This document shows, in pieces, positions 1 to 64,000 of a DNA stretch of 64,000 nucleotides; the first letter of the stretch is position 1; every line of letters starts with the position of its first letter. Position numbers and translations under genes: made by a program. The notes beneath the pieces are model-generated. The model was not told the DNA's origin. It did no database searches and saw only the letters and a list, made by a program, of their open reading frames with translations. Source of the DNA: Microbacterium esteraromaticum (lineage in GTDB: Bacteria > Actinomycetota > Actinomycetes > Actinomycetales > Microbacteriaceae); assembly GCF_028747645.1 (NCBI RefSeq), contig NZ_CP118100.1, positions 2,604,001 through 2,668,000 of the forward strand, given 5' to 3'.

Positions 1-17
1 GCCTCGCTGACGCTTCT

Positions 18-35
18 GCAGATCGGTCGATCTGC
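18..35. repeat. Perfect inverted repeat upstream of the off-window operon
   Basis: GCAGATCG-GT-CGATCTGC has 8-bp perfect arms and a 2-nt centre. On the minus strand it falls in the 5' leader of a transcript that would leave the window on the left, where infA and the alpha ribosomal operon usually follow map. It could be an operator or a small leader hairpin; the function is unknown. Confidence 0.4.
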
Positions 36-112
36 GGTGGATGGGTGATGATAGCGGTGCTGCGCCGCCGAGTTGGGACACGCCAGAACAAGGCGCACGG
101 CACCAAAGATCT

Positions 113-141
113 ATGTTAGACCGTCGATGCCCGTGCGGCAA
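113..141 (-). promoter_or_regulatory. Candidate promoter for the operon leaving the window (probably infA)
   Basis: On the minus strand a -35 TTGCCG (136-141) and a -10 TAACAT (113-118) are separated by 17 nt. The site lies just past the stop of the DsbA-like gene and points off the left edge. In actinobacteria the infA-rpmJ-rpsM-rpsK-rpoA-rplQ genes usually follow map, so this promoter probably drives them; that is inference because the genes are outside the window. Positions 1-160 contain no gene that I can support. Confidence 0.4.
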
Positions 142-160
142 ATGCGGATCCCGCAAAACC

Positions 161-820
161 TCAGGGCAGCACCTTGGGCAGCTCGGTGTTGATCTCACTG
201 ATGTCCAGGCGCGTGCCGTTGATGTCGACCGTCGGAGTACCGCGCACATCGTGCTTCTTGGCCTGGGCGGCACCGAACTTCTCGTAGGTGCCGTCGGCGA
301 TGCAGCTGACCGCGGCATCCGCACCGACCTGCTCCGCGATCTGCGCGAGCTGCGCATCGGTCAGACCGGGCCCCGACTCCTGCGGCTGGTTCGCGAACAG
401 CGCGTTCATGTAGTCCAGCGCCTTGTCTGGGGCGGCGTCGGCGACGCAGTACATCGCTCCCGCGGCGCGGGACGAGTAGTTCGTCCCCTGGGAGAGGTGG
501 TCGAGGATCGCGACCGGATAGATCTCCAGCGTGATGTCGTCGTTGGCCGCCGCCGACTGCAGGCTCTGCCCGTACGACTGTTCGAAGGCGTTGCACGCGG
601 GGCACATGAAGTCCAGGTACGTGGCGACGACATCGTCGCCTTCGCCGAAGGTGATCGCGCCCGACTCCGCGTTGATGATGTCGCCGGTGGGCGCGGCCCC
701 CGGGTCGTTCGCACGGTTGTTCATCCACACCACGAGCGCACCGAGTGCGACGAGCACCACCACGACCGCGGTCGAGATACCGATGACGAACCAGTTGTTC
801 CTGCCCTGCGCAGCAGCCAT
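161..820 (-). CDS. Membrane-anchored DsbA-family thioredoxin-like protein
   Basis: Predicted extracytoplasmic thiol-disulfide oxidoreductase of the DsbA/thioredoxin_4 family, 219 residues. A short basic N-terminus precedes one transmembrane anchor (about residues 9-32); the thioredoxin fold follows on the outer face, with the redox motif CPAC at 73-76 and the cis-proline loop RGTPTV near the C-terminus. Two further cysteines lie in the helical insertion. The ATG at 820 is chosen because it begins just before the anchor; an upstream in-frame start would add 17 charged residues. It lies 94 nt downstream of map on the same strand, an arrangement common in this family of bacteria. It probably helps form or isomerise disulfides in exported proteins; the partner is not identifiable here. 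Confidence 0.85.
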   Translation of the reverse strand: MAAAQGRNNWFVIGISTAVVVVLVALGALVVWMNNRANDPGAAPTGDIINAESGAITFGEGDDVVATYLDFMCPACNAFEQSYGQSLQSAAANDDITLEIYPVAILDHLSQGTNYSSRAAGAMYCVADAAPDKALDYMNALFANQPQESGPGLTDAQLAQIAEQVGADAAVSCIADGTYEKFGAAQAKKHDVRGTPTVDINGTRLDISEINTELPKVLP

Positions 821-914
821 AGACTTCCGATCTGTGTACGGCTCGCCGCGTCGGCGAACCTGTTGCCTCAACGAATATTCTGCCCGGACGTCGCTATGCC
901 TGGCGTGTGAGACC

Positions 915-1763
915 TCAGGCGATCGGGGTCGGAGTCACGCCGAACGGAGCAAGACCGGCCGCTCCCCCATCCGGCGCAGTGAGCACCCAGATGCCGCTCT
1001 CGTGGCGGGCGACGCTGTGCTCCCAGTGGCAGCCGTCAGAACCGTCTACCGTCGATACCGTCCAGTCGTCGTCCTCGACGAACGTCGCCTCGCCACCGGC
1101 GGTGAGCATCGGCTCGATCGCAAGGGCCAGGCCCGGGCGGATCTCTGCACCAGCATCCGGCGTGCGGTAGTTGAACACGCTGGGTGCCTCGTGCATCTTG
1201 CGTCCGATGCCGTGACCGACGTACTCACGCAGGATGCCGTAGCTCTCCCCCGAAACCACAGACGGCCCCTGCGCCTCGACGTAGTCCTGAATCGCCGCGC
1301 CGATGTCGCCGATATGCGAGGCGGATGCCATCGCCGCGATTCCCGCCCACATCGACCCGTTCGTGACGCGGGAGAGCTCTTCTCGTCGCGCGAGAACATC
1401 AGCGGGCGCATCGCCGGGGACGATGAAGGTCACGGCGCTGTCGCCGTTCCACCCCTGGAACTGTGCGCCGCAGTCGACCGAGACGATGTCACCGGGCTGC
1501 AGCACACGGTCGCCGGGGATGCCGTGGACGACCTCTTCGTTCACCGAGATGCACGTCGTGTGCCGGTACCCGCGCACGAGCTTGAAGTTCGACTCCGCTC
1601 CACGCGCGATTATCACCCGCGACGCCTCGGCGTCCAGCTCAGCGGTGCTCACGCCCGCTCGCACCAGCGGGCGGAGCGCTTCGAGTGCCGCTGCCGTGAT
1701 CCGGCCGGGCTCGACCATCGACCTCAGCTGCGCCGGGCTCTTGTAGATCGACTTGCGAAACAT
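915..1763 (-). CDS. map: Methionine aminopeptidase, type I
   Basis: Removes the initiator methionine from nascent proteins in the cytosol. The 282-residue protein has the complete pita-bread metal site: D97 (in SVDCGAQ), D108, H184 (in GHGIGRKMHE), E217 (in AIEPM) and E248 (in WEHS), with H80 as the substrate-side histidine. It starts 9 nt after the adk stop, in the conserved order secY-adk-map, so it is almost certainly cotranscribed with them. The N-terminus is short, as in type Ia enzymes, with no zinc-finger or SH3-binding extension. The region before the ATG shows no good ribosome binding site, so translational coupling to adk is likely. Confidence 0.97.
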   Translation of the reverse strand: MFRKSIYKSPAQLRSMVEPGRITAAALEALRPLVRAGVSTAELDAEASRVIIARGAESNFKLVRGYRHTTCISVNEEVVHGIPGDRVLQPGDIVSVDCGAQFQGWNGDSAVTFIVPGDAPADVLARREELSRVTNGSMWAGIAAMASASHIGDIGAAIQDYVEAQGPSVVSGESYGILREYVGHGIGRKMHEAPSVFNYRTPDAGAEIRPGLALAIEPMLTAGGEATFVEDDDWTVSTVDGSDGCHWEHSVARHESGIWVLTAPDGGAAGLAPFGVTPTPIA

Positions 1764-1772
1764 CAGAACAGA

Positions 1773-2369
1773 TCAGACCAGCTGTGCGATGCCGCGCGCG
1801 GCCAGGGCATCCGAAATCCGAGCGGTGATGTCGTCAAGCGAGCCGACGCCGTCGATACGGTCGACGATGCCACGCTCCGCGTACACCGAGATGATCGGAG
1901 CAGTCTCGTTCTCGTAGATGTCCAGGCGGTGCGCGATGGCCTCTTCCGTGTCATCCGAGCGCCCCTGCTCGACGGCACGCAGGCTGAGACGCGCGATGCT
2001 CTCGTCACGCGGCACATCCAGCAGCAGCACGGCGTCGAGCGAGGCGCCCTGGTCTGCGAGGAAGGCGTCGAGGTGCGCGACCTGAGCGGTGTTGCGCGGG
2101 TAGCCGTCGAGCAGGAAGCCCGTGGCGGCGTCCTCCTGCGAGAGCCGGTCGCGAACGATCTCGCTGGTCAGTTCGTCGGGCACCAGGTCACCGGCATCCA
2201 GGATCGCGGTGACCTTCTGTCCGAGTTCGGTTCCCTGCTTGATGTTGGCCCGGAAGATGTCTCCGGTCGAGACGACGGGAATGCCCAGCGCCTCGGCGAT
2301 ACGGACACCCTGGGTGCCCTTTCCGGAGCCCTGCGGGCCGACGATCAGCAGTCGTGCGGTGGCGGTCAT
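1773..2369 (-). CDS. adk: Adenylate kinase
   Basis: Catalyses ATP + AMP to 2 ADP, setting the cellular adenylate balance. The P-loop GPQGSGKGT lies at residues 11-19 and the motif LLDGYPRN marks the AMP-binding core. At 198 residues it is the short form without a zinc-binding LID insertion, which is usual in actinobacteria. Its start overlaps the secY stop by 4 bases (ATGA), indicating coupled translation in the spc operon. Confidence 0.97.
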   Translation of the reverse strand: MTATARLLIVGPQGSGKGTQGVRIAEALGIPVVSTGDIFRANIKQGTELGQKVTAILDAGDLVPDELTSEIVRDRLSQEDAATGFLLDGYPRNTAQVAHLDAFLADQGASLDAVLLLDVPRDESIARLSLRAVEQGRSDDTEEAIAHRLDIYENETAPIISVYAERGIVDRIDGVGSLDDITARISDALAARGIAQLV

Positions 2370-3688
2370 CTCAGGAGCCCTTCGTAGTGGCGCTGCTGCA
2401 GCTGCGCGTCGATCTGCTTCACCGTCTCAAGGCCGACACCCACGATGATCAGGATCGAGGCGCCGCCGAACGGGAAGTTCTGGTTCGCCTGCACCGTCGC
2501 CAGCGCGATCAGCGGGATCAGCGCGACGAAGCCGAGGTAGAGGGAACCGGGGAACGTGATCCTCGTGATCACGTAGTCGAGGTATTCCGCGGTCGGTCGT
2601 CCCGCGCGGATGCCGGGGATGAACCCGCCGTACTTCTTCATGTTGTCGGCGACCTCGACAGGGTTGAACGTGATCGCGACGTAGAAGTAGGTGAAGCCGA
2701 TGATCAGCAGGAAGTACACGGCCATGTACAGCGGCTGGTCGCCCGAGGCGAGGTACTGGTTGACCCACACCACCCACGCGGCCGGCTCGCTGCCATCGGT
2801 GGGGGTGTTGAACTGCGCCACCAGCATCGGAAGGTACAGCAGCGACGAGGCGAAGATGATCGGGATGACGCCCGCCATGTTGACCTTGATCGGGATGTAG
2901 GTGTTCGTCCCACCGTAGGTGCGGCGTCCGACCATGCGCTTCGCGTACTGAACGGGCACGCGGCGCTGCGACTGCTCGACGAACACCACCATGCCCATCA
3001 CGACGATGCCGATCAGCAGCACGAGCAGGAAGACCTCGAAGCCCTTGGCCTCCCAGATGCCCCACATGGCGGCCGGGAAGGTCGCGGCGATCGAGGTGAA
3101 GATCAGCAGCGACATGCCGTTGCCGATACCGCGCTCGGTGACCAGCTCGGCGAACCACATGATCAGACCCGTGCCTGCGGTCATCGCCATGATGATGAGC
3201 AGCTGCGCCCACCACACGTCATTGGTCAGCAGGTTGTTGCAGGCCGCGACGTCGGTCGTGCCGAACAGCTGACCGCTGCGCGCCACCGTCACCAGGGTCG
3301 CCGACTGCAGCAGTGCGAGGGCGATGGTCAGGTAGCGGGTGTACTGCGTCAGCTTGCTCTGGCCGGCCTGGCCCTCTTTGTGCAGCGCTTCGAAGTGCGG
3401 GATGACCACACGCAGCAGCTGCGTGATGATCGTCGCGGTGATGTATGGCATCACACCGAGCGCGAAGATCGACAGCTGCAACAGCGCGCCACCGGAGAAC
3501 AGGTTCACGAGGCCCAGCAGGCCGTCAGTGCCGGCGTTCGCCGCGAGGCACTGCTCGACGTTCGGGAAGTTCACGAACGGAGCAGGCACATTCGAGCCGA
3601 GACGGTACAGCGCGATGATGCCGATGGTGAAAAGGATCTTCCGCCGCAGATCAGGTGTGCGGAAGATTCGCGCGATGGCGCTAAACAA
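2366..3688 (-). CDS. secY: Preprotein translocase channel subunit SecY, TTG start
   Basis: Central pore of the Sec translocon, which exports or inserts proteins together with SecE and SecG and with SecA or the ribosome. It shows ten hydrophobic segments and the family signature KRTYGG-like loop (RRTYGG) before a helix. The start is taken as TTG at 3688 because it is preceded at 7 nt by the perfect ribosome binding site AGGAGG and gives the conserved beginning FSAIARIFRTPDLRRKI. A longer reading would add 21 residues unlike the family. The product is 440 residues, the normal length. It is separated from rplO by 113 nt that include a hairpin. Confidence 0.95.
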   Translation of the reverse strand: MFSAIARIFRTPDLRRKILFTIGIIALYRLGSNVPAPFVNFPNVEQCLAANAGTDGLLGLVNLFSGGALLQLSIFALGVMPYITATIITQLLRVVIPHFEALHKEGQAGQSKLTQYTRYLTIALALLQSATLVTVARSGQLFGTTDVAACNNLLTNDVWWAQLLIIMAMTAGTGLIMWFAELVTERGIGNGMSLLIFTSIAATFPAAMWGIWEAKGFEVFLLVLLIGIVVMGMVVFVEQSQRRVPVQYAKRMVGRRTYGGTNTYIPIKVNMAGVIPIIFASSLLYLPMLVAQFNTPTDGSEPAAWVVWVNQYLASGDQPLYMAVYFLLIIGFTYFYVAITFNPVEVADNMKKYGGFIPGIRAGRPTAEYLDYVITRITFPGSLYLGFVALIPLIALATVQANQNFPFGGASILIIVGVGLETVKQIDAQLQQRHYEGLLR

Positions 3689-3752
3689 GGGCGTTCCTCC
3701 TGAAGGGATTGCCGAACGTCGAAGGACGGCCGAATGTCCAGAGTAACGCAAA

Positions 3753-3781
3753 GGAGGGGCCGGAGAATCTCCGACCCCTCC
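3753..3781 (-). terminator. Hairpin between rplO and secY
   Basis: The arms GGAGGGG and CCCCTCC enclose a second stem CGGAG/CTCCG and a 3-nt loop. The one non-Watson-Crick position is U-G in minus-strand RNA but C-A in plus-strand RNA, which supports function in the minus-strand transcript. The run after it (TTTGCG) is weak, so partial termination or RNA processing between rplO and secY is more likely than a full stop. Confidence 0.6.
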
Positions 3782-3801
3782 TCGCGTTCACGACGGGACT
3801 A

Positions 3802-4350
3802 TCAGTTGACCGAACCGCCGGCGGCGACGATCTTCTGCTCGGCGCTGCCCGAGACCTTGTCGACCGACACCGTGAGCTTGACCGAGATGTCGCCGTCGCC
3901 GAGGACCTTGACCTTCTCGTTCTTGCGGACGGCGCCCTTTGCGACCAGGTCGCTGACGGTGACATCGCCACCGGCCGGGTAGAGCTCGGCGAGCTTGGCC
4001 AGGTTCACAACCTGGTACTCGACTCGGAACGGGTTCTTGAACCCGCGCAGCTTCGGGGTGCGCATGTGCAGCGGCATCTGCCCACCCTCGAAGCCAACCC
4101 GCACGGTGTTGCGGGCCTTGGTGCCCTTGGTTCCGCGACCGGCCGTCTTACCCTTCGAGCCCTCACCGCGACCCACGCGGGTCTTGGCGGTGTTGGCACC
4201 CGGGACGGGACGGAGGTGGTGCACCTTCAGAACGGCGGGACGCGCTGCCGGAGCAGCCTTCGTCTCAGCTTTCTTGGATGCAGCAGCCTTCTTGGCGGCG
4301 GGCTTCTTCGTGGCCTTCTCGGCCTCGACGGCCTCGTTCTTCTCAGCCAT
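3802..4350 (-). CDS. rplO: 50S ribosomal protein L15 with Ala/Lys-rich N-terminal extension
   Basis: Large-subunit assembly protein. The conserved L15 body begins near residue 41 ([12 protein letters not shown]) with the glycine-rich [15 protein letters not shown] segment and ends in the usual [14 protein letters not shown] fold. Residues 1-40 are a low-complexity lysine and alanine tail with no counterpart in E. coli L15, so the protein is 182 residues rather than about 145. Its ATG shares one base with the rpmD stop (TAATG). Confidence 0.97.
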
Positions 4351-4535
4351 TAGTCGATCTCCTCAACCTTGACGAGGTGAGCGACGGTGCGGACGTAGCC
4401 GCGCGTCTGGGCGTCGTCGGGACGGACGACCGAGTCGCCGATCCGCTTGAGGCCGAGCGAACGCAGCGTGTCGCGCTGGTTCTGCTTCTCACTCACCTTG
4501 GACTTCACCTGCGTGACCTTGAGGCGCGCGGCCAT
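4350..4535 (-). CDS. rpmD: 50S ribosomal protein L30
   Basis: A 61-residue small protein of the large subunit near the 5S rRNA. The body [20 protein letters not shown], the following [15 protein letters not shown] and the last strand [11 protein letters not shown] match the family over its full length. It is squeezed between rpsE (1-base overlap, TGATG) and rplO (1-base overlap, TAATG), so all three are translationally coupled. Confidence 0.96.
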
Positions 4536-5218
4536 CAGGCACCTACCTTCTGCGCAGCGGCGGCGGCAGCGGCCTTCGCCTCGTTGCGGATGATGATCTC
4601 GGGCACGACCGCGTCGTAGTCGAGACCACGACGGGCGGCCACGGCGCGCGGCTCCTCGAGGCCCTGCAGGGCCTCGACGGTCGCGTGCACGATGTTGATC
4701 GTGTTCGACGAACCGAGCGACTTCGACAGGACGTCGTGGATGCCAGCGCACTCGAGCACGGCGCGGACCGGGCCGCCGGCGATAACACCGGTACCGGCAG
4801 CGGCCGGACGCAGCAGCACAACACCGGCTGCGGCCTCACCCTGCACGGGGTGCGGGATGGTCGAACCGACGCGCGGGACGCGGAAGAAGTTGCGCTTGGC
4901 CTCTTCGACACCCTTCGAGATAGCCAGGGGCACCTCGCGGGCCTTGCCGTAGCCGACGCCCACCAGACCGTTGCCGTCACCGACGACCACGAGAGCGGTG
5001 AAGCTGAAGCGACGTCCACCCTTCACGACCTTTGAGACGCGGTTGATGGTGACGACGCGCTCGAGGAACTGGTTGTCCCCACGGTCGCGCGAGTTGCGGT
5101 CGCGGCTCTGACCGCGGTCGCGGCCTCCGCGACGGCCGTCACGCTGCTCGCGCTGCGGCTCGGCCTGAGCCTCGGCAGGAGCGGTTTCGGTCACTTCGTT
5201 CTCCTTGTTGTCACTCAC
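4535..5218 (-). CDS. rpsE: 30S ribosomal protein S5 with Arg/Asp/Gly-rich N-terminal tail
   Basis: Small-subunit protein needed for decoding accuracy and the site of spectinomycin resistance changes. The N-terminal double-stranded-RNA-binding fold starts near residue 51 ([15 protein letters not shown]) and includes the unaltered spectinomycin loop VKGGRR; the C-terminal domain ends with an alanine-rich helix. Residues 1-50 are acidic and then rich in RGG and RD repeats, making the protein 227 residues against about 166 in E. coli. The start overlaps the rplR stop by 4 bases. Confidence 0.97.
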
Positions 5219-5574
5219 AGTGCCAGCCCCCCTTCGCGGGCGCCATCGGCGATGGCTGCGACACGACCGGCGTAGCGGTTGCCGCCACGGTCGAACACTG
5301 CCTCGGAAACGCCGGCGGCCTTCGCACGCTCAGCGACGAGCTCGCCCACCTTGCGTGCCTTGGCGGTCTTGTCACCGTCGAAGGAGCGCAGGTCGGTCTC
5401 GAGCGTGGAAGCGGATGCCACGGTGTGACCCTTGGCGTCGTCGACCAGCTGCACGAAGATGTGACGAGCAGAGCGGTTGACGACCAGACGCGGGCGCAGC
5501 TCGGTGCCGACGATCTTCTTGCGAAGACGGGCGTGGCGACGCGCGCGGGCGGCGGACTTGGACTTCACAGCCAT
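5215..5574 (-). CDS. rplR: 50S ribosomal protein L18
   Basis: Binds 5S rRNA in the central protuberance. The 119-residue protein carries the basic N-terminus [14 protein letters not shown], the core [16 protein letters not shown] and the C-terminal [15 protein letters not shown] motif. It overlaps rpsE by 4 bases and follows rplF by only 2 nt in the spc operon. Confidence 0.97.
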
Positions 5575-5576
5575 GG

Positions 5577-6113
5577 TTACTTACCAGCCTTTCCGGCCTT
5601 GCGACGCACGACCTCGCCGGCGTAGCGCACACCCTTACCCTTGTACGGCTCGGGCTTGCGGATCTTGCGGATGTTCGCAGCTGCCTCGCCGACAGCCTGC
5701 TTGTCGATGCCACTGACCGTCAGCTTGTTGGTGCCCTCGACCGTCAGCGTGATGCCGGCGGGCGGCTCGATGACGACCGGGTGCGAGAAGCCGAGGGCGA
5801 ACTCGACCGAGCTGCCCTTCTGCTGCACGCGGTAACCGGTGCCGACGACCTCAAGGCCCTTGGTGTAGCCCTGGGTGACGCCGATGATGTTGTTGTTGAT
5901 GAGCGTACGGGTCAGGCCGTGCAGTGCACGCGACTCACGCTCGTCGTCCGGACGGGTGACCAGAACCTGGTTCTCCTCGACCGTGATCTCGATGGGACGG
6001 GCCAGTTCGAGCGTCAGCTCGCCCTTGGGGCCCTTGACTGCGACCTCACGGCCGTCGACCGAAACGGTCACGCCCGCGGGAATGTCGATGGGAAGTCGTC
6101 CGATACGCGACAT
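5577..6113 (-). CDS. rplF: 50S ribosomal protein L6
   Basis: Large-subunit protein near the factor-binding site. It has the usual two duplicated domains: [15 protein letters not shown] at the start and the conserved C-terminal signature [14 protein letters not shown]. Its 178 residues match the family length. It is 6 nt from rpsH and 2 nt from rplR in the operon. Confidence 0.97.
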
Positions 6114-6119
6114 GTCAGA

Positions 6120-6518
6120 TCACCACACGTAGGCGAGAACTTCTCCGCCCACGCCCTTCTGCTCAGCCTGACGGTCGGTGAGAAGACCGGAGGAGGTGGA
6201 CAGGATGGCAACGCCCAGGCCGCCGAGGACCGAAGGCAGTTCGGTCGACTTCGCGTAGACGCGCAGACCGGGCTTCGACACGCGCTTGATGCCGGCGATG
6301 GAGCGCTCACGGTTGGGGCCGTACTTGAGCGACAGGGTGAGGTTGCTGCCGACGCGCGCGTCGGTGACCTCGAAGCCAGAGATGTAGCCCTCCTGCTGGA
6401 GGATCTCGGCGATGTTCGTCTTGAGCTTGCTCGACGGCATGGTCACGGAGTCGTGGTGCGCCGAGTTCGCGTTGCGCAGACGGGTCAGCATGTCTGCGAC
6501 CGGGTCTGTCATCGTCAT
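6120..6518 (-). CDS. rpsH: 30S ribosomal protein S8
   Basis: Binds 16S rRNA helix 21 early in assembly and represses the spc operon in E. coli. The 132-residue protein begins [18 protein letters not shown] and ends with the conserved [11 protein letters not shown]. An AAAGGAAAA ribosome binding site precedes the ATG. The gene before it in transcription order is rplE, 145 nt away, where most bacteria have rpsN. Confidence 0.97.
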
Positions 6519-6610
6519 AGTGATTTTCCTTTGTTCATGAGGTTCCGGCTGCCGTTACACGACAGACGGCCTGCTATGAGCCTTGCCCTGCTGGGCACGC
6601 AATCTTCAAT

Positions 6611-6657
6611 TGTACGGGGTGTGGGGAGGGGCGCCGTACAGCTCCCCTCCCCACACC
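6611..6657 (-). terminator. Strong 14-bp hairpin in the rplE-rpsH gap, with an alternative pairing
   Basis: In minus-strand RNA the arms at 6657-6644 and 6631-6618 form a perfect 14-bp stem (GGUGUGGGGAGGGG with CCCCUCCCCACACC) around a 12-nt loop. Loop bases UGUACGG (6640-6634) are also exactly complementary to CCGUACA (6617-6611) just after the stem, giving a competing 7-bp structure. No T-run follows, so this is better read as an attenuator, processing site or protein-binding leader for rpsH than as a plain terminator. The rest of the 145-nt gap (6519-6663) contains no S14 gene. Confidence 0.6.
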
Positions 6658-6663
6658 GCCGGA

Positions 6664-7230
6664 TCACGCTGCGGCGTCAGCGGCCTTGAACGGGAAGCCG
6701 AGCGCACGCAGCAGAGCGCGGCCCTCGTCGTCCGTCTTGGCCGTGGTGACCACGGTGATGTCGAAGCCGCGGACGCGGTCGATCTTGTCCTGATCGATCT
6801 CGTGGAACACGCTCTGCTCCTGGAGACCGAAGGTGTAGTTGCCGTTGCCGTCGAACTGGTCACCCGACAGGCCGCGGAAGTCGCGGATGCGGGGCAGAGC
6901 CAGGTTCACCAGGCGGTCGACGAACTCCCACGCGCGGTCGCCACGCAGGGTGACGTGCGCACCGATGGCCTGACCCTCACGCAGCTTGAACTGCGCGATG
7001 GACTTGCGGGCCTTCGTGACGACCGGCTTCTGACCGGTGATCTTGGTGAGGTCGGCGATGGCGCCCTCGATCACCTTGCTGTCGCGAGCTGCCTCGCCGA
7101 CACCGGTGTTGACGACAACCTTGACCAGGCCGGGGATCTGCATGACGTTGGCGTAGCCGAACTGCTCCTGCAGAGCCTTCTTGATCTCGGTGTTGTACTT
7201 CTGCTTCAGGCGGGGCTGCGTAGCTGCCAT
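6664..7230 (-). CDS. rplE: 50S ribosomal protein L5
   Basis: Binds 5S rRNA and contacts the P-site tRNA. The 188-residue sequence includes [19 protein letters not shown], the [16 protein letters not shown] segment and the [19 protein letters not shown] end typical of L5. It overlaps rplX by one base at its start and is followed by the hairpin gap before rpsH. Confidence 0.97.
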
Positions 7231-7589
7231 CAGAGGTCCTTACCTGACTTCTTCGCGAAACGCACACGAACCGTGCGCTTCACGCCGTCCTTGACCTGCT
7301 CCTCGACCCGGTGTCCGACGCGAGTCGGCTCCTTGGTCGAGGGGTCGACGACGGCGACGTTGGAGATGTGGATCGGGGCCTCGACGGTCTCGATGCCACC
7401 GGTCTTGGTGCCGCGCTGCGTCTGGCCCACACGGGTGTGGCGGGTGACGAAGTTCACGCCCTCCACGACGACGCGGTTCTGCTCGACGAGGACCTCGAGG
7501 ACCTTGCCCTGCTTACCGCGGTCGCCGCCCTTGTCCTGCTTGCGGCCGGTGATGACCTGAACGAGGTCACCCTTCTTGATGTTCGCCAT
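7230..7589 (-). CDS. rplX: 50S ribosomal protein L24
   Basis: Early-assembly protein near the polypeptide exit tunnel. The KOW motif is at the N-terminus ([19 protein letters not shown] followed by GKVLEV), and the C-terminus [16 protein letters not shown] is typical. It is 119 residues long and sits 2 nt from rplN and 1 base overlapping rplE. Confidence 0.97.
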
Positions 7590-7591
7590 GA

Positions 7592-7960
7592 TCAGATGAC
7601 CTCCGGGGCGAGCGAGACGATCTTCATGAACTTCTTGTCACGAAGCTCGCGACCGACCGGTCCGAAGATACGGGTGCCGCGGGGCTCCCCGTCGTTCTTC
7701 AGGATGACGGCGGCGTTCTCGTCGAACTTGATGTACGAGCCGTCGGGACGGCGCGTGGACTTTGCGGTACGGACGATGACGGCCTTGACCACATCGCCCT
7801 TCTTGACGTTGCCGCCGGGGATCGCGTCCTTGACCGTGGCAACGATGGTGTCGCCCAGACCCGCGTAGCGGCGGCGCGAGCCACCGAGGATGCGGATCGT
7901 GAGCAGTTCCTTCGCGCCGGAGTTGTCGGCGACCTTGAGGCGGGACTCCTGCTGAATCAC
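7592..7960 (-). CDS. rplN: 50S ribosomal protein L14
   Basis: Intersubunit bridge protein and docking point for the silencing factor RsfS. The 122 residues cover the whole family: [20 protein letters not shown] at the start, the [18 protein letters not shown] core and [16 protein letters not shown] near the end. Its start overlaps the rpsQ stop by 4 bases. Confidence 0.97.
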
Positions 7961-8262
7961 TTGGCCTTCTCCAGAATCTCAACCAGACGCCAGCGCTTGG
8001 TGGCGCTCAGCGGCCGGGTCTCGTTGATGAGGACCAGGTCGCCGATACCGGCGGTGTTGTTCTCGTCGTGCGCCTTGACCTTCTCGGTGCGGCGGATGAC
8101 CTTGCCGTAGAGCGGGTGCTTCACGCGGTCTTCGACCTCGACGACGATGGTCTTGTCCATCTTGTCGCTGACGACGTAGCCACGACGGGCCTTGCGGTAC
8201 CCGCGGGCGTCGGCGTCGCGCACGTCGTGCTCGGCGTGCTCTGCTGCCTTCTTCTCAGCCAT
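7957..8262 (-). CDS. rpsQ: 30S ribosomal protein S17
   Basis: Primary 16S rRNA-binding protein of the body domain. The OB-fold core [20 protein letters not shown] followed by [13 protein letters not shown] is clear, preceded by an extra charged N-terminal stretch of about 25 residues; total length is 101. The 1-base overlap with rpmC and the 4-base overlap with rplN show tight coupling. Confidence 0.97.
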
Positions 8263-8579
8263 TACTCGGCCTCCTCCTTCGGCGCGTCGTCAGCCGCAGC
8301 TTCCTTCTTCGCCTTCGCCTTGGACGCCTTCTTCGCCGGAGCCTCGACCGGAGCGGGCGTCGCGCGGATGCCCAGCTCTCGCTCGCGGATCACGGTGTAG
8401 AGGCGCGCGATGTCGCGCTTGACGGCGCGGATGCGGCCGTGGCTCTCCAGCTGGCCGGTGGCCGACTGGAAACGGAGGTTGAACAGCTCCTCCTTGGCCT
8501 TGCGCAGCTCCTCGACGAGGCGCTGGTCTTCGAACGTGTCGAGCTCGGCAGGTGCGAGCTCCTTGGTGCCGATCGCCAT
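8262..8579 (-). CDS. rpmC: 50S ribosomal protein L29 with C-terminal Ala/Lys/Glu tail
   Basis: Exit-tunnel protein that forms part of the docking platform for trigger factor and SRP. The two-helix body occupies about residues 10-75 ([18 protein letters not shown] and [20 protein letters not shown]). Residues 76-105 form a low-complexity extension rich in alanine, lysine and glutamate that most L29 proteins lack. It overlaps rpsQ and rplP by one base each. Confidence 0.96.
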
Positions 8580-8998
8580 TACGCGTCGCCCTCCTCGCGC
8601 TTGATGATGCGTGCCTTGAGCGGCAGCTTGTGAATGGCCCGGGTGAGGGCTTCGCGTGCGAGCTCCTCATTCACGCCCGCGACCTCGAAGAGGACACGGC
8701 CCGGCTTGACGTTGGCGACCCACCACTCGGGCGAACCCTTACCGGAACCCATGCGGGTTTCGGCGGGCTTCTTCGTGAGCGGACGGTCGGGATAGATGTT
8801 GATCCACACCTTTCCACCACGCTTGATGTGACGGGTCATCGCGATACGAGCGGACTCGATCTGACGGTTGGTCACGTAGGCGGGGGTCAGAGCCTGGATG
8901 CCGAACTCACCGAAGGAGACCTTGGTGCCGCCGGTCGCCTGGCCCGAACGCTTCGGGTGGTGCTGCTTGCGGTACTTGACCTTGCGAGGGATGAGCAT
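8579..8998 (-). CDS. rplP: 50S ribosomal protein L16
   Basis: Organises the aminoacyl-tRNA site of the large subunit. The 139-residue product has the typical start [19 protein letters not shown], the motif [20 protein letters not shown] and [20 protein letters not shown]. It overlaps rpsC by one base at its start. Confidence 0.97.
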
Positions 8999-9744
8999 TA
9001 TGCCGACGCTCCTTCTGCGACCGGTGCCTCGTTGCGCGGGGCACGACGGCGGTCGCCACGGTCACGAGCCGGCTTCTGGTTGGCCTGCTCGCGTGCGAGT
9101 TCCTTGTTGGTGAGATCGCCCTTGTAGATCCAGACCTTCACGCCGATGCGGCCGAAGGTGGTCTTGGCCTCGTAGAAGCCGTAGTCGATGTTCGCGCGCA
9201 GCGTGTGCAGCGGCACACGACCCTCGCGGTAGAACTCCGAACGGCTCATCTCTGCGCCGCCGAGACGGCCGGAGACCTGGATACGAATACCCTTGGCGCC
9301 GGCGCGCTGAGCACCCTGCAGACCCTTGCGCATCGCGCGACGGAACGCCACACGTGCGGAGAGCTGCTCGGCGATGCCCTGGGCGACGAGCTGAGCGTCA
9401 GCCTCGGGGTTCTTGACCTCGAGGATGTTCAGCTGGATCTGCTTGCCGGTGAGCTTCTCGAGGTCGCCGCGGATGCGCTCGGCCTCGGCGCCACGGCGAC
9501 CGATGACGATGCCGGGACGCGCGGTGTGGATGTCCACACGCACGCGGTCACGGGTGCGCTCGATCTCGATGTTCGAGACGCCGGCACGGTCGAGCTGCGT
9601 CTGCAGCAGGTTGCGGATCTTGATGTCCTCGGCGACGTAGTCGGCGTAACGCTGACCGGGCTTCGTCGAGTCCGAGAACCAACGAGACACGTGGTCGGTC
9701 GTGATGCCGAGACGGAAGCCGTACGGGTTGACCTTCTGGCCCAT
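8998..9744 (-). CDS. rpsC: 30S ribosomal protein S3
   Basis: Lies at the mRNA entry channel and helps unwind message structure. It begins [15 protein letters not shown]; the KH domain contains [16 protein letters not shown] and the C-terminal domain has [20 protein letters not shown]. The 248-residue length includes a basic, disordered tail of about 30 residues. It overlaps rplV and rplP by one base each. Confidence 0.97.
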
Positions 9745-10145
9745 TACTTGCTCGCCTTCTTCGTCGTGGCCGCCTCGGCGGGCGCGTCAGCGACCTCCGG
9801 AGTGGCCAGCACGACCGTGATGTGGCTCGTGCGCTTCTTGATCTGGAATGCACGACCCTGAGCGCGCGGCTGGAACCGCTTGAGCGTCGTGCCCTCGTCG
9901 ACGTACGCGTTCTTCACGTACAGGTCCTGCTCGTCGAGGTACTCGCCGTCGCGATCGGCCTTGACCGATGCGTTCGCGATTGCAGCGTGCACGAGCTTGT
10001 AGATCGGCTCGCTGGCACCCTGAGGCGCGAACTTCAGGATGGCCAGGGCCTCCTGAGCCTGCTTGCCCTTGATGAGCGCGACGACACGACGAGCCTTCTG
10101 AGGGGTCACGCGGATGTGTCGCACACGTGCGATGGACTCCACCAT
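9744..10145 (-). CDS. rplV: 50S ribosomal protein L22
   Basis: Its long hairpin lines the exit tunnel and is a known site of macrolide resistance. Family motifs include [20 protein letters not shown] and the C-terminal [20 protein letters not shown]. The 133 residues end with a short alanine-rich tail. rpsS lies 25 nt upstream in the transcript. Confidence 0.97.
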
Positions 10146-10170
10146 TTCTCTCTCCTCTATCGCCCCCGCG

Positions 10171-10452
10171 TCAGCGGCGGCGGCCCTTCTTGTCGTCCTT
10201 CACGTGGCCGCGGAAGGTGCGGGTGGGCGCGAACTCGCCCAGCTTGTGGCCGACCATGGTCTCGGTCACGAACACGGGGATGTGCTTGCGACCGTCATGC
10301 ACGGCGATGGTGTGACCCAGCATGGCCGGGATGATCATCGAACGGCGCGACCAGGTCTTGATGACGTTCTTGGAACCGGCTTCGTTCTGACCGACCACCT
10401 TGCGAAGCAGGTGCTCGTCGACGAAGGGGCCCTTCTTGAGACTGCGTGGCAT
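10171..10452 (-). CDS. rpsS: 30S ribosomal protein S19
   Basis: Head protein of the small subunit that contacts L5 and the A-site tRNA. The complete 93-residue sequence starts [19 protein letters not shown] and contains the signature [20 protein letters not shown] and [14 protein letters not shown]. It is 12 nt after rplB in the S10 operon. Confidence 0.97.
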
Positions 10453-10464
10453 CTTCCTCTACTC

Positions 10465-11304
10465 CTACTTGCGCTTCTTGCCAGCGTTGCGGCGGCGGAC
10501 GATGTACTGGTCACTTTCCTTGTTGGCGTGACGGGTACGACCCTCAGCCTGACCCCACGGGGAAACGGGGTGACGACCACCGGAGGTCTTACCCTCACCA
10601 CCACCGTGCGGGTGGTCGACCGGGTTCATCGCGACACCACGGACGGTCGGGCGGACGCCCTTCCAGCGCTTGCGGCCGGCCTTACCCCAGTTGATGTTCG
10701 ACTGCTCGGCGTTGCCGACCTCGCCGATGGTCGCGCGGCAGCGCGCATCGACGTTGCGGATCTCGCCCGAGGGCAGACGCAGCTGAGCGAACGGGCCGTC
10801 CTTCGCGACCAGACGCACCGAGGCGCCGGCCGAACGGGCCATCTTCGCGCCGCCGCCGGGGCGGAGCTCGATGGCGTGGATGACCGTACCGGTCGGGATG
10901 TTCTTGAGCGGCAGGTTGTTGCCGGGCTTGATGTCAGCCGAAGGACCCGACTCGACGATGTCACCCTGCTTCAGCTTGTTCGGGGCGATGATGTAGCGCT
11001 TCTCGCCGTCGAAGTAGTGCAGCAGTGCGATGCGTGCGGTGCGGTTGGGGTCGTACTCGATGTGAGCGACCTTGGCGTTGATGCCGTCCTTGTCGTTACG
11101 ACGGAAGTCGATGACGCGGTACTGGCGCTTGTGTCCACCACCGATGTGGCGGGTGGTGATGCGGCCCTGGTTGTTACGACCACCGGTCTTCGAAAGGGGA
11201 CGCAGCAGCGACTTCTCAGGCGTCGATCGGGTGATCTCGGCGAAGTCCGCTACCGACGAACCGCGACGGCCCGGGGTCGTGGGCTTGTACTTGCGAATAG
11301 CCAT
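10465..11304 (-). CDS. rplB: 50S ribosomal protein L2
   Basis: Core large-subunit protein needed for subunit joining and peptidyl transfer. The conserved C-terminal region [20 protein letters not shown] carries the histidine important for activity, and the N-terminal OB fold has [20 protein letters not shown]. At 279 residues it is the usual length. It follows rplW by 20 nt. Confidence 0.98.
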
Positions 11305-11324
11305 GTTCTGTCCTTATCCCCCGG

Positions 11325-11645
11325 TCAGCCGACTGCCGTGAAGATGTCGATGGAACCCGACTTCAGCGAGACGATGGCGCGCTTGGTGTCCTTGCGCTTA
11401 CCGGTGCCGAAACGGGTGCGACGGGCCTTGCCGACGCGGTTGATCGTGTTGACCGACGCCACCTTGACACCGAAGATCTTCTCGATGGCGAGCTTGATCT
11501 CGGTCTTCGAAGCGCGGGGGTCGACGAGGAAGGTGTACTTGCCCTCGTCGATCAGGCCGTAGCTCTTCTCAGAGACGACCGGTCCCAGGATGATGTCGCG
11601 CGGGTCCTTGTTCAGAGCCGCTGCGAGAGGGTTCTGCTCGCTCAT
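11325..11645 (-). CDS. rplW: 50S ribosomal protein L23
   Basis: Main trigger-factor and SRP docking protein at the exit tunnel. The sequence has [40 protein letters not shown] and the loop [18 protein letters not shown]. It is 106 residues long and overlaps the rplD stop by 4 bases. Confidence 0.96.
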
Positions 11646-12304
11646 GCCGAGACCTCCTCGGTTGCGCCGGTCTTCGAGGCGATGAAGCCCTCGAGCGCGG
11701 CCTTGGTGAAGACGATGTCGTCGGAGACGATGACGTCGTAGGCGTTCAGCTGGTCGAAGCTGAGGATGTGCACGTTCGCGAGGTTGCGGACGCTCTTCAG
11801 CGTCAGCTCGTCGTCGCGCTCGATGACGACCAGCACGTTCTTCGACGGAGCCACGGCGGCGATGAGGCCGGCTGCGGTCTTGGTCGAAGGGGTGCTGTCA
11901 GCGACGAACGCCTCAACGGCGTGCAGGCGCTCACCGCGGAAGCGGTCGCTCAGCGCGCCACGGAGGGCAGCGGCGATCATCTTCTTGGGGGTGCGCTGCG
12001 AGTAGTCGCGCGGCTGCGGGCCGTGGACCGTGCCACCGCCGCGGTGCTGCGGCATGCGGATCGAGCCCTGGCGCGCGTTACCGGTGCCCTTCTGCTTGAA
12101 GGGCTTGGTGCCGGAGCCGGACACGTCGCCACGAGTCTTCGTAGCGTGCGTTCCCTGACGTGCAGCAGCCTGCTGCGCGACGACGACCTGGTGGATCAGC
12201 GGGACGTTGGTCTCGACGTTGAAGATCGCGGCGGGCAGCTCGACCGAGCCTGCCTTCTTACCGTCGACCGTCAGGACGTCGATTGCGAGAGTCGAGTCAG
12301 CCAT
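11642..12304 (-). CDS. rplD: 50S ribosomal protein L4
   Basis: Assembly protein whose loop lines the exit tunnel; in E. coli it represses the S10 operon through the leader RNA. Visible motifs are [20 protein letters not shown] and then [19 protein letters not shown]. The ATG at 12304 ([15 protein letters not shown]) is preferred to a GTG four codons upstream, which overlaps the end of rplC and has no spaced ribosome binding site. The resulting protein is 220 residues. Confidence 0.95.
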
Positions 12305-12308
12305 AAGA

Positions 12309-12968
12309 TCAGGCACCCTTCACTGCGTTGCGGACGTACACGATACGACCACGCGCGCCGGGGACTGCGCCCTTGACGAGCATGAGTCCCTTCTCGACGT
12401 CGATGGCGTGCACCTTGAGGTTGAGGACGGTCACACGCTCGCCACCCATACGGCCGGCCATGCGCATGCCCTTGAAGACGCGGCTGGGCGTCGACGAGGC
12501 ACCGATGGAACCGGGCTTGCGGTGGTTGCGGTGCGCACCGTGCGACGCCGAGACACCGGCGAAGTTGTGGCGCTTCATGACACCGGCGGTGCCCTTACCC
12601 TTGCTGGTACCGACCACGTCGACCAGCTGGCCCGCCTCGAACACGCCGTCAACGGTGAGCTCCTGGCCCAGCGAGTAGTCAGCGGCATCCGCGGTGCGGA
12701 TTTCGGTGACGTGACGACGCGGCGTGACGCCGGCTGCCTCGAAGTGAGCGGTCAGGGGCTTGTTCACCTTGCGCGGGTCGATCTGGCCATACGCGATCTG
12801 AACAGCCTTGTAGCCGTCCTTCTCGGGCGTACGGACCTGGGTGACCACGTTGGGAGCCAGCTCGATGACGGTGACGGGAACGAGCTTGCCGTTCGCGTCC
12901 CAGACCTGGGTCATGCCGAGCTTCGTGCCGAGCATGCCCTTGGAAACCTTGGAGTTGATGTCAACCAT
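12309..12968 (-). CDS. rplC: 50S ribosomal protein L3
   Basis: One of two proteins that initiate large-subunit assembly; its finger reaches the peptidyl-transferase centre. The start [20 protein letters not shown] and the motif [20 protein letters not shown] followed by SIG identify it. The ATG at 12968 gives 219 residues, the family length, and lies 8 nt after the rpsJ stop. Confidence 0.97.
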
Positions 12969-12976
12969 GGCGGACC

Positions 12977-13285
12977 TCAGAGCTTGATCTCGATGTTGAC
13001 GTCGGCCGGGAGGTCGAGACGCATCAGCGAGTCGACAGCCTTCGGCGTCGGGTCGACGATGTCGATCAGACGCTTGTGGGTGCGCATCTCGAAGTGCTCG
13101 CGGCTGTCCTTGTACTTGTGGGGCGACCGGATGACGCACACGACGTTCTTCTCGGTCGGAAGCGGCACGGGGCCGACGACGGTCGCGCCCGCGCGGGTCA
13201 CGGTGTCGACGATCTTACGTGCCGACGTGTCGATGACCTCGTGGTCATACGACTTCAGGCGAATGCGGATCTTCTGTCCCGCCAT
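12977..13285 (-). CDS. rpsJ: 30S ribosomal protein S10
   Basis: First gene of the S10 operon; the protein acts in the 30S head and also in NusB-dependent antitermination. The 102-residue sequence [40 protein letters not shown] and the C-terminal [12 protein letters not shown] are diagnostic. A purine-rich AGAGAGAG stretch precedes the ATG. All genes from here to rplO run in the same direction without a large gap except at rplE/rpsH. Confidence 0.97.
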
Positions 13286-13618
13286 TTGTCTGCTCTCTCT
13301 CTATAGGCGTCGTACCGACCGGGACCGGGTGGCCCTGGGGCATTGGACGCACGGTGGCGCTGTTCGCGCCTCTGCATCACTGTTCTGATGTCAGCCCGAC
13401 CTTCACCGCGCACGCACGGCGAAGCCCTCGATAAGAGGAATCGGATTGTCTGTTCTGCTGCCCGCGGCCTAGAACCCTGCGCACGCCCCGAAGGGCTCGC
13501 CGTCTATGCACTGCCATGACAGTGATTCCGCGCATCACGAAGAGCGCAGAAATGTGGAACCTGTCTATTCTGCCATGCCCGATTCGACTACTGCAAACCC
13601 GGGCGTGTCGCGCACGAA
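13286..13618 (-). promoter_or_regulatory. Leader and promoter region of the S10 operon
   Basis: There is no supported gene in this stretch. On the minus strand it holds the candidate promoter listed separately and a leader of roughly 275 nt. A short hairpin with a UUCG loop (AGCCC-UUCG-GGGCG in RNA) lies near 13484-13499. A partly repeated block, ATGGCAG followed by ATAGAC, occurs near 13565-13577 and again near 13505-13525. The length suggests leader-mediated control, for example by L4, but no E. coli-like L4 target can be recognised by eye. Confidence 0.45.
13567..13596 (-). promoter_or_regulatory. Candidate promoter of the S10 operon
   Basis: A minus-strand -35 TTGCAG (13591-13596) and a -10 CAGAAT (13567-13572) are 18 nt apart. 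Each matches consensus at four of six positions, so this is only the best of several possibilities in the leader. Confidence 0.3.
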
Positions 13619-13650
13619 GAAGGCGGCGCACCCGAGGGTGCGCCGCCTTC
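13619..13650 (-). terminator. Terminator after the small antitoxin-like gene
   Basis: The perfect inverted repeat GAAGGCGGCGCACCC / GGGTGCGCCGCCTTC folds into a stem of about 14 bp with a 4-nt loop, followed by TTCG in the minus-strand direction. It lies 14 nt past the stop of the gene at 13665-13877 and insulates it from the S10 operon. Confidence 0.75.
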
Positions 13651-13664
13651 AGATCAGACTGCCG

Positions 13665-13877
13665 TCACTCGTTGCCGACGGCCTTGTCCACGTTGTCGCG
13701 AACGTCGTCGATAGCATCCGCAGCACCCGGTGCCACCTTCTTGGCGAAGTCGGCGACGCCGTCGAGAAGCTTGTCGCTGATGTCCTCGGCCTGGTCACTC
13801 TTAACCGCGTCCTCGATCGTCTCCTTGTGCTCCTCGTAGAGAGCCTTGCCCTTGCCCACGATGTCGTCGAAACCCAT
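13665..13877 (-). CDS. Small MT0933/Rv0909-like putative antitoxin
   Basis: A 70-residue acidic, helical protein starting MGFDDIVGKGKALYEEHKET. It looks like the actinobacterial MT0933-like family, which has been annotated as a type II antitoxin from Rv0909 of M. tuberculosis. No toxin gene is adjacent: the neighbours are tuf and rpsJ, and both flanks carry terminator hairpins, so the gene is a single transcription unit. The ribosome binding site GGGAGG stands 6 nt before the ATG. A stand-alone stress or structural role is as likely as toxin neutralisation. Confidence 0.65.
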   Translation of the reverse strand: MGFDDIVGKGKALYEEHKETIEDAVKSDQAEDISDKLLDGVADFAKKVAPGAADAIDDVRDNVDKAVGNE

Positions 13878-13939
13878 CGTCTACCTCCCGCGCGGTACGT
13901 GAGGACAGACCCTCTGTCCTCCTGCTCTTTTCTACACGA

Positions 13940-13973
13940 AAGAGGGGCCGGACCCTCAGGTCCGACCCCTCTT
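13940..13973 (-). terminator. Terminator of tuf / str operon
   Basis: The arms AAGAGGGG and CCCCTCTT continue into a second stem CGGACC/GGTCCG with a CTCA loop. The single imperfect pair is U-G in minus-strand RNA and C-A in plus-strand RNA. TTTCG follows on the minus strand. It begins 14 nt past the tuf stop. Confidence 0.8.
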
Positions 13974-13986
13974 CTGAAGCAGATGC

Positions 13987-15180
<1,194 letters not shown>

Positions 15181-15258
15181 TGGGTCCTCCTCAGGACGTT
15201 CGTGTAGAGATCGCCGGGCACTGGATTGTGACCGGCTCCCTACTGGTTTCGGTTTCTC

Positions 15259-15287
15259 AGTTTAGTAGAGAGTGAATGTGAAGTTGT
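15259..15287 (-). promoter_or_regulatory. Candidate internal promoter for tuf
   Basis: On the minus strand a -10 TAAACT (15259-15264) and a weak -35 ACAACT (15282-15287) are 17 nt apart in the fusA-tuf gap. A separate promoter would fit the higher demand for EF-Tu than for EF-G. The -35 is poor, so confidence is low. Confidence 0.3.
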
Positions 15288-15347
15288 GGGGTACCCGGAC
15301 CCCTGCCCTGCGCTCTCGCGAACGAGGCAGGAGCCCGAGTGAAGGGC

Positions 15348-17462
15348 TTACTCGCCCTTGGTCTTCTGGATGATCTCGTCGGCGACGACGCGGGGAACCT
15401 CAGCGTAGCTGTCGAATTCCATCGCGTACACCGCGCGGCCCGAGGTCTTCGAGCGCAGGTCACCGATGTAGCCGAACATCTCGGACAGCGGCACCGAAGC
15501 GCGCACCACCTTGACGCCCTGGGCATCCTCCATCGACTGGATCTGACCACGACGCGAGTTCAGGTCACCGATGACGTCACCCATGTACTCCTCGGGAGTA
15601 CGCACCTCGACCGCCATCAGCGGCTCGAGCAGAACGGGGTTGGCACGGCGCAGGGCCTCCTTGAAGCCCATGGAACCCGCGATCTTGAACGCCATCTCCG
15701 AGGAGTCGACGTCGTGCGCGGCACCGTCGACCAGCGTCGCCTTGACACCGACCATCGGGTAGCCGGCGAGCACGCCGACGTTCATCGCATCCTGGAAGCC
15801 GGCGTCGACCGAAGGGATGTACTCGCGCGGAACGCGACCACCGGTGACCGAGTTCACGAACTCGTAGGTCTTCTCGGAGTCGAGGTCGAGCGGCTCGATG
15901 TTGAACTGGATCTTGGCGAACTGACCCGAACCACCGGTCTGCTTCTTGTGGGTGTAGTCGTGCTTCTCGACGGCCTTCTTGATCGTCTCGCGGTAGGCCA
16001 CCTGCGGCTTTCCGACGTTCGCCTCGACGCGGAACTCGCGCTTCATGCGGTCGACGAGGATGTCGAGGTGCAGCTCACCCATGCCCTTGATGGTCGTCTG
16101 ACCGGTCTCGGGGTTCAGCTCCGTGCGGAACGTCGGGTCCTCTTCTGCGAGCTTCTGGATCGCGAGACCCAGCTTCTCCTGGTCAGCCTTGGTCTTCGGC
16201 TCGATCGCGACCTCGATGACCGGCTCCGGGAACGTCATCGACTCGAGGACGACCGGGGCGGCCGGGTCGGCGAGGGTGTCACCGGTGGTGGTGTCCTTCA
16301 GACCGATGACGGCGTAGATGTTCCCCGCGGTGAGCGAGTCGACCGGGTTCTCCTTGTTGGCGTGCATCTGGAAGATCTTCCCGATGCGCTCCTTCTTGCC
16401 CTTGGTCGAGTTGATCACGGCCGAGCCCGAGTCGAGGTGACCCGAGTACACGCGCACGTAGGTGAGACGACCGAAGAACGGGTGCACGGCGACCTTGAAG
16501 GCCAGCGCCGAGAACGGGTCGTTGGCGTCGGGGTGACGCTCGATGACCTTCTCTTCGTCCTTCGGGTCGTGTGCCTCGATGGCACCCACGTCGAGCGGGT
16601 TGGGCAGGTAGTCGACGACGGCGTCCAGCATGGGCTGCACACCGCGGTTCTTGAACGCCGAACCACACAGCACCGGGTAGATCTCGTTCGCGACGACCAT
16701 CTTGCGGATGGCGCCCTTGATCTCGGCGATCGAGAGCTCCTCGCCACCGAAGAACTTCTCCAGCAGCGCGTCGTCGGTCTCGGCAACCGTCTCCAGCAGC
16801 TGCTGGCGGTACTCCTCGGCCTTCTCCTTGAGGTCGGCGGGGATCTCCTGCACCTCGTACGAGGCGCCCATCGTCACGTCACCCTTGGCGTCGCCGGGCC
16901 AGACCAGGGCGCGCATCTCGATGAGGTCGACGACGCCGACGAAGTCGCTCTCGGAGCCGATCGGGAGCTGCAGCACGAGCGGCTTGGCACCCAGACGGTT
17001 CACGATCGTGTCGACCGTGTAGTAGAAGTCGGCGCCCAGCTTGTCCATCTTGTTGACGAAGCAGATGCGCGGGACGTCGTACTTGTCGGCCTGACGCCAC
17101 ACGGTCTCGGACTGGGGCTCAACGCCCTCCTTGCCGTCGAAGACCGCGACGGCACCGTCGAGCACGCGCAGCGAGCGCTCGACCTCGACCGTGAAGTCGA
17201 CGTGGCCGGGGGTGTCGATGATGTTGATCTGGTTCTTGTTCCAGAAGCAGGTCACGGCGGCCGACGTGATCGTGATGCCGCGCTCCTTCTCCTGCTCCAT
17301 CCAGTCGGTGGTCGCGCCACCATCGTGGGTCTCGCCGAGCTTGTGGTTGACACCCGTGTAGAACAGGATGCGCTCGGTCGTGGTGGTCTTGCCGGCATCG
17401 ATGTGCGCCATGATGCCGATGTTGCGGACCTTGCTCAGGTCGGTGAGCACTTCTTGTGCCAC
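15348..17462 (-). CDS. fusA: Elongation factor G, GTG start
   Basis: GTPase that drives translocation and, with RRF, ribosome recycling. The P-loop [15 protein letters not shown] is near residue 19, and DTPGHVDFT and NKMD complete the G domain; domains II-V follow to residue 704. The GTG start at 17462 is preceded by GGAGGAA. It lies in the conserved order rpsL-rpsG-fusA-tuf. Confidence 0.98.
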
Positions 17463-17503
17463 GGGGGTTCCTCCGGGATGGTTCAGGAACGAACAGAGAG
17501 TGC

Positions 17504-17533
17504 GAGCGGATGCCGCGGGTGCGGCATCCGCTC
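17504..17533 (-). repeat. 13-bp intercistronic hairpin between rpsG and fusA
   Basis: GAGCGGATGCCGC and GCGGCATCCGCTC are perfect arms around a 4-nt loop. The stem lies 6 nt past the rpsG stop and about 40 nt before the fusA ribosome binding site. With no T-run, it more likely stabilises or marks a processing site in the str mRNA. The arms contain the octamer CGGATGCC, which is common throughout this window. Confidence 0.6.
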
Positions 17534-17539
17534 AGCCCT

Positions 17540-18010
17540 TTACCAGCGGTAGTGGGCGAAGGCGCGGTTCGACTCGGCCATCTTGTGGGTGTCCTCGCGG
17601 CGCTTGACCGCTGCACCCAGACCGTTCGACGCGTCGAGGATCTCGTTCTGCAGGCGCTCGGTCATCGTCTTCTCACGACGACCCTTCGCGTAGCTGACCA
17701 GCCAGCGCAGTGCAAGGGTGTTCGCACGGTGCGGCTTGACCTCGACGGGGACCTGGTAGGTCGAGCCACCGACGCGGCGGCTGCGGACCTCAAGGGTGGG
17801 GCGCACGTTGTCGAGCGCCTTCTTCAGGGTGGCGACGGCGTCCTGGCCGCTCTTGGCCTCGACACCGCGGAGGGCGCCGTAGACGATCGACTCGGCGAGC
17901 GACTTCTTGCCGTCGACGAGGATCTTGTTCACGAGCGAGGTGACGATCGGTGCACCGTATACGGGGTCGTTGACGACCGGGCGCTTGGGGGCGGGACCCT
18001 TACGAGGCAT
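17540..18010 (-). CDS. rpsG: 30S ribosomal protein S7
   Basis: Nucleates assembly of the 30S head and, in E. coli, represses the str operon. The start [19 protein letters not shown] and the motif [20 protein letters not shown] are diagnostic. It is 156 residues long and lies 5 nt after rpsL. Confidence 0.97.
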
Positions 18011-18015
18011 CTAAC

Positions 18016-18384
18016 TCAACCCTTCTTTGCGCCGTAGCGAGAGCGACTCTGCTTACGGTTCTTGACTGCCTGGGTGTCGAGTGCACCACGGACGATCTTG
18101 TAGCGGACACCGGGAAGGTCCTTGACACGACCACCGCGCACGAGCACCAGCGAGTGCTCCTGCAGGTTGTGGCCTTCACCGGGGATGTAGGCGGTGACCT
18201 CGGTGCCGTTGCGGAGCTTCACACGAGCGACCTTACGCATCGCCGAGTTCGGCTTCTTCGGGGTGGTGGTGTAGACACGGGTGCACACCCCGGCCTGCTG
18301 CGGGTTCGACTTCAGAGCGGGCGCCTTGGTCTTGGTGACCTTCGGCGAACGTCCCTTGCGAACCAACTGCTGAATAGTTGGCAC
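18016..18384 (-). CDS. rpsL: 30S ribosomal protein S12, GTG start
   Basis: Decoding-centre protein and first gene of the str operon. The 122-residue sequence has intact residues at the two classic streptomycin-resistance sites ([12 protein letters not shown] and [12 protein letters not shown]), so it predicts a drug-sensitive ribosome. The GTG at 18384 follows an AGAGGAGAG ribosome binding site. It is transcribed from the promoter at 18549-18578 with a leader of about 155 nt. Confidence 0.97.
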
Positions 18385-18444
18385 GTTCTCTCCTCTTAGT
18401 GCTGCACGGTGACAGCGTGATGGGTTTCACATCATGACCCACCG

Positions 18445-18464
18445 GCGCTGCGGATCCGCAGCGC
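18445..18464. repeat. 20-bp perfect palindrome in the rpsL leader
   Basis: GCGCTGCGGATCCGCAGCGC is its own reverse complement and can fold as an 8-bp stem with a GATC loop. On the plus strand it is followed by TTTT; on the minus strand it lies in the rpsL 5' leader, about 60 nt before the start codon. It could end transcription entering from the left on the plus strand, or be an attenuator of the str operon. Confidence 0.5.
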
Positions 18465-18548
18465 TTTTGGTGTGGTGGGTATGCCGTGGGGGCGGCCCGA
18501 CGGTGTCGGTGCCCAGCGTGCACGCACAGGCGTGCGCACACGCGATCA

Positions 18549-18578
18549 AGTGTAATCCGCCACGCGCGTGGCGGTCAA
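18549..18578 (-). promoter_or_regulatory. str operon promoter with an operator-like palindrome in its spacer
   Basis: On the minus strand -35 TTGACC (18573-18578) and -10 TACACT (18549-18554) are 18 nt apart. The perfect 18-bp palindrome CCGCCACGCGCGTGGCGG (18557-18574) fills almost the whole spacer and the edge of the -35. This is where a repressor dimer, or an activator that twists a long spacer, would bind. No regulator gene is adjacent. Confidence 0.6.
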
Positions 18579-18598
18579 ATGGCAGGTCGGATGCTGTG

Positions 18599-19246
18599 CT
18601 ACGGAGCATCCGGGTCGAACGGCGAGTCCAAGGCCTCGCTCAGCTCGGCGAGCATCGCCTCGATCTGCGGCTCGACGTACCGCGAGATCGCGGCCTGCAC
18701 GTCGAGGCGGTGCGCCAGGAGCATCCCGCAGATCTCGCGACCCACCATGTTCGCGTACTCGTCGGCGAGTGCGACCTCCTGCCGCAGCGCGGCCTTCGCC
18801 TCGTCGCTCAGCGGCGGCAGGGGCGGCAGCTCGGCCGCCGCCTCGTCGGCAAGCCCCGCGACGGTGAACAGGAAAGGCGCGCCCGGCACGGGGTCGGGGT
18901 CCAGCGGCATCCCCTCGTACTCGGGGTCGAGCCCCTCGGACGGCCGGTACCCCCGCGATCGGTTCCGATCGGCCTGCTGATCGAGCTCGGCCTGCAGCAT
19001 CGGCAGATTGCGCACCGTGTACTCCGCGACGGCCTGGTCGATGATCGCCTTGATCCGCGTGGACAACCCATGCTGCACTCCGTGCGGCACGCCTGCGCCG
19101 ATGCCGGCCGCCGACAGAATGGGCGACCCGAGGCAACGACGGCACGGTGCCACGCGGCCACGGTGCGTGGCCGGAGCCCAGCGCGGCACCCAGCGCAACC
19201 AGGCCTCGACGGCCTGGCTCACCTGGGCATCCAGAGATCGCTCCAC
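18599..19246 (-). CDS. Conserved protein of unknown function
   Basis: A 215-residue soluble protein not recognised with confidence. It opens with an amphipathic ERSLDAQVSQAVEAWLRWVP segment and has a CRRC pair near residue 38. A proline- and acid-rich middle (YEGMPLDPDPVPGAPF) follows, and the C-terminal half is helical. The GTG at 19246 is chosen because a -10-like TACGCT (19253-19258) ends exactly 6 nt before it, the leaderless pattern used by many genes here. ATG at 19294 is possible but lacks any ribosome binding site. Homologues are sometimes labelled as polyamine transport proteins, which nothing in the sequence supports. Confidence 0.7.
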   Translation of the reverse strand: MERSLDAQVSQAVEAWLRWVPRWAPATHRGRVAPCRRCLGSPILSAAGIGAGVPHGVQHGLSTRIKAIIDQAVAEYTVRNLPMLQAELDQQADRNRSRGYRPSEGLDPEYEGMPLDPDPVPGAPFLFTVAGLADEAAAELPPLPPLSDEAKAALRQEVALADEYANMVGREICGMLLAHRLDVQAAISRYVEPQIEAMLAELSEALDSPFDPDAP

Positions 19247-19316
19247 GCACCCAGCGTACGACCCCAGCCCGCGCAGCGGCGCTGTCAACGTCATCGGCGC
19301 GGCGTGGGTGTGACGC

Positions 19317-19808
19317 TCAGAGCTCGTCGTCGCGCTCCCACGGCCACTTCGGGGTACCACCGCGGGCGCGCCGGAGAGCGACGGCGATACCTGCCGCCAG
19401 CGCCGCAACGGCGAACAGCACGAGACTCGACCCGCGCACGATGAGCTGCGATCCGGCGACGCTGGCGTGGGCGAGACCGGCTCCGCCGATCACCGCACTC
19501 ACCCAGACCGCCGCGACATGGGCGACGACGGTGACGAGCCCGACCGCGAGGATCGATGCCAGACGCGACGAACGCCTGCGCAGCACCGCGATCAGCATGC
19601 CGGCGAAGACGGCGATCGCCACGAGCATCCCGATGATCCCTGGCCACAGCGTCAGCCCCTCGACGGCGAGGATGTCGGTGTCGCTGAAGTACGACAGCAT
19701 CCCGAGCCCGAGAAGCCCGAGCGCTCCGAAACAGGCGATGCCGACGACCGCGGCCAGAGCGACGGAGACCCCCTCCGGCGCGGCGCCGTGGGGGTCTCCT
19801 GAACTCAT
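19317..19808 (-). CDS. Four-helix membrane protein of unknown function
   Basis: A 163-residue protein with four hydrophobic segments at about residues 15-40, 52-75, 85-108 and 124-145, and a positively charged C-terminal tail ending WPWERDDEL. No enzyme motif is visible. A -10-like TACGGT (19815-19820) lies 6 nt before the ATG, implying a leaderless mRNA. It is followed on the same strand by the unknown gene at 18599-19246. Confidence 0.75.
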   Translation of the reverse strand: MSSGDPHGAAPEGVSVALAAVVGIACFGALGLLGLGMLSYFSDTDILAVEGLTLWPGIIGMLVAIAVFAGMLIAVLRRRSSRLASILAVGLVTVVAHVAAVWVSAVIGGAGLAHASVAGSQLIVRGSSLVLFAVAALAAGIAVALRRARGGTPKWPWERDDEL

Positions 19809-19842
19809 GCTGACACCGTATCGGATGCCGTTGTGCGCGCGG

Positions 19843-20844
19843 TCAACGCAGGGCCGAAGGGCCCGCCTCGAGCGTGCGCTCGTACTCGGCCTGAGCCTCG
19901 GCGTTCAGCTCCTTCTTGCGTGCGCCGCTGCGAGCCACCCAGGCACCGAACCAGATCGTGAGCTCGCGGGCGAACAGGAAAGCCGCGATCGCGAGCGGAG
20001 CGAAGGTCTGCTGCTCGAGGAGCTCGACGGCCTCGGTCGGTGTCAGACGCCAGAACGGCGCCTGGAACAGCTGGCCGAGAAGGTGACCACCGTAGGCGGC
20101 GGCGCCGACGAACAGGCCGAAGATGACCCAATGCCCCCAGCGGCCGCGGTTGATGATCGCGCCGAGCAACCAGAACGCGATGTAGAAGATGACGACGGGC
20201 ACCCAGAAAGACCAGGTCGACAGCGGCGCAACCGCAGCCGTACCCACGTTCTCGACGGTCACGGTTCCCTCGACGGCCCCGATGCCCAGGATCGCACCGA
20301 GGTACAGGATCGCGAACGAGACCATCGCGAGCAGACCGATCGCGCCGGCCGTCGCGCGGTTGCCGAGCTCACGCGGGGGCTCGGGTGCCTGCACGAAGAT
20401 CGGCTGCGGCGCGACCACGGGCGGAGGCGCCACGGGCTCGGCGGGGACGACCTGGGTCTCGGCCGCCGAGTCGACCGCGGGAGCGGCGTAAGCCGTGTCA
20501 GCGACAGAGGTCGTGTGCACAGAGGTGTCGACGCTGTCGGCGGGCACCGGTCCCGTCGAGTCGACGTACTCCTCGGCGGGCCCGACAGCATCCGTCGCCG
20601 CAACGGGCTCGGTGCCGGCATCCGCCGCAGCCGCGGCCTGCTCGGTCGTCAGGAAGACGCCGGGGTGGTCGCGCTCTGCAGCGGCGAACGCCTCCAGATC
20701 GGGATCGACAGCATCCGCTGCACCATCGGCAGGAGGAACCTCGGCGCGTGCCGCCGCGGCGGCATCGAGCCCTTCGTTCGCACTGCCGACGACGTCATCG
20801 ACGCTGTCAGCCGACTTGTTCTCGGGAACGTCGGGGTCGCTCAT
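19843..20844 (-). CDS. Membrane protein with long acidic disordered N-terminal region
   Basis: A 333-residue protein in two halves. Residues 1-160 are low-complexity and rich in alanine, aspartate, proline and valine, with no predicted fold. The second half has about four membrane segments, and its C-terminal tail is basic with a RSGARKKELNAE motif. The layout resembles actinobacterial division- or wall-associated membrane proteins with a cytoplasmic disordered head, but no family can be named. AGAGG stands 8 nt before the ATG. It is 34 nt upstream of the four-helix membrane gene. Confidence 0.75.
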   Translation of the reverse strand: MSDPDVPENKSADSVDDVVGSANEGLDAAAAARAEVPPADGAADAVDPDLEAFAAAERDHPGVFLTTEQAAAAADAGTEPVAATDAVGPAEEYVDSTGPVPADSVDTSVHTTSVADTAYAAPAVDSAAETQVVPAEPVAPPPVVAPQPIFVQAPEPPRELGNRATAGAIGLLAMVSFAILYLGAILGIGAVEGTVTVENVGTAAVAPLSTWSFWVPVVIFYIAFWLLGAIINRGRWGHWVIFGLFVGAAAYGGHLLGQLFQAPFWRLTPTEAVELLEQQTFAPLAIAAFLFARELTIWFGAWVARSGARKKELNAEAQAEYERTLEAGPSALR

Positions 20845-20938
20845 GGTGTCGCCTCTCGTGGATTGATCCAGTGCGAGAGTAACGCTCGCGCGAACCCCCG
20901 TGTCGCAGGCGTGCCGACGTGTCGTCAGGCGGGATGTC

Positions 20939-21112
20939 TCACTGCCCCGCGGCTCCCGGTGGTACCGGCGCTCCCAGCATGTGCATCAGCACCGTCACGA
21001 CCCCGGGACCAGCCGGTAGCGACAGCCACAGCAACGCCGCGATGACGCCGACGCAGAGCAGACCGACGACCCAGCTGATCACCGGGTTGCGCCCTCCGAC
21101 ACGTGCGGACAT
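20939..21112 (-). CDS. Small single-span membrane protein
   Basis: A 57-residue protein, MSARVGGRNPVISWVVGLLC onward, with one long hydrophobic segment (about residues 11-34) and a proline- and glycine-rich end (PVPPGAAGQ). It is supported by a clear coding pattern and by a -10-like TACGGT (21119-21124) ending exactly 6 nt before the ATG, as in other leaderless genes nearby. Function unknown. Confidence 0.65.
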   Translation of the reverse strand: MSARVGGRNPVISWVVGLLCVGVIAALLWLSLPAGPGVVTVLMHMLGAPVPPGAAGQ

Positions 21113-21172
21113 GACCACACCGTACGCCCCCGGCGACGTGGCGGCTCACCCGACACGCGCCACACGTCCGCC

Positions 21173-21257
21173 GTTCGCAACTCCGGAAGAACGGCCCTGC
21201 ACCGGGCAGAATCCGACGTGGGCGCCAGTCCGCGGGAGTTTCTCCGGAGTTGTGAAC
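21173..21257. repeat. 85-bp element with 15-bp terminal inverted repeats, intergenic copy
   Basis: The ends GTTCGCAACTCCGGA (21173-21187) and TCCGGAGTTGTGAAC (21243-21257) are inverted repeats matching at 14 of 15 positions. The same 85-bp length and nearly the same ends occur in opposite orientation at 51230-51314. Read in the other strand, the first 20 nt and the last 16 nt are identical between the copies; the interior differs, apart from a shared GCAGAATCCG and GC-rich inner hairpins. It starts 18 nt past the GH13 stop. No target duplication is visible. Confidence 0.8.
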
Positions 21258-21274
21258 AGAAAACGACGGTGCGG

Positions 21275-23176
21275 TCAGAAGCTCGACGGAACGTCGACCC
21301 CGGGGAGCGCCCAGACGGCGAAGGCCGGGCCGTCGGCCGCGAGCGCGACGGCACCATCGGTCGCGACGGCCAATGTCGCGTCGCCGAAGAGCGCCTCCGC
21401 GTCGGATGCCCGGGGCAACGCCCCCGCGGGAAGTGCGGCGTCCGCTCCCCCGCGCGTCGCCAGTACCAGGATGCACTCCTGTGCGCTCTCGCGGACGAAG
21501 ACGACCGTGTCGTCGTCGACGTGCAGCCAGCGCAGTCCGCCGGCCCCCAGCACGGGATGCGCGCGACGCAGGCCGATCAGGTCGCGGTACAGCGCCAGGC
21601 GGGCGGCGACGTCGACGTCGGCCTCGCTCCCCCACGGGATCGGAGTGCGGCTGGCCTCGCCGTCTGCGCCGACGAGCCCGAACTCGTCACCGGCGAACAC
21701 CACCGGCAGCCCGGGGAGCGTCATCGAGAGGCCGACGGCGACGGGGATCGTCCCGGCCGCCGCGTTGGTCGCGAAGCGGCCGGTGTCATGGGTGTCGAGC
21801 GGCTGCATGTTCCCCAGGCGCACCCGCCACGGGATGCTCGCGGTGAAGCGCACGACCGCATCCGCGAAGTCCTGTGCCGTATAGCGCGGGATGCCCCCGA
21901 TCGGCTGCCCGAAGAACCACGGTTCGGTGCGCTCGTCGCCCTCACCGGTGAGATACGGCTCACCGGTCGGCTCGCTCAGCCATCCCCACAGCGGACGGGT
22001 GAATGACGGGTACGTCATGGCGCCGTGCCAACCGTCGCCCTGCAGGTCGCTCGCGGCGTCGTTCGTCGACTCGCCGAGCAGGATCGCCTCGGGATTGATG
22101 CGCAGCATCGTCTCGCGCAGCAACTGACGCACTTCGGCGTTGACATCGACGGTGCCGAGACGGCCGGTCATGTTCGCCACGTCGATACGCCAGCCATCGA
22201 TCGAGTAGGGCGGCTTGAGCCACTTCGCGACGATCGAGTCGTCGTCCGAAACGAAGCGCTGCCGAAGCCTCTGGGACGACCAATCGAACTTCGGCAGCGT
22301 CGGCGTTCCGAGCCACGACTCGTAGCTCGTGTTGCCCTCGTCCGTGAAGTAGTAGAACTCCTCCGTATCGGCGCCGGGGTTGCCAAGCGCCTTTTGGAAC
22401 CACTCGTGCCGGTCGCCGGAGTGGTTGCTGGTCAGGTCACCGATGACGCGGATGCCGCGGGCGTGAGCTTCTTCGATCAGTCGGACGTAGGCCTCGTCGC
22501 CGCCGAGCAGCGGGTCGACCGAGTCGAAGCTCGAGGCGTCGTAGCGGTGGTTCGATGCGGCGGGGAAGACCGGCGTGAGGTACAGCAGGTTCACGCCCAG
22601 GTCGACGAGGTGGTCGAGTCGTTCGATGATGCCCGGCAGGTCACCGCCATAGAACTGCTGGGAGCGCCCCGGCATGACGGGGTCGACCGGGTCGCTCCAC
22701 GTCGCGGGGATCGCCCATTCGGGCGTCGGATGCCCGTCAGCCTCGGCCGAGCGGGCGAAGCGGTCCGGGAACACCTGGTACATGACCGCGTCGTTCAGCC
22801 AGGCCGGGGGCGCCGGGTTGGCGACGAGCGCGAAGTCCTCGGCGTCGAGCGTCTCGCCGCGGTGCAGCCCGCTCTGGTTGAGCCACTCGACCGTGCCATC
22901 ATCGTGAACCAGCACGAACCGGTAGCCGTGCCGGGGGTTGCGCACGGTGATCGGCGCCTGCCACCACTCCCAGCCGTCGACCGACCCGATGCGCTCGGCG
23001 TCGGTCCACTCGGGCTCATGGTCGGGATTGGAGCGGGTGCGCACGGCACGCAGCGGGCCGTAGCCGGCGGGCACGCGCAGCCGGACGGTAACGACTTCGC
23101 CGAGGGTGGGCGCATCGTTCGAGACGTGCAGAGGGGAGCCGTCGTGGTGCGGGGTGCGCGGGTGCATCGCGGTCAC
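21275..23176 (-). CDS. GH13 alpha-amylase-family glycoside hydrolase (maltodextrin)
   Basis: A 633-residue cytoplasmic hydrolase of family GH13. A beta-sandwich N-domain (about 20-120, FVLVHDDGTVEWLNQ) is followed by the TIM barrel with DLTSNH (247-252), nucleophile D332 in GWRIDVAN, acid/base E369 in LLGEST and the third acid D464 in LDTHDT. There is no signal peptide. Together with the N-domain, this fits the cyclomaltodextrinase or neopullulanase group acting on imported maltodextrins. The GTG at 23176 overlaps the malG stop by 4 bases, so it is the last gene of the mal operon. Confidence 0.92.
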   Translation of the reverse strand: MTAMHPRTPHHDGSPLHVSNDAPTLGEVVTVRLRVPAGYGPLRAVRTRSNPDHEPEWTDAERIGSVDGWEWWQAPITVRNPRHGYRFVLVHDDGTVEWLNQSGLHRGETLDAEDFALVANPAPPAWLNDAVMYQVFPDRFARSAEADGHPTPEWAIPATWSDPVDPVMPGRSQQFYGGDLPGIIERLDHLVDLGVNLLYLTPVFPAASNHRYDASSFDSVDPLLGGDEAYVRLIEEAHARGIRVIGDLTSNHSGDRHEWFQKALGNPGADTEEFYYFTDEGNTSYESWLGTPTLPKFDWSSQRLRQRFVSDDDSIVAKWLKPPYSIDGWRIDVANMTGRLGTVDVNAEVRQLLRETMLRINPEAILLGESTNDAASDLQGDGWHGAMTYPSFTRPLWGWLSEPTGEPYLTGEGDERTEPWFFGQPIGGIPRYTAQDFADAVVRFTASIPWRVRLGNMQPLDTHDTGRFATNAAAGTIPVAVGLSMTLPGLPVVFAGDEFGLVGADGEASRTPIPWGSEADVDVAARLALYRDLIGLRRAHPVLGAGGLRWLHVDDDTVVFVRESAQECILVLATRGGADAALPAGALPRASDAEALFGDATLAVATDGAVALAADGPAFAVWALPGVDVPSSF

Positions 23177-24111
23177 TTCACGCTCCCCGCCGTCAGGCCA
23201 CCGACGATGTACTTCTGCAGCGCGAGGAACAGCGCCACGGGCAGGATGGCGGCGAGCACGGCGCCCGCGGCGAACACGCTCCAGTTCTTCGAGAACTCGT
23301 CTGCGACGAACTTGTACAGCCCGACGGCAAGCGTCTGCTTGTGGGGGTCGATCAGGATGACGCTGGCGAGCACGAACTCGCTGCTCGTTCCGATGAAGCT
23401 GAGCAGGCCGACGACAGCGAGGATGGGGGCCACCAACCGCAGGATGATCGTGAAGAAGATCCTGGCGTGTCCGGCGCCGTCGATCTTCGCGGCCTCGTCG
23501 ATGGAGGCCGGCACGGTGTTGAAGAAGCCGTACATCAGGTAGGTGTTCGCGCCGAGCGCACCGCCCAGGTAGACCATGATCAGACCGATCTGCGTGTTCA
23601 GGCCGATCGCCGGGAAGATGTCACTGATCGTCACCATGATCAAGAAGATCGCGACCATGGCCAGCATCTGCGGGAACATCTGCACCACCAGCAGCGCCGT
23701 GAGGCTGAACCGCCGGCCGGTGAACCGCATCCGTGAGAAGGAGTACGCGGCGAGCGCGCCCAGCAGCACGGTGAACACCGACGTGATCAGACCGATCACC
23801 AGGGTGTTCATGAACCATGCGCCGTACGGGTGCCGGGGGTTCTGGAACAGTTGCAGGTAGCTCTCGCCGCTGACGTCGCTGAACAGCGAGTTGGCGGTGA
23901 GCAGGGTCCCCCCGGGGTTCAGCGAAGCGCTCAACACGTACAGCAGGGGGAACAGCGCGAACACGGTGGCGGCGATGCCGACGAGATGGCGCCAGCCGGT
24001 CTCACGGAAGTACTTGCGGAAGGGGCGACGGGTCTCCGGGGCCTCGCCGCGCACACCGGAGGAGGACACGATCGCAGCCGTGTCGGGGGCGGTGACGGGT
24101 GCGGTGCTCAT
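23173..24111 (-). CDS. malG: Maltose/maltodextrin ABC transporter permease MalG-like
   Basis: Inner-membrane permease subunit of a carbohydrate ABC importer, 312 residues with six membrane segments. The coupling-helix EAA motif reads EAAKIDGAGHARIFFTIILR near residue 210. It follows the malF stop by 1 nt and overlaps the GH13 gene by 4 bases. The ATPase subunit is not in this cluster, so it probably uses a shared MsiK-type ATPase encoded elsewhere, as is common in actinobacteria (inference). Confidence 0.92.
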   Translation of the reverse strand: MSTAPVTAPDTAAIVSSSGVRGEAPETRRPFRKYFRETGWRHLVGIAATVFALFPLLYVLSASLNPGGTLLTANSLFSDVSGESYLQLFQNPRHPYGAWFMNTLVIGLITSVFTVLLGALAAYSFSRMRFTGRRFSLTALLVVQMFPQMLAMVAIFLIMVTISDIFPAIGLNTQIGLIMVYLGGALGANTYLMYGFFNTVPASIDEAAKIDGAGHARIFFTIILRLVAPILAVVGLLSFIGTSSEFVLASVILIDPHKQTLAVGLYKFVADEFSKNWSVFAAGAVLAAILPVALFLALQKYIVGGLTAGSVK

Positions 24112-24112
24112 G

Positions 24113-25720
24113 TCAGTTCAGATCCTCCAGTGCCTTGGTGCGCCGGAACGCGATCACCGAGATGGTCGCGACCAGGATGAAGATGATGATCGAGAACGCG
24201 CTCGCGAGTCCGTAGTCGGAGCTCGAACCGACGAAAGCGACCTTGTAGACCATCGTGATGAGGATGTCGGTCGCACCGACGTTCACTCCGGCGGTGACGT
24301 CGCGAGGGCCACCACCGGTGAGCATGTAGATCAGGCTGAAGTTGTTGAAGTTGAAGGCGAACGACGAGATCAGCAACGGCGCGACCGCGACGAACAGCAG
24401 CGGCAGCTTGATCGAGCGGAAGATCTGCCAGGCGCTGGCCCCGTCCACGCGCGCGGCCTCCTGCACGTCATCCGGGATGGACTGCAGCGCACCCGTGCAG
24501 ATCAGGAACATGTACGGGAACCCGAGCCAGAGGTTCACCAGAATGATGCTGAACTTCGCCAGCCACTCATTGGTGAGCCAGGGTATGTCGGCGCCGCCGA
24601 ACAGCACGACGTTGATGAACCCGAACTCCTGGTTCATCATGCCCGCCCACACCAGCGCCGAGAGGAAGCCGGGGAAGGCGTACGGCAGGATCATGATCAC
24701 GCGGTAGTACTTCTTCGACTTCATGCGCGGATCGTTGAACACGATCGCCAGGAACAGTCCGAGCGCGAAGCAGGTGAACACCGAGAGGAATGCGAAGACG
24801 AACGTCCAGATCAGCACCGAGATGAACGGGCCGCGGATGGATTCCTCGGTGAATGCGCGGGTGAAGTTGTCGAACCCGACGTTGATCTTCCAGCCCGGCT
24901 TGAGTTCGGTGCCGTCGGATGCCGTGAACGCGCCGGTTCCGATGTCGGAGTAGACGACGCCGCTGCGAGTGTCGGTCATCGTGCTGGCGTCTTCGTCGTA
25001 CACGAGTGCGGAGGTGTAGACGTAGGCGCTGGAACCGTCGGGCGTGCGCAGTGCGCCGTCGTTCGGGTCGTCGCTCAGCGGCACCGTCATGTCCGCGATC
25101 CGCTGCTGGTCGGCGACGATCTGGGCGAAGCCGAGGGAGTTGTATCCCTCGAGGCCGACCGCTTTGTCGCCGTCCATCTGCGCCCCGTCGACCTCTTCGA
25201 GGGGCCGTTCGACACCACCGACCGAGACGGTTCCGTCGGGCGCGGTGACCAGGAATGAGAGCTCACCGAGGCGCTCGACCACGGTGAGGTCGTACGCCGG
25301 AGAGTCCGGCACGCGTTCCTGCGCCGACAGCATGAGCGAGTTCACGGCGCTCTGCTTGTCGCTGTTGTGCCCCGTGCCGTAGTTCGTGAAGGCGACGTAG
25401 CCGGTGTAGACGGCTGCGAAGACCTGGAAGACGAAGAGGAACACCAGACCCGGCATGAGGTACTTCGCCGGAAGCTTGCCGCGGCCGAAGTAGATCCAGA
25501 CGGCGAGCGCCGCGACAGCCATGACGATGACCGCCACCACCCACTGTCCGGTGCGCGCGAGCACCAGTGCGGCGTACAGGCCCAGCGCCAGGATCAGTCC
25601 CAGCACCACGACCTTGAACAGCATCAGGCCCCAACCGCCGCTGGCTGCATCCGCGATGCGGGAGGCGCGCCGCTGGCGCGCAGTCGGTGGCGTAGGTGGC
25701 TGCGGATCGGTGATCGTCAT
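24113..25720 (-). CDS. malF: Maltose/maltodextrin ABC transporter permease MalF-like
   Basis: A 535-residue permease partner of MalG. Early membrane segments are followed by a large extracytoplasmic domain (about residues 100-260), the P2-like insertion that identifies MalF rather than a generic sugar permease. The C-terminal permease core has the EAA motif [20 protein letters not shown]. The ATG at 25720 is preceded by GAGGAA and removes 32 unlikely upstream residues. It is 105 nt downstream of malE with a hairpin between. Confidence 0.93.
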
Positions 25721-25784
25721 CGGCGTTCCTCGTCGAGGTGGGTTGCTATCACGGCAGGTCGGCGATGGCATCCGTCGGGATGCC

Positions 25785-25818
25785 GGGTGGGGAGGCGTCT
25801 TGCGGCGCTTCCCCACCC
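25785..25818 (-). terminator. Intercistronic hairpin between malE and malF
   Basis: GGGTGGGG and CCCCACCC form the main stem, extended by a second GCG/CGC stem around a loop of about 8 nt. It lies just after the malE stop. A strong hairpin here is well known in mal operons, where it protects the malE message and lowers permease synthesis, so that binding protein is in excess. Confidence 0.65.
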
Positions 25819-25825
25819 GTCCGCG

Positions 25826-27079
25826 TCACTCGCTGATCGCGCCCTGGATGTCTGCGGTCATCTTCTCCCACAGCGCAGCCGGATCGCCACCGCTTCCGTT
25901 GATGATGGCTGCCTCGGTCACGCCCCAGTACTGCCACACGGCGCCCATCTCGGGGATGCTGGGCATCGGAACCGCGTTGACACCGACCTCACCGAAGCCG
26001 GCGGTGATCGGGTCGCCCGCGACGGCGGCTTCGAAAGCGCTGGTCAGCGCGGGGGCACGGCCACCGACCTCGTACAGAGCGGTCTGCACCTCTTCGGAAC
26101 CGACGTAGTTCAGCAGGAACTCATTGGCTGCGAGCTTGTTCTCGCTCTCAGCGCTGAGGAAGAAGCCCTGCACACCGGCGAACGGCTGTGCGTCCTGACC
26201 GCCGGCCGACGGGATCATGTCGACGGCCACGTTCAGGCCCGCCTCGACCGCCGACGGCGCGTTCCACGGTCCGGTGAGGAAGAACGGCGCCTTACCCGAG
26301 TTGAAGTTCTCCTTGGCGAGGTCGCCGGTGATGTTGGTGTTGAAGACACCGGCCTCGCCCTGCTCGGCGAGCCATCCGGCGAACTCCTTGCCGCCGTCGT
26401 TGCCGATCTGCAGGTCGTCCGGGTTGTAGCTGCCGTCGGCGTTCTGGCCGAAGACGGGGGCGCCGAACGAGGTCTGGAAGGGGTACAGGTGGTACGGGTC
26501 GGCGGCCTCGGGGTCGAGTCCGACGAGGAAGGCGTACTCTGTGCCGGCCGCTTCGCCCTTGGCGATCATGTCGTCGAAGTCGGTGGGCGCTTCGGCGACC
26601 AGGTCGGTGTTGCGCAGCAGTCCGATGTTCTCGATGGCGTAGGGAACGCCGTAGACCTGACCGTTGTAGCTGAATGCATCGAGCGCCACCTGCTCGAACT
26701 CCCCTGCGCGGTCGCCGAGCTCGACCGGTGCGGCAACACCGTTCTCGACGAGGACGCCGAGCCAGTCGTGTGCGCCCACGATCACGTCAGGGCCCTTGCC
26801 CGTGGGGACCTGCTGCACGAACTGGTCGCGGATCTCGCCGAACTCCTTCTGCACGAGAGACACCTTCACGCCGGTGTCCGCGGTGAAGTCGGCGGCGGCG
26901 TCTTCCATCACACCGGCGCGGTCGGCGTCGACCCAGACGGTGATCTGGCCCGAGAAGTCGGTCGTGTTGCCCGAATCACCCTCGCCCGCAGGCGAGTCGG
27001 ATGCGCAGCCGGTCAGGACGATTGCGGACGTGGCGGCGATGGCGCCGAACGCGAGGATGCTCCTCTTGTTCACCTTCAT
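25826..27079 (-). CDS. malE: Maltose/maltodextrin-binding lipoprotein
   Basis: Extracellular solute-binding protein of family 1, 417 residues. The N-terminal lipoprotein signal ends in LTGC with the lipid-bearing cysteine at residue 25; the mature protein begins with a Ser/Gly/Asp-rich linker followed by [20 protein letters not shown], the usual binding-protein opening. GAGAGG precedes the ATG at 27079. It is the first gene of the malE-malF-malG-GH13 operon, with operators upstream at 27115 and 27212. Confidence 0.93.
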
Positions 27080-27114
27080 TGGTGTGCCTCTCTCGATGCG
27101 TGGACCTGCAGACC

Positions 27115-27128
27115 TGCAAGCGCTTACA
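27115..27128. promoter_or_regulatory. LacI/GalR-family operator 1 (malE promoter)
   Basis: TGTAAGCGCTTGCA (minus strand) fits the LacI-family pattern TG.AA.CG.TT.CA with the central CG. It begins directly at the end of the -10 hexamer of the malE promoter, covering the transcription start, a classic repression position. Confidence 0.7.
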
Positions 27129-27157
27129 GTATGCCTGGCAAGCATGCTGTTCCGCAA
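27128..27157 (-). promoter_or_regulatory. malE operon promoter
   Basis: On the minus strand -35 TTGCGG (27152-27157) and -10 CATACT (27128-27133) are 18 nt apart, giving a start near 27121 and a leader of about 42 nt to the malE ATG. The operator at 27115-27128 overlaps the start point. Confidence 0.5.
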
Positions 27158-27211
27158 TGCCTCCGCGGACTGATACCGAGCCGTGATGGCGTCGCGAACC
27201 GCATATCGGTA

Positions 27212-27225
27212 TGGAAACGCTTCCA
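27212..27225. promoter_or_regulatory. LacI/GalR-family operator 2
   Basis: TGGAAACGCTTCCA is near-palindromic and matches TG.AA.CG.TT.CA. It lies 97 bp centre to centre from operator 1, upstream of malE, and also covers the -35 position of the divergent yajQ promoter. It could allow looping for malE repression or tie yajQ to the same regulator. No lacI-type gene is present in the window. Confidence 0.65.
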
Positions 27226-27241
27226 CACCGGCGCTCTTGGA

Positions 27242-27247
27242 TACACT
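27242..27247 (+). promoter_or_regulatory. -10 element of the leaderless yajQ promoter
   Basis: TACACT ends 6 nt before the yajQ ATG, so transcription should begin at or next to the A of the start codon. No ribosome binding site exists in the preceding bases, which supports a leaderless message. Confidence 0.6.
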
Positions 27248-27253
27248 GCGTGT

Positions 27254-27742
27254 ATGGCTGACAGCTCTTTCGACATCGTCTCCAAGGTCGACCACCAGGA
27301 GGCCGAGAACGCTCTGAACCAGGCCCGCAAGGAGGTCGAGCAGCGCTACGACTTCAAGGGCACCGACGCGTCCATCGCTTGGAGCGGCGAGCAGATCCTC
27401 ATCAAGGCCAATTCCGAGGAGCGCGCGAAGGCCGTCCTGGACGTGTTCCAGACCAAACTCATCAAGCGGGGCATCTCGCTGAAGAGCCTCGACACCGGCG
27501 AGCCCTTCGCGAGCGGCAAGGAGTTCCGGATCGTCTCCTCGCTCAAGGACGGCATCTCGAGCGAGAACGCGAAGAAGATCAGCAAGATCATCCGCGACGA
27601 GGGCCCCAAGGGCGTCAAGAGCCAGATCCAGGGCGATGAGCTGCGCGTGCAGTCCAAGAGCCGCGACGACCTCCAGCAGGTGATCGCTCTGCTCAAGGGC
27701 TCCGACCTCGAGGTCGACCTGCAGTTCGTGAACTACCGCTGA
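27254..27742 (+). CDS. YajQ-family nucleotide-binding protein
   Basis: A 162-residue member of the YajQ family (UPF0234), which binds nucleotides and in some bacteria acts as a cyclic-di-GMP effector. The start [20 protein letters not shown], the core [12 protein letters not shown] and the ending VDLQFVNYR are highly conserved. The gene is alone on the plus strand, leaderless, divergent from malE and ended by a strong palindromic terminator. Its target in actinobacteria is not known. Confidence 0.93.
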
Positions 27743-27755
27743 CCGACAGCACTCA

Positions 27756-27801
27756 GACACAGAGGCGGGCCCGTGCGATCGCACGGGCCCGCCTCTGTGT
27801 C
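27756..27801. terminator. Bidirectional terminator, 46-bp perfect palindrome
   Basis: Twenty-one base pairs with perfect arms (GACACAGAGGCGGGCCCGTG plus one C, and the reverse complement) flank a GATC loop. It lies between the convergent yajQ (stop 27742) and the alcohol dehydrogenase gene (stop 27816). There is no T-run, but the stem is long enough to stop transcription from both sides. Confidence 0.8.
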
Positions 27802-27815
27802 TCTGCGGACGGGGA

Positions 27816-28865
27816 TCAGCCGGCCTTCACCAGCATCTTCGCGCCGGCGCCACCGCGCAGTGCCGTCATGGCATCCACCACACCGTCGAGCTCGACCTCC
27901 TGCACCCAGCCGGTGGTGTCGTACACACCACGGGCCATGGCGGCGATCACGTCTTCGTAGTCCTCGGGAAGCTGCCCGAGCGTACCGAAGATGCCGATCT
28001 CGGTCGCGACGAGCTGCGTCGGCAGCAGGTCGATGGGGCGCTCGTGGATCGCGACGACCACGACCTTGCCGCCGGGGGTCAGCTGCGGCAGTGCCGATGT
28101 GATCGCCGGCCCCGCACCCGCGGCGTCGAACGCGGCATCCACGCCGTCGCCGTCGGTCAGCTCGGCCACGGCCGCGGCGAGGTCGCCGTTCACCGGATCG
28201 ACGACCGTCGCACCGAGTGCTGCGATGATCTCGCGGCGCTCTGCGCTGGGCTCCGAGACGAGCACCCGGTCGATCCCGCGGGCCTTGAGAGCGAACCACA
28301 CACCGATGCCGATGGGACCGGCGCCGGCGATCAGAGCCGTGCCGTTCTCGGGCATCTCGGCGCGGTTGACGGCGTGCCAGGCAACAGCCATCGGCTCGAC
28401 CAGCGCGCCCATGCGCAGGTCAACATTCTCGGGCAGCACGTGGACGTTGCCCGCGGGCACCGTGGTGAACTCGGACATGCCACCGCCGTGCGACGTGAGC
28501 CCGTGGAAGCCGATCGTGCGGCAGGCGTTGAACATGCCACGACGGCACGCGACGCACTCGCCGCACGAGTAGATCGGCCACACGGCGACGCGGTCACCGA
28601 CGGCGACGTCGGTGACGCCCTCGCCGAGCTCGACGACCGTGCCCGAGAACTCGTGCCCGAGGATCTGCGGAAGCGTTGCACCGGTGAGGGGGTGCGGCTT
28701 GGAGAGATCCAGGCCGGATGCCTCGGGCGCGTAGTACACGTGCAGGTCGGATCCGCAGATGCCCGCGAACGCGTTGCGCAGCTTGACCTGCCCAGGGCCC
28801 ACGACCGGCTCGTCGACCTGCTCGATGCGCAGGTCCTCCTTCGCGTGGAACACCGCTGCCTTCAT
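27816..28865 (-). CDS. Zinc-dependent alcohol dehydrogenase, butanediol dehydrogenase-like
   Basis: A 349-residue medium-chain dehydrogenase. Catalytic zinc ligands are C37 (GICGSDLH), H71 and E72 (LGHEFSG); the structural zinc site has C101, C104, C107 and C115 (CGECVACRRGMFNAC). The NAD-binding motif GAGPIG is near residue 183. The first 70 residues, with YYAPEA, resemble (R,R)-butanediol dehydrogenases, but sorbitol or another secondary alcohol is possible. The ATG at 28865, with an AAAGGAAA site, overlaps the tetR stop by 4 bases, so it is cotranscribed with and probably controlled by that regulator. Confidence 0.9.
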   Translation of the reverse strand: MKAAVFHAKEDLRIEQVDEPVVGPGQVKLRNAFAGICGSDLHVYYAPEASGLDLSKPHPLTGATLPQILGHEFSGTVVELGEGVTDVAVGDRVAVWPIYSCGECVACRRGMFNACRTIGFHGLTSHGGGMSEFTTVPAGNVHVLPENVDLRMGALVEPMAVAWHAVNRAEMPENGTALIAGAGPIGIGVWFALKARGIDRVLVSEPSAERREIIAALGATVVDPVNGDLAAAVAELTDGDGVDAAFDAAGAGPAITSALPQLTPGGKVVVVAIHERPIDLLPTQLVATEIGIFGTLGQLPEDYEDVIAAMARGVYDTTGWVQEVELDGVVDAMTALRGGAGAKMLVKAG

Positions 28866-29440
28866 GATTGTTTCCTTTCCTCGATGGCGGATGTCGCCCG
28901 CCACCATTGGGGTGAAGCCGCGAGGATCATCTCTGCGGCGCGATCCGGGTCACCACCATCCGGCAGCCACTCCTCGATGGCACCCACGGTGCCGGCGGCC
29001 GAATAGGCGATGGCGATGCGCAGCGCCGCCGGGTCGGCGGCGATCGCATCGGGAACGATGTCGGGGTGCAGCTGCAACCACAGCCGAAGACCGCGGCGCA
29101 GGGCCGCGTCGAGCGCGAACCGGATCGGGGCGGCCAGCAGGGGCTGCATGGCACCGCGGTACACGGCGGCGCGCTGCTGGATGTGCGTCAGCAGAGCGCG
29201 CTCGCTCTCGTCAAGCACTCGGGTGGTCGGCATGTCGGCGAGAATCGGCTCCAGCTCGGCCTCGAGGGCATCGGCGAGCAGTTCCGCCGGCGCTGCCGCG
29301 TGCCGGTAGAAGGTGTCACGAGTGACCCCGGCCGACTGGCAGATCTGCGACACCGTCAGCTGGGCGATCGGGGTCACGGCCGCCGCTTCGAGCACCGCTG
29401 CCCGAAGCGCGTCTCGCGAACGTCGCACGCGCGCATCCAT
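28862..29440 (-). CDS. TetR-family transcriptional regulator
   Basis: A 192-residue repressor. The N-terminal helix-turn-helix LTVSQICQSAGVTRDTFYRH is near residues 28-47; the rest is an alpha-helical ligand domain. It is the first gene of a two-gene operon with the alcohol dehydrogenase (4-base overlap). An inverted repeat covers its promoter and start codon, so autoregulation and control of the dehydrogenase by the same ligand are likely. A TATAAA ends 8 nt before the ATG, giving an almost leaderless mRNA. Confidence 0.92.
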   Translation of the reverse strand: MDARVRRSRDALRAAVLEAAAVTPIAQLTVSQICQSAGVTRDTFYRHAAAPAELLADALEAELEPILADMPTTRVLDESERALLTHIQQRAAVYRGAMQPLLAAPIRFALDAALRRGLRLWLQLHPDIVPDAIAADPAALRIAIAYSAAGTVGAIEEWLPDGGDPDRAAEMILAASPQWWRATSAIEERKQS

Positions 29441-29471
29441 ATCTGCAGTTTATACGACAACTGTCAGATAT
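29439..29471. promoter_or_regulatory. TetR operator over its own promoter and start codon
   Basis: The left arm ATATCTGCAGTT (29439-29450) and right arm AACTGTCAGATAT (29459-29471) are inverted repeats differing by one inserted base, with an 8-nt centre. The -10 TATAAA (29449-29454) is inside it. The size and position are typical of TetR-family autorepression. Confidence 0.7.
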
Positions 29472-29606
29472 CTACCGGCTCGAGAATCTCTCCACAGCCC
29501 ACGGATGTCCGCCGAATCCACGCGGGTAGACTACGGAGTCACGACTGTATGGGGCAGTCGAGAACTCCGACGCGGGAGACCGCATCGAGGCTCATGGGGA
29601 GAGAAG

Positions 29607-30248
29607 ATGGTCGACGTCGAGCGACGGCACGAGCCCACAATCACCGGGCACAAGAAACTGCTGGCGGAGGGTCTGTTCCAGTTGATCGGCGGACGCATAG
29701 TCGAAGGGGAGCTGGCACCCGGAATGCGAATCCGCGACGCGGACCTGGCCGCAGAGCTCGCGGTGTCGCGCACGCCGGTGCGCGAGGCCCTGCAGCGGCT
29801 GGAGCGCATCGGGCTGGTCACGATGTACCCGAGTCGCTACACCGAGGTCAGCACGGTCACGCCGGAGTCGATCCAGGTGGCCCGGGAGTTCGCCGGACTC
29901 CAGGCCGGGATCATCGTCCGCCTGTCATGTCCTCGGCTCGCAGAGGATGAACTCGCGACAGCGACGGCACTCATCGCCGATGTCGCCGACTCGGTCGACG
30001 ACCCGTTCGCGTGCTCTCACGCCCGCCGGCAGCTGATGGGATTCCTCTCGTCGCGCACCGGAAACCCGCTGCAGCAGTCGCTGATCGAAGAAGTGAGCTT
30101 GGCCCTCGCGCGGTCCCTGCGCGACTTCGTGATCGCCCCCGAGCACCGTCGTCGCATGGTCGAAGGGTGCGCCCAGATGATCGACGCGTTGCACCGCCGT
30201 GACGCCGACGCCGCCGAACAGGCGTGCCGTCGTCTCTACGCCGTCTGA
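29607..30248 (+). CDS. GntR-family transcriptional regulator
   Basis: A 213-residue regulator with the GntR winged helix at the N-terminus (MRIRDADLAAELAVSRTPVR followed by EALQRLERIGLV) and a helical C-terminal FCD-like domain. The ATG at 29607 is chosen for its GGGGAG site 5 nt upstream. A possible promoter TAGACT (29527-29532) gives a leader of about 70 nt. It is divergent from the tetR-dehydrogenase operon and overlaps the convergent hydrolase gene by 13 bases at the 3' end. The effector is unknown; FCD members usually bind small carboxylic acids. Confidence 0.88.
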   Translation: MVDVERRHEPTITGHKKLLAEGLFQLIGGRIVEGELAPGMRIRDADLAAELAVSRTPVREALQRLERIGLVTMYPSRYTEVSTVTPESIQVAREFAGLQAGIIVRLSCPRLAEDELATATALIADVADSVDDPFACSHARRQLMGFLSSRTGNPLQQSLIEEVSLALARSLRDFVIAPEHRRRMVEGCAQMIDALHRRDADAAEQACRRLYAV

Positions 30249-31237
30249 ACCGACCAGCCGTCCACCCACCGCGCCAACCGCGCGTAGGACTCGTCTCTGG
30301 CATCCTTCTGCGAGATGAAGACGTCGTGCAGCGCGCCGTCGATCCGCTCGACCGTGACCGACGATCCGAGCTTCACGGCGGCGGCGGCGATGTCGTCGAC
30401 GACCAGGACGCTGTCAGCGCGCGTGAGTTCCGGCGACCAGCGGGTGGGCAAGGCCGTGCGCTGCGACAGCAGCACGCACACCGGCGCAGTGATCCCCAGG
30501 CCCCGCGAGACCGCATCGTGCCCGGCGAAGACCGCGCGCAACCACGCCGCGTGCACGGTCATCGCCTTCTCGGGGCGCCACTCGGGATTCGTCTCGAGGG
30601 GATCATCAGGGTCGGCGACCTCGCGCTGGGCGCGACTGTAGAACCCGAGATCGACCTGGGGCGCCGCATCCATCGGCCAGAATCGCGCCTGCAGTTCGAC
30701 CACGGGCGTGATCGCGGCGCGCGCCGCGCTGAGTTGGAACTCGAGCCAGGGTGCGTTCAGCACCACCGCCGCGACGTCGCCGGCATGACGTGCAGCCCAC
30801 AGGCTGAGGGTGAGCCCGCCTGTCGAATGGCCGAGCAGCACCAACCGGCGCCCGGTGGCATCCCCTCGCGCGGCCAGCGCCGCACCGATGTCGGCGTCGT
30901 ACTCGGCGAGATCGGTGATGAAGCCCGGGGTCTGACCCGGACGCAGACTGCGTCCGTATTTGCGCAGGTCGAGTGCGTAGAAGCGCGCACCGCGGTCGGT
31001 CCAGAAGCGGGCGAGGCGGCGGTTGAAGAAGTAGTCCGACCAGCCGTGCACGTACAGCACATCGACGTCGGCCAGCGGCCGACGATCACGATGTCCGATC
31101 AGCGGATGCCACCAGCGCGGCGCTTCCGGTAGCGACCGCACCACGGTCGCGACCAGTTGACCCTCGGAGTCCTCACCCAGCGGTAGCGTCTGCTGCTCGA
31201 ACCCGTCGCCGAGGATGTCCGGTATCCACTCCCCCAT
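30236..31237 (-). CDS. Alpha/beta hydrolase
   Basis: A 333-residue cytosolic hydrolase. The nucleophile elbow is GHSTGG (near residue 136), the oxyanion-side strand reads DVLYVHGWSDYFFN, and the C-terminal HDVF supplies the catalytic histidine. It resembles lysophospholipase-like hydrolases of actinobacteria; the substrate is unknown. TAGGGT (31244-31249) ends 6 nt before the ATG, a leaderless start. Its last 13 bases overlap the convergent gntR gene. Confidence 0.85.
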   Translation of the reverse strand: MGEWIPDILGDGFEQQTLPLGEDSEGQLVATVVRSLPEAPRWWHPLIGHRDRRPLADVDVLYVHGWSDYFFNRRLARFWTDRGARFYALDLRKYGRSLRPGQTPGFITDLAEYDADIGAALAARGDATGRRLVLLGHSTGGLTLSLWAARHAGDVAAVVLNAPWLEFQLSAARAAITPVVELQARFWPMDAAPQVDLGFYSRAQREVADPDDPLETNPEWRPEKAMTVHAAWLRAVFAGHDAVSRGLGITAPVCVLLSQRTALPTRWSPELTRADSVLVVDDIAAAAVKLGSSVTVERIDGALHDVFISQKDARDESYARLARWVDGWSVQTA

Positions 31238-31296
31238 GTCGACACCCTATCCGGCGCGCCGAGGAGGAACGGGCAGTGCGGTTCAGCGCGGCGCGC

Positions 31297-32670
31297 TCAC
31301 TCCCCGCGTGAGACCCGCACCATCTCGTCGCGCGGAACGAGCTTGACCCGCTCGCGTTCCTGCGCGGCGCCCAGGGCGATCTCGTGGGCATCCAGGCGAT
31401 GCCATCCTTCGAGGTCGGTCCACTCCACACCGCGCTCAGCCAGCAGCGCCGGGATCGCCTCGTCGGAGGGGTCCTCGGGCTGCCACCACGAGCCCTGGTC
31501 GTTGATGAGGTGACGCACGGTCTCCATGGCATCCGACTTGGTGTGCCCGATGAGCCCGACCGGGCCACGCTTGATCCAACCGGTGGCGTAGATGCCGGGA
31601 ACCCGCTGGTTCGACTGCGCCTCGAGCACCTGACCCTCGCGGTTGGGGATCACGCCGTGCTTCTTGTCGAACGGCACATCGGGCAGCGGCGAACCGAAGT
31701 AGCCCACGGCCCGGTACAGGCTCTGCATGGGCACCTCGCGCAGCTCCCCGGTGCCGACCGCGCCGCCGGCGCCGTCGGACGTCGTGCGCTCGTACACGAG
31801 GGCCGCGACCCGGCCGTTCTCGTCCGTGCGCACCTCGACGGGGCGGGCCCAGAAGTGCAGGTGCAGGCGGCGGGATGCCGTTCCGCCGGCGTTGTTGACC
31901 GAGTCGAGCTTGCGCCAGGACTGCAGGATGCGGTCCATCACCATGACCTGCTTGTTGCTGGCGACCGCCTGCTGGGAGGCCTCGTCGTAGTCGAAGTCCT
32001 CGTCGTAGACCACCATGTCGACGTCGCGCAGCTCGCCGAGCTCGCGCAGTTCGAGCGGGGTGAACTTCACCTGCGCGGGTCCGCGACGGCCGAACACGTG
32101 CACGTCGGTGACCCGACTGGCCTTGAGGCCCTGGTAGACGTTGTCGGGCACCTCGGTGACCAACAGGTCATCGGCGTGCTTCGCGAGCATCCGCGCCACG
32201 TCCAGCGCAACGTTGCCGTTGCCGATGACGCCGACCGACTCGGCATCCAGGTTCCAGTCGCGCGGCACGTCGGGGTGCCCGTCGAACCAGCTGACGTAGT
32301 CGGCCGCACCGTACGACCCCTCGGCGTCGATGCCGGGGATGTCGAGGCCCGAGTCGCGCACCGCACCGGTGGCGAAGATCACCGCGTTGTAGTGGCGCTT
32401 GAGATCGTCGAGGGTGATGTCCTCACCGAAGCGCACATTGCCGAAGATGCGGATGTCACCGCGGTCGAGCACGTTGCGCAGCGCGGTGATGATGCCCTTG
32501 ATACGGGGGTGGTCGGGCGCAACACCATAACGGACCAGGCCGTACGGGGCCGGCAGCTGCTCGAACAGGTCGATGGACACATCGAACTTGCGCTCGGCCT
32601 TGAGCAGGATGTCAGCGGCGTAGATACCCGCCGGTCCTGCCCCGACGATGGCCAGCTTGAGCTTCGTCAT
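31297..32670 (-). CDS. fprA: Ferredoxin/flavodoxin-NADP+ reductase (FprA-like)
   Basis: A 457-residue flavoprotein of the adrenodoxin-reductase type. The FAD motif GAGPAG is at residues 10-15; the NADP site VIGNGNVALDVARML is near 150; the conserved RYGVAPDHPRIKGI and the C-terminal ATGWIKRGPVGLIGHTKSDA are hallmarks. It moves electrons between NADPH and ferredoxins for P450s or biosynthetic enzymes. AAGGAA precedes the ATG. A polyprenyl synthase gene ends 14 nt upstream on the same strand. Confidence 0.93.
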   Translation of the reverse strand: MTKLKLAIVGAGPAGIYAADILLKAERKFDVSIDLFEQLPAPYGLVRYGVAPDHPRIKGIITALRNVLDRGDIRIFGNVRFGEDITLDDLKRHYNAVIFATGAVRDSGLDIPGIDAEGSYGAADYVSWFDGHPDVPRDWNLDAESVGVIGNGNVALDVARMLAKHADDLLVTEVPDNVYQGLKASRVTDVHVFGRRGPAQVKFTPLELRELGELRDVDMVVYDEDFDYDEASQQAVASNKQVMVMDRILQSWRKLDSVNNAGGTASRRLHLHFWARPVEVRTDENGRVAALVYERTTSDGAGGAVGTGELREVPMQSLYRAVGYFGSPLPDVPFDKKHGVIPNREGQVLEAQSNQRVPGIYATGWIKRGPVGLIGHTKSDAMETVRHLINDQGSWWQPEDPSDEAIPALLAERGVEWTDLEGWHRLDAHEIALGAAQERERVKLVPRDEMVRVSRGE

Positions 32671-32684
32671 GGGGGTTCCTTCCG

Positions 32685-33746
32685 TCAGCTGCTGCGATCA
32701 GCGAGAGTCTCTGCGAACCGGGTCAGCGCTTCGCGCACGGCGCCCTTCGGCAGCGGTGCGAGCGCGGCGATCGCGTCGGATGTCCAGGTACGGGCCAGGT
32801 CCATCGTGCGGGCCGTGGCCTCATGGTCACGCAGCTCGGCGAGCGGTCCGTCCAGCAGCGCGGGGTCGGCACCCTCGGCGATACGGGCGACGCCGTCGTC
32901 GATACGACGGGCGAGTTCAACGTCGGCGTCGGAGGTGCCGGTCTTCAGCAGCAGCGACGGCATGGTCGGCACGCCTGCGCGCAGGTCGGTACCGGGAACC
33001 TTGCCGGTCTCCTCGGCATCGGCCGACAGGTCGATGACGTCGTCGAGCAACTGGAACGCGACGCCGACCTTCTCGCCGTACACACGCAACGGCTCTTCGT
33101 ACTCGGCGGGCGCGTTCGAGAAGATCGCACCGCCCTGAGTGGCCGCGGCGATGAGCGATCCCGTTTTGTCCGCCAAGACCTGCAGGTAGAACTCGATCGG
33201 ATCGTCGTCGGGCTGCGCACCGACGGTCTCGTGCATCTGCCCCATGACCAGGCGCTCGAACGTGTCAGCCTGCAGGCGCATGGCCCGGTCGCCATAACGC
33301 GACATGATCTGACTGGCACGCGAGAAGAGGATGTCACCGGTGAGGATCGCGACGTTGTTGCCCCACACGGCGTGCGCCGCGGGTACACCGCGTCGAGTGT
33401 CGGCCCCGTCCATGACGTCGTCGTGGTAGAGCGAACCGAGGTGGGTCAGTTCGAGCGCTGCGGCGATCTCGATGACCGGCGTGATGTTGCCGTCACCGAG
33501 CTGGGCCGTCAGCAGCGCGAGCACGGGACGGATGCGCTTGCCACCGGCCTCGTACAGGTAACGCGTGGCCGCATCGGTGACCGGGTCGGCGACCTTCACC
33601 TCGCTGGCAAGAGTGGACTCGACGAGGTCGAGGCCCTCGTCGATGCGTGCCGCGATGCGGCGGGCCGCAGGGCCGAGGAAGACGCGGTCGCTGAAGCCGA
33701 GTCGGCTCGCAAGGCGCGTGCCCGAGGAGGCGGGGCTCGAAGTCAC
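32685..33746 (-). CDS. Long-chain polyprenyl diphosphate synthase (menaquinone side chain)
   Basis: An all-helical trans-prenyltransferase of 353 residues that elongates isoprenoid chains from IPP. Both aspartate-rich motifs are present: YHDDVMD and LLDDVID. The setting between fprA and menF suggests that it makes the menaquinone tail used by MenA. The GTG at 33746 is preferred because TAGGGT (33754-33759) lies exactly 7 nt upstream, the leaderless spacing; a GTG three codons earlier is within that promoter region. Confidence 0.92.
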   Translation of the reverse strand: MTSSPASSGTRLASRLGFSDRVFLGPAARRIAARIDEGLDLVESTLASEVKVADPVTDAATRYLYEAGGKRIRPVLALLTAQLGDGNITPVIEIAAALELTHLGSLYHDDVMDGADTRRGVPAAHAVWGNNVAILTGDILFSRASQIMSRYGDRAMRLQADTFERLVMGQMHETVGAQPDDDPIEFYLQVLADKTGSLIAAATQGGAIFSNAPAEYEEPLRVYGEKVGVAFQLLDDVIDLSADAEETGKVPGTDLRAGVPTMPSLLLKTGTSDADVELARRIDDGVARIAEGADPALLDGPLAELRDHEATARTMDLARTWTSDAIAALAPLPKGAVREALTRFAETLADRSS

Positions 33747-33806
33747 GTGTTCCACCCTACCCGCGCCCGGACGCCCACCCGCTCTCGGCGGCGCGATCGC
33801 ACCGTC

Positions 33807-35072
33807 TTACGCGAGCGCATCGACCAACGGACGGAACTTCACGCGCGTCTCCAGCAGTTCGGATTCTGGGTCGCTGCCGGTGACGATCCCTGCCCCGGCG
33901 TAGGCGGTGACCCGGCGCGCACCGGATGCGTCATCGGGGGCATCCGCGAACTGCGCGCAACGCAGGGCGATCGCCCACTCGCCGTCGCCGTTGCCGTCGA
34001 TCCAGCCCACCGGTCCCGCGTACCGGCCGCGATCGAACGGCTCGATGCGGCGGATGGCCGCAAGCGCGACGTCGGTCGGCGCGCCGGCGACCGCCGCGGT
34101 CGGGTGCAGAGCGCCGACGAGGTCGAGTGAGGATGCACCGTCATCGAGCACGCCTTCAACATCGGTGGCGAGGTGGAACAGATTGGGCAGCTCGAGCGTG
34201 AACGGGTTCTCGTCAGCGTTCAGTGAGCGGGTGTGCGGCCGCAGGGTGTCGAGCACGCTCTGCACCGCATAGGCGTGCTCGGCGCGATCCTTGGCACTGT
34301 GAGCGAGCGCCTGCGAGGCGGCGGCGTCTTCTGCGGGGTCGGCGCCGCGCGCGGCGGTGCCTGCCAGCACGCGCGCCGTCACCGTGCGCTCATGCGCGGT
34401 GACGAGCGTCTCGGGACTGGCACCGATCAAGCCGTCGACCGCGAAGGTCCACGTGTCGGGGTATCCGCTCGCCAGTGCGCGCACGAGGCGTCGCAGGTCG
34501 GCGTCCCCGGGTACGGTGCCGGTCAGATCACGGGCGAGGACGATCTTGCCGTAGTCGCCGCGTTCGATCTCATCGAGCGCCGTGCGCACCGACTGCTGAT
34601 ACCCCTGCGGTGGTTGCGCGCCGGGTCCGACGCGACCGGCCCAGTGCGGACCGTACGGCACCGATGGCGGCACATCGGCGAAGTCCTCATCGACGGCGCG
34701 GATGCGAGTGATCCAGCTGCGATCGCCCCGTCGTCCGATCAGAGTGCGCGGCACCTCAAGCACACTGTCGGCCTGCGAGTGCTCATCGAAGATCAGCGCC
34801 CCGAAGGCGACCAGGCCGGTGCCGGCGAGTCCGACGGGGTCGTCGATGTCAGCATCCGATGAGATCTCGCGCCACGCGTCAGCGAGGATGTCGCTGCGCT
34901 TGCGCGACTGCCCGGCGGGGATGCGGATGACCGCCGCCGGCGCGTCGCCGACGGCGACGATCCCGTCGCCGCGACGCAACCAGGCCATCGGCCGTGCGGC
35001 AGAGGTATGTGCCAGCAGGTCGTCGACGGGTGGGATCTCGCGGGTCTGCGCGACCAGACGGATGCTGCTCAC
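33807..35072 (-). CDS. menF: Isochorismate synthase, menaquinone pathway
   Basis: Converts chorismate to isochorismate, the first committed step to menaquinone. The C-terminal chorismate-binding half has the family signature GASPETLV, then ARVLAGTAARG and the ELETRVKF-like ending LLETRVKFRPLV. The start GTG at 35072 (VSSIRLVAQTREIP) is supported by TAAACT (35080-35085) 7 nt upstream; the longer open frame would run into the repeat region. The protein is 421 residues, normal for the family. It could also feed siderophore synthesis, but the neighbouring men genes favour menaquinone. Confidence 0.9.
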   Translation of the reverse strand: MSSIRLVAQTREIPPVDDLLAHTSAARPMAWLRRGDGIVAVGDAPAAVIRIPAGQSRKRSDILADAWREISSDADIDDPVGLAGTGLVAFGALIFDEHSQADSVLEVPRTLIGRRGDRSWITRIRAVDEDFADVPPSVPYGPHWAGRVGPGAQPPQGYQQSVRTALDEIERGDYGKIVLARDLTGTVPGDADLRRLVRALASGYPDTWTFAVDGLIGASPETLVTAHERTVTARVLAGTAARGADPAEDAAASQALAHSAKDRAEHAYAVQSVLDTLRPHTRSLNADENPFTLELPNLFHLATDVEGVLDDGASSLDLVGALHPTAAVAGAPTDVALAAIRRIEPFDRGRYAGPVGWIDGNGDGEWAIALRCAQFADAPDDASGARRVTAYAGAGIVTGSDPESELLETRVKFRPLVDALA

Positions 35073-35133
35073 GCGACCCAGTTTAGTCGCAGGCACCGCC
35101 GCGCGAGTCAGCGCGTACGCCTGCCGCGGACTT

Positions 35134-35199
35134 GTGCGCTTCGCGCGGACGATCTGCAGGATTCTGTCCGCGCGAAGCGCACATCCCCGCGCGAAGCGC
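35134..35199. repeat. 17-bp inverted repeat plus third copy between menF and menG
   Basis: GTGCGCTTCGCGCGGAC (35134-35150) and its exact reverse complement (35166-35182) are separated by 15 nt, so RNA or DNA can form a 17-bp hairpin. A third partial copy, CCGCGCGAAGCGC, is at 35187-35199 in the same sense as the second arm. The block sits between two divergent leaderless promoters and covers the upstream part of the menG promoter. Confidence 0.7.
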
Positions 35200-35226
35200 C
35201 CAGCATCCGCCGCATAGGATCGAAGT

Positions 35227-35940
35227 ATGACCTCGTCGAATCGCGCCGACCTCGGCAAGGACCCCTCGCACGTCAGCGGCATGTTCGATCAGGTCGCCAA
35301 GGGCTACGACCGCACGAACACGGCCATGACGCTCGGCAACGACGCGCTGTGGCGCGCCGCGGCGACGCGCGCGGTGGCACCGCAGCGCGGCGAGCGCATC
35401 CTCGACCTCGCCGCGGGGACGGCGTCCTCGTCGGCGTCGCTGGCCGCCAGCGGCGCACAGGTCGTCGCGGCCGATTTCTCGCCGGGGATGCTCGCCGAGG
35501 GCCGCCGCCGGCACGGTCACCTGCCCAACATCACCTTCGTCGAGGCGGATGCCACCGACCTGCCGTTCGGCGACGATGAGTTCGATGCGGTGACCATGTC
35601 ATACGGGCTGCGCAACGTGCAGCAGCCGAAGAAGGCGCTGGCCGAGCTGCTACGGGTCACCAAGCCCGGCGGACGCCTGGTGATCAACGAGTTCTCGACC
35701 CCGCCGAGCCGGTTCTTCCGCGGGTTCTACACGTTCTACAACGCGCAGGTCCTGCCAAAGGTGGCCCGTCTGGCGGGCACCAACGGCGACGCGTACGACT
35801 ACCTGAACGAGTCGATCCGTGACTGGCCGGATCAGCGCACCCTGGCGGCCTGGATCCGCGAGGCGGGCTGGACGCACGTCGAGTACCGCAACCTGTCGTT
35901 CGGCATCGTCGCACTGCACCGGGCACGCAAGCCGCGCTGA
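35227..35940 (+). CDS. menG: Demethylmenaquinone methyltransferase
   Basis: A 237-residue SAM-dependent methyltransferase for the last step of menaquinone synthesis (UbiE/MenG family). It has MFDQVAKGYDRTNTAMTLGN, SAM motif ILDLAAGTASSS and the family signature MSYGLRNVQ followed by LRVTKPGGRLVINEFSTP. TAGGAT (35215-35220) ends 6 nt before the ATG, so it is leaderless. It is divergent from menF. Confidence 0.95.
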   Translation: MTSSNRADLGKDPSHVSGMFDQVAKGYDRTNTAMTLGNDALWRAAATRAVAPQRGERILDLAAGTASSSASLAASGAQVVAADFSPGMLAEGRRRHGHLPNITFVEADATDLPFGDDEFDAVTMSYGLRNVQQPKKALAELLRVTKPGGRLVINEFSTPPSRFFRGFYTFYNAQVLPKVARLAGTNGDAYDYLNESIRDWPDQRTLAAWIREAGWTHVEYRNLSFGIVALHRARKPR

Positions 35941-35967
35941 GCCCGAAGGCGCTCAGCTCACCGGCGC

Positions 35968-36816
35968 TCAGCTCGCTTCGAGGCGCCTCTTCTCGGCCTC
36001 GATGTCGTAGTCGGCCGCGGGCCACTGCGGGTCGATGCGCTCCAGGGCGTCCAGCAGCAGTTCTTGCACGGCGAGGCGCGCGTACCACTTGCGGTTCGCC
36101 GGCACGACGTACCAGGGCGCCTCGGGTGTCGCGGTGCGCTCGAACACCGTCTGGTATGCGGCCATGTAGTCGTCCCAGCGCAGGCGCTCGTCGACGTCGC
36201 CCGGGTTGTACTTCCAGTACTTGTCGGGGCGGTCGAGGCGTTCGGCCAGCCGCTGCTTCTGCTCATCGCGCGAGATGTTCAGCATGACCTTCACGATGCG
36301 GGTGCCGGTGGCCGTGATGCGCTGTTCGAAGACGTTGATCGCCTCATACCGGCGCTCGATCTCGGCGGCGTCGGCGAGGGCGTGCACCTTGCCGATCAGC
36401 ACGTCCTCGTAGTGGGAGCGATCGAAGACACCGATGAATCCAGGGGCGGGCAGGTGCTTCTCGATGCGCCACAGGAAGTCGTGCTCGAGCTCTTCGGGGG
36501 TCGGCTTCTTGAAGGCCGCCAGCTCGACGCCCTGCGGGTCGACGCCGCCGACGACATGACGCACGATGCCGCCCTTGCCGGCGGTGTCCATCGCCTGAAG
36601 CACGAGCAGCACGGATGCCGTGCCATCGCCGCGGCTGGCGAAGAGGCGCTCCTGCAGGTTGCCGAGCACCTGCCCGCGCCCCTCGAGCGCCTGCTCGCCG
36701 TCGGCCTTGTCCCCCGTGAAGCCGGGGGTAGAGGCGCTGTCCACATCGGAGAGCGAGAACTCCTCGTCCACGCGCAGCAGGTCGACCGGGTCGTGCGTCC
36801 ATCCATGCGTCTTCAT
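35968..36816 (-). CDS. Polyphosphate kinase 2 family protein
   Basis: A 282-residue PPK2, transferring phosphate between polyphosphate and nucleotides. The P-loop reads LQAMDTAGKGG near residue 78, followed by the DRSHYEDVL Walker-B-like motif and a SRDEQKQRL lid segment. A single domain and this length fit the class that makes or uses nucleoside diphosphates. The ATG at 36816 has only a poor upstream signal (CATGAT at 6 nt). It is convergent with menG and divergent from rmuC. Confidence 0.88.
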   Translation of the reverse strand: MKTHGWTHDPVDLLRVDEEFSLSDVDSASTPGFTGDKADGEQALEGRGQVLGNLQERLFASRGDGTASVLLVLQAMDTAGKGGIVRHVVGGVDPQGVELAAFKKPTPEELEHDFLWRIEKHLPAPGFIGVFDRSHYEDVLIGKVHALADAAEIERRYEAINVFEQRITATGTRIVKVMLNISRDEQKQRLAERLDRPDKYWKYNPGDVDERLRWDDYMAAYQTVFERTATPEAPWYVVPANRKWYARLAVQELLLDALERIDPQWPAADYDIEAEKRRLEAS

Positions 36817-36895
36817 GCAGACATCATGCCCGCTCCGTGTGCCCGGCGCACGAGACGGGATCGCGATGTCGGTGGTCTCGGACACAATCGGAACC

Positions 36896-38395
36896 ATGGA
36901 CACGTCGCTTCTGATCATCGTCGTCGCGCTGCTGGCAGCGGCTCTCGCGGGCGCGCTGGGATTCCTGCTGGGAACGCAGCGCGGGCGCTCCTCCGATGCC
37001 GCACAGCACGCCGAAGCGGCGGCGGCCGGCCTGCGGATCGAGTCCCTGGAGCGCGACGCCGTGGCGTTGCGCGCCGAGACCGCATCGCGTGTGCACGAAG
37101 AGCGCGGTCTGGCGGAGCGCCGGGTGGCCGAGGCGCGGGCGCTCGGCGAGAAGGCGGTGGCGGATGCCCGTGCCGAGGCCCACGCGCGGCTCGAGCACGA
37201 ACGCGCCGAGCACGCCCGGCGCCTGGACGAGCTGCGGTCGGATCAGAAGCGTCTCGCCGACGAGTTCGACGCCCTCAGCCGCCGCGCGCTGGAGCAGAAC
37301 ACGAAGGTGTTCCTGCAGCAGGCCGAGGAGCGCCTCAAGCGCAGCCAGAGCGAGGGCGCGGCCGAACTGCAGAAGCGGCAGGACGCCGTGCAGCAGCTGA
37401 TCGAGCCGATTCAGAAGACCCTCGATACGGTCAAGACCGAGATGACGACGGCCGAGAAGTCGCGTCTCGAGGCGAACGCCGCCCTGGCCGAACAGCTGCA
37501 GTTCATGCGTCAGTCGTCCGAGACGCTGGGGTCCGAGACGCGCAAGCTGGTCAGCGCGCTGCGCGCCCCGCAGGTGCGCGGCCGCTGGGGCGAGCTGCAG
37601 TTGCGGCGGGTGGTCGAGGCATCGGGCATGGTCAACCACGTCGACTTCGACGAGCAGCCGCATCACAGTACCGATGAGGGCGCGCTGCGTCCCGATCTGG
37701 TCGTGCATCTCGCCGGCGACAAGCGCGTCGTGGTCGATTCGAAGGTGGCCTTCAACGGCTATCTCGAGGCGATGGAGGCCACCGACGACACCGTCCGCAC
37801 GCAGCGACTGCAGGCGCACGCGCGACACCTGAAGAAGCACATCGACGATCTGGGTACCAAGGAGTACTGGGATGTGGTGGCCGGCTCCCCCGAGTTCGTG
37901 GTGATGTTCGTACCGGCCGAGCCGTTTCTCGCCGCCGCACTGGATCAGGACGCGACGCTCTACGAGTACGCGTTCGAGCGCAACGTCGTCATCGCGACCC
38001 CATCGACTCTGATCGCGCTGCTGCGCACGGTCGGCCACGCATGGCGCCAGGATCAGCTGGCGCAGGAGGCGCAGCAGATCTTCACCGTCGGCAAGGAACT
38101 GCACAAGCGGCTGGGCACGCTGGGCGGGCACCTCGCCAAGCTGGGCCGGAGCCTGAACTCGACCGTCGATGCGTACAACCGGTTCGCCGGTTCGCTCGAC
38201 CGCAACGTGGTCACCCAGGCGCGCCGGTTCAGCGCCCTGCAGGGGCTCGATGATGTGCTCGCCGACGCCTCGCCGGTCGAGGCCCTCGCGACCGCACCGC
38301 AGAAGAGCGACCTCTACGAGCTCGAAGAAGCAGAGCCCGACGCCGAGCGGTACGCCAGCGCTGATGTGGGCGAGGTCACCCAGCGGCTGGAGTGA
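36896..38395 (+). CDS. rmuC: DNA recombination protein RmuC
   Basis: A 499-residue RmuC-family protein. It has an N-terminal membrane anchor (SLLIIVVALLAAALAGALGF), a long coiled coil rich in Glu, Arg and Ala (about 40-210), then the nuclease-like RmuC domain with PQVRGRWGELQLRRVVE and DLVVHLAGDKRVVVDSKV. In E. coli it limits inversions at short inverted repeats, which is interesting in a genome with many palindromes. CACAAT (36883-36888) ends 7 nt before the ATG. It converges with menD. Confidence 0.93.
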   Translation: MDTSLLIIVVALLAAALAGALGFLLGTQRGRSSDAAQHAEAAAAGLRIESLERDAVALRAETASRVHEERGLAERRVAEARALGEKAVADARAEAHARLEHERAEHARRLDELRSDQKRLADEFDALSRRALEQNTKVFLQQAEERLKRSQSEGAAELQKRQDAVQQLIEPIQKTLDTVKTEMTTAEKSRLEANAALAEQLQFMRQSSETLGSETRKLVSALRAPQVRGRWGELQLRRVVEASGMVNHVDFDEQPHHSTDEGALRPDLVVHLAGDKRVVVDSKVAFNGYLEAMEATDDTVRTQRLQAHARHLKKHIDDLGTKEYWDVVAGSPEFVVMFVPAEPFLAAALDQDATLYEYAFERNVVIATPSTLIALLRTVGHAWRQDQLAQEAQQIFTVGKELHKRLGTLGGHLAKLGRSLNSTVDAYNRFAGSLDRNVVTQARRFSALQGLDDVLADASPVEALATAPQKSDLYELEEAEPDAERYASADVGEVTQRLE

Positions 38396-38405
38396 GCGTC
38401 AGACG

Positions 38406-40193
38406 TCAGCGTTTCAGAGGGATCTCGATGATCTGCGGACCGTCGATCGGAGAGGTCAGCGCCTGGTCCAGTGACGACCGGGTGTCGATCCGCGAGAACT
38501 GCCAGCCATAGGCCTCGGCGAGCGCCGCCAGGTTTGCGGCGTGCGGCGTGTAGAACGCTCGGTCCAGGTCGGCCGCTGGTGCGGTGCCGGCGACCTCGAG
38601 GGCGTCGAAGATCGTTCCGCCGCCGTCATTGCCGACGATCACCTGAATGCGCGGTGCCGGTTCATCCTCGGGCAGCAGCAGTGCGCCGACGTCGTGCAAG
38701 AACGACAGGTCGCCCAGCAGCACGCGGGTCGTCCCCGGCGATCCCTCGGCCTGGCTCGCCAGCGCGATTCCGATTCCCGTTGCGATGGTCCCGTCGATAC
38801 CCGCCAGGCCACGGTTGGCGTGCACCGGCACTTTCTTGCCGCCCAGCACCCGGTCGGCGACCCGCACCAGGCGCGACGACCCGAACACCAGCCGATCATG
38901 CGGCCAGGTCGCCCGCCAGACGGCATCCACCAGCATCTCGCGATCGACCCGGGCGCGTACGGCGTCCAACTCCGCGCGCACGGCTCCCAGCCGCGTGGCC
39001 TTGTCGTCGGACGACAGCCCGTCGTGGTCCGGTGCGGGCGCGCTGAGGTCGACCATGCGCGCCTGCGAGGCCGTCATCCATGCACCCAACCACTCTCGAT
39101 CGACCGCGCCGGGTGCCACATCGACGGAATCCAGCGCTGTTGTGCGCCCGTTCAGATCGAGCGCCTCTCCCCCGCACCGCACCGCGAGCACCTCGACGTC
39201 CTCCCGCGCCAACAGCGCCGCGACCTCGCGGCTCAGCGTCGGATGCCCGAGCACCACGACCCGTTCGATGCGGCCGCCGAGTGCGGCCTCGCCGAGCAGT
39301 TCGCGATAGCCGTGCACGAGCAGGCGTCCGAATCGTGCACCGCTGACGATCTCGGCGATGAGCGGCCAGCCGCCGTTGTGGGCGAGCTCTTCAGCATCCG
39401 CCCCGGCATCCGCGCCCGCGATCACGACCGTGCGCGGACCGCGCGGCAGCACGAGCGGTTGCGCACGCGGCGGGGTCGGTGCGTCCGCGGGCGTGACGGC
39501 CGGAAGTTCGATCGTCGCCGACAGAGGCTCCCTCGTCGGCAGGTTCAGTTGCACCGGGCCACGGACGCCGGGCAGTCCTTCGCCGTCGCGTCCGAGAGCC
39601 GCGCGCACGGCACGGACGCCGAGCCCCGTCCATGCGGTGGGAACTCCCAGGCCGATCGTGCTCTGCTCGGCGCGCCCGGGCTCAACACGCCGGTCTGCAC
39701 CGGTTTCGTCTGAGATTTCCGACACAGAATCGGTGATTCCTGACACAGAATCGGTGGTCGCCGTGTCCGCAGGCACAGGCGCGTCGATCAGCAGACGCGT
39801 GAACGCTCCGAAGATCCCGGGCTGCACGGTCGCCTGGTTGGCACCGATACCACGCAACTCGGGCGGACGGTCGGCGGTCAGCAGCAGTAGCGGCACGCCG
39901 GCATGGAAGGCCTCCATCACCGCGGGAAGCAGGTTGCCCGCGGCCGTTCCCGAGGTGCACAGCACCGCCGCGGGCACGCCCGTCTCGCGCGCCATGCCGA
40001 GCGCCGTGAACCCGGCGACACGCTCGTCGATGCGCACGTGCACCCGCAGAACGCCCGCTCGGGCGTAGCCGACCGCCGCGAGAGCGATCGATTGAGAACG
40101 CGAGCCGGGCGCGAGCACCAGATCGCGCACACCATGACGGATCAGCTCGGCGAGCAGATCGGCCGCGGCGTCACTCGCCGGCGACGCGGTCAC
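38406..40193 (-). CDS. menD: SEPHCHC synthase (menaquinone), with an in-frame repeat insertion
   Basis: ThDP-dependent enzyme that joins 2-oxoglutarate to isochorismate. It has the N-terminal RDLVLAPGSRSQSIALAA and IDERVAGFTALG, and the ThDP motif GDLSFLHDVGALLL with NDGGGTIFDALE. At 595 residues it contains an extra segment near residues 143-210. This begins with a repeated ITDSVS and is followed by a Gly/Arg-rich stretch absent from ordinary MenD proteins. The start overlaps the PLDc_N gene by 4 bases. Confidence 0.93.
   Translation of the reverse strand: MTASPASDAAADLLAELIRHGVRDLVLAPGSRSQSIALAAVGYARAGVLRVHVRIDERVAGFTALGMARETGVPAAVLCTSGTAAGNLLPAVMEAFHAGVPLLLLTADRPPELRGIGANQATVQPGIFGAFTRLLIDAPVPADTATTDSVSGITDSVSEISDETGADRRVEPGRAEQSTIGLGVPTAWTGLGVRAVRAALGRDGEGLPGVRGPVQLNLPTREPLSATIELPAVTPADAPTPPRAQPLVLPRGPRTVVIAGADAGADAEELAHNGGWPLIAEIVSGARFGRLLVHGYRELLGEAALGGRIERVVVLGHPTLSREVAALLAREDVEVLAVRCGGEALDLNGRTTALDSVDVAPGAVDREWLGAWMTASQARMVDLSAPAPDHDGLSSDDKATRLGAVRAELDAVRARVDREMLVDAVWRATWPHDRLVFGSSRLVRVADRVLGGKKVPVHANRGLAGIDGTIATGIGIALASQAEGSPGTTRVLLGDLSFLHDVGALLLPEDEPAPRIQVIVGNDGGGTIFDALEVAGTAPAADLDRAFYTPHAANLAALAEAYGWQFSRIDTRSSLDQALTSPIDGPQIIEIPLKR
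39714..39755. repeat. Tandem 21-bp repeat inside menD
   Basis: Two adjacent 21-bp units, GATTTCCGACACAGAATCGG+T and GATTCCTGACACAGAATCGG+T, differ at only two positions and encode TDSVSEI / TDSVSGI in menD. The units are less GC-rich than the gene around them. The repeat length keeps the frame, so copy number could vary without loss of function. Confidence 0.85.
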
Positions 40194-40558
40194 GACCGCG
40201 GATCCGCACCGTCGGTCTCGTCATCGAGGCGCGCGAGCTCTTCCTCAAGCTGGCGGATGCGCTCGTCTTGTTCCATCTGGCGGATGCGCTCATCTTGCTC
40301 GGCCGTGCTCATGCGCCGCAGCGCCTCGGGATCGTCGTCGGGGTGCAGCGAGAGAGTGGTGCGGGTGTCGCCCTGACGGCGACGTCCGAGCGCGAACCAC
40401 AGGATGCCGCCGAGCACCGGCAGCAGCACCACGATCAGTACCCAGATGCCCTTGGAGACGCCACGGTGACGGTCGGCCGGTTGCACGGACACGTCGACGA
40501 TGCTGAACACCCAGAAGATGACAGCAAGGAAACCGCCGACGATCAGAGCACGAGCCAT
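40190..40558 (-). CDS. PLDc_N-domain membrane protein with a 9-residue repeat
   Basis: A 122-residue protein with two membrane segments (about 5-22 and 38-57) in the PLDc_N pattern (VSKGIWVLIVVLLPVLGGIL), as found at the start of cardiolipin-synthase-like proteins but without the phosphodiesterase domain. The cytosolic tail has the repeat EQDERIRQM-EQDERIRQL (coding bases 40247-40300, 27-bp units). TACACT (40565-40570) ends 6 nt before the ATG, so this gene opens the operon that continues into menD. Confidence 0.85.
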   Translation of the reverse strand: MARALIVGGFLAVIFWVFSIVDVSVQPADRHRGVSKGIWVLIVVLLPVLGGILWFALGRRRQGDTRTTLSLHPDDDPEALRRMSTAEQDERIRQMEQDERIRQLEEELARLDDETDGADPRS

Positions 40559-40645
40559 ATCCCCAGTGTAGGTCGCCTACGCGGCGGCGGCACGGCGAAT
40601 GCCCGCGCTCAGCCACCACCTAAGCCCGAATCGTAGACTGGGGCG

Positions 40646-40900
40646 GTGAAGTTGCCACCTCTCCTCGTTTACACCGTGCTGCGGCTGCTGGCGTTCATCG
40701 TGCCGCTCGCGATCATGTGGCTCTTCTTCCCGATCTTCCGGGAGTTCTGGTGGCTGGCCGCGCTGTTCTCGGCGCTGATCGGCATGAGCATCTCGTTGCT
40801 GTTCCTGCGCGCGCCGCTGTCGAACGCGTCCCGCCAGATCTATGAGAAGCGCAACCGCGCGACGTCCGACGAAGACGTAGAGGACGCCGCTTCGGACTGA
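40646..40900 (+). CDS. DUF4229-family small membrane protein
   Basis: An 84-residue two-helix membrane protein (MKLPPLLVYTVLRLLAFIVP and FWWLAALFSALIGMSISLLF) with an acidic C-terminal tail. The first helix is typical of DUF4229, found next to men genes in many actinobacteria. The GTG start at 40646 stands 6 nt after TAGACT (40634-40639), a clear leaderless start. Function unknown; the neighbours suggest a link with membrane quinone metabolism. Confidence 0.82.
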   Translation: MKLPPLLVYTVLRLLAFIVPLAIMWLFFPIFREFWWLAALFSALIGMSISLLFLRAPLSNASRQIYEKRNRATSDEDVEDAASD

Positions 40901-40917
40901 TCTGAGCCGCAGGCTGG

Positions 40918-41715
40918 TCAGAGCGTCAGCGCGACCAGCGTGATGTCGTCGTGAGGCTTGGTGAAGACTCGCACGGGCGCGCCCGCCTCTGCCGCGCGGA
41001 TCTCGTCGGCGATCTCGCCCAACCGCTCCTGCACCGCCAGCTCGGCGAAGCGCTCGATCGAGTGCGCCGCCAGCCATTGATAGCCGCGGGTGCCGCCGTC
41101 GGATGCCGCCACTATCGCACGCAGATCCGCCACGGGCGTCCGCCCGGTGAGGGCGTGTCGGGCGGCGCCGGGATCAGTGTGCGCGCACCAGAACCCGCCG
41201 TCGACGTTGCGCATCTGATCGAGCGCCCGGAAGCGCATCTCGGCGGGCGCCTCGGCGATTCCGGCCTGGGCCGCCAACTGCGCGGCGCGTCGGCGCACGG
41301 CGTCGTCGATGCGGGCATCCGTGATCTCGCGCACGCCGCCGTCGGCGGTGACCACGACGATCGACGCATCGCACAGCACCAGGTGCTCGATCTCATCGCC
41401 GGTGATCCGCCAGGCGGCGACGGTGGCGCTCGGCGACCCCAGGGCGAGGTCACACGTGTCGGCATGCGCCGCCGTCACTTCACCGATCGCGCCGGCGAGG
41501 GCATCCGTCATGCGGGTCGTGCGGTCCTCCAGTCGCACGCGGAACGCTTCGGCGAGCATTCTCGCGTACCACGCCACCGAATGCCCGCATCCGCGGCGGG
41601 ACGACTTCGGCAGACCGGCGCCGTCGACGACGACCGCGATCCCCTCGCCGAGTGCGCAGGCGTCCTCGCTCTCCCGCCCGGGCTGCGCGGGAAGCGCGAA
41701 TAGGACGGGTTCCAT
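40918..41715 (-). CDS. PP2C-family protein phosphatase
   Basis: A 265-residue metal-dependent serine/threonine phosphatase-like protein. Degenerate PP2C motifs are visible in order: GRESEDAC, VVVDGAG, a central ASDGG and the C-terminal HDDITLVALTL with the metal-binding aspartates. It begins 5 nt after the menA stop and is cotranscribed with it. No kinase partner is adjacent, so the target is unknown. Confidence 0.8.
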   Translation of the reverse strand: MEPVLFALPAQPGRESEDACALGEGIAVVVDGAGLPKSSRRGCGHSVAWYARMLAEAFRVRLEDRTTRMTDALAGAIGEVTAAHADTCDLALGSPSATVAAWRITGDEIEHLVLCDASIVVVTADGGVREITDARIDDAVRRRAAQLAAQAGIAEAPAEMRFRALDQMRNVDGGFWCAHTDPGAARHALTGRTPVADLRAIVAASDGGTRGYQWLAAHSIERFAELAVQERLGEIADEIRAAEAGAPVRVFTKPHDDITLVALTL

Positions 41716-41720
41716 GAGTA

Positions 41721-42689
41721 TCAGCCCACGAACGCCCAGTAGAGGAACCCGGCGTACGCGAGCGCCGTGAGCGAGGTCAGGCCCAAGGCGATGACCAGTT
41801 CGCGCGGCTGCCGGTACCACCAGACGATGACGATGGCCGGCACCCCGGCCAACAGGGCGAGCAGCGACAGCCAGGCGATCGGGTAGATCAGGGCGATCAT
41901 CGCCGCGATCCCGAAGGGCACCAGCACGAACAGCGTGAACAGCACCTGGGTGGCGCGCTTGCCGATCAGCACGGTGAGGGTGCGCTTGCCCACCCGACCG
42001 TCCTGCACGATGTCGCGCAGGTTGTTGGCCAGCAGCACGGCGCAGGCGAACAGTCCGGCGGCGATGGCTCCCAGCCAGGCCGGCAACGGCAGAGCGAAGG
42101 CCTGCACCCACGTGGTCCCCAGCGTGGCGACGAGGCCGAAGAAGACGAAGACGAACACCTCGCCCAGCGCGTTGTATCCGTAGGGGCGTTTGCCGCCCGT
42201 GTAGAACCAGGCCGCGACGATACAGGCGGCGCCGACGGCGAGCATCCACCACTGCTGCGTGCGGATGACGATGGCGAGTCCGGCGAGGGCGGCGAGCGCG
42301 AAGAACACCAGCGCGACGGTGAGCACCCGTTTGGCGGGTACACGCCCCGAGGCGGTGAGGCGGGCGGGACCGACGCGTTCGCTGTCGGTGCCGCGGATGC
42401 CGTCGCTGTAGTCGTTGGCGAAGTTGACGCCGATCTGCAGCAGGAGGGCGACGGCGAGGCAGAACAGCGCGATCACCCAGTGCAGGTTGTGATCGATGGT
42501 CTGTGCGGCTCCTGTGCCGATGATGACGGGCGCGGCCGCGAGGGGCAGCGTGCGCAGCCGGGCGGCGCCGATCCAGTCCTTCACCGTCACCGGCGGGAGC
42601 TCCAGTACGGGCTGCTTGGCCGGGTTGCCGCTGGTGCGCGGCCGGTGCTGAGCGCGCTTCTTGCTGTTCTTCTTGGACTTTCCTGCCAC
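41721..42689 (-). CDS. menA: 1,4-dihydroxy-2-naphthoate polyprenyltransferase
   Basis: Integral membrane UbiA-family enzyme that attaches the polyprenyl tail to DHNA. The two Mg-diphosphate motifs are NFANDYSDGIRGTD and NNLRDIVQDG; about nine hydrophobic segments follow a basic, disordered N-terminal stretch. A leaderless start at GTG 42689 fits TAGGAT (42697-42702) at 7 nt; the ATG at 42698 would overlap that hexamer. The protein is then 322 residues. It is in an operon with the PP2C gene. Confidence 0.93.
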   Translation of the reverse strand: MAGKSKKNSKKRAQHRPRTSGNPAKQPVLELPPVTVKDWIGAARLRTLPLAAAPVIIGTGAAQTIDHNLHWVIALFCLAVALLLQIGVNFANDYSDGIRGTDSERVGPARLTASGRVPAKRVLTVALVFFALAALAGLAIVIRTQQWWMLAVGAACIVAAWFYTGGKRPYGYNALGEVFVFVFFGLVATLGTTWVQAFALPLPAWLGAIAAGLFACAVLLANNLRDIVQDGRVGKRTLTVLIGKRATQVLFTLFVLVPFGIAAMIALIYPIAWLSLLALLAGVPAIVIVWWYRQPRELVIALGLTSLTALAYAGFLYWAFVG

Positions 42690-42734
42690 GTTGGGCATCC
42701 TACTGGCCGTCGCGATGCCGGCCGGGGAAGCACG

Positions 42735-43187
42735 TCAGGTCGTGGCGGTCACGATCGGACGCCGCTCGTAGAAGGTCTGCAGCACGACCGTGGTGCGTGT
42801 GCTCACGTTCGCCGCCAGACGGATGTCGCGCACGAGCTGTTCCAGTGCACGCGGCGAGGCGACGCGCACGAAGAGCATGTAGGCGGCGTCGCCGGCGATG
42901 GAGTGGCACGCCTCGATCGCCGCGAGGTGTTCGAGCAGTTCCGGGGCGTTGTCGGGTTGGGCGGGGTCGAGAGGGGTGATCTCGATGAACGCCGACAGGG
43001 GCGCGCCGACTTGTTCGGGGTCGAGCACGGCCTGGTAGCCGGCGATCGCACCCCGCGCTTCGAGTCGCTTCAACCGCGACTGCACGGCTGAGGTCGACAG
43101 CCCGACCTCCTGGGATAGCTGCGCGAGCGTCGCGCGCCCGTCGAGCGAGACGGCGGCGAGAAGTGCGTGGTCGACAGCATCATCCAT
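42735..43187 (-). CDS. Lrp/AsnC-family transcriptional regulator
   Basis: A 150-residue regulator with an N-terminal winged helix (LAQLSQEVGLSTSAVQSRLK) and a C-terminal RAM/effector domain (VRVASPRALEQLVRDIRLAA). The ATG at 43187 stands 7 nt after TATTAT (43195-43200), so the message is leaderless. It is divergent from the DUF6421 gene, with a palindrome between them. Members usually sense amino acids. Confidence 0.92.
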   Translation of the reverse strand: MDDAVDHALLAAVSLDGRATLAQLSQEVGLSTSAVQSRLKRLEARGAIAGYQAVLDPEQVGAPLSAFIEITPLDPAQPDNAPELLEHLAAIEACHSIAGDAAYMLFVRVASPRALEQLVRDIRLAANVSTRTTVVLQTFYERRPIVTATT

Positions 43188-43221
43188 GAGTGGAATAATA
43201 GCGAACGAAACACGCAATCAC

Positions 43222-43234
43222 CGGAAAATTTCCG
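43222..43234. promoter_or_regulatory. Candidate Lrp-type operator
   Basis: CGGAAAATTTCCG is a perfect palindrome around a single central base, AT-rich in a GC-rich genome, between the divergent Lrp-family and DUF6421 genes. Its position about 25 nt before the DUF6421 start and 35 nt before the regulator start suits regulation of both. Confidence 0.5.
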
Positions 43235-43258
43235 TTGTCTACGCGATCGGAGGTTCAC

Positions 43259-44662
43259 ATGTCCATCATCACGCCGCACACGCAGGCCGTCATCGGAGAA
43301 CCCGAGGTCGTCGAGGACACCGCAGCGTGGCAGCAGCTCAAGGCCGCCGCGATCGCTCTGCGCACCCACCAGGTCAAGGACGGTTCGATCCCCGAGACCG
43401 GTGCGCACGATGAGGCGCGCGCGCTCGTCGGAACCATCATCGACAGCATCCGCACGCTCGCCCCGTCCTTCCCGCACGACGCGGCCTACCTCGAGGCGGC
43501 CGTGGTCGACTTCCAGCGCTGGGCCGATGAGGACTTCGGCGTGCCCGACTTCCTCGACTCGCTCGTGGCGTTCCAGCCCCAGCAGAACCGGGTCGACGGC
43601 ATCCGCCACCTCGTGATCTTCCCGATGTACACGCAGAACGGCTCCAGCGACCGCCTCGTCGAGGCGCTCATCGTCGAGACCATCTGGCCCGAGTTCATCG
43701 CCGAGCTCGAAGCAGGCGACTACGGCAACAAGCTGTTCGTGTCGCTGCGCCTGATCGACTTCACCCCCGGGTACGACACCAACTCGGCCGTGCTCTTCCC
43801 CGAGACGGTCGCGATGCGCGAGATCCCGCCGTTCACGTGGGGCGCGATCTTCCAGGACCGCGAGGCGGCGCGGTACCGCCGCGTCGTGCGCGCGGCATCG
43901 CAGATCACCAAGCTCGAGCTGCCCGAGGCCGCGGCGCGGATGCTGGATGACCAGCAGCTCACCGAGAAGACGTTCGTGATGTGGGACATCATCCACGACC
44001 GCACCCACATGCGCGGCGACCTGCCGTTCGACCCGTTCATGATCAAGCAGCGCATGCCGTACTTCCTGTACTCGCTCGAAGAGCTGCGGTGCGATCTGAC
44101 CGCGTTCCGCGAGTCGGTGAAGATCCAGAAGTCGCTTGCCGAGCGCACCGATGCCCTGTCGGACGCCGAGCAGGAGATGCTCGAGCACGCCGGCCTCGTG
44201 CAGTACGCCGTGATCTTCGACCGCATCTTCCGCTTCGCGATCACCGGTTCGCGCCTGCGCAACTATGACGGCCTCGGTGGACAGCTGCTGTTCGCCTGGC
44301 TGCACCAGCGCGGTGTGCTGCACTGGACCGACACCCAGCTCGCCTTCGACTGGGAACGCGTGCCCGAGGCTGTCGTCGCGCTCGGAGACGCGATCGACGA
44401 CCTGTACTGGCGCTCGATCGACCGGCCGAAGACCGCCCACTGGCTGGCCGCGTACGAGCTGGTGCGCTCCACGCTCGAACCGCACCCGGCCTCGGTGTGG
44501 GCGCGCGGGCTCTCGGATGAGGTGCTCGCCGGGCCGCCGAAGGGGTTCACCGACGCAGTGCTGGACGACGAGTTCCCGCTGTCGATGTTCTTCGAGGCGC
44601 TCGACAAGAAGATGAAGCCGGTCATCGAATCGACGGTCGGCATCCGCGGCACCGACAACTGA
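43259..44662 (+). CDS. DUF6421-family protein of unknown function
   Basis: A 467-residue cytosolic protein without membrane segments. Recognisable stretches include the RHLVIFPMYTQNG segment, VMWDIIHDRTHMRGDLPFDP and LRNYDGLGGQLLFAWLHQRG. The HDRTHMRGDLPFD run with its histidines and acids could be a metal site, but no known catalytic family was identified. GGAGG stands 6 nt before the ATG. The same three genes (Lrp-type regulator, this gene, a short-chain dehydrogenase) appear together in related genomes as far as I recall, suggesting one pathway controlled by an amino-acid-type signal. Confidence 0.8.
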   Translation: MSIITPHTQAVIGEPEVVEDTAAWQQLKAAAIALRTHQVKDGSIPETGAHDEARALVGTIIDSIRTLAPSFPHDAAYLEAAVVDFQRWADEDFGVPDFLDSLVAFQPQQNRVDGIRHLVIFPMYTQNGSSDRLVEALIVETIWPEFIAELEAGDYGNKLFVSLRLIDFTPGYDTNSAVLFPETVAMREIPPFTWGAIFQDREAARYRRVVRAASQITKLELPEAAARMLDDQQLTEKTFVMWDIIHDRTHMRGDLPFDPFMIKQRMPYFLYSLEELRCDLTAFRESVKIQKSLAERTDALSDAEQEMLEHAGLVQYAVIFDRIFRFAITGSRLRNYDGLGGQLLFAWLHQRGVLHWTDTQLAFDWERVPEAVVALGDAIDDLYWRSIDRPKTAHWLAAYELVRSTLEPHPASVWARGLSDEVLAGPPKGFTDAVLDDEFPLSMFFEALDKKMKPVIESTVGIRGTDN

Positions 44663-44685
44663 TCCAGAGAGACCCGAGGGCCGCC

Positions 44686-45330
44686 ATGAGCATCGCTGGA
44701 CGCACGATCGTCCTGGCCGGCGCGACCAGCGCCGCCGGACAGACGGTCGCTGAGGCACTGATCGCGGCCGGCGCGCACGTGGTGGCCACGGGCCGCTCGG
44801 TCGAGCGCCTGGCACCGCTGGCCGCGGCCGGCGCGCAGGTGGAGGTGTCGGATGCCACCGATCTGAGCGACATGGCCGCACTCGCCACGCGTCTCGGTCG
44901 CGTCGACGGGGTCATCCCGTTGGTCGGCGGATGGCGCGGCGGCGGTGGTCTTGCGGGGCAGAGCGACGAGGACTTCGTCGCTCTGCTCCCTGCTCTGCAC
45001 GCGGTGCGGGCGACCAGCCGCGCGTTCGACGCGGCACTGCAGGCGTCGGATGCCGGACGCTTCGCCGTCGTGTCGTCGACGGCCGTGGAGCGACCGCTGG
45101 CGGGCGGCGCGAACTACGCCGCCGTGAAGTCGGCGACCGAGGCCTGGACGCGCGCTGTGGCGCACGGCTTCGCGAAGGCCGCCCGCGACGGCGAGCGACC
45201 TCTGGCTGCCGCCTCGGTCGTATTCCGCGCCAAGGGGGCGCTTGATCCGGACGCGCTGGCGCGCGCCGCGGTCGATTTGTGGGATTCGGATGCCACCGAC
45301 CTGAACGACCGGATGCTCCCCCTGGGGTGA
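44686..45330 (+). CDS. Short-chain dehydrogenase/reductase family protein
   Basis: A 214-residue Rossmann-fold protein. The cofactor loop is GATSAAGQ near residue 12, a variant of TGxxxGxG, and the active-site pair YAAVK is near residue 144 after a serine-rich strand (AVVSSTAV). It starts 23 nt after the DUF6421 stop and is surely cotranscribed. The substrate is unknown; a role with the DUF6421 protein is inferred from context. Confidence 0.85.
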   Translation: MSIAGRTIVLAGATSAAGQTVAEALIAAGAHVVATGRSVERLAPLAAAGAQVEVSDATDLSDMAALATRLGRVDGVIPLVGGWRGGGGLAGQSDEDFVALLPALHAVRATSRAFDAALQASDAGRFAVVSSTAVERPLAGGANYAAVKSATEAWTRAVAHGFAKAARDGERPLAAASVVFRAKGALDPDALARAAVDLWDSDATDLNDRMLPLG

Positions 45331-45367
45331 GCGCGGCGCCGGGTCGGCAGCGCCCCGGTCGCGGACG

Positions 45368-46804
45368 TCATTCGGCCGTCTTCGCCGGGGGCTCCTCGTC
45401 GCTCGACTCGTCACGGAGGACGGGTTCTTCGACCAATCCGCCGCGTGCGGCGATCGGGTCGAAGGCGGCTTCGGGCGGCGGCAGCTGCTGTTCGGGAGCG
45501 TTCTCGTAGAGCGCGCTGAGCGTGCGGTAGGAGCGGGTGAAGAAGGCCAGCACCGCCACGACCACGATGATCAGGCCGGCGAACAGGCAGATCAGCGCGA
45601 TCCCGCGGGTCTCGCCGTCGCCGAGCAACCAGCCCCATTGCTGCTGCCCTTCGTCCGCACGCATGTACGGAATGATCAGGAACTCAGCGATCGGGGCGAT
45701 CAGGAATGCGGTGATCGGCGCTGCCCCTGCCTCCATCGCAGCGGCCATACCGAACACTCGACCCTGGCGGGTGAACGGCACGACCTTCTGGATCACGGTC
45801 TGCTCGGCAGCCTCGGCGGGCGGGATGAGCATCATGTACAACCACATGCCGATGACGAACAGCGGCCACCATTCGCGCAGCATGAACAGCGCGCCGAGCG
45901 CGCCCATCGCGATGACGACCAGCAGCAGCGTGCGCACGGGCCGCTTGCCGAGCCCGAACTTCGCCACCAGCGCGCCGCCGATCAGAAAGCCGGTCGAGGC
46001 GAAGGCCAGGGCGAACCCCCAGGTCTGGGCATTGAACAGCGTCAGCCCGTAGGGGTCCATCAGTGCCATGTAGACACCGCCGATGAGGTTGTTGAACGTC
46101 GAGAAAACGATGAGCGCGAACAGCCCTGGCGCGGCACGGATCGCCGCGACGCTGCCGCGGAAGTCGAACGCGCCCGGTGCGCTCGGATCGCGCTCGGGCT
46201 CGCCCTCGGGTATCCGCACGAACAGCAGGTGCACGAAGGTCAGCCCCATCGCGGTGATGGCGATGATCAGCGTCCACCCCATGCCGAGAAAGCCGATCGC
46301 CAACCCCGAGAACACGCTCGTGATGAGAAACGCGATGCCCTGCACGGTTCCCACGAGCCCGTTGGCGTTGGCCCGACGCTCTTCGGGGATCAGCAGGGTC
46401 ACGGTCGTGGACAGCGCGATGTTGCGCAGCTGCTCGATCACGCCGCCGAACAGGATGACGCCCGAGAACAGCCAGAACCACGGACCGCCCAGGTCGAGCA
46501 GCGCAGCCTCGGGATGCACCGCGTAGATGACGCCGGCAACGATGAACGCCGCCGCCGAGACCACGCTCGACACGAGCATGACCGCATGTTTGCGATGCCG
46601 GTCGACGAGGGTGCCGAAGATCATCGAGAAGAAGGCGATGAACAGCATGTAGGCGCCGCCGATGATGCCCGTGGCCAGCACCGACCGCGTCTCGAGGTAG
46701 ACCCAGAAGGTCAGCGCGAACCACAGGAAGCTCGTCGTCACATTGGCGATGAGCGTGTTGACCAGGACGTTCGCGAACGCCCGCCTCGCTGCGGTATCGA
46801 TCAC
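45368..46804 (-). CDS. Major facilitator superfamily transporter
   Basis: A 478-residue membrane transporter with twelve predicted helices. The loop after helix 2 reads GTLVDRHRKH, the MFS signature position, and the RRANANGLVGTVQG segment resembles the macrolide/drug efflux-like group. A long acidic, disordered C-tail ends the protein. The GTG at 46804 is preferred because TACTCT lies 6 nt upstream; an ATG at 46855 with a GGAAAG site is an alternative adding 17 residues. Substrate unknown. Confidence 0.85.
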   Translation of the reverse strand: MIDTAARRAFANVLVNTLIANVTTSFLWFALTFWVYLETRSVLATGIIGGAYMLFIAFFSMIFGTLVDRHRKHAVMLVSSVVSAAAFIVAGVIYAVHPEAALLDLGGPWFWLFSGVILFGGVIEQLRNIALSTTVTLLIPEERRANANGLVGTVQGIAFLITSVFSGLAIGFLGMGWTLIIAITAMGLTFVHLLFVRIPEGEPERDPSAPGAFDFRGSVAAIRAAPGLFALIVFSTFNNLIGGVYMALMDPYGLTLFNAQTWGFALAFASTGFLIGGALVAKFGLGKRPVRTLLLVVIAMGALGALFMLREWWPLFVIGMWLYMMLIPPAEAAEQTVIQKVVPFTRQGRVFGMAAAMEAGAAPITAFLIAPIAEFLIIPYMRADEGQQQWGWLLGDGETRGIALICLFAGLIIVVVAVLAFFTRSYRTLSALYENAPEQQLPPPEAAFDPIAARGGLVEEPVLRDESSDEEPPAKTAE

Positions 46805-46917
46805 GGTACGAGAGTAATCACGGCCACCGACATCGGATAGGGGCACCTCGGGCATCCGATCCGGGTATCTTTCCCGCGCGCGCACGCGCGAGGCCCACGC
46901 GCCCGTAGGCTGGTGCG

Positions 46918-48000
46918 GTGAGCCTTCTGCATGACGCCCCGCTGCACGACACCACCGTGCGCGGCTTCGCATCCGACAACTACTCTGGCATCCACCCCGA
47001 GGTGCTCGCCGCGATCGCGGCGGCCAACGGCGGTCACCAGGTCGCCTACGGCGAAGATCAGTACACCGCGCGCCTGAACGAGGTCTTCGTTCAGCACTTC
47101 GGCGAGGGCGTCGAGGCCTTCCCGGTCTTCAATGGCACCGGCGCGAACGTCGTCGGTCTGCAGTCGATGCTGCCGCGGTGGGGCGCGGTGATCTCAGCAT
47201 CCACGGCGCACATCAACGTCGATGAGGGCGGGGCGCCCGAGAAGGTCGGCGGGCTCAAGCTGCTGACGGTGCCCACCGACGACGGCAAGCTCACGCCCGA
47301 GCTGGTCGACCGCGAGGCGTGGGGCTGGGGCGACGAGCACCGCGCACAGCCTCTCGTCGTGTCGATCACCCAGTCGACCGAACTGGGCACCCTGTACACC
47401 GCGGACGAGATTCGCGCGCTGGCCGACCACGCACACGAGCGCGGCATGAAGCTGCATCTCGATGGCGCACGCCTGTCGAACGCCGCCGCCGCCCTCGACC
47501 TGCCATTGCGCGCCTTCACGCGCGACGTCGGCGTCGACGTGCTCAGCTTCGGCGGCACGAAGAACGGCGCGATGCTCGGCGAGGCGGTCGTGGTGCTGAA
47601 CCCGGACGCCACCGCCGGCCTGCTGTACGGCCGCAAGCTCAACATGCAGCTGGCGTCGAAGATGCGCTTCGTGTCGGCGCAGCTGATCGCCCTGCTCGAG
47701 GGCGACCTGTGGCTGCGCAATGCCCGCCACGCCAACGCCATGGCGGCCCGCCTGCGGGCCGAGGTCGAGCAGGGGCTCGCCGATGGCAGCATCCGCGGTG
47801 TCGGCTTCTCTCAGCCCACCCAGGCCAATGGCGTCTTCGCGACGCTGCCCGACGGCGTCGCGGACCAGCTGCGCGAGAAGTTCCGGTTCTACGACTGGGA
47901 TGCCGCACGCAACGAGGTGCGCTGGATGTGCAGCTTCGACACCCAGGAGTCCGACGTCGACGCCTTCGTCGCCGAGCTGGCCCGCCTCACCGCGGCCTGA
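46918..48000 (+). CDS. Low-specificity L-threonine aldolase family enzyme
   Basis: A 360-residue PLP enzyme cleaving threonine (or allo-threonine) to glycine and acetaldehyde. The PLP lysine is K215 in FGGTKNGAM and the HLDGARL motif (180-186) carries the aspartate that pairs with the pyridine ring. The GTG start at 46918 is 6 nt after TAGGCT (46906-46911), a leaderless start. It is monocistronic, with nested palindromes after the stop. Confidence 0.93.
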   Translation: MSLLHDAPLHDTTVRGFASDNYSGIHPEVLAAIAAANGGHQVAYGEDQYTARLNEVFVQHFGEGVEAFPVFNGTGANVVGLQSMLPRWGAVISASTAHINVDEGGAPEKVGGLKLLTVPTDDGKLTPELVDREAWGWGDEHRAQPLVVSITQSTELGTLYTADEIRALADHAHERGMKLHLDGARLSNAAAALDLPLRAFTRDVGVDVLSFGGTKNGAMLGEAVVVLNPDATAGLLYGRKLNMQLASKMRFVSAQLIALLEGDLWLRNARHANAMAARLRAEVEQGLADGSIRGVGFSQPTQANGVFATLPDGVADQLREKFRFYDWDAARNEVRWMCSFDTQESDVDAFVAELARLTAA

Positions 48001-48017
48001 CCCGGCCCGTCCCTCTT

Positions 48018-48101
48018 CGCCGAGACCCCCACCTGGCGTCGAGACCCCCACGTATGGACGTCCATACGTAGGGGTCTCGACGAGGAGTGGGGGTCTCGGC
48101 G
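48018..48101. repeat. Nested palindromes between ltaE-like and Nudix-like genes
   Basis: An outer inverted repeat CGCCGAGACCCCCAC (48018-48032) / GTGGGGGTCTCGGCG (48087-48101) encloses a 46-bp inner palindrome (48037-48082). The inner one has one mismatched pair and the centre CGTATGGACGTCCATACG. The core GAGACCCCC appears four times in alternating orientation. The mismatch is U-G in minus-strand RNA. It lies between two convergent genes and may act as a terminator for both, but it has the look of a repeated extragenic palindromic element. Confidence 0.8.
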
Positions 48102-48105
48102 TTGC

Positions 48106-48160
48106 GGGAGGGGTGGGCAGGGCGGGGCCGGGCACGGTGGGGCGGAGCAGGGCAGGGCGG
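48106..48160 (+). other. G-run tract with G-quadruplex potential
   Basis: Runs of three or four G recur with short spacers (GGGAGGGGTGGGCAGGGC and onward), meeting the four-run pattern for a G-quadruplex on the plus strand. It directly follows the nested palindromes and ends 6 nt before the stop of the minus-strand Nudix-like gene. Confidence 0.5.
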
Positions 48161-48166
48161 ATGCTG

Positions 48167-48754
48167 TCAGCGCAGCAGGCCCAGGTGCGACAGCGCCTGG
48201 CGCAGCAGTGTGCCGCGGCCGCCCTCCATGTCGGCGGCCAGCGCGTCGGATGCGGCCTCCTGCGGGGTGAACCAGGTGACTTCCAGTGCATCCTGGCGCG
48301 GCTCACACGTGCCCGTGACCGGCACCACGAACGCCAGCGAGACGGCGTGCTGACGGTCGTCGTGGAAGGCGCTGATCCCCGGCAGCGGGAAGTACTCGGC
48401 GACCGTGAACGGGTCGGGCGACGGGGGCAGCAACGGGAAGGCCATCGGCCCGAGATCGTTTTCGACGTGACGGAACAGGGCGTCACGGATGCTCTCGCCA
48501 TACCGCACGCGCCCCGAGACGATCGTGCGCGTCATCTCACCGAGGGGCGTCGAACGCAGCAGCACGCCGATCGAGGTCACCTGACCGGAGCCATCGGTGC
48601 GCACGGGGATCGCCTCGACGTACAGCATCGGCAGGCGGCGGCGCGCCTCAGCGAGCTCGATGTCGGTCAACCACCCCGGGTTGCTGTCGCGCGGCGGCGC
48701 GGCGTCGAGCCCGAAGTCGTCGTCGGGATCTGGGTCGGGTGTGCGCACCGTCAT
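48167..48754 (-). CDS. Nudix-like protein with a degenerate Nudix box
   Basis: A 195-residue protein of the actinobacterial DUF4916/Nudix-like group. The segment GRVRYGESIRDALFRHVENDLG aligns with the Nudix box, but the RE pair is RH and the EExG core reads ENDLG, so metal binding and hydrolysis may be lost or altered. The first 30 residues are acidic and disordered. TAGAAA (48761-48766) ends 6 nt before the ATG: leaderless. It is divergent from the esterase gene. Confidence 0.8.
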   Translation of the reverse strand: MTVRTPDPDPDDDFGLDAAPPRDSNPGWLTDIELAEARRRLPMLYVEAIPVRTDGSGQVTSIGVLLRSTPLGEMTRTIVSGRVRYGESIRDALFRHVENDLGPMAFPLLPPSPDPFTVAEYFPLPGISAFHDDRQHAVSLAFVVPVTGTCEPRQDALEVTWFTPQEAASDALAADMEGGRGTLLRQALSHLGLLR

Positions 48755-48798
48755 GGCTCATTTCTACCAGCGTCGGACGCTGCTGGCAGGATGGACCC

Positions 48799-49449
48799 GT
48801 GACCGTCTCGATCGATCCGACCGCCACGCTCTGGTCTGCCGGCCCCCGCGAGGGCAAGCCGTTGCTCGTGCTGCTGCACGGGTACGGCGCCGATGAGAAC
48901 GACCTGTTCGGTCTGGTGCCCTATCTGCCCGATGACATCGCCGTCGCCGCCGTCGCGGCGCCGCTCACGCCGCCGTGGCCGATGCCGGGGCGCTCCTGGT
49001 ACCCGATCGACTCGCTCGACACCCGGGACGCCGCGGGCATCACAACCGCGGCCGAGGCCCTGCTGGCATGGCTCGATGAGGTCACCGAACCCACGACCCC
49101 CGTCGCACTGCTCGGCTTCTCGCAGGGCGCGGCCGTCTCGCTGCAGGCGCTGCGACTCGCACCGGCGCGTATCGCCTCGGTCGTGGCGCTGAGCGGCTAT
49201 GCCGCGATGGGCGAACTCCCCCGCGACGCGCGGTTGCGCGAGGAGCGCCCGCCGGTGTTCTGGGGGCGGGGCAGCCACGACGACGTGATCCCGGCATCCC
49301 TCGTCGCCCACACGGCGCAATGGCTGCCCGACCACACAGAGCTCTCCGGCCGCGTGTACGCGGGGTTGACGCACAGCATCTCCGAACAGGAGCTCGCCGA
49401 CGTGCGCGTGTTCCTCACGAAGTGGCGGGACGCCGCGACGGCAGAGTGA
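48799..49449 (+). CDS. Phospholipase/carboxylesterase-type alpha/beta hydrolase
   Basis: A 216-residue esterase. The oxyanion region is LVLLHGYGADENDLFGL, the nucleophile serine is in GFSQGAA, the aspartate is in GSHDDVIP and the histidine in GLTHSIS, so the triad is complete. It resembles the YpfH and acyl-protein thioesterase group. The GTG start at 48799 follows CAGGAT at 6 nt, consistent with the leaderless pattern although the hexamer is weaker. Confidence 0.88.
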   Translation: MTVSIDPTATLWSAGPREGKPLLVLLHGYGADENDLFGLVPYLPDDIAVAAVAAPLTPPWPMPGRSWYPIDSLDTRDAAGITTAAEALLAWLDEVTEPTTPVALLGFSQGAAVSLQALRLAPARIASVVALSGYAAMGELPRDARLREERPPVFWGRGSHDDVIPASLVAHTAQWLPDHTELSGRVYAGLTHSISEQELADVRVFLTKWRDAATAE

Positions 49450-49490
49450 CGGCGCGGTGAGCACCGACGGCTGAGCGCCCGTGTGCCGGC

Positions 49491-49787
49491 TCAGGGGCGC
49501 GGTTCGTCCTCGACGTCGTCGGAACCGTCATCGTGATCCGCGTCTGGTGCGACCTCGGATGCATTGTCGGGTTCCCGGCCCTCCGGTGCGCTGCGGCGCC
49601 GCTGCAGGGAGCCCAGCCATTCTGGGGCGGCGCTGATGACGACGCCGATCGCGAGACCGAGGCCGATCCCCAGGCCCATGTTGTCGAGGGCCACGCCGAG
49701 AGCGACGCCGACGCCCATGCCGATGGCGATGCCCGCCCCCAGTGCGAGGCGCCGGCTGGTCTCATGGCCGCTCGGATGATCGTGCAT
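49491..49787 (-). CDS. Small glycine-zipper membrane protein
   Basis: A 98-residue protein with two glycine-rich hydrophobic segments (LALGAGIAIGMGVGVALGVA and LGIGLGLAIGVVISAAPEWL) and an acidic, disordered C-tail ending DDVEDEPRP. GxxxG patterns suggest helix packing. The ATG at 49787 lies 6 nt after TATCGT, consistent with a leaderless start. No family function is known to me. The longer reading upstream is not supported. Confidence 0.7.
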   Translation of the reverse strand: MHDHPSGHETSRRLALGAGIAIGMGVGVALGVALDNMGLGIGLGLAIGVVISAAPEWLGSLQRRRSAPEGREPDNASEVAPDADHDDGSDDVEDEPRP

Positions 49788-50080
49788 TCCTCGACGATAC
49801 GCGCCCGTCCGGGCTGGCACCTCCACCGCGCGACGGATAGGGCCCGGGGATCGACCGCTCCGGGGTTGCGAAGCGCGACACGCCCGGGATACAGTCTTCG
49901 AGCCCCTGTCCGCTGTGTTGGGAAGTCCATTGATCTGAATCGTCGCCTCCGCGTCATCATCCACGCGCCGATCCGACGATCCTGTTCTTCCCCGGCATCC
50001 GGGTTCATCTCACAGACCGCCTCGCCCTCTGACGGCGAGCCGTCGGCATCCGCGCACCCGCACACATCCGGGAGTCGCCC

Positions 50081-51751
50081 ATGTCATCACTCACCTCCAC
50101 CGCGCCCGTCACCTTCGACGGGCTCACCCACACCTGGCCTGACGGGACCGTCGCGCTCGACCAGCTGACCGGGGCGATCGGCCCCGGCCGCACCGGGCTG
50201 GTCGGCCGCAACGGGTCGGGCAAGACGATGCTGCTGCGTCTGCTCGCCGGCGATCTGCACCCGACATCGGGTCACGTCACCATGAGCGGCGAGGTCGCGT
50301 ACCTGCCGCAGCGTCTCACCCTCGACACCGGCCGTCGGATCCCAGAACTGCTCGGCGTCGCCGTACCGCTGGACGCGGTACGCGCGATCGCCGCGGGCGA
50401 CGTCGACCCGGCGCACTTCGATGCGGTCGGCAACGACTGGGACATCGAAGCGCGCGCCGAAGCAGCGCTCGCCGAGGCGGGCCTCGATCCGTCGTTCCTC
50501 GACCGCACGGTCGGTGAACTCTCGGGCGGTGAAGCGATGCTCGTGGCGGTGGCGGGCATCCGTCTGCGCCGCGCCCCGATCACCCTGCTCGACGAGCCCA
50601 CCAACAATCTCGACCGCGGGGCGCGAGCACGCCTGGCCGATATGGTGCGCGCCTGGAGAGGCGTACTCATCGTGGTCAGTCACGACGTCTCGCTGCTGGA
50701 GCTGATGGATGCCACGGCCGAGCTCTACCAGAACCGTCTCACCGTGTTCGGCGGCCCGTACTCGCAGTGGCGCGCCTGGTTGGATGCCGAGCAGGCCGCG
50801 GCCGAGCAGGCCGAACGCGACGCCAAGCAGGCGCTGAAGAGAGAGAAGCGTCAACGGATCGAGGCTGAGCTGAAGCTCGCCACACGCGCGCAGACGGCCC
50901 GCAAGGCCGAGCACGAGAAGCGGGTTCCGAAGATCATCGCCGGCGGGCGCAAGAGCGCTGCGCAGGTGTCGGCCGGTCGGCTGCGCACCGAGATGGCCGG
51001 AAAGGAGGATGCCGCCCGGCAGGCACTGGATGACGCTGGGCACCGTGTGCGCGACGACGAGACGATGAAGATCGAGTTGCCTGACCCGCACGTGCCCGCG
51101 AGCAGGCGGATCGCGACGCTCGGCGACGGCGAACGGTCATGGGTGATCCAGGGGCCCGAGCGGGTCGCTCTCATCGGCGCGAACGGGGCGGGCAAGACCA
51201 CACTGCTGCGCCGGCTGCTGGCATCCGCTGTTCACAACTCCGGAGAAACGGGCCGGATCGGCCCGGATTCTGCTGTTCCGGATGGTCTCGGGCAGATTTT
51301 CCGGAGTTGCGAACCGCACGTCGACCGCATCGGGTACCTTTCGCAGCGCGTCGACGGGCTCGACGATCGCGCCTCGGTGATCGCGAACGTGGCGGCGTCG
51401 GCACCGCACGTGCCCGACAAGCAGCTGCGCAACCGGCTGGCGCGCTTCCTCATCCGTGGGGCGGCCGTCGACCGGCCCGTGGCGGCACTGTCGGGCGGCG
51501 AGCGATTCCGGGTTGCCCTGGCGACGTTGCTGCTCGCCGATCCCGCTCCGCAGCTCGTGGTGCTCGATGAGCCGACGAACAACCTCGATCTCGATACGGT
51601 CGGGCAGCTGGTGCGGGCGCTGCGCGCCTACCGGGGTGCCGTGCTGGTCGTCAGTCACGACGACGTGTTCCTCGCGAGTCTCGACATCGACCTGACGCTG
51701 GAAGTGTCGGTCGGCGACGACGCAGAGCGGATGCTGCGCGAGGTGCCGTGA
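50081..51751 (+). CDS. ABC-F family ATPase carrying an in-frame 85-bp repeat
   Basis: A 556-residue cytosolic protein with two ABC domains and no membrane part, the ABC-F layout (ribosome-acting ATPases, some giving antibiotic resistance). Domain 1 has GRNGSGKT (42-49), LSGGE near 147 and LLDEPTNNLD; the linker is a charged coiled coil (about 245-290); domain 2 has GANGAGKTT near 366, LSGGE and VLDEPTNNLD. Between the second P-loop and its Q-loop (GYLSQR), residues 384-412 are encoded by the 85-bp repeat. In domain 1 the equivalent stretch is only about 14 residues. GGGAG precedes the ATG. Confidence 0.92.
   Translation: MSSLTSTAPVTFDGLTHTWPDGTVALDQLTGAIGPGRTGLVGRNGSGKTMLLRLLAGDLHPTSGHVTMSGEVAYLPQRLTLDTGRRIPELLGVAVPLDAVRAIAAGDVDPAHFDAVGNDWDIEARAEAALAEAGLDPSFLDRTVGELSGGEAMLVAVAGIRLRRAPITLLDEPTNNLDRGARARLADMVRAWRGVLIVVSHDVSLLELMDATAELYQNRLTVFGGPYSQWRAWLDAEQAAAEQAERDAKQALKREKRQRIEAELKLATRAQTARKAEHEKRVPKIIAGGRKSAAQVSAGRLRTEMAGKEDAARQALDDAGHRVRDDETMKIELPDPHVPASRRIATLGDGERSWVIQGPERVALIGANGAGKTTLLRRLLASAVHNSGETGRIGPDSAVPDGLGQIFRSCEPHVDRIGYLSQRVDGLDDRASVIANVAASAPHVPDKQLRNRLARFLIRGAAVDRPVAALSGGERFRVALATLLLADPAPQLVVLDEPTNNLDLDTVGQLVRALRAYRGAVLVVSHDDVFLASLDIDLTLEVSVGDDAERMLREVP
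51230..51314. repeat. 85-bp element with terminal inverted repeats inside the ABC-F gene
   Basis: GTTCACAACTCCGGA (51230-51244) and TCCGGAGTTGCGAAC (51300-51314) are inverted ends matching at 14 of 15 positions. The first 20 and last 16 nt equal those of the other copy (21173-21257) read on the opposite strand. The inside contains a GGGCC/GGCCC hairpin and GGATTCTGC, seen in both copies. It encodes AVHNSGETGRIGPDS and onward without a stop, so the host gene stays open. Confidence 0.85.
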
Positions 51752-51755
51752 TCAC

Positions 51756-51788
51756 GACTCGGGCGGTGCGGACCGCGCCGCCCGAGTC
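51756..51788 (+). terminator. Terminator of the ABC-F gene
   Basis: A 14-bp stem (GACTCGGGCGGTGC with GCGCCGCCCGAGTC) around the loop GGACC starts 4 nt past the ABC-F stop. The one wobble pair is U-G in plus-strand RNA but A-C in minus-strand RNA, so it is shaped for plus-strand transcripts. There is no T-run. Confidence 0.7.
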
Positions 51789-51791
51789 ACG

Positions 51792-53516
51792 TCAGCCGTC
51801 GGCGCCTCCCCGCTCGTCGATCAGTCGTTGCGCGGCGTCTCGCGCTTGCTGCAACGATTCCCCGACGCGGGCGTGCGCGCGGAAGACCTGCCGTTCACCG
51901 ATCCGGCGGATGATCCCGGTATCGCGCAGCTGCCGGTGCACGGCCTCGCTGACGCCTGAGATCATCAGCGTCCCACCGGCAGCGCGGATCCGCTCGGCGT
52001 AGGTCGCGATGACCCGCAGGAAGGTGCTGCCGAGCGCTTCTTTGCCACGCAGTCTCACGATCACCACGGCGCCGTCGAGCCGTGCCGGTACGGCGGGGAG
52101 CTGCTTCTCGAACACCGGAGCCGCAGCGAAGAACAGGCTTCCGTACGGTGCGAGCACCACCACCTCACCCGGCGGGATCGTGGCCGGCGGAGCGGACTCG
52201 ATCGGCAGCGCGCTGAGGTCGTCGAACTCCCATTGCCGCAGCACGACCCGGTTCGACTGCTGCACCACGATCAGGATGACCGCGAGTCCGACGCCGGTGA
52301 GCACGGCGTACTGCAGCGGGATCAGCAGGGTCAGCACGAACGTCACCGTCAGCACCGTCGCCTGCACGATACCGGTACGCCACACCATGTAGATGTCGTG
52401 CACCTTGAAGGTGCGGACGCCCACGATGATGAGCAGGGCCGCCAGCGCCGACATGGCGATGTAGCCGATCAGCGAGGCGAAGGCCAGCACCGTGATGCCC
52501 ATCACCACTCCGGCGAAGAGGTTTGCCAGGGCAGTTCTGGCACCTGCCGCGCGCACGAGGGCCGTCGCCGACATCGACCCGCCGACGGGGATGCCCTGGA
52601 AGAACCCGGATGCCAGATTCGCGATCCCCTGGCCACGGAAGTCCGCCGACGCGTCGGGGTAGCGGCCGTCGGGGTTCGCGATCGACCCGCTGATCGCCGC
52701 ACCCTGCACGAGCCCCACCAGCGCCAGCGAGAGCGCTGGCACGATCAGGGCGAGCACCACCGACAGGTCGGGCATCTGCATGCCGGGCAGCGTCTGCGGA
52801 ACCTCGGCGATGTCGCCGATCGTGGCGACCCGATCGATGCCGTCGAGCAGCGCCAGCGCGGCGGCCAGACCGGAACCGACGATGACCGCGACGACCAGCG
52901 CCAGTGCTCCGAGCCGGGTGCGTTCCAACAGCAGGATCAGCGTGACGGTCACGACGCCGACGAGGATCGTCGGCCAGCTCCACTGCCAGAAGTGCAGGAG
53001 CGAGTCCAGGGTCCTGGCGATGCGGTTGGCGCCCTCGGCGGCGAAGCCGGTGGCGTTGTCGATCTGGCCGAGCACGATGTTCACGGCGACGGCGTTGACG
53101 AAACCGACCAGCACGGCGGTCGGGATGAACCTGACGAGCGAACCGAGGCGTGCGATCCCCAGCACGAGCATGATCACGCCGACCATGAGCCCGAGAGTGG
53201 TCAACGCGGCCGGTGTCAGGCCGCCGGGGGTCTCGGCCGAGACATCCGAGATGATCACCGCCATCGCACCGGTGGCCTGCACCGTCATGAATGCCGACCC
53301 GGTGGCAAGCGCCCCGCCGATCGCACCGAACATGTACGCGTACAGGCCGTGCAGTGGGTTCACGCCGGCGAGGACGCCGGCGGCGAGACCGTCGGGGACG
53401 CTCTCGACGCCCAGCACGAGCCCGGCTTTGAGATCGGATGCGACGGTTTTGCGCCCGCCGAAGCGGCGCAGGTAGCCGCGCAGGTTCCGCTTTACCGCTG
53501 CGAACGTGTCTGCCAT
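51792..53516 (-). CDS. SulP-family anion transporter with STAS domain
   Basis: A 574-residue membrane transporter for sulfate, bicarbonate or similar anions. The N-terminal membrane part begins DLKAGLVLGVESVPDGLAAG, and the SulP core GGSMSATALVRAAGARTALA is present. About ten to twelve helices are followed by a cytosolic STAS domain from about residue 450. The ATG at 53516 has only a weak upstream AGGAC. It lies 14 nt after the HerA-like gene and is cotranscribed. The anion cannot be told from sequence. Confidence 0.88.
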   Translation of the reverse strand: MADTFAAVKRNLRGYLRRFGGRKTVASDLKAGLVLGVESVPDGLAAGVLAGVNPLHGLYAYMFGAIGGALATGSAFMTVQATGAMAVIISDVSAETPGGLTPAALTTLGLMVGVIMLVLGIARLGSLVRFIPTAVLVGFVNAVAVNIVLGQIDNATGFAAEGANRIARTLDSLLHFWQWSWPTILVGVVTVTLILLLERTRLGALALVVAVIVGSGLAAALALLDGIDRVATIGDIAEVPQTLPGMQMPDLSVVLALIVPALSLALVGLVQGAAISGSIANPDGRYPDASADFRGQGIANLASGFFQGIPVGGSMSATALVRAAGARTALANLFAGVVMGITVLAFASLIGYIAMSALAALLIIVGVRTFKVHDIYMVWRTGIVQATVLTVTFVLTLLIPLQYAVLTGVGLAVILIVVQQSNRVVLRQWEFDDLSALPIESAPPATIPPGEVVVLAPYGSLFFAAAPVFEKQLPAVPARLDGAVVIVRLRGKEALGSTFLRVIATYAERIRAAGGTLMISGVSEAVHRQLRDTGIIRRIGERQVFRAHARVGESLQQARDAAQRLIDERGGADG

Positions 53517-53530
53517 GGCGCGCGTCCTGC

Positions 53531-54616
53531 TCAGCCCTCGCGCAGCGGCACGCGCACGTCGCCGCCGGATTCCTCGGTCAACCGCTGCCCCATCTGCACG
53601 TAGGTGGGCTGAGCGATGAAACCGCCCGCGAACAGCGCCTGCCCCTGCGTGAACCGCTGTGATCGGCTGACCTTGTCGCCGGCGAAGCCGAAGACGTCGG
53701 CGAGTTCGGCGAGATCCCGCGGTGCGTTCACCCGCATCAGGCCGAGGTTGTCGCACTGCGAGAGCACGTTCGGGTGGATCTTCGTCGGCCGCTGCGTCGA
53801 CAGCAGAAGCCACAGGCCGAACTTACGGCCCTCTGCCGCGATCTGCACCAGCTGCTCGGTCAGTGCGCGTTCGACGTCGGTGCGGGGATTCGGGGGGCAC
53901 AGGTTGTGCGCCTCGTCGATCACGATGAGGATGGGTCGGCGTTCTTCGCGGTTGCGCCAGAGGTGCTCGAGGACGGCGAGCGCGGCGATCTTGGGCTCGG
54001 CCTGGTGCGCGAACCCGCCCAGGTCCATCACGGTCGCGCGGGGACGTTCATCGATGGCATCCGTGACCGTCGTCGAGCCACGCGACCACAGGTCCCAGTC
54101 GAGCACCTCGAGGTTGTCGACGCGGTTGGCGAGACGCCGCATTCCCGGATCATCGGATGCCCGCAGCCGGGCGACCATATTGTCGGTGTCGAGCACCTCG
54201 GTGTGCTCTTCGATGTGCAGCAGCAGGTTGTACTCCTCGGGGTCGGCGATGGGGTCGAGCTGCAGCAGTGCCGCTTTGGACGGCGTCGACAGGTCGACGT
54301 AGCGCACGTGCAGGCGTTCACCGTCGGAGCGCGAGGAGTGGAACACCCGGATGTCGGTCTCGGCGATCCGGTTCGCGACGTCGTCACCGGCGCTCTCTCG
54401 CGCTTCGTTCAGTCGGACGAAGTCGGAGTTGGGGTCGAGGATGAGCATGGGCAGTTCGGTGTGCAGCAGCAGCTGCTCGAGCACGACGCCGAGGGCGTAG
54501 GTCTTTCCGCTGCCGCTCTGGCCGCACCAGAACGTGTGGCGGTTGAATCGGCGCGCGTCCAGCTGAACCGGCGCGTTCGGGGTGTCGAGTTCGGTACCGA
54601 TCGTCAGCTGCGTCAT
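53531..54616 (-). CDS. HerA-like ATPase (DUF87/FtsK-HerA superfamily)
   Basis: A 361-residue P-loop ATPase. Walker A is GQSGSGKT near residue 33, Walker B with the helicase-like DEAH-type box is ILIVIDEAHN, and a sensor-like TQRPTKIHPNVLSQCDN follows. It lacks the N-terminal HAS-barrel of archaeal HerA and no NurA nuclease is adjacent, so it is not a standard end-resection pair. AGGTGG precedes the ATG. It is the first gene of a two-gene operon with the SulP transporter; the link between the two is unexplained. Confidence 0.82.
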   Translation of the reverse strand: MTQLTIGTELDTPNAPVQLDARRFNRHTFWCGQSGSGKTYALGVVLEQLLLHTELPMLILDPNSDFVRLNEARESAGDDVANRIAETDIRVFHSSRSDGERLHVRYVDLSTPSKAALLQLDPIADPEEYNLLLHIEEHTEVLDTDNMVARLRASDDPGMRRLANRVDNLEVLDWDLWSRGSTTVTDAIDERPRATVMDLGGFAHQAEPKIAALAVLEHLWRNREERRPILIVIDEAHNLCPPNPRTDVERALTEQLVQIAAEGRKFGLWLLLSTQRPTKIHPNVLSQCDNLGLMRVNAPRDLAELADVFGFAGDKVSRSQRFTQGQALFAGGFIAQPTYVQMGQRLTEESGGDVRVPLREG

Positions 54617-54745
54617 CTTCCACCTTCGTTGTGCGTGACGGGGCCATGCGTACCACTGAACGTAGAGGATGATCCGGCGCGTGACGAGAGCGGATCGCCC
54701 TGCCATGATGAGCAGGGTCCCCATCATTCGCGCACGGAGGTTCCC

Positions 54746-55420
54746 ATGCTCGAGGTTCTCGGTAGCGTTCTACCCACCGCCGTGGGTATCGCGATCAGTC
54801 CGATCCCGCTCATCGCGGTGATCCTCATGCTGATGTCTCCGCGTCCGCGGCAGCTCGGACTCGGGTTCCTGGTCGGCTGGTTGCTGGGCGTTCTGGTGGC
54901 GACGACGGCCTTCACCCTCCTGGCAGGGGTGATCCCCGAGCCCGAGGAATCCGACGGCGCGCAGCCCGTGATCGCGGTGATCCAGCTCGTGCTGGGGACG
55001 TTGCTGCTGCTGTTGGCCGCACGTCAGTGGCGTTCTCGCCCTGCGCCGGGCGAAGAGGCCGAACTGCCGGCGTGGATGGCGAAGATCGACTCGATGAACC
55101 CGTTCGCCGCTACCGGGCTGGCGTTCGTGCTGGCCGCGATCAACCCCAAGAACTTGTTGCTGGCCGTTGCCGCGGGCAGCATGATCGGACGCGCCGAGCT
55201 CGACGTGCCCGAGCAGTTGACCGTGGTACTCGTCTTCGGTCTCATCGCGGCGCTGACCGTCGCGATCCCGGTGATCGCCGTGATCGTGGCGCCGCACAAG
55301 GCCGCGACGCTGCTCTCGGGCATCCGCACCTGGCTCACCGCGCACAACGCGGTGATCATGATGACGCTCTTCCTCGTGCTCGGTGCGCAGATCATCGGCA
55401 AGGCGCTCGGCAACTTCTGA
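54746..55420 (+). CDS. GAP/Sap (sulfolipid-1-addressing-like) membrane protein
   Basis: A 224-residue six-helix membrane protein of the LysE/GAP superfamily. It has MLEVLGSVLPTAVGIAISPI and the NPKNLLLAVAAG motif that marks the GAP group, with a charged cytosolic loop (RSRPAPGEEAELPAWMAKID) between the two halves. In mycobacteria the relatives export glycopeptidolipid or sulfolipid; here a small-molecule or lipid exporter is inferred. GGAGG stands 5 nt before the ATG. It converges with the AAA-type gene. Confidence 0.85.
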   Translation: MLEVLGSVLPTAVGIAISPIPLIAVILMLMSPRPRQLGLGFLVGWLLGVLVATTAFTLLAGVIPEPEESDGAQPVIAVIQLVLGTLLLLLAARQWRSRPAPGEEAELPAWMAKIDSMNPFAATGLAFVLAAINPKNLLLAVAAGSMIGRAELDVPEQLTVVLVFGLIAALTVAIPVIAVIVAPHKAATLLSGIRTWLTAHNAVIMMTLFLVLGAQIIGKALGNF

Positions 55421-55425
55421 AGCGG

Positions 55426-55956
55426 TCAACCGCTCTCGGCGAGCAGGCGGCGCAGCCGTTCGCTGCGCGAGCCGGTGATCTCGATCACGCGGGTGTGCCT
55501 GGCGAGGTCGGCCGCATCCACAAGCTCGAGCAGCGCATCGTTCATGGCGCGTCGCAGGGGCAGGTCCTCGTCGGGGCCGGGTGCCGTGGAGTCGCGGTGC
55601 TCGATCGGCAGCACGACCCACAGGTCCAGATGCGCCAGCGCATCCTCCGCAACAGCCACGAGCTCATCCGGCGCCGGGTGCGCGGTACGACCCAGGTCGT
55701 GCAGAGCGTTGAGGTAGGCGACAAAATCGAGCGGAGTGCGTTCGATGATGCGGGCGGCGCCGGGGGTCGATGCCGACAGCGCCCGCGCCGAGACGAGGAG
55801 CTGCTGGGCGAACTCCTCGAACCCTGGAGCGGATGCCGCGTGCTCGACCAGCTCGAAAGGATCAGGGACGTGCTCGACCCCCGGCCTCTCGTCGAGATAG
55901 TCGCCGATCAGCGTGGTCTTGCCGGTGGCGTGCGCCCCTGAGACCGCGATCCTCAC
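55426..55956 (-). CDS. P-loop NTPase, NadR/Ttd14-like AAA protein
   Basis: A 176-residue single-domain P-loop protein. The Walker A is SGAHATGKTT at residues 6-15, and the conserved IIERTPLDFVAYLNALHDLG resembles the NadR kinase-like AAA_28 group, which phosphorylates or binds nucleosides. The start is GTG at 55956, 15 nt after the stop of the beta-lactamase-fold lipoprotein gene, so the two may be cotranscribed. The substrate is unknown. Confidence 0.8.
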   Translation of the reverse strand: MRIAVSGAHATGKTTLIGDYLDERPGVEHVPDPFELVEHAASAPGFEEFAQQLLVSARALSASTPGAARIIERTPLDFVAYLNALHDLGRTAHPAPDELVAVAEDALAHLDLWVVLPIEHRDSTAPGPDEDLPLRRAMNDALLELVDAADLARHTRVIEITGSRSERLRRLLAESG

Positions 55957-55971
55957 GTCCGTACCTGTCCG

Positions 55972-57591
55972 CTACGACGTCTTCGTCCAGGTTCCGAGCC
56001 CGCGCGTATCGAAGGTGTCGAGCCGCAGCTGCACGCCTCCGTCTTCGTGGGTGACCCACGCGCTGGCCAAGGAACCGTACGGGGCATTCTCGTTCTCGGG
56101 CGCGTACGCCATGCGCTCCTCGTCCCACGGCTGCAATGCCATCTCGGTGACACCGCCGGGTCCGATGCGCGCCACCAGCCCGTCTCCGACGGCGACGACC
56201 TCCATGTCGCCGAAGTAGTCGTTGGCGTAGCGCCCGGTCAGGGCATCCGCGTCATCCGGCAGTGCGGCGCCACCGGGCGCCTCGCTGCCCGCCAGGTCTC
56301 CGATGGGAGTCAAGTACCCCGCGAAGACGCCACCGAAGTCTGCCGTCCAGTCGCGCGTGACGAATCCGAACTGCACGAGGTCGGTGAACTCGGCGATCAC
56401 CGACTCGGCCGCTCCCACGGGGGCGCCATTGGTGAGCACGACGATGCCGAGGTCGAGATCGGGGACCACCTGGAAGGCGCTGCCGGCCCCGAGCACGAAC
56501 GCCCCGGAGTGCGAGTACGCGATCCGTCCCGACAGCAACGGCGAGGCGTTGAACCCGAACCCGTAGTGCGAGGGGCGCACAGCGAGGTCATTGCCCCCGC
56601 CCGAGATCACCTGCGGTGACATCGCTTCGCGCAGTGCGTCCGCGTCGATGCTCATCTGGTCGCTCTCGCCCTCGGCCAGCAGCACCCGCATCCACAGCGC
56701 GAGGTCGTTCGCGGTCGACGAGACTCCGCCGGCCGGCGCCTGGGCGTCGGGGTCGCGGTCGTACCGGGGCGTGAACTCGCCATCGATCTTGGCGTGCAGC
56801 ACGGCACGGTCGGTCCGGCTCAGGTAGTCGTCATGCCGGGCCGACGACGAGTCCATTCCCAGGGGCTCGAACACCAGCTCGTCCATGAGCTCTTCCCACG
56901 TCTGTCCGCGCGAGACGGCCACGGCCTCGGCCCCCACCGTGAGTCCGAAGTTCGAGTAGTGGTAGCTGTCCCGAAACACATCGAGCGGGTTCAGCTGCAG
57001 GCGCTGCAGGATCTCGTCCCGGTCGTAGCCGATGTCTTCGAGGTCGTCGCCGGTGCCCGTGAACATGCCGGTGCGATGACTGAAGGCATCGCCGACCGTC
57101 GCGCTCTGCGCGGCGACCGGGTCCGAGAAGAAGACGCCCGGCATGAGGTCACGGATCGGTGTCCGCCAATCGAGATAGCTCTCGGATTCGGCGATCGCGG
57201 CGGCGACGCCGGTCGCCGACAGCGGCTTCGACAATGAGGCGATCTGAAAGACCGTGTCGGGGGTGACCGACTCGTCGGCTCCGATCTCACGCACACCGAA
57301 CCCCTGCGAATAGACGGTGTCGTCCCCGTGCACCACCGCGATCGACATGCCGGGCACGTCGGTCTCGGCCAGAACCCGCTCCGCGATGTCGGGCAGTTCC
57401 TCCAGTGCCTCGGCTATCCGTTGCTCGCTCGTCTCGCCCTGCGGCAGGGCGAGAACGTCGGCGTTGGGCTGTGTCCCGAGGACGACACCGTCGACCGGTG
57501 ACGAAGTCTCACCCGAGCACGCGGAGAGCACGAGCATCCCCAGTGCCACTGCTCCCGCTGCCCCGGCCCGCACGCTTTTTCTTCGCACCAT
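55972..57591 (-). CDS. Serine beta-lactamase-fold lipoprotein (class C-like esterase/peptidase)
   Basis: An exported 539-residue lipoprotein. The signal peptide ends in the lipobox LSAC near residue 21. The catalytic domain has SxxK (SLSK), YxN (YSNFG) and HxG (HSGAF) in the usual order, followed by a C-terminal lipocalin-like domain with GVTEMALQPWDEERMAYAPE. Such proteins are often esterases or D-Ala-D-Ala peptidases rather than resistance enzymes. ATG at 57591 is chosen, with a GTG one codon later and an upstream ATG at 57603 as alternatives. A two-component system lies directly upstream. Confidence 0.85.
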   Translation of the reverse strand: MVRRKSVRAGAAGAVALGMLVLSACSGETSSPVDGVVLGTQPNADVLALPQGETSEQRIAEALEELPDIAERVLAETDVPGMSIAVVHGDDTVYSQGFGVREIGADESVTPDTVFQIASLSKPLSATGVAAAIAESESYLDWRTPIRDLMPGVFFSDPVAAQSATVGDAFSHRTGMFTGTGDDLEDIGYDRDEILQRLQLNPLDVFRDSYHYSNFGLTVGAEAVAVSRGQTWEELMDELVFEPLGMDSSSARHDDYLSRTDRAVLHAKIDGEFTPRYDRDPDAQAPAGGVSSTANDLALWMRVLLAEGESDQMSIDADALREAMSPQVISGGGNDLAVRPSHYGFGFNASPLLSGRIAYSHSGAFVLGAGSAFQVVPDLDLGIVVLTNGAPVGAAESVIAEFTDLVQFGFVTRDWTADFGGVFAGYLTPIGDLAGSEAPGGAALPDDADALTGRYANDYFGDMEVVAVGDGLVARIGPGGVTEMALQPWDEERMAYAPENENAPYGSLASAWVTHEDGGVQLRLDTFDTRGLGTWTKTS

Positions 57592-57632
57592 GCCTCCCAG
57601 CATTTCCCACCGGCCGGCGCAGCGCTATAGAC

Positions 57633-58361
57633 CTAGGTCGCCAATCGCTGCGGGTCCTGGCTCAGGTAGTGCAGCACCGCGAGCACGCGACGATGCGCGT
57701 CGGCGGCGAGCGGTAGCCCCAGCGCGTCGTAGATGCGTGAGATGTGCTGCACGACGGCTTTGTCGGTGATCGAGAGACGCGCCGCGATGGCCGCATTGCT
57801 GCGCCCCTGGGCGACCAGTGCGAGCACCTCGCGCTGTCGGACGGTGAGCTCGGCGACAGCCGCGTCGGCGCGCGTCGCGCGCGCCACCATGATCGCGACG
57901 ACGTCGGGGTCGATCGCCGTTCCCCCGGCCGCGACGGCGCGCACGTCGTCGACGAACAGGTCGACATCGGTGATGCGCTGCTTGAGCAGGTACCCCGTCC
58001 CCCCGCGGATGCCCGTGCCGGGCCACGCATCACGATCGACCCGCGCATCATCGTCCATGCCCAGCAGCTCCATCGCGTAGCGCCGCTGAACATGCTGCGA
58101 GAGCACCATGATGGCGGTGTCCGGCGCGAGCTCGCGGATGCGGGCGGCCGCACGGAGCCCCTCGTCGGTGTAGGTCGGAGGCATCCGGATGTCGGTGATG
58201 ACCAGCTCAGGCCGGGCCGCACTGACCGCGTCGATCAGTTCGTCCACGTCCGAGACCGAGCCGACGATCCGCATGCCGGCGTCCCTCAGCATCAGCTCGA
58301 GCCCTCGTCGCAGCAGAGCCTCGTCCTCGGCGACCACCACACGCAGGGGTTCGTCACCCAT
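57633..58361 (-). CDS. LuxR-family response regulator
   Basis: A 242-residue NarL-type regulator. The receiver domain has acidic residues E12 and D13 and phospho-acceptor D57 in VITDIRMPP; the C-terminal helix-turn-helix contains LTVRQREVLALVAQGRSNAA. Its ATG is inside the last codons of the histidine kinase gene (8-base overlap), so both are translated together. An extended loop (DDDARVDRDAWPGTGIRGG) in the receiver is longer than usual. Confidence 0.92.
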   Translation of the reverse strand: MGDEPLRVVVAEDEALLRRGLELMLRDAGMRIVGSVSDVDELIDAVSAARPELVITDIRMPPTYTDEGLRAAARIRELAPDTAIMVLSQHVQRRYAMELLGMDDDARVDRDAWPGTGIRGGTGYLLKQRITDVDLFVDDVRAVAAGGTAIDPDVVAIMVARATRADAAVAELTVRQREVLALVAQGRSNAAIAARLSITDKAVVQHISRIYDALGLPLAADAHRRVLAVLHYLSQDPQRLAT

Positions 58362-60114
58362 CGTCCACCTCCACACGCACCAGCGTGCCACCGTCACGCG
58401 GGCTGTCCACACGCAGCATCCCCCCGAGCACATCGACGCGCTCGCGCATACCGGTCAGCCCTGCTCCCGCGCCGGCGACCGCACCGCCGCAGCCGTCATC
58501 GCGGATCTCGATGCGCAGGCGGTCGCCGTCGCGGGCGACGGTGACGTCGACCGCCGTCGCGCCGGAGTGCTTGACCACGTTGGCGAGAGCCTCGGCGATG
58601 ACGAAGTAGACGGTGCTCTCGGTCGCGGGGCGCGGTCGGCGGTCACCGAGGGTCATGCGCAGCTCGACCGGCACCGGCATCCGATCGACGAGATCCTCGA
58701 CCGCTTCTGCGAGTCCGCGCTGCATCAGCGCGGCCGGCATCACATCCTGCACGATCTGCCGCAACCCCGCCGCAGACCCGTCGATGCCTCGCCGCAGCGC
58801 GACGGCGTGCTCCGCGGCGACGGTGCCGGCGCCGGCTGCCTGGGCGAGCTCCTGCGCTTGCAAGCCGAGCAGCACGAGCTCGACCTGCAGACCGTCATGC
58901 AGATCCTGGGCGATTCGTCGTCGTTCCGTATCGGCGACATCGACCAAACGCTCCCGCGAGCGCTGCAGATCGGCCCGGCTCGCGCGCAGCAGAGCGATCA
59001 ACCGGTCGCGATCGAGCGCGATGGCGATCGCGCGCCCCACGCTCTGCACCGACTCGGGTTCGGCGATCAGAGCCCGGTCGTAGACGAGCGCGCCGATGCG
59101 TCGCCCGTCGAGTGCGATCGGTTCGAGCGCGCGCCGCGGGTCGACGTGTTCGGTCCCGACGGCGCGTCCCTCGGCGTCCAGGTACCGTTCGGCGTCCGCA
59201 TCCCAGAACCAGACGTCCAGCGACGGATCGCCCAGGACGCCGCCGAGCACCGCCGAGATACTCGTGCGCTCGGCGGTGAGATGCGCGAGCAGCACCCCTG
59301 CCTCTTCGACCCGGGTGGCGCGGGCGACCCCGCCACGCAGCGCCGCGATCACCACGGCAATGGGCACGAGCGTCAGGACGGTGATCTGCAACGAACCGGT
59401 CTGCTCGGGCGTCCAGCCGGCCAGGGCCGGCAGCACCTGCGACGCCGTCAGCAAAGTGATCAGCGCGACGAAACCGAACGCGTACAGCGGTGCCAGCACC
59501 CGCCGTTCGGCAGCTGTCGCCCGCACGATGCGCAGAACCAGCAGCACGGCCGTCATCGTGAAGGTCATGACCCCGGCGATCGCCTGCACCTGGCCGGTGG
59601 CCGTCACGAACGCTGGGGGTGGGACGAGGCCGAAGACAGCAGGGTAGGCGGCGAGCGCCGCAGGCAGTTGCAGGACGGTGGAGATCAGATAGCCCGAGGC
59701 GACCGTCGCCCGCTCGGGCCAGGCTCTGAGGCGACCGGTCGGGAACGACAGCAGCAGGTGGATCAGGGTGGCCAGGGGCATCGTCGCGCACAGGGCGCCG
59801 AGGGCGGCGAGTGTCGTGTTCTGGGCGTTGACCAACCCCGACAATGTCATGGCCGCCGCGGCGCACAGGATCAGCGGCCCCATCAGGCTGGTCGGACGCG
59901 CTGACCACGCCAGCAGGCCGACTGCCACGTGCAGCAGCACGGCCACGGGGAACAGCAGCAGCCCGTAGACGCTGTCACCGTTCGGTGCGATCGCGACCAC
60001 CAGCATCCCGATGGTCAGCAGCGCGCCCCAGAACACGGCGAGCAGCGCGCGGTTCAGCGATCGGCGCAGCGGAGACGGCCCGTACTGCGGGGTCGTACCG
60101 CCTCGTCTGCGCAT
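58354..60114 (-). CDS. Sensor histidine kinase, NarL/DesK type
   Basis: A 586-residue kinase with about seven N-terminal membrane helices (to about residue 260), a linker with a GAF-like region, the HisKA_3 dimerisation site with phospho-acceptor H406 (RRIAQDLHDGLQ), and the ATP-binding domain with EALANVVKHSGA (N box) and IEIRDDGCGG. Many small helices in the sensor part suggest detection of a membrane signal, such as cell-wall antibiotics. GGGGG precedes the ATG. The response regulator follows with overlapping ends; the neighbouring beta-lactamase-fold lipoprotein is a plausible target. Confidence 0.92.
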   Translation of the reverse strand: MRRRGGTTPQYGPSPLRRSLNRALLAVFWGALLTIGMLVVAIAPNGDSVYGLLLFPVAVLLHVAVGLLAWSARPTSLMGPLILCAAAAMTLSGLVNAQNTTLAALGALCATMPLATLIHLLLSFPTGRLRAWPERATVASGYLISTVLQLPAALAAYPAVFGLVPPPAFVTATGQVQAIAGVMTFTMTAVLLVLRIVRATAAERRVLAPLYAFGFVALITLLTASQVLPALAGWTPEQTGSLQITVLTLVPIAVVIAALRGGVARATRVEEAGVLLAHLTAERTSISAVLGGVLGDPSLDVWFWDADAERYLDAEGRAVGTEHVDPRRALEPIALDGRRIGALVYDRALIAEPESVQSVGRAIAIALDRDRLIALLRASRADLQRSRERLVDVADTERRRIAQDLHDGLQVELVLLGLQAQELAQAAGAGTVAAEHAVALRRGIDGSAAGLRQIVQDVMPAALMQRGLAEAVEDLVDRMPVPVELRMTLGDRRPRPATESTVYFVIAEALANVVKHSGATAVDVTVARDGDRLRIEIRDDGCGGAVAGAGAGLTGMRERVDVLGGMLRVDSPRDGGTLVRVEVDDG

Positions 60115-60200
60115 CGCCCCCAGCTAAGCACACGCCGCCGACGGAGGACATCGGCGACGATGTCGGCGGCGATGTCGGCGGCCCGCGCGATGATGGAGGC

Positions 60201-63200
60201 ATGAGCAGCGTACTCGATCGCTTCACGCCCGCGACCCAGGAGTGGTTCCGCGGGGCGTTCGACGCGCCGACGCCCGCCCAACAAGGCGCGTGGGAGGCCG
60301 TGTCCGCTGACCGCAGCGCACTGGTGGTGGCGCCGACCGGTTCCGGCAAGACACTGTCCGCCTTCCTGTGGGCGATCGACAGCGTCTTCCGTGAGCGGAT
60401 GGCGGAGTCGGATGCCATCGATGCGGCCGCACGCACGCGCATCCTCTACATCTCACCGCTGAAGGCCCTCGGCGTCGACGTCGAGCGCAATCTGCGTTCG
60501 CCGCTCGTCGGCATCGGCCAGTCGGCCCGCCGGCTGGGTCTCGATGTGCCCGAGATCTCGGTCGGTGTGCGCTCCGGAGACACGACGGCGGCGGATCGTC
60601 GCCGTCTCGTGAGCGCACCGCCCGACATCCTCATCACCACCCCCGAGTCGCTGTACCTGATGCTCACCAGCCGCGCCGGCGAGACGCTGCGCGGCGTGCA
60701 CACGGTGATCATCGATGAGGTGCACGCGGTCGCCTCGACCAAACGGGGCGCGCACCTGGCGGTGAGCCTCGAGCGCTTGGACGCCCTGCGCGCGGCGCAC
60801 GGCGCCGACCGCCCTGCACAGCGCATCGGGTTGTCGGCCACCGTGCGGCCGATCGACGAGGTCGCCCGCTTTCTCGGCGGTTCGGCACCCGTAGAGATCG
60901 TCGCGCCGCCCGCATCGAAGACCTTCGAGCTCGACGTCGTGGTGCCGCTGGACGACATGCGAAACCCTCCCCCGCCGCCGGGGGCCGCCACCGGTGGCGG
61001 CGCTGTGTCGGCCGACGCCGCTGGCGACGACGCCGTGCTGACCGAGGTCACCGGATCGGTCTGGCCGCACGTCGAAGAAGCGATCGTCGATCGTGTGCTC
61101 CAGAACCGCTCGACGATCGTGTTCGCGAACTCCCGTCGACTGGCCGAGCGCCTGACGGGGCGGCTGAACGAGATCTACGCCGAGCGGCACGAGATCGCGC
61201 TGGCTGCACCTGGGGCGCCGCCCGCCGCGATGATCGCGCAGGGCGGGCAGACCGCCGGGGCGCCACCGGTGCTCGCCAAGGCGCACCACGGTTCCGTGTC
61301 CAAAGAGCAGCGCGCCCAGGTCGAAGACGAACTCAAGTCGGGTGTGCTGCGCTGCGCGGTCGCGACGAGCAGCCTCGAGCTCGGCATCGACATGGGCGCC
61401 GTCGACCTGGTGATCCAGGTCGAGGCTCCTCCGTCGGCCGCCTCGGGTCTGCAACGGGTCGGACGCGCAGGGCACCAGGTCGGCGAGATCAGCCGTGCGG
61501 CGCTGTTCCCGAAGCACCGCGGCGACGTGCTGCACACAGCCATCGTCACCGAGCGGATGCTGGCGGGCAGGATCGAGGCGATCACCGTCCCCCGCAATCC
61601 CCTCGACATCCTCGCCCAGCAGACCATCGCCGCGTGCGCACTCGACCCGATCTCCGTCGAGGACTGGTTCGAGACCGTGCGCCGCAGCGCCCCCTTCCAG
61701 ACGCTGCCGCGCTCGGCGTACGAAGCCACGCTGGACCTGCTCGCAGGACGCTTCCCCTCCGACGAGTTCGCCGAGCTGCGTCCGCGGCTGGTCTGGGACC
61801 GCGATGCGGGCACGCTCACCGGGCGCCCGGGGGCGCAGCGCATCGCGGTGACCAGCGGCGGCACGATCCCCGACCGCGGGCTGTTCGGAGTGTTCGTCTC
61901 GGGCGAGTCGACCGGCGCCCGGGTCGGCGAACTCGACGAGGAGATGGTCTACGAGTCACGCGTCGGTGACGTCTTCACCCTGGGTACGACCAGTTGGCGG
62001 ATCGCCGAGATCACCCACGACCGGGTCAACGTGCTGCCTGCGTACGGTCAACCGGGCCGGGTGCCGTTCTGGCACGGCGACGGCATCGGTCGCCCGTTCG
62101 AGCTCGGCCAGGCACTCGGGCGCTTCTCGCGCGAGGTCTCGACGGCATCACCCGACGACGCCGAACGGCGGCTTGTCGCCGCCGGACTCGACGCGAACGC
62201 ACGCGCCAATCTGCTGGGTCATCTCGCCGAGCAGCGCGAGGCCACCGGGACGTTGCCCACCGACCGCGCCCTCACCGTCGAGCGCGGTCACGACGAGGTC
62301 GGCGACTGGCGGCTGATCCTGCATTCCCCGTACGGCATGAAGGTGCATGCGCCCTGGGCGCTGGCGGTGAACGCGCGCGTACGGGAACGTCTCGGAGTCG
62401 AGGGATCGGCCGTGGCGAGCGACGACGGGATCATCGTGCGCATCCCGGATGCCGAGTCCGAGCCGCCCGGTGCCGACCTGTTCGTCTTCGACCCCGATGA
62501 ACTGGAGCAGCTCGTCACCGCCGAGGTCGGGGGTTCCGCGCTGTTCGCCTCGCGGTTCCGGGAGTGCGCTGCACGCGCGCTGCTCATGCCGCGCATGAAC
62601 CCGAACAAGCGCACGCCGCTGTGGCAGCAGCGTCAGCGCTCGGCGCAGCTGCTCGAAGTGGCGCGCCGCCACCCGACGTTCCCGATCATCCTCGAGACGC
62701 TCCGCGAAGTGCTGCAGGACGTCTACGACCTGCCAGCGTTGCGCGGGCTGATCAGTGACATCGCCGAGCGGCGGATCCGTCTGGTCGAGACCGAGCCCGC
62801 GATGCCGTCGCCGTTCGCGCGCGACCTGCTGTTCGGGTACGTGGGCGCGTTCATGTACGAGGGCGATTCGCCGCTCGCCGAGCGCAGGGCCGCCGCACTC
62901 GCCGTCGATCCCGCACTGCTGGCCGAGTTGCTCGGCACCATCGAGATGCGTGAGCTGCTCGACCCCGACGTGATCGCCCAGCACGAGCGCGAGCTGCAGC
63001 GCCTCGATCCTCAGCGCCGTGCGCGCGGCATCGAGGGCGTCGCCGACCTGCTGCGACAGCTCGGACCGCTCGATGCCGACGAGGTCGGTGCGCGCCTTGA
63101 GCCGCCCTCGATCGATGAGCGAGCGCAGCGAGAGGGAGCGCCGGCTGAGGCATCGGCGCCGACCGCACGGGCATCCGCATTCCTGTCCGAGCTCGTGGCG

Positions 63201-64000
63201 GCGCGACGGGCGATCCCGGTCACCATCGCCGGCCGCGCCCGGTTCGCCGTCATCGAGGACGCCGGTCGGTTGCGCGACGCGCTGGGCGCGGCGCTGCCCA
63301 CGGGCATCCCCGTCGCGTTTCTCGAGCCGGTGGCCGATCCCCTCGGCGACCTCGTGTCGCGTCATGCCCGCACGCATGGCCCCTTCGCGACCGTCGCGGT
63401 CGCCGAGCGATTCGGTATCGGCACCGCGGTCGCCCGTCAGATGCTGCAGCGGTTGGAATCGACGGGACGGCTCACGAGCGGCTACTTCCTGCCGGCGTCC
63501 GACGCCGAGGCGACCGGCGAGAAGGAGTGGTGCGACGCCGAGGTGCTGCGGCGTCTTCGGATGCGGTCGCTGGCCGCCATCCGCGGCAGCGTCGAACCGG
63601 TGAGCCCAGAGACGTACGCCCGGTTCCTGCCCGATTGGCAGCATCTGACGCGCCCCCTCGAAGGGGTCGACGGCGTGCTGAACGTCATCGAGCAGCTCGC
63701 CGGTGTGCCGATTCCTGCCAGCGCCTGGGAATCACTGGTCCTACCGGGCCGGGTGCGCGACTACGTGCCCGCCATGCTCGATGAGCTGACCACGGCCGGC
63801 GAGGTCATCTGGACGGGTCACGGCGCGCTGCCGGGGCGCGACGGGTGGGTGTCTCTGCACCCGATCGACCTTGCACCGTTCACCATGCCGGTGCCCGAGG
63901 ATGCGCCAGCGCCGGGAACGCTCGAAGACCGGGTTCTCGCTGCGCTGCGCGCACAAGGGGCGTCGTTCTCGGGCGCTCTGCGGGTGTTGACCGATGCCGA
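60201..64000 (+). CDS. lhr: Lhr-type superfamily 2 helicase, 3' end outside the window
   Basis: An open frame runs from ATG at 60201 (GGAGG upstream) to the window edge, giving at least 1266 residues. The helicase core has APTGSGKT (44-51), DEVH (near 172), LSAT, and in the second RecA domain TSSLELGIDMGAVDLVIQ and QRVGRAGHQVG. The long Lhr C-terminal region follows, with FRECAARALLMPRMNPNKRT. Lhr unwinds DNA-RNA hybrids and is induced by DNA damage in mycobacteria. The C-terminal end is missing only because the window stops. Confidence 0.93.
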   Translation, partial: MSSVLDRFTPATQEWFRGAFDAPTPAQQGAWEAVSADRSALVVAPTGSGKTLSAFLWAIDSVFRERMAESDAIDAAARTRILYISPLKALGVDVERNLRSPLVGIGQSARRLGLDVPEISVGVRSGDTTAADRRRLVSAPPDILITTPESLYLMLTSRAGETLRGVHTVIIDEVHAVASTKRGAHLAVSLERLDALRAAHGADRPAQRIGLSATVRPIDEVARFLGGSAPVEIVAPPASKTFELDVVVPLDDMRNPPPPPGAATGGGAVSADAAGDDAVLTEVTGSVWPHVEEAIVDRVLQNRSTIVFANSRRLAERLTGRLNEIYAERHEIALAAPGAPPAAMIAQGGQTAGAPPVLAKAHHGSVSKEQRAQVEDELKSGVLRCAVATSSLELGIDMGAVDLVIQVEAPPSAASGLQRVGRAGHQVGEISRAALFPKHRGDVLHTAIVTERMLAGRIEAITVPRNPLDILAQQTIAACALDPISVEDWFETVRRSAPFQTLPRSAYEATLDLLAGRFPSDEFAELRPRLVWDRDAGTLTGRPGAQRIAVTSGGTIPDRGLFGVFVSGESTGARVGELDEEMVYESRVGDVFTLGTTSWRIAEITHDRVNVLPAYGQPGRVPFWHGDGIGRPFELGQALGRFSREVSTASPDDAERRLVAAGLDANARANLLGHLAEQREATGTLPTDRALTVERGHDEVGDWRLILHSPYGMKVHAPWALAVNARVRERLGVEGSAVASDDGIIVRIPDAESEPPGADLFVFDPDELEQLVTAEVGGSALFASRFRECAARALLMPRMNPNKRTPLWQQRQRSAQLLEVARRHPTFPIILETLREVLQDVYDLPALRGLISDIAERRIRLVETEPAMPSPFARDLLFGYVGAFMYEGDSPLAERRAAALAVDPALLAELLGTIEMRELLDPDVIAQHERELQRLDPQRRARGIEGVADLLRQLGPLDADEVGARLEPPSIDERAQREGAPAEASAPTARASAFLSELVAARRAIPVTIAGRARFAVIEDAGRLRDALGAALPTGIPVAFLEPVADPLGDLVSRHARTHGPFATVAVAERFGIGTAVARQMLQRLESTGRLTSGYFLPASDAEATGEKEWCDAEVLRRLRMRSLAAIRGSVEPVSPETYARFLPDWQHLTRPLEGVDGVLNVIEQLAGVPIPASAWESLVLPGRVRDYVPAMLDELTTAGEVIWTGHGALPGRDGWVSLHPIDLAPFTMPVPEDAPAPGTLEDRVLAALRAQGASFSGALRVLTDA

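Follow-up and report, generated by a model that had tools for sequence, protein, structure and literature searches.

The locus and its element

The window, the whole stretch of 64,000 nucleotides of Microbacterium esteraromaticum DNA that was analysed, covers positions 2604001-2668000 of a genome of 3,197,365 bp in a single contig (G000). It carries a gene for an ABC-F family ATPase that contains, in frame, an 85-bp element (copy A), and elsewhere a second element of the same length (copy B) (Table 1). The ends of copy A are 15-bp inverted repeats identical at 14 of 15 positions (GTTCACAACTCCGGA / GTTCGCAACTCCGGA), those of copy B likewise match at 14 of 15, and the frame remains open across copy A, as the preliminary description had reported. 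Translated, copy A reads VHNSGETGRIGPDSAVPDGLGQIFRSCEP, with the P-loop at residue 366 on one side and GYLSQ at residue 418 on the other. The distance from P-loop to Q-loop is 57 residues in domain 2 of the protein vs 36 in domain 1, and the excess of about 21 agrees with the roughly 20 extra residues first estimated. It had also been stated that copy A matches copy B; this was found to be true of the ends and the length but not of the 55-bp centres, which are identical at just 25-28 positions.

It had further been suggested that the insertion might alter ATPase function. When ABC-F orthologues were compared, 38 of the 47 Microbacterium genomes scored proved to have an inverted-repeat element at this site, 83-87 or 95-99 bp long, and a segment length of 61 residues was common to 50 of 120 ABC-F protein homologues, among the matches listed. 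Taken together, these counts indicate that the insertion is, as far as comparison of orthologues can tell, old and tolerated, which would argue against a special change of ATPase function.

Table 1. Coordinates of the elements and associated features (window positions, or positions within the locus named)
Feature	Position	Strand	Basis or remark
Element copy A, 85 bp, inside ABC-F coding sequence	51230..51314	.	Pattern search and orthologous copy in sister strain G095
Copy A left end (half-site)	51230..51244	+	Half-site search
Copy A right end (half-site)	51300..51314	-	Half-site search
Copy A variable centre, 55 bp	51245..51299	.	10-bp A+T rhythm is a family-level result
ABC-F family ATPase gene with copy A in frame (residues 384-412)	50081..51751	+	ORF, 556 aa
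Element copy B, 85 bp	21173..21257	.	Without coding-like spanning frame by composition test
Copy B left end	21173..21187	+	Half-site search
Copy B right end	21243..21257	-	Half-site search
In-frame copy, TPP enzyme (VHNSGK...LSSGVAR)	L039:3858-3944 in ORF 3198-5015	- (ORF)	Pfam match
In-frame copy, HrpA-like helicase (ALTTPEES...NLRSSEQ)	L028:3752-3837 in ORF 3156-7124	+ (ORF)	Pfam match
In-frame copy, methyltransferase (RSQLRKNE...ISGVAN)	L036:3637-3722 in ORF 2625-4187	+ (ORF)	Pfam match
IS30-family DNA in G000	L030 about 4198-5446; L024 about 3856-5097; L041 about 1023-2283		
Doubled half-site elements	L144:1373-1449 and 2440-2516; L133:1246-1329 and 2414-2496; L026:1759-1943		

Distribution in the genome and the genus

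The expectation of further copies was confirmed. In G000 there are 18 exact matches to the two-ended pattern vs 0 to its reversal, and 90 of 366 Microbacterium genomes contain a slightly looser one, with a control of 0 for every genome listed; a stricter pattern gave no match in 23 genomes of the same order outside Microbacterium. Single ends with up to two mismatches yielded 62 half-sites in G000 vs 3 in controls: 49 have a partner at element spacing, three come from two elements into which an IS30-family element has inserted and 10 stand alone. The 25 paired elements consist of the 49 paired half-sites and one further, more diverged left end; together with the two interrupted elements, about 27 are spread round the chromosome.

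A coding-like frame spans six of the 25 copies by an open-frame composition test, and the other 19 are called intergenic by that test alone. Four of the six lie in proteins matching Pfam families, namely ABC-F, a TPP enzyme (with the copy between the central and C-terminal domains), an HrpA-like helicase (with the copy separating the two helicase domains) and a methyltransferase (with the copy directly before the SAM-binding domain); the other two matched no Pfam family.

Anatomy of the element

A logo of 115 distinct elements, in which nine core letters were fixed beforehand by the search, gave ends of about 20 bp each, (GTT)CRCAACTCCGGAGAWWC, and centres with little fixed sequence. The CGGA-type end contains CTCCGGAG; by eye, other types (AATTCAGCAAG) are without such a palindrome. 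The core-to-core span is 72-75 in 105 and 85-86 in nine of 114 distinct elements, most of which were fetched with spans of 68-93 allowed, the range beyond that being little tested outside G000. The element length is thus quantised, with about 7 or 8 helical turns preferred whatever the gene context.

In aligned centres, the A+T fraction oscillates between about 0.1 and 0.6-0.7; the period is 10.0 bp for span 74 (n=55) and 9.7 bp for span 73 (n=26), and for both spans the periodicity power exceeded that of all 2000 within-element shuffles. Phasing was weak in the six longest elements (span 85-86), whose power was reached in 36 of 2000 shuffles. An alignment-free test detected the rhythm, in weaker form, also in 95 elements of other types taken from nuclease flanks; in 33 coding ABC-F copies it revealed a helix-period rhythm in place of the 3-bp codon rhythm of the flanks. 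Such a phased centre may be bendable DNA that is wrapped by about one turn, allowing the two ends to meet. It is highly improbable that the elements are RNA hairpins or terminators: although the inverted ends and the position of most copies outside recognised genes would suit such a role, the two ends of one element vary at positions 2-3 independently of each other (GTTC with GTGC), which breaks pairing, and the variable part has a 10-bp phasing, a period of the DNA helix.

A nuclease gene bracketed by the elements

In the sister strain G095, a gene of 303 amino acids fills the stretch between two element copies, with no second gene there. Fold matches divide the protein, a single chain, into an AbiEi-like DNA-binding half and a Vsr/homing-type PD-(D/E)XK nuclease, and PADLOC returned weak hits only, mostly to AbiEi. 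Invariant residues that are candidates for the catalytic site are E189, D216, E226, D228, H233 and D246. One copy lies upstream of the gene and an equal copy at its 3' end, where it overlaps the stop codon in some species. Inverted repeats of 55-115 bp that match up- and downstream were found at 70 of 80 named homologue loci vs 0 of 71 distal controls, leaving 10 of the 80 without a matching pair; 231 of 1500 cross-paired loci passed the same bracketing score, whose cut-off (5 or less) was set after the data were seen. The end sequences are specific to lineages, for example GTTCACAACTCCGGA, GTTCACAATTCAGCA, GTACCGATTGCAGGA, GTCCCGCGCTCCGGA and GTCGCAACGGCAGGC.

Eight genomes were searched with the nuclease protein, and in six of them the best homologue was bracketed by AACTCCGGA elements; in G123, a lower-ranked, apparently frameshifted homologue was so bracketed. 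Overall, bracketing by AACTCCGGA was seen at seven of 30 loci, the remaining 23 being without that end type. It was first supposed that these paralogues were devoid of elements, a view that was given up when a search with no fixed end word revealed a matching pair of their own at 14 of the 23 loci vs 2 of 23 distal ones. An order-wide search gave 18 bracketed loci among 28 new ones vs 0 of 28 distal, including 8 of the 14 outside the genus. Within the order, 159 of 396 genomes contain nuclease matches, and each of eight Microbacterium genomes has 3-7 homologues. No nuclease homologue of the AACTCCGGA-bracketed kind remains in G000, which has lost its copy.

In 24 of 80 loci, among them the first 20 listed, mnhG and the nuclease gene are no more than 3 kb apart, and in the closest loci a free-standing nuclease gene is found downstream of mnhG. 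In that clade, therefore, the nuclease is inherited in place while the end type changes.

The AbiEi-like half could alternatively be an autoregulating repressor, with the dispersed copies serving as operators of a regulon or as decoys. AbiEi proteins are described as repressing their own promoter via inverted repeats, one copy does lie upstream of the nuclease gene, the centre of one copy (place 2793291) resembles a promoter and operator by eye, and 19 of the 25 copies in G000 are without a coding-like spanning frame. This reading is nevertheless unlikely, as it has to accommodate the equal copy at the 3' end of the gene, over the stop codon in some species, the four of 25 copies inside recognised coding sequence and the preference for lengths of about 7 or 8 turns regardless of gene context.

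End types and nuclease lineages

Elements with AATTCAGCA ends were found in 10 of 11 genomes assigned that type vs 0 of 12 others; the types of G103 and G209 were taken from the ABC-F copy instead of the flank pair. Those with AACTCCGGA ends occurred in all seven genomes of their own type, in two of 11 of the AGCA type and in none of five further ones, a comparison that is not a blind test in that several of the seven were chosen for having the elements.

In 38 genomes the last four end bases of the element at the ABC-F site were compared with those of the elements flanking the nuclease of the same genome; they are equal in 27 and disagree in 11, the nine of 47 genomes without a scorable ABC-F element being left out. 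When labels were shuffled 20000 times, the number of agreements averaged 7.8 and never exceeded 18, so that 27 was reached in 0 of 20000; a stricter count had given 16 of 24, and a score test on 35 genomes likewise 0 of 20000. The ABC-F label changes at least 17 times on the ABC-F tree. Between G005 and G318 both ABC-F ends have switched, with centres that are 84% alike; in G318 the ABC-F ends are at odds with the genome's own nuclease-flank ends. Independent pairs gave same:opposite ratios of 2:1 (CGGA), 2.4:1 (AGGA), 1:0.2 (AGCA) and 2.5:0 (CTCA), none of them significant in a test of low power. Residue 98 of the nuclease showed the best covariation with the last four end bases (28 sequences, by a statistic that ignores ancestry). 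At E<=1e-50, no nuclease was found among the matches listed for G067, with eight elements, and G094, with three. Co-evolution of ends and nuclease in trans is likely, though not proven beyond shared ancestry.

Evolution within a species

When G000 was compared with G095, 22 of the 25 copies could be aligned, with differences at 11 of 660 positions in the ends, 91 of 1240 in the centres (16 of the 91 in one copy) and 381 of 12637 in the flanks, and with no indels inside the elements. Ends and length are therefore held, and the letters of the centre are freer. The faster centre may be plain drift, the flanks being a mixture of coding and intergenic DNA. Of the three unpaired copies, one is present in G095 and duplicated there with a few flanking bases, the second lies in a rearranged region and the third stands between 21-bp direct repeats in G000 and is absent from G095, which could be a loss in G095; none of them proves transposition. 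Apart from that one 21-bp direct repeat, no target-site duplication was obvious by eye at the copies of the two strains, and no clean case of an empty site with target duplication was found between them.

The preliminary description had proposed a non-autonomous mobile repeat. A dispersed inverted-repeat family with in-frame copies in proteins (4 of 25) is supported. That it is a non-autonomous repeat of an insertion sequence is not supported: the only IS recognised between such ends is of the IS30 family, has other ends and lies inside an element. A 1335-bp unit with the same 15-bp ends had at first seemed to be an IS30-borne parent of a MITE; the alignment with G095 showed that IS30 had inserted into the centre of an older element, and no autonomous IS with the element ends was recognised in G000. 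That the elements form an ordinary MITE family, whose transposase lies elsewhere or is lost, is improbable despite their inverted ends, dispersal and short length. G000 has 28 exact half-sites, of which 25 have a partner at element spacing and three are parts of the two elements split by IS30; the centres of the two window copies share little and so are not alike along their length, as those of a MITE would be; the centre is phased; and what the elements bracket instead is nuclease genes (the DNA between neighbouring copies was read for one interval, by its ORF list).

IS30-family DNA lay in or beside palindromic DNA at all three places seen in G000, two of them in elements of the 85-bp family and one in a different palindrome, a sample that is biased because the places were met while elements were being inspected. 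From other bacteria, REPs have been described as targets of insertion sequences (PMC1525189).

The copies lie toward dnaA: their pooled median falls at 0.24 of the origin-to-terminus distance (KS p 1e-8, four complete genomes). This position, the phased centre and the constraint on the ends would also suit a nuclease domesticated as an organiser of the origin domain, roughly a mirror of MatP/matS. We regard this as quite unlikely, less probable still than operators: the test covers the four of ten genomes searched for which every position was listed, the bias is significant singly in three of them (G121 alone gives p 0.12), and G000 does without the nuclease. The half of a chromosome nearer the origin is usually better conserved than the other, and the bias may simply reflect the survival of old copies there.

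A probable cognate nuclease and its site

Elements and bracketed nuclease look like parts of one undescribed system, as judged from their sequences. Probably, the element is the cognate, looped DNA site of the AbiEi-Vsr nuclease, in a layout like that of REPIN-RAYT that is built on an unrelated enzyme. The sequences themselves show the dispersal, the preferred spacings, the phased centre, the bracketing of the nuclease gene and the agreement of end types; that the nuclease binds, wraps and cleaves the elements and copies or mobilises them is inferred, as would be any benefit to the host. In the proposed mechanism, it would bind each end of about 20 bp directly and would read the centre of about 55 bp through its bendability only, and about one turn of wrapping would bring the ends together. 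Two copies flank the nuclease gene, and between a few and two dozen more are scattered over the chromosome. As in REPIN-RAYT systems, the gene is inherited vertically, in the clade tested, and its product would occasionally copy or maintain the elements. Different nuclease lineages, as well as different paralogues within one genome, have end sequences of their own.

A bolder version is offered tentatively, as somewhat doubtful: a REPtron-like class of independent origin, in which several orthogonal AbiEi-Vsr nucleases per actinobacterial genome each wrap their own phased element of about 85 bp as a loop of one turn and seldom copy it; with every change in nuclease specificity, they would drive old copies at fixed chromosomal sites to change their ends accordingly.

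Comparison with known systems

REPIN-RAYT systems are characterized by conserved inverted ends with a diverse spacer, dispersal, a vertically inherited enzyme and repeats that flank the enzyme gene (PMC8049555, PMC3116915). Inverted conserved ends, a diverse spacer and dispersal were all found here, as was an enzyme gene that is repeat-flanked (70 of 80 loci) and vertically inherited (mnhG, 24 of 80). Unlike in REPIN-RAYT, the enzyme is an AbiEi-HTH joined to a Vsr/EDxHD-type nuclease rather than an HUH/Y1 tyrosine transposase, the ends may not be hairpins in all types, and the centre is phased at 10 bp with two preferred lengths, a kind of centre that does not appear in the excerpts of PMC8049555 and PMC3116915 considered. 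In its genome layout the system thus behaves as a REPtron does, although it is not one.

The two-domain fold and the inverted-repeat site are shared with AbiE antitoxins (AbiEi, Rv2827c), which are described as binding inverted repeats, with AbiEi bending DNA. In contrast to the AbiE type IV toxin-antitoxin system, the AbiEi-like half here forms one protein with a nuclease, the two elements enclose no second gene, and the sites are dispersed and, at about 85 bp from end to end, long. EDxHD homing endonucleases and Vsr (I-Bth0305I, Vsr) have a similar catalytic fold; in contrast to the homing enzymes, the gene stands alone near mnhG (24 of 80 loci), not in an intron or conserved target gene there, and has dispersed sites of its own.

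Rickettsia palindromic elements are inserted in frame in proteins and are conserved in sequence over the whole element. The likeness to them that had been proposed holds in so far as both kinds can be read through, some copies in G000 being in frame in proteins; it fails for the centre, which here varies between copies, and a cognate nuclease is indicated for the present family.

In the open-access PMC literature, judged by titles and the beginnings of abstracts, no link of such nucleases to repeats was found among the papers listed. If the proposed partnership is correct, a widespread group of proteins without known role (HTH plus DUF559/MTES_1575) gains a DNA partner that is legible from sequence, namely its own bracketing element. 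Each such nuclease would then come with a predicted recognition sequence, a substrate for structural work and a natural library of specificity change. The family also provides insertions in housekeeping-type genes in which a helix-period rhythm replaces the codon rhythm, and an independent case for the question why bacteria keep small populations of repeats with one cognate enzyme.

Related repeats and further observations

Several observations were made beside the main family. In G364 (L352), an unrelated inverted repeat of similar size (GTGAAACGG...CCGTTTCAC) occupies the same site between P-loop and Q-loop of ABC-F, as if this site took elements of several kinds. An integron attC origin had been suggested by the AAC/GTT ends and was set aside; other end types are without them. 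The copy at L015:1496-1581 (G000 2793286-2793371) has a centre that is promoter-like by eye, with palindromic operators (TTGACG...TACCAT, GTTCACGTGAAC), and similar TGTTGACG/TGTTCACG centres were seen in two other species (G088:C12:86952 and G111:C1:726632).

Several apparently frameshifted nuclease copies with tandem elements lie at G123:C1 513372-515838 and 722436-724009 (L129, L132, L140, L150); this genome is rated only 68% complete, and sequencing error is possible behind the frameshifts. In G095, another palindrome (GAGATCTGC...GCGCAGATCTC; L295, about 7000-7060 and 8035-8095) brackets a hydrolase-like gene, called by eye, that is absent from the matching region of G000, and gain or loss of the gene through the flanking repeats is possible. 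In other nuclease families, the half-sites are doubled on each arm, with CCGAGAACAGG occurring twice at 18 bp and GCACGGATGCAGG twice at 19 bp, and the doubled type CCGAGAACAGG recurs in G000 away from its nuclease.
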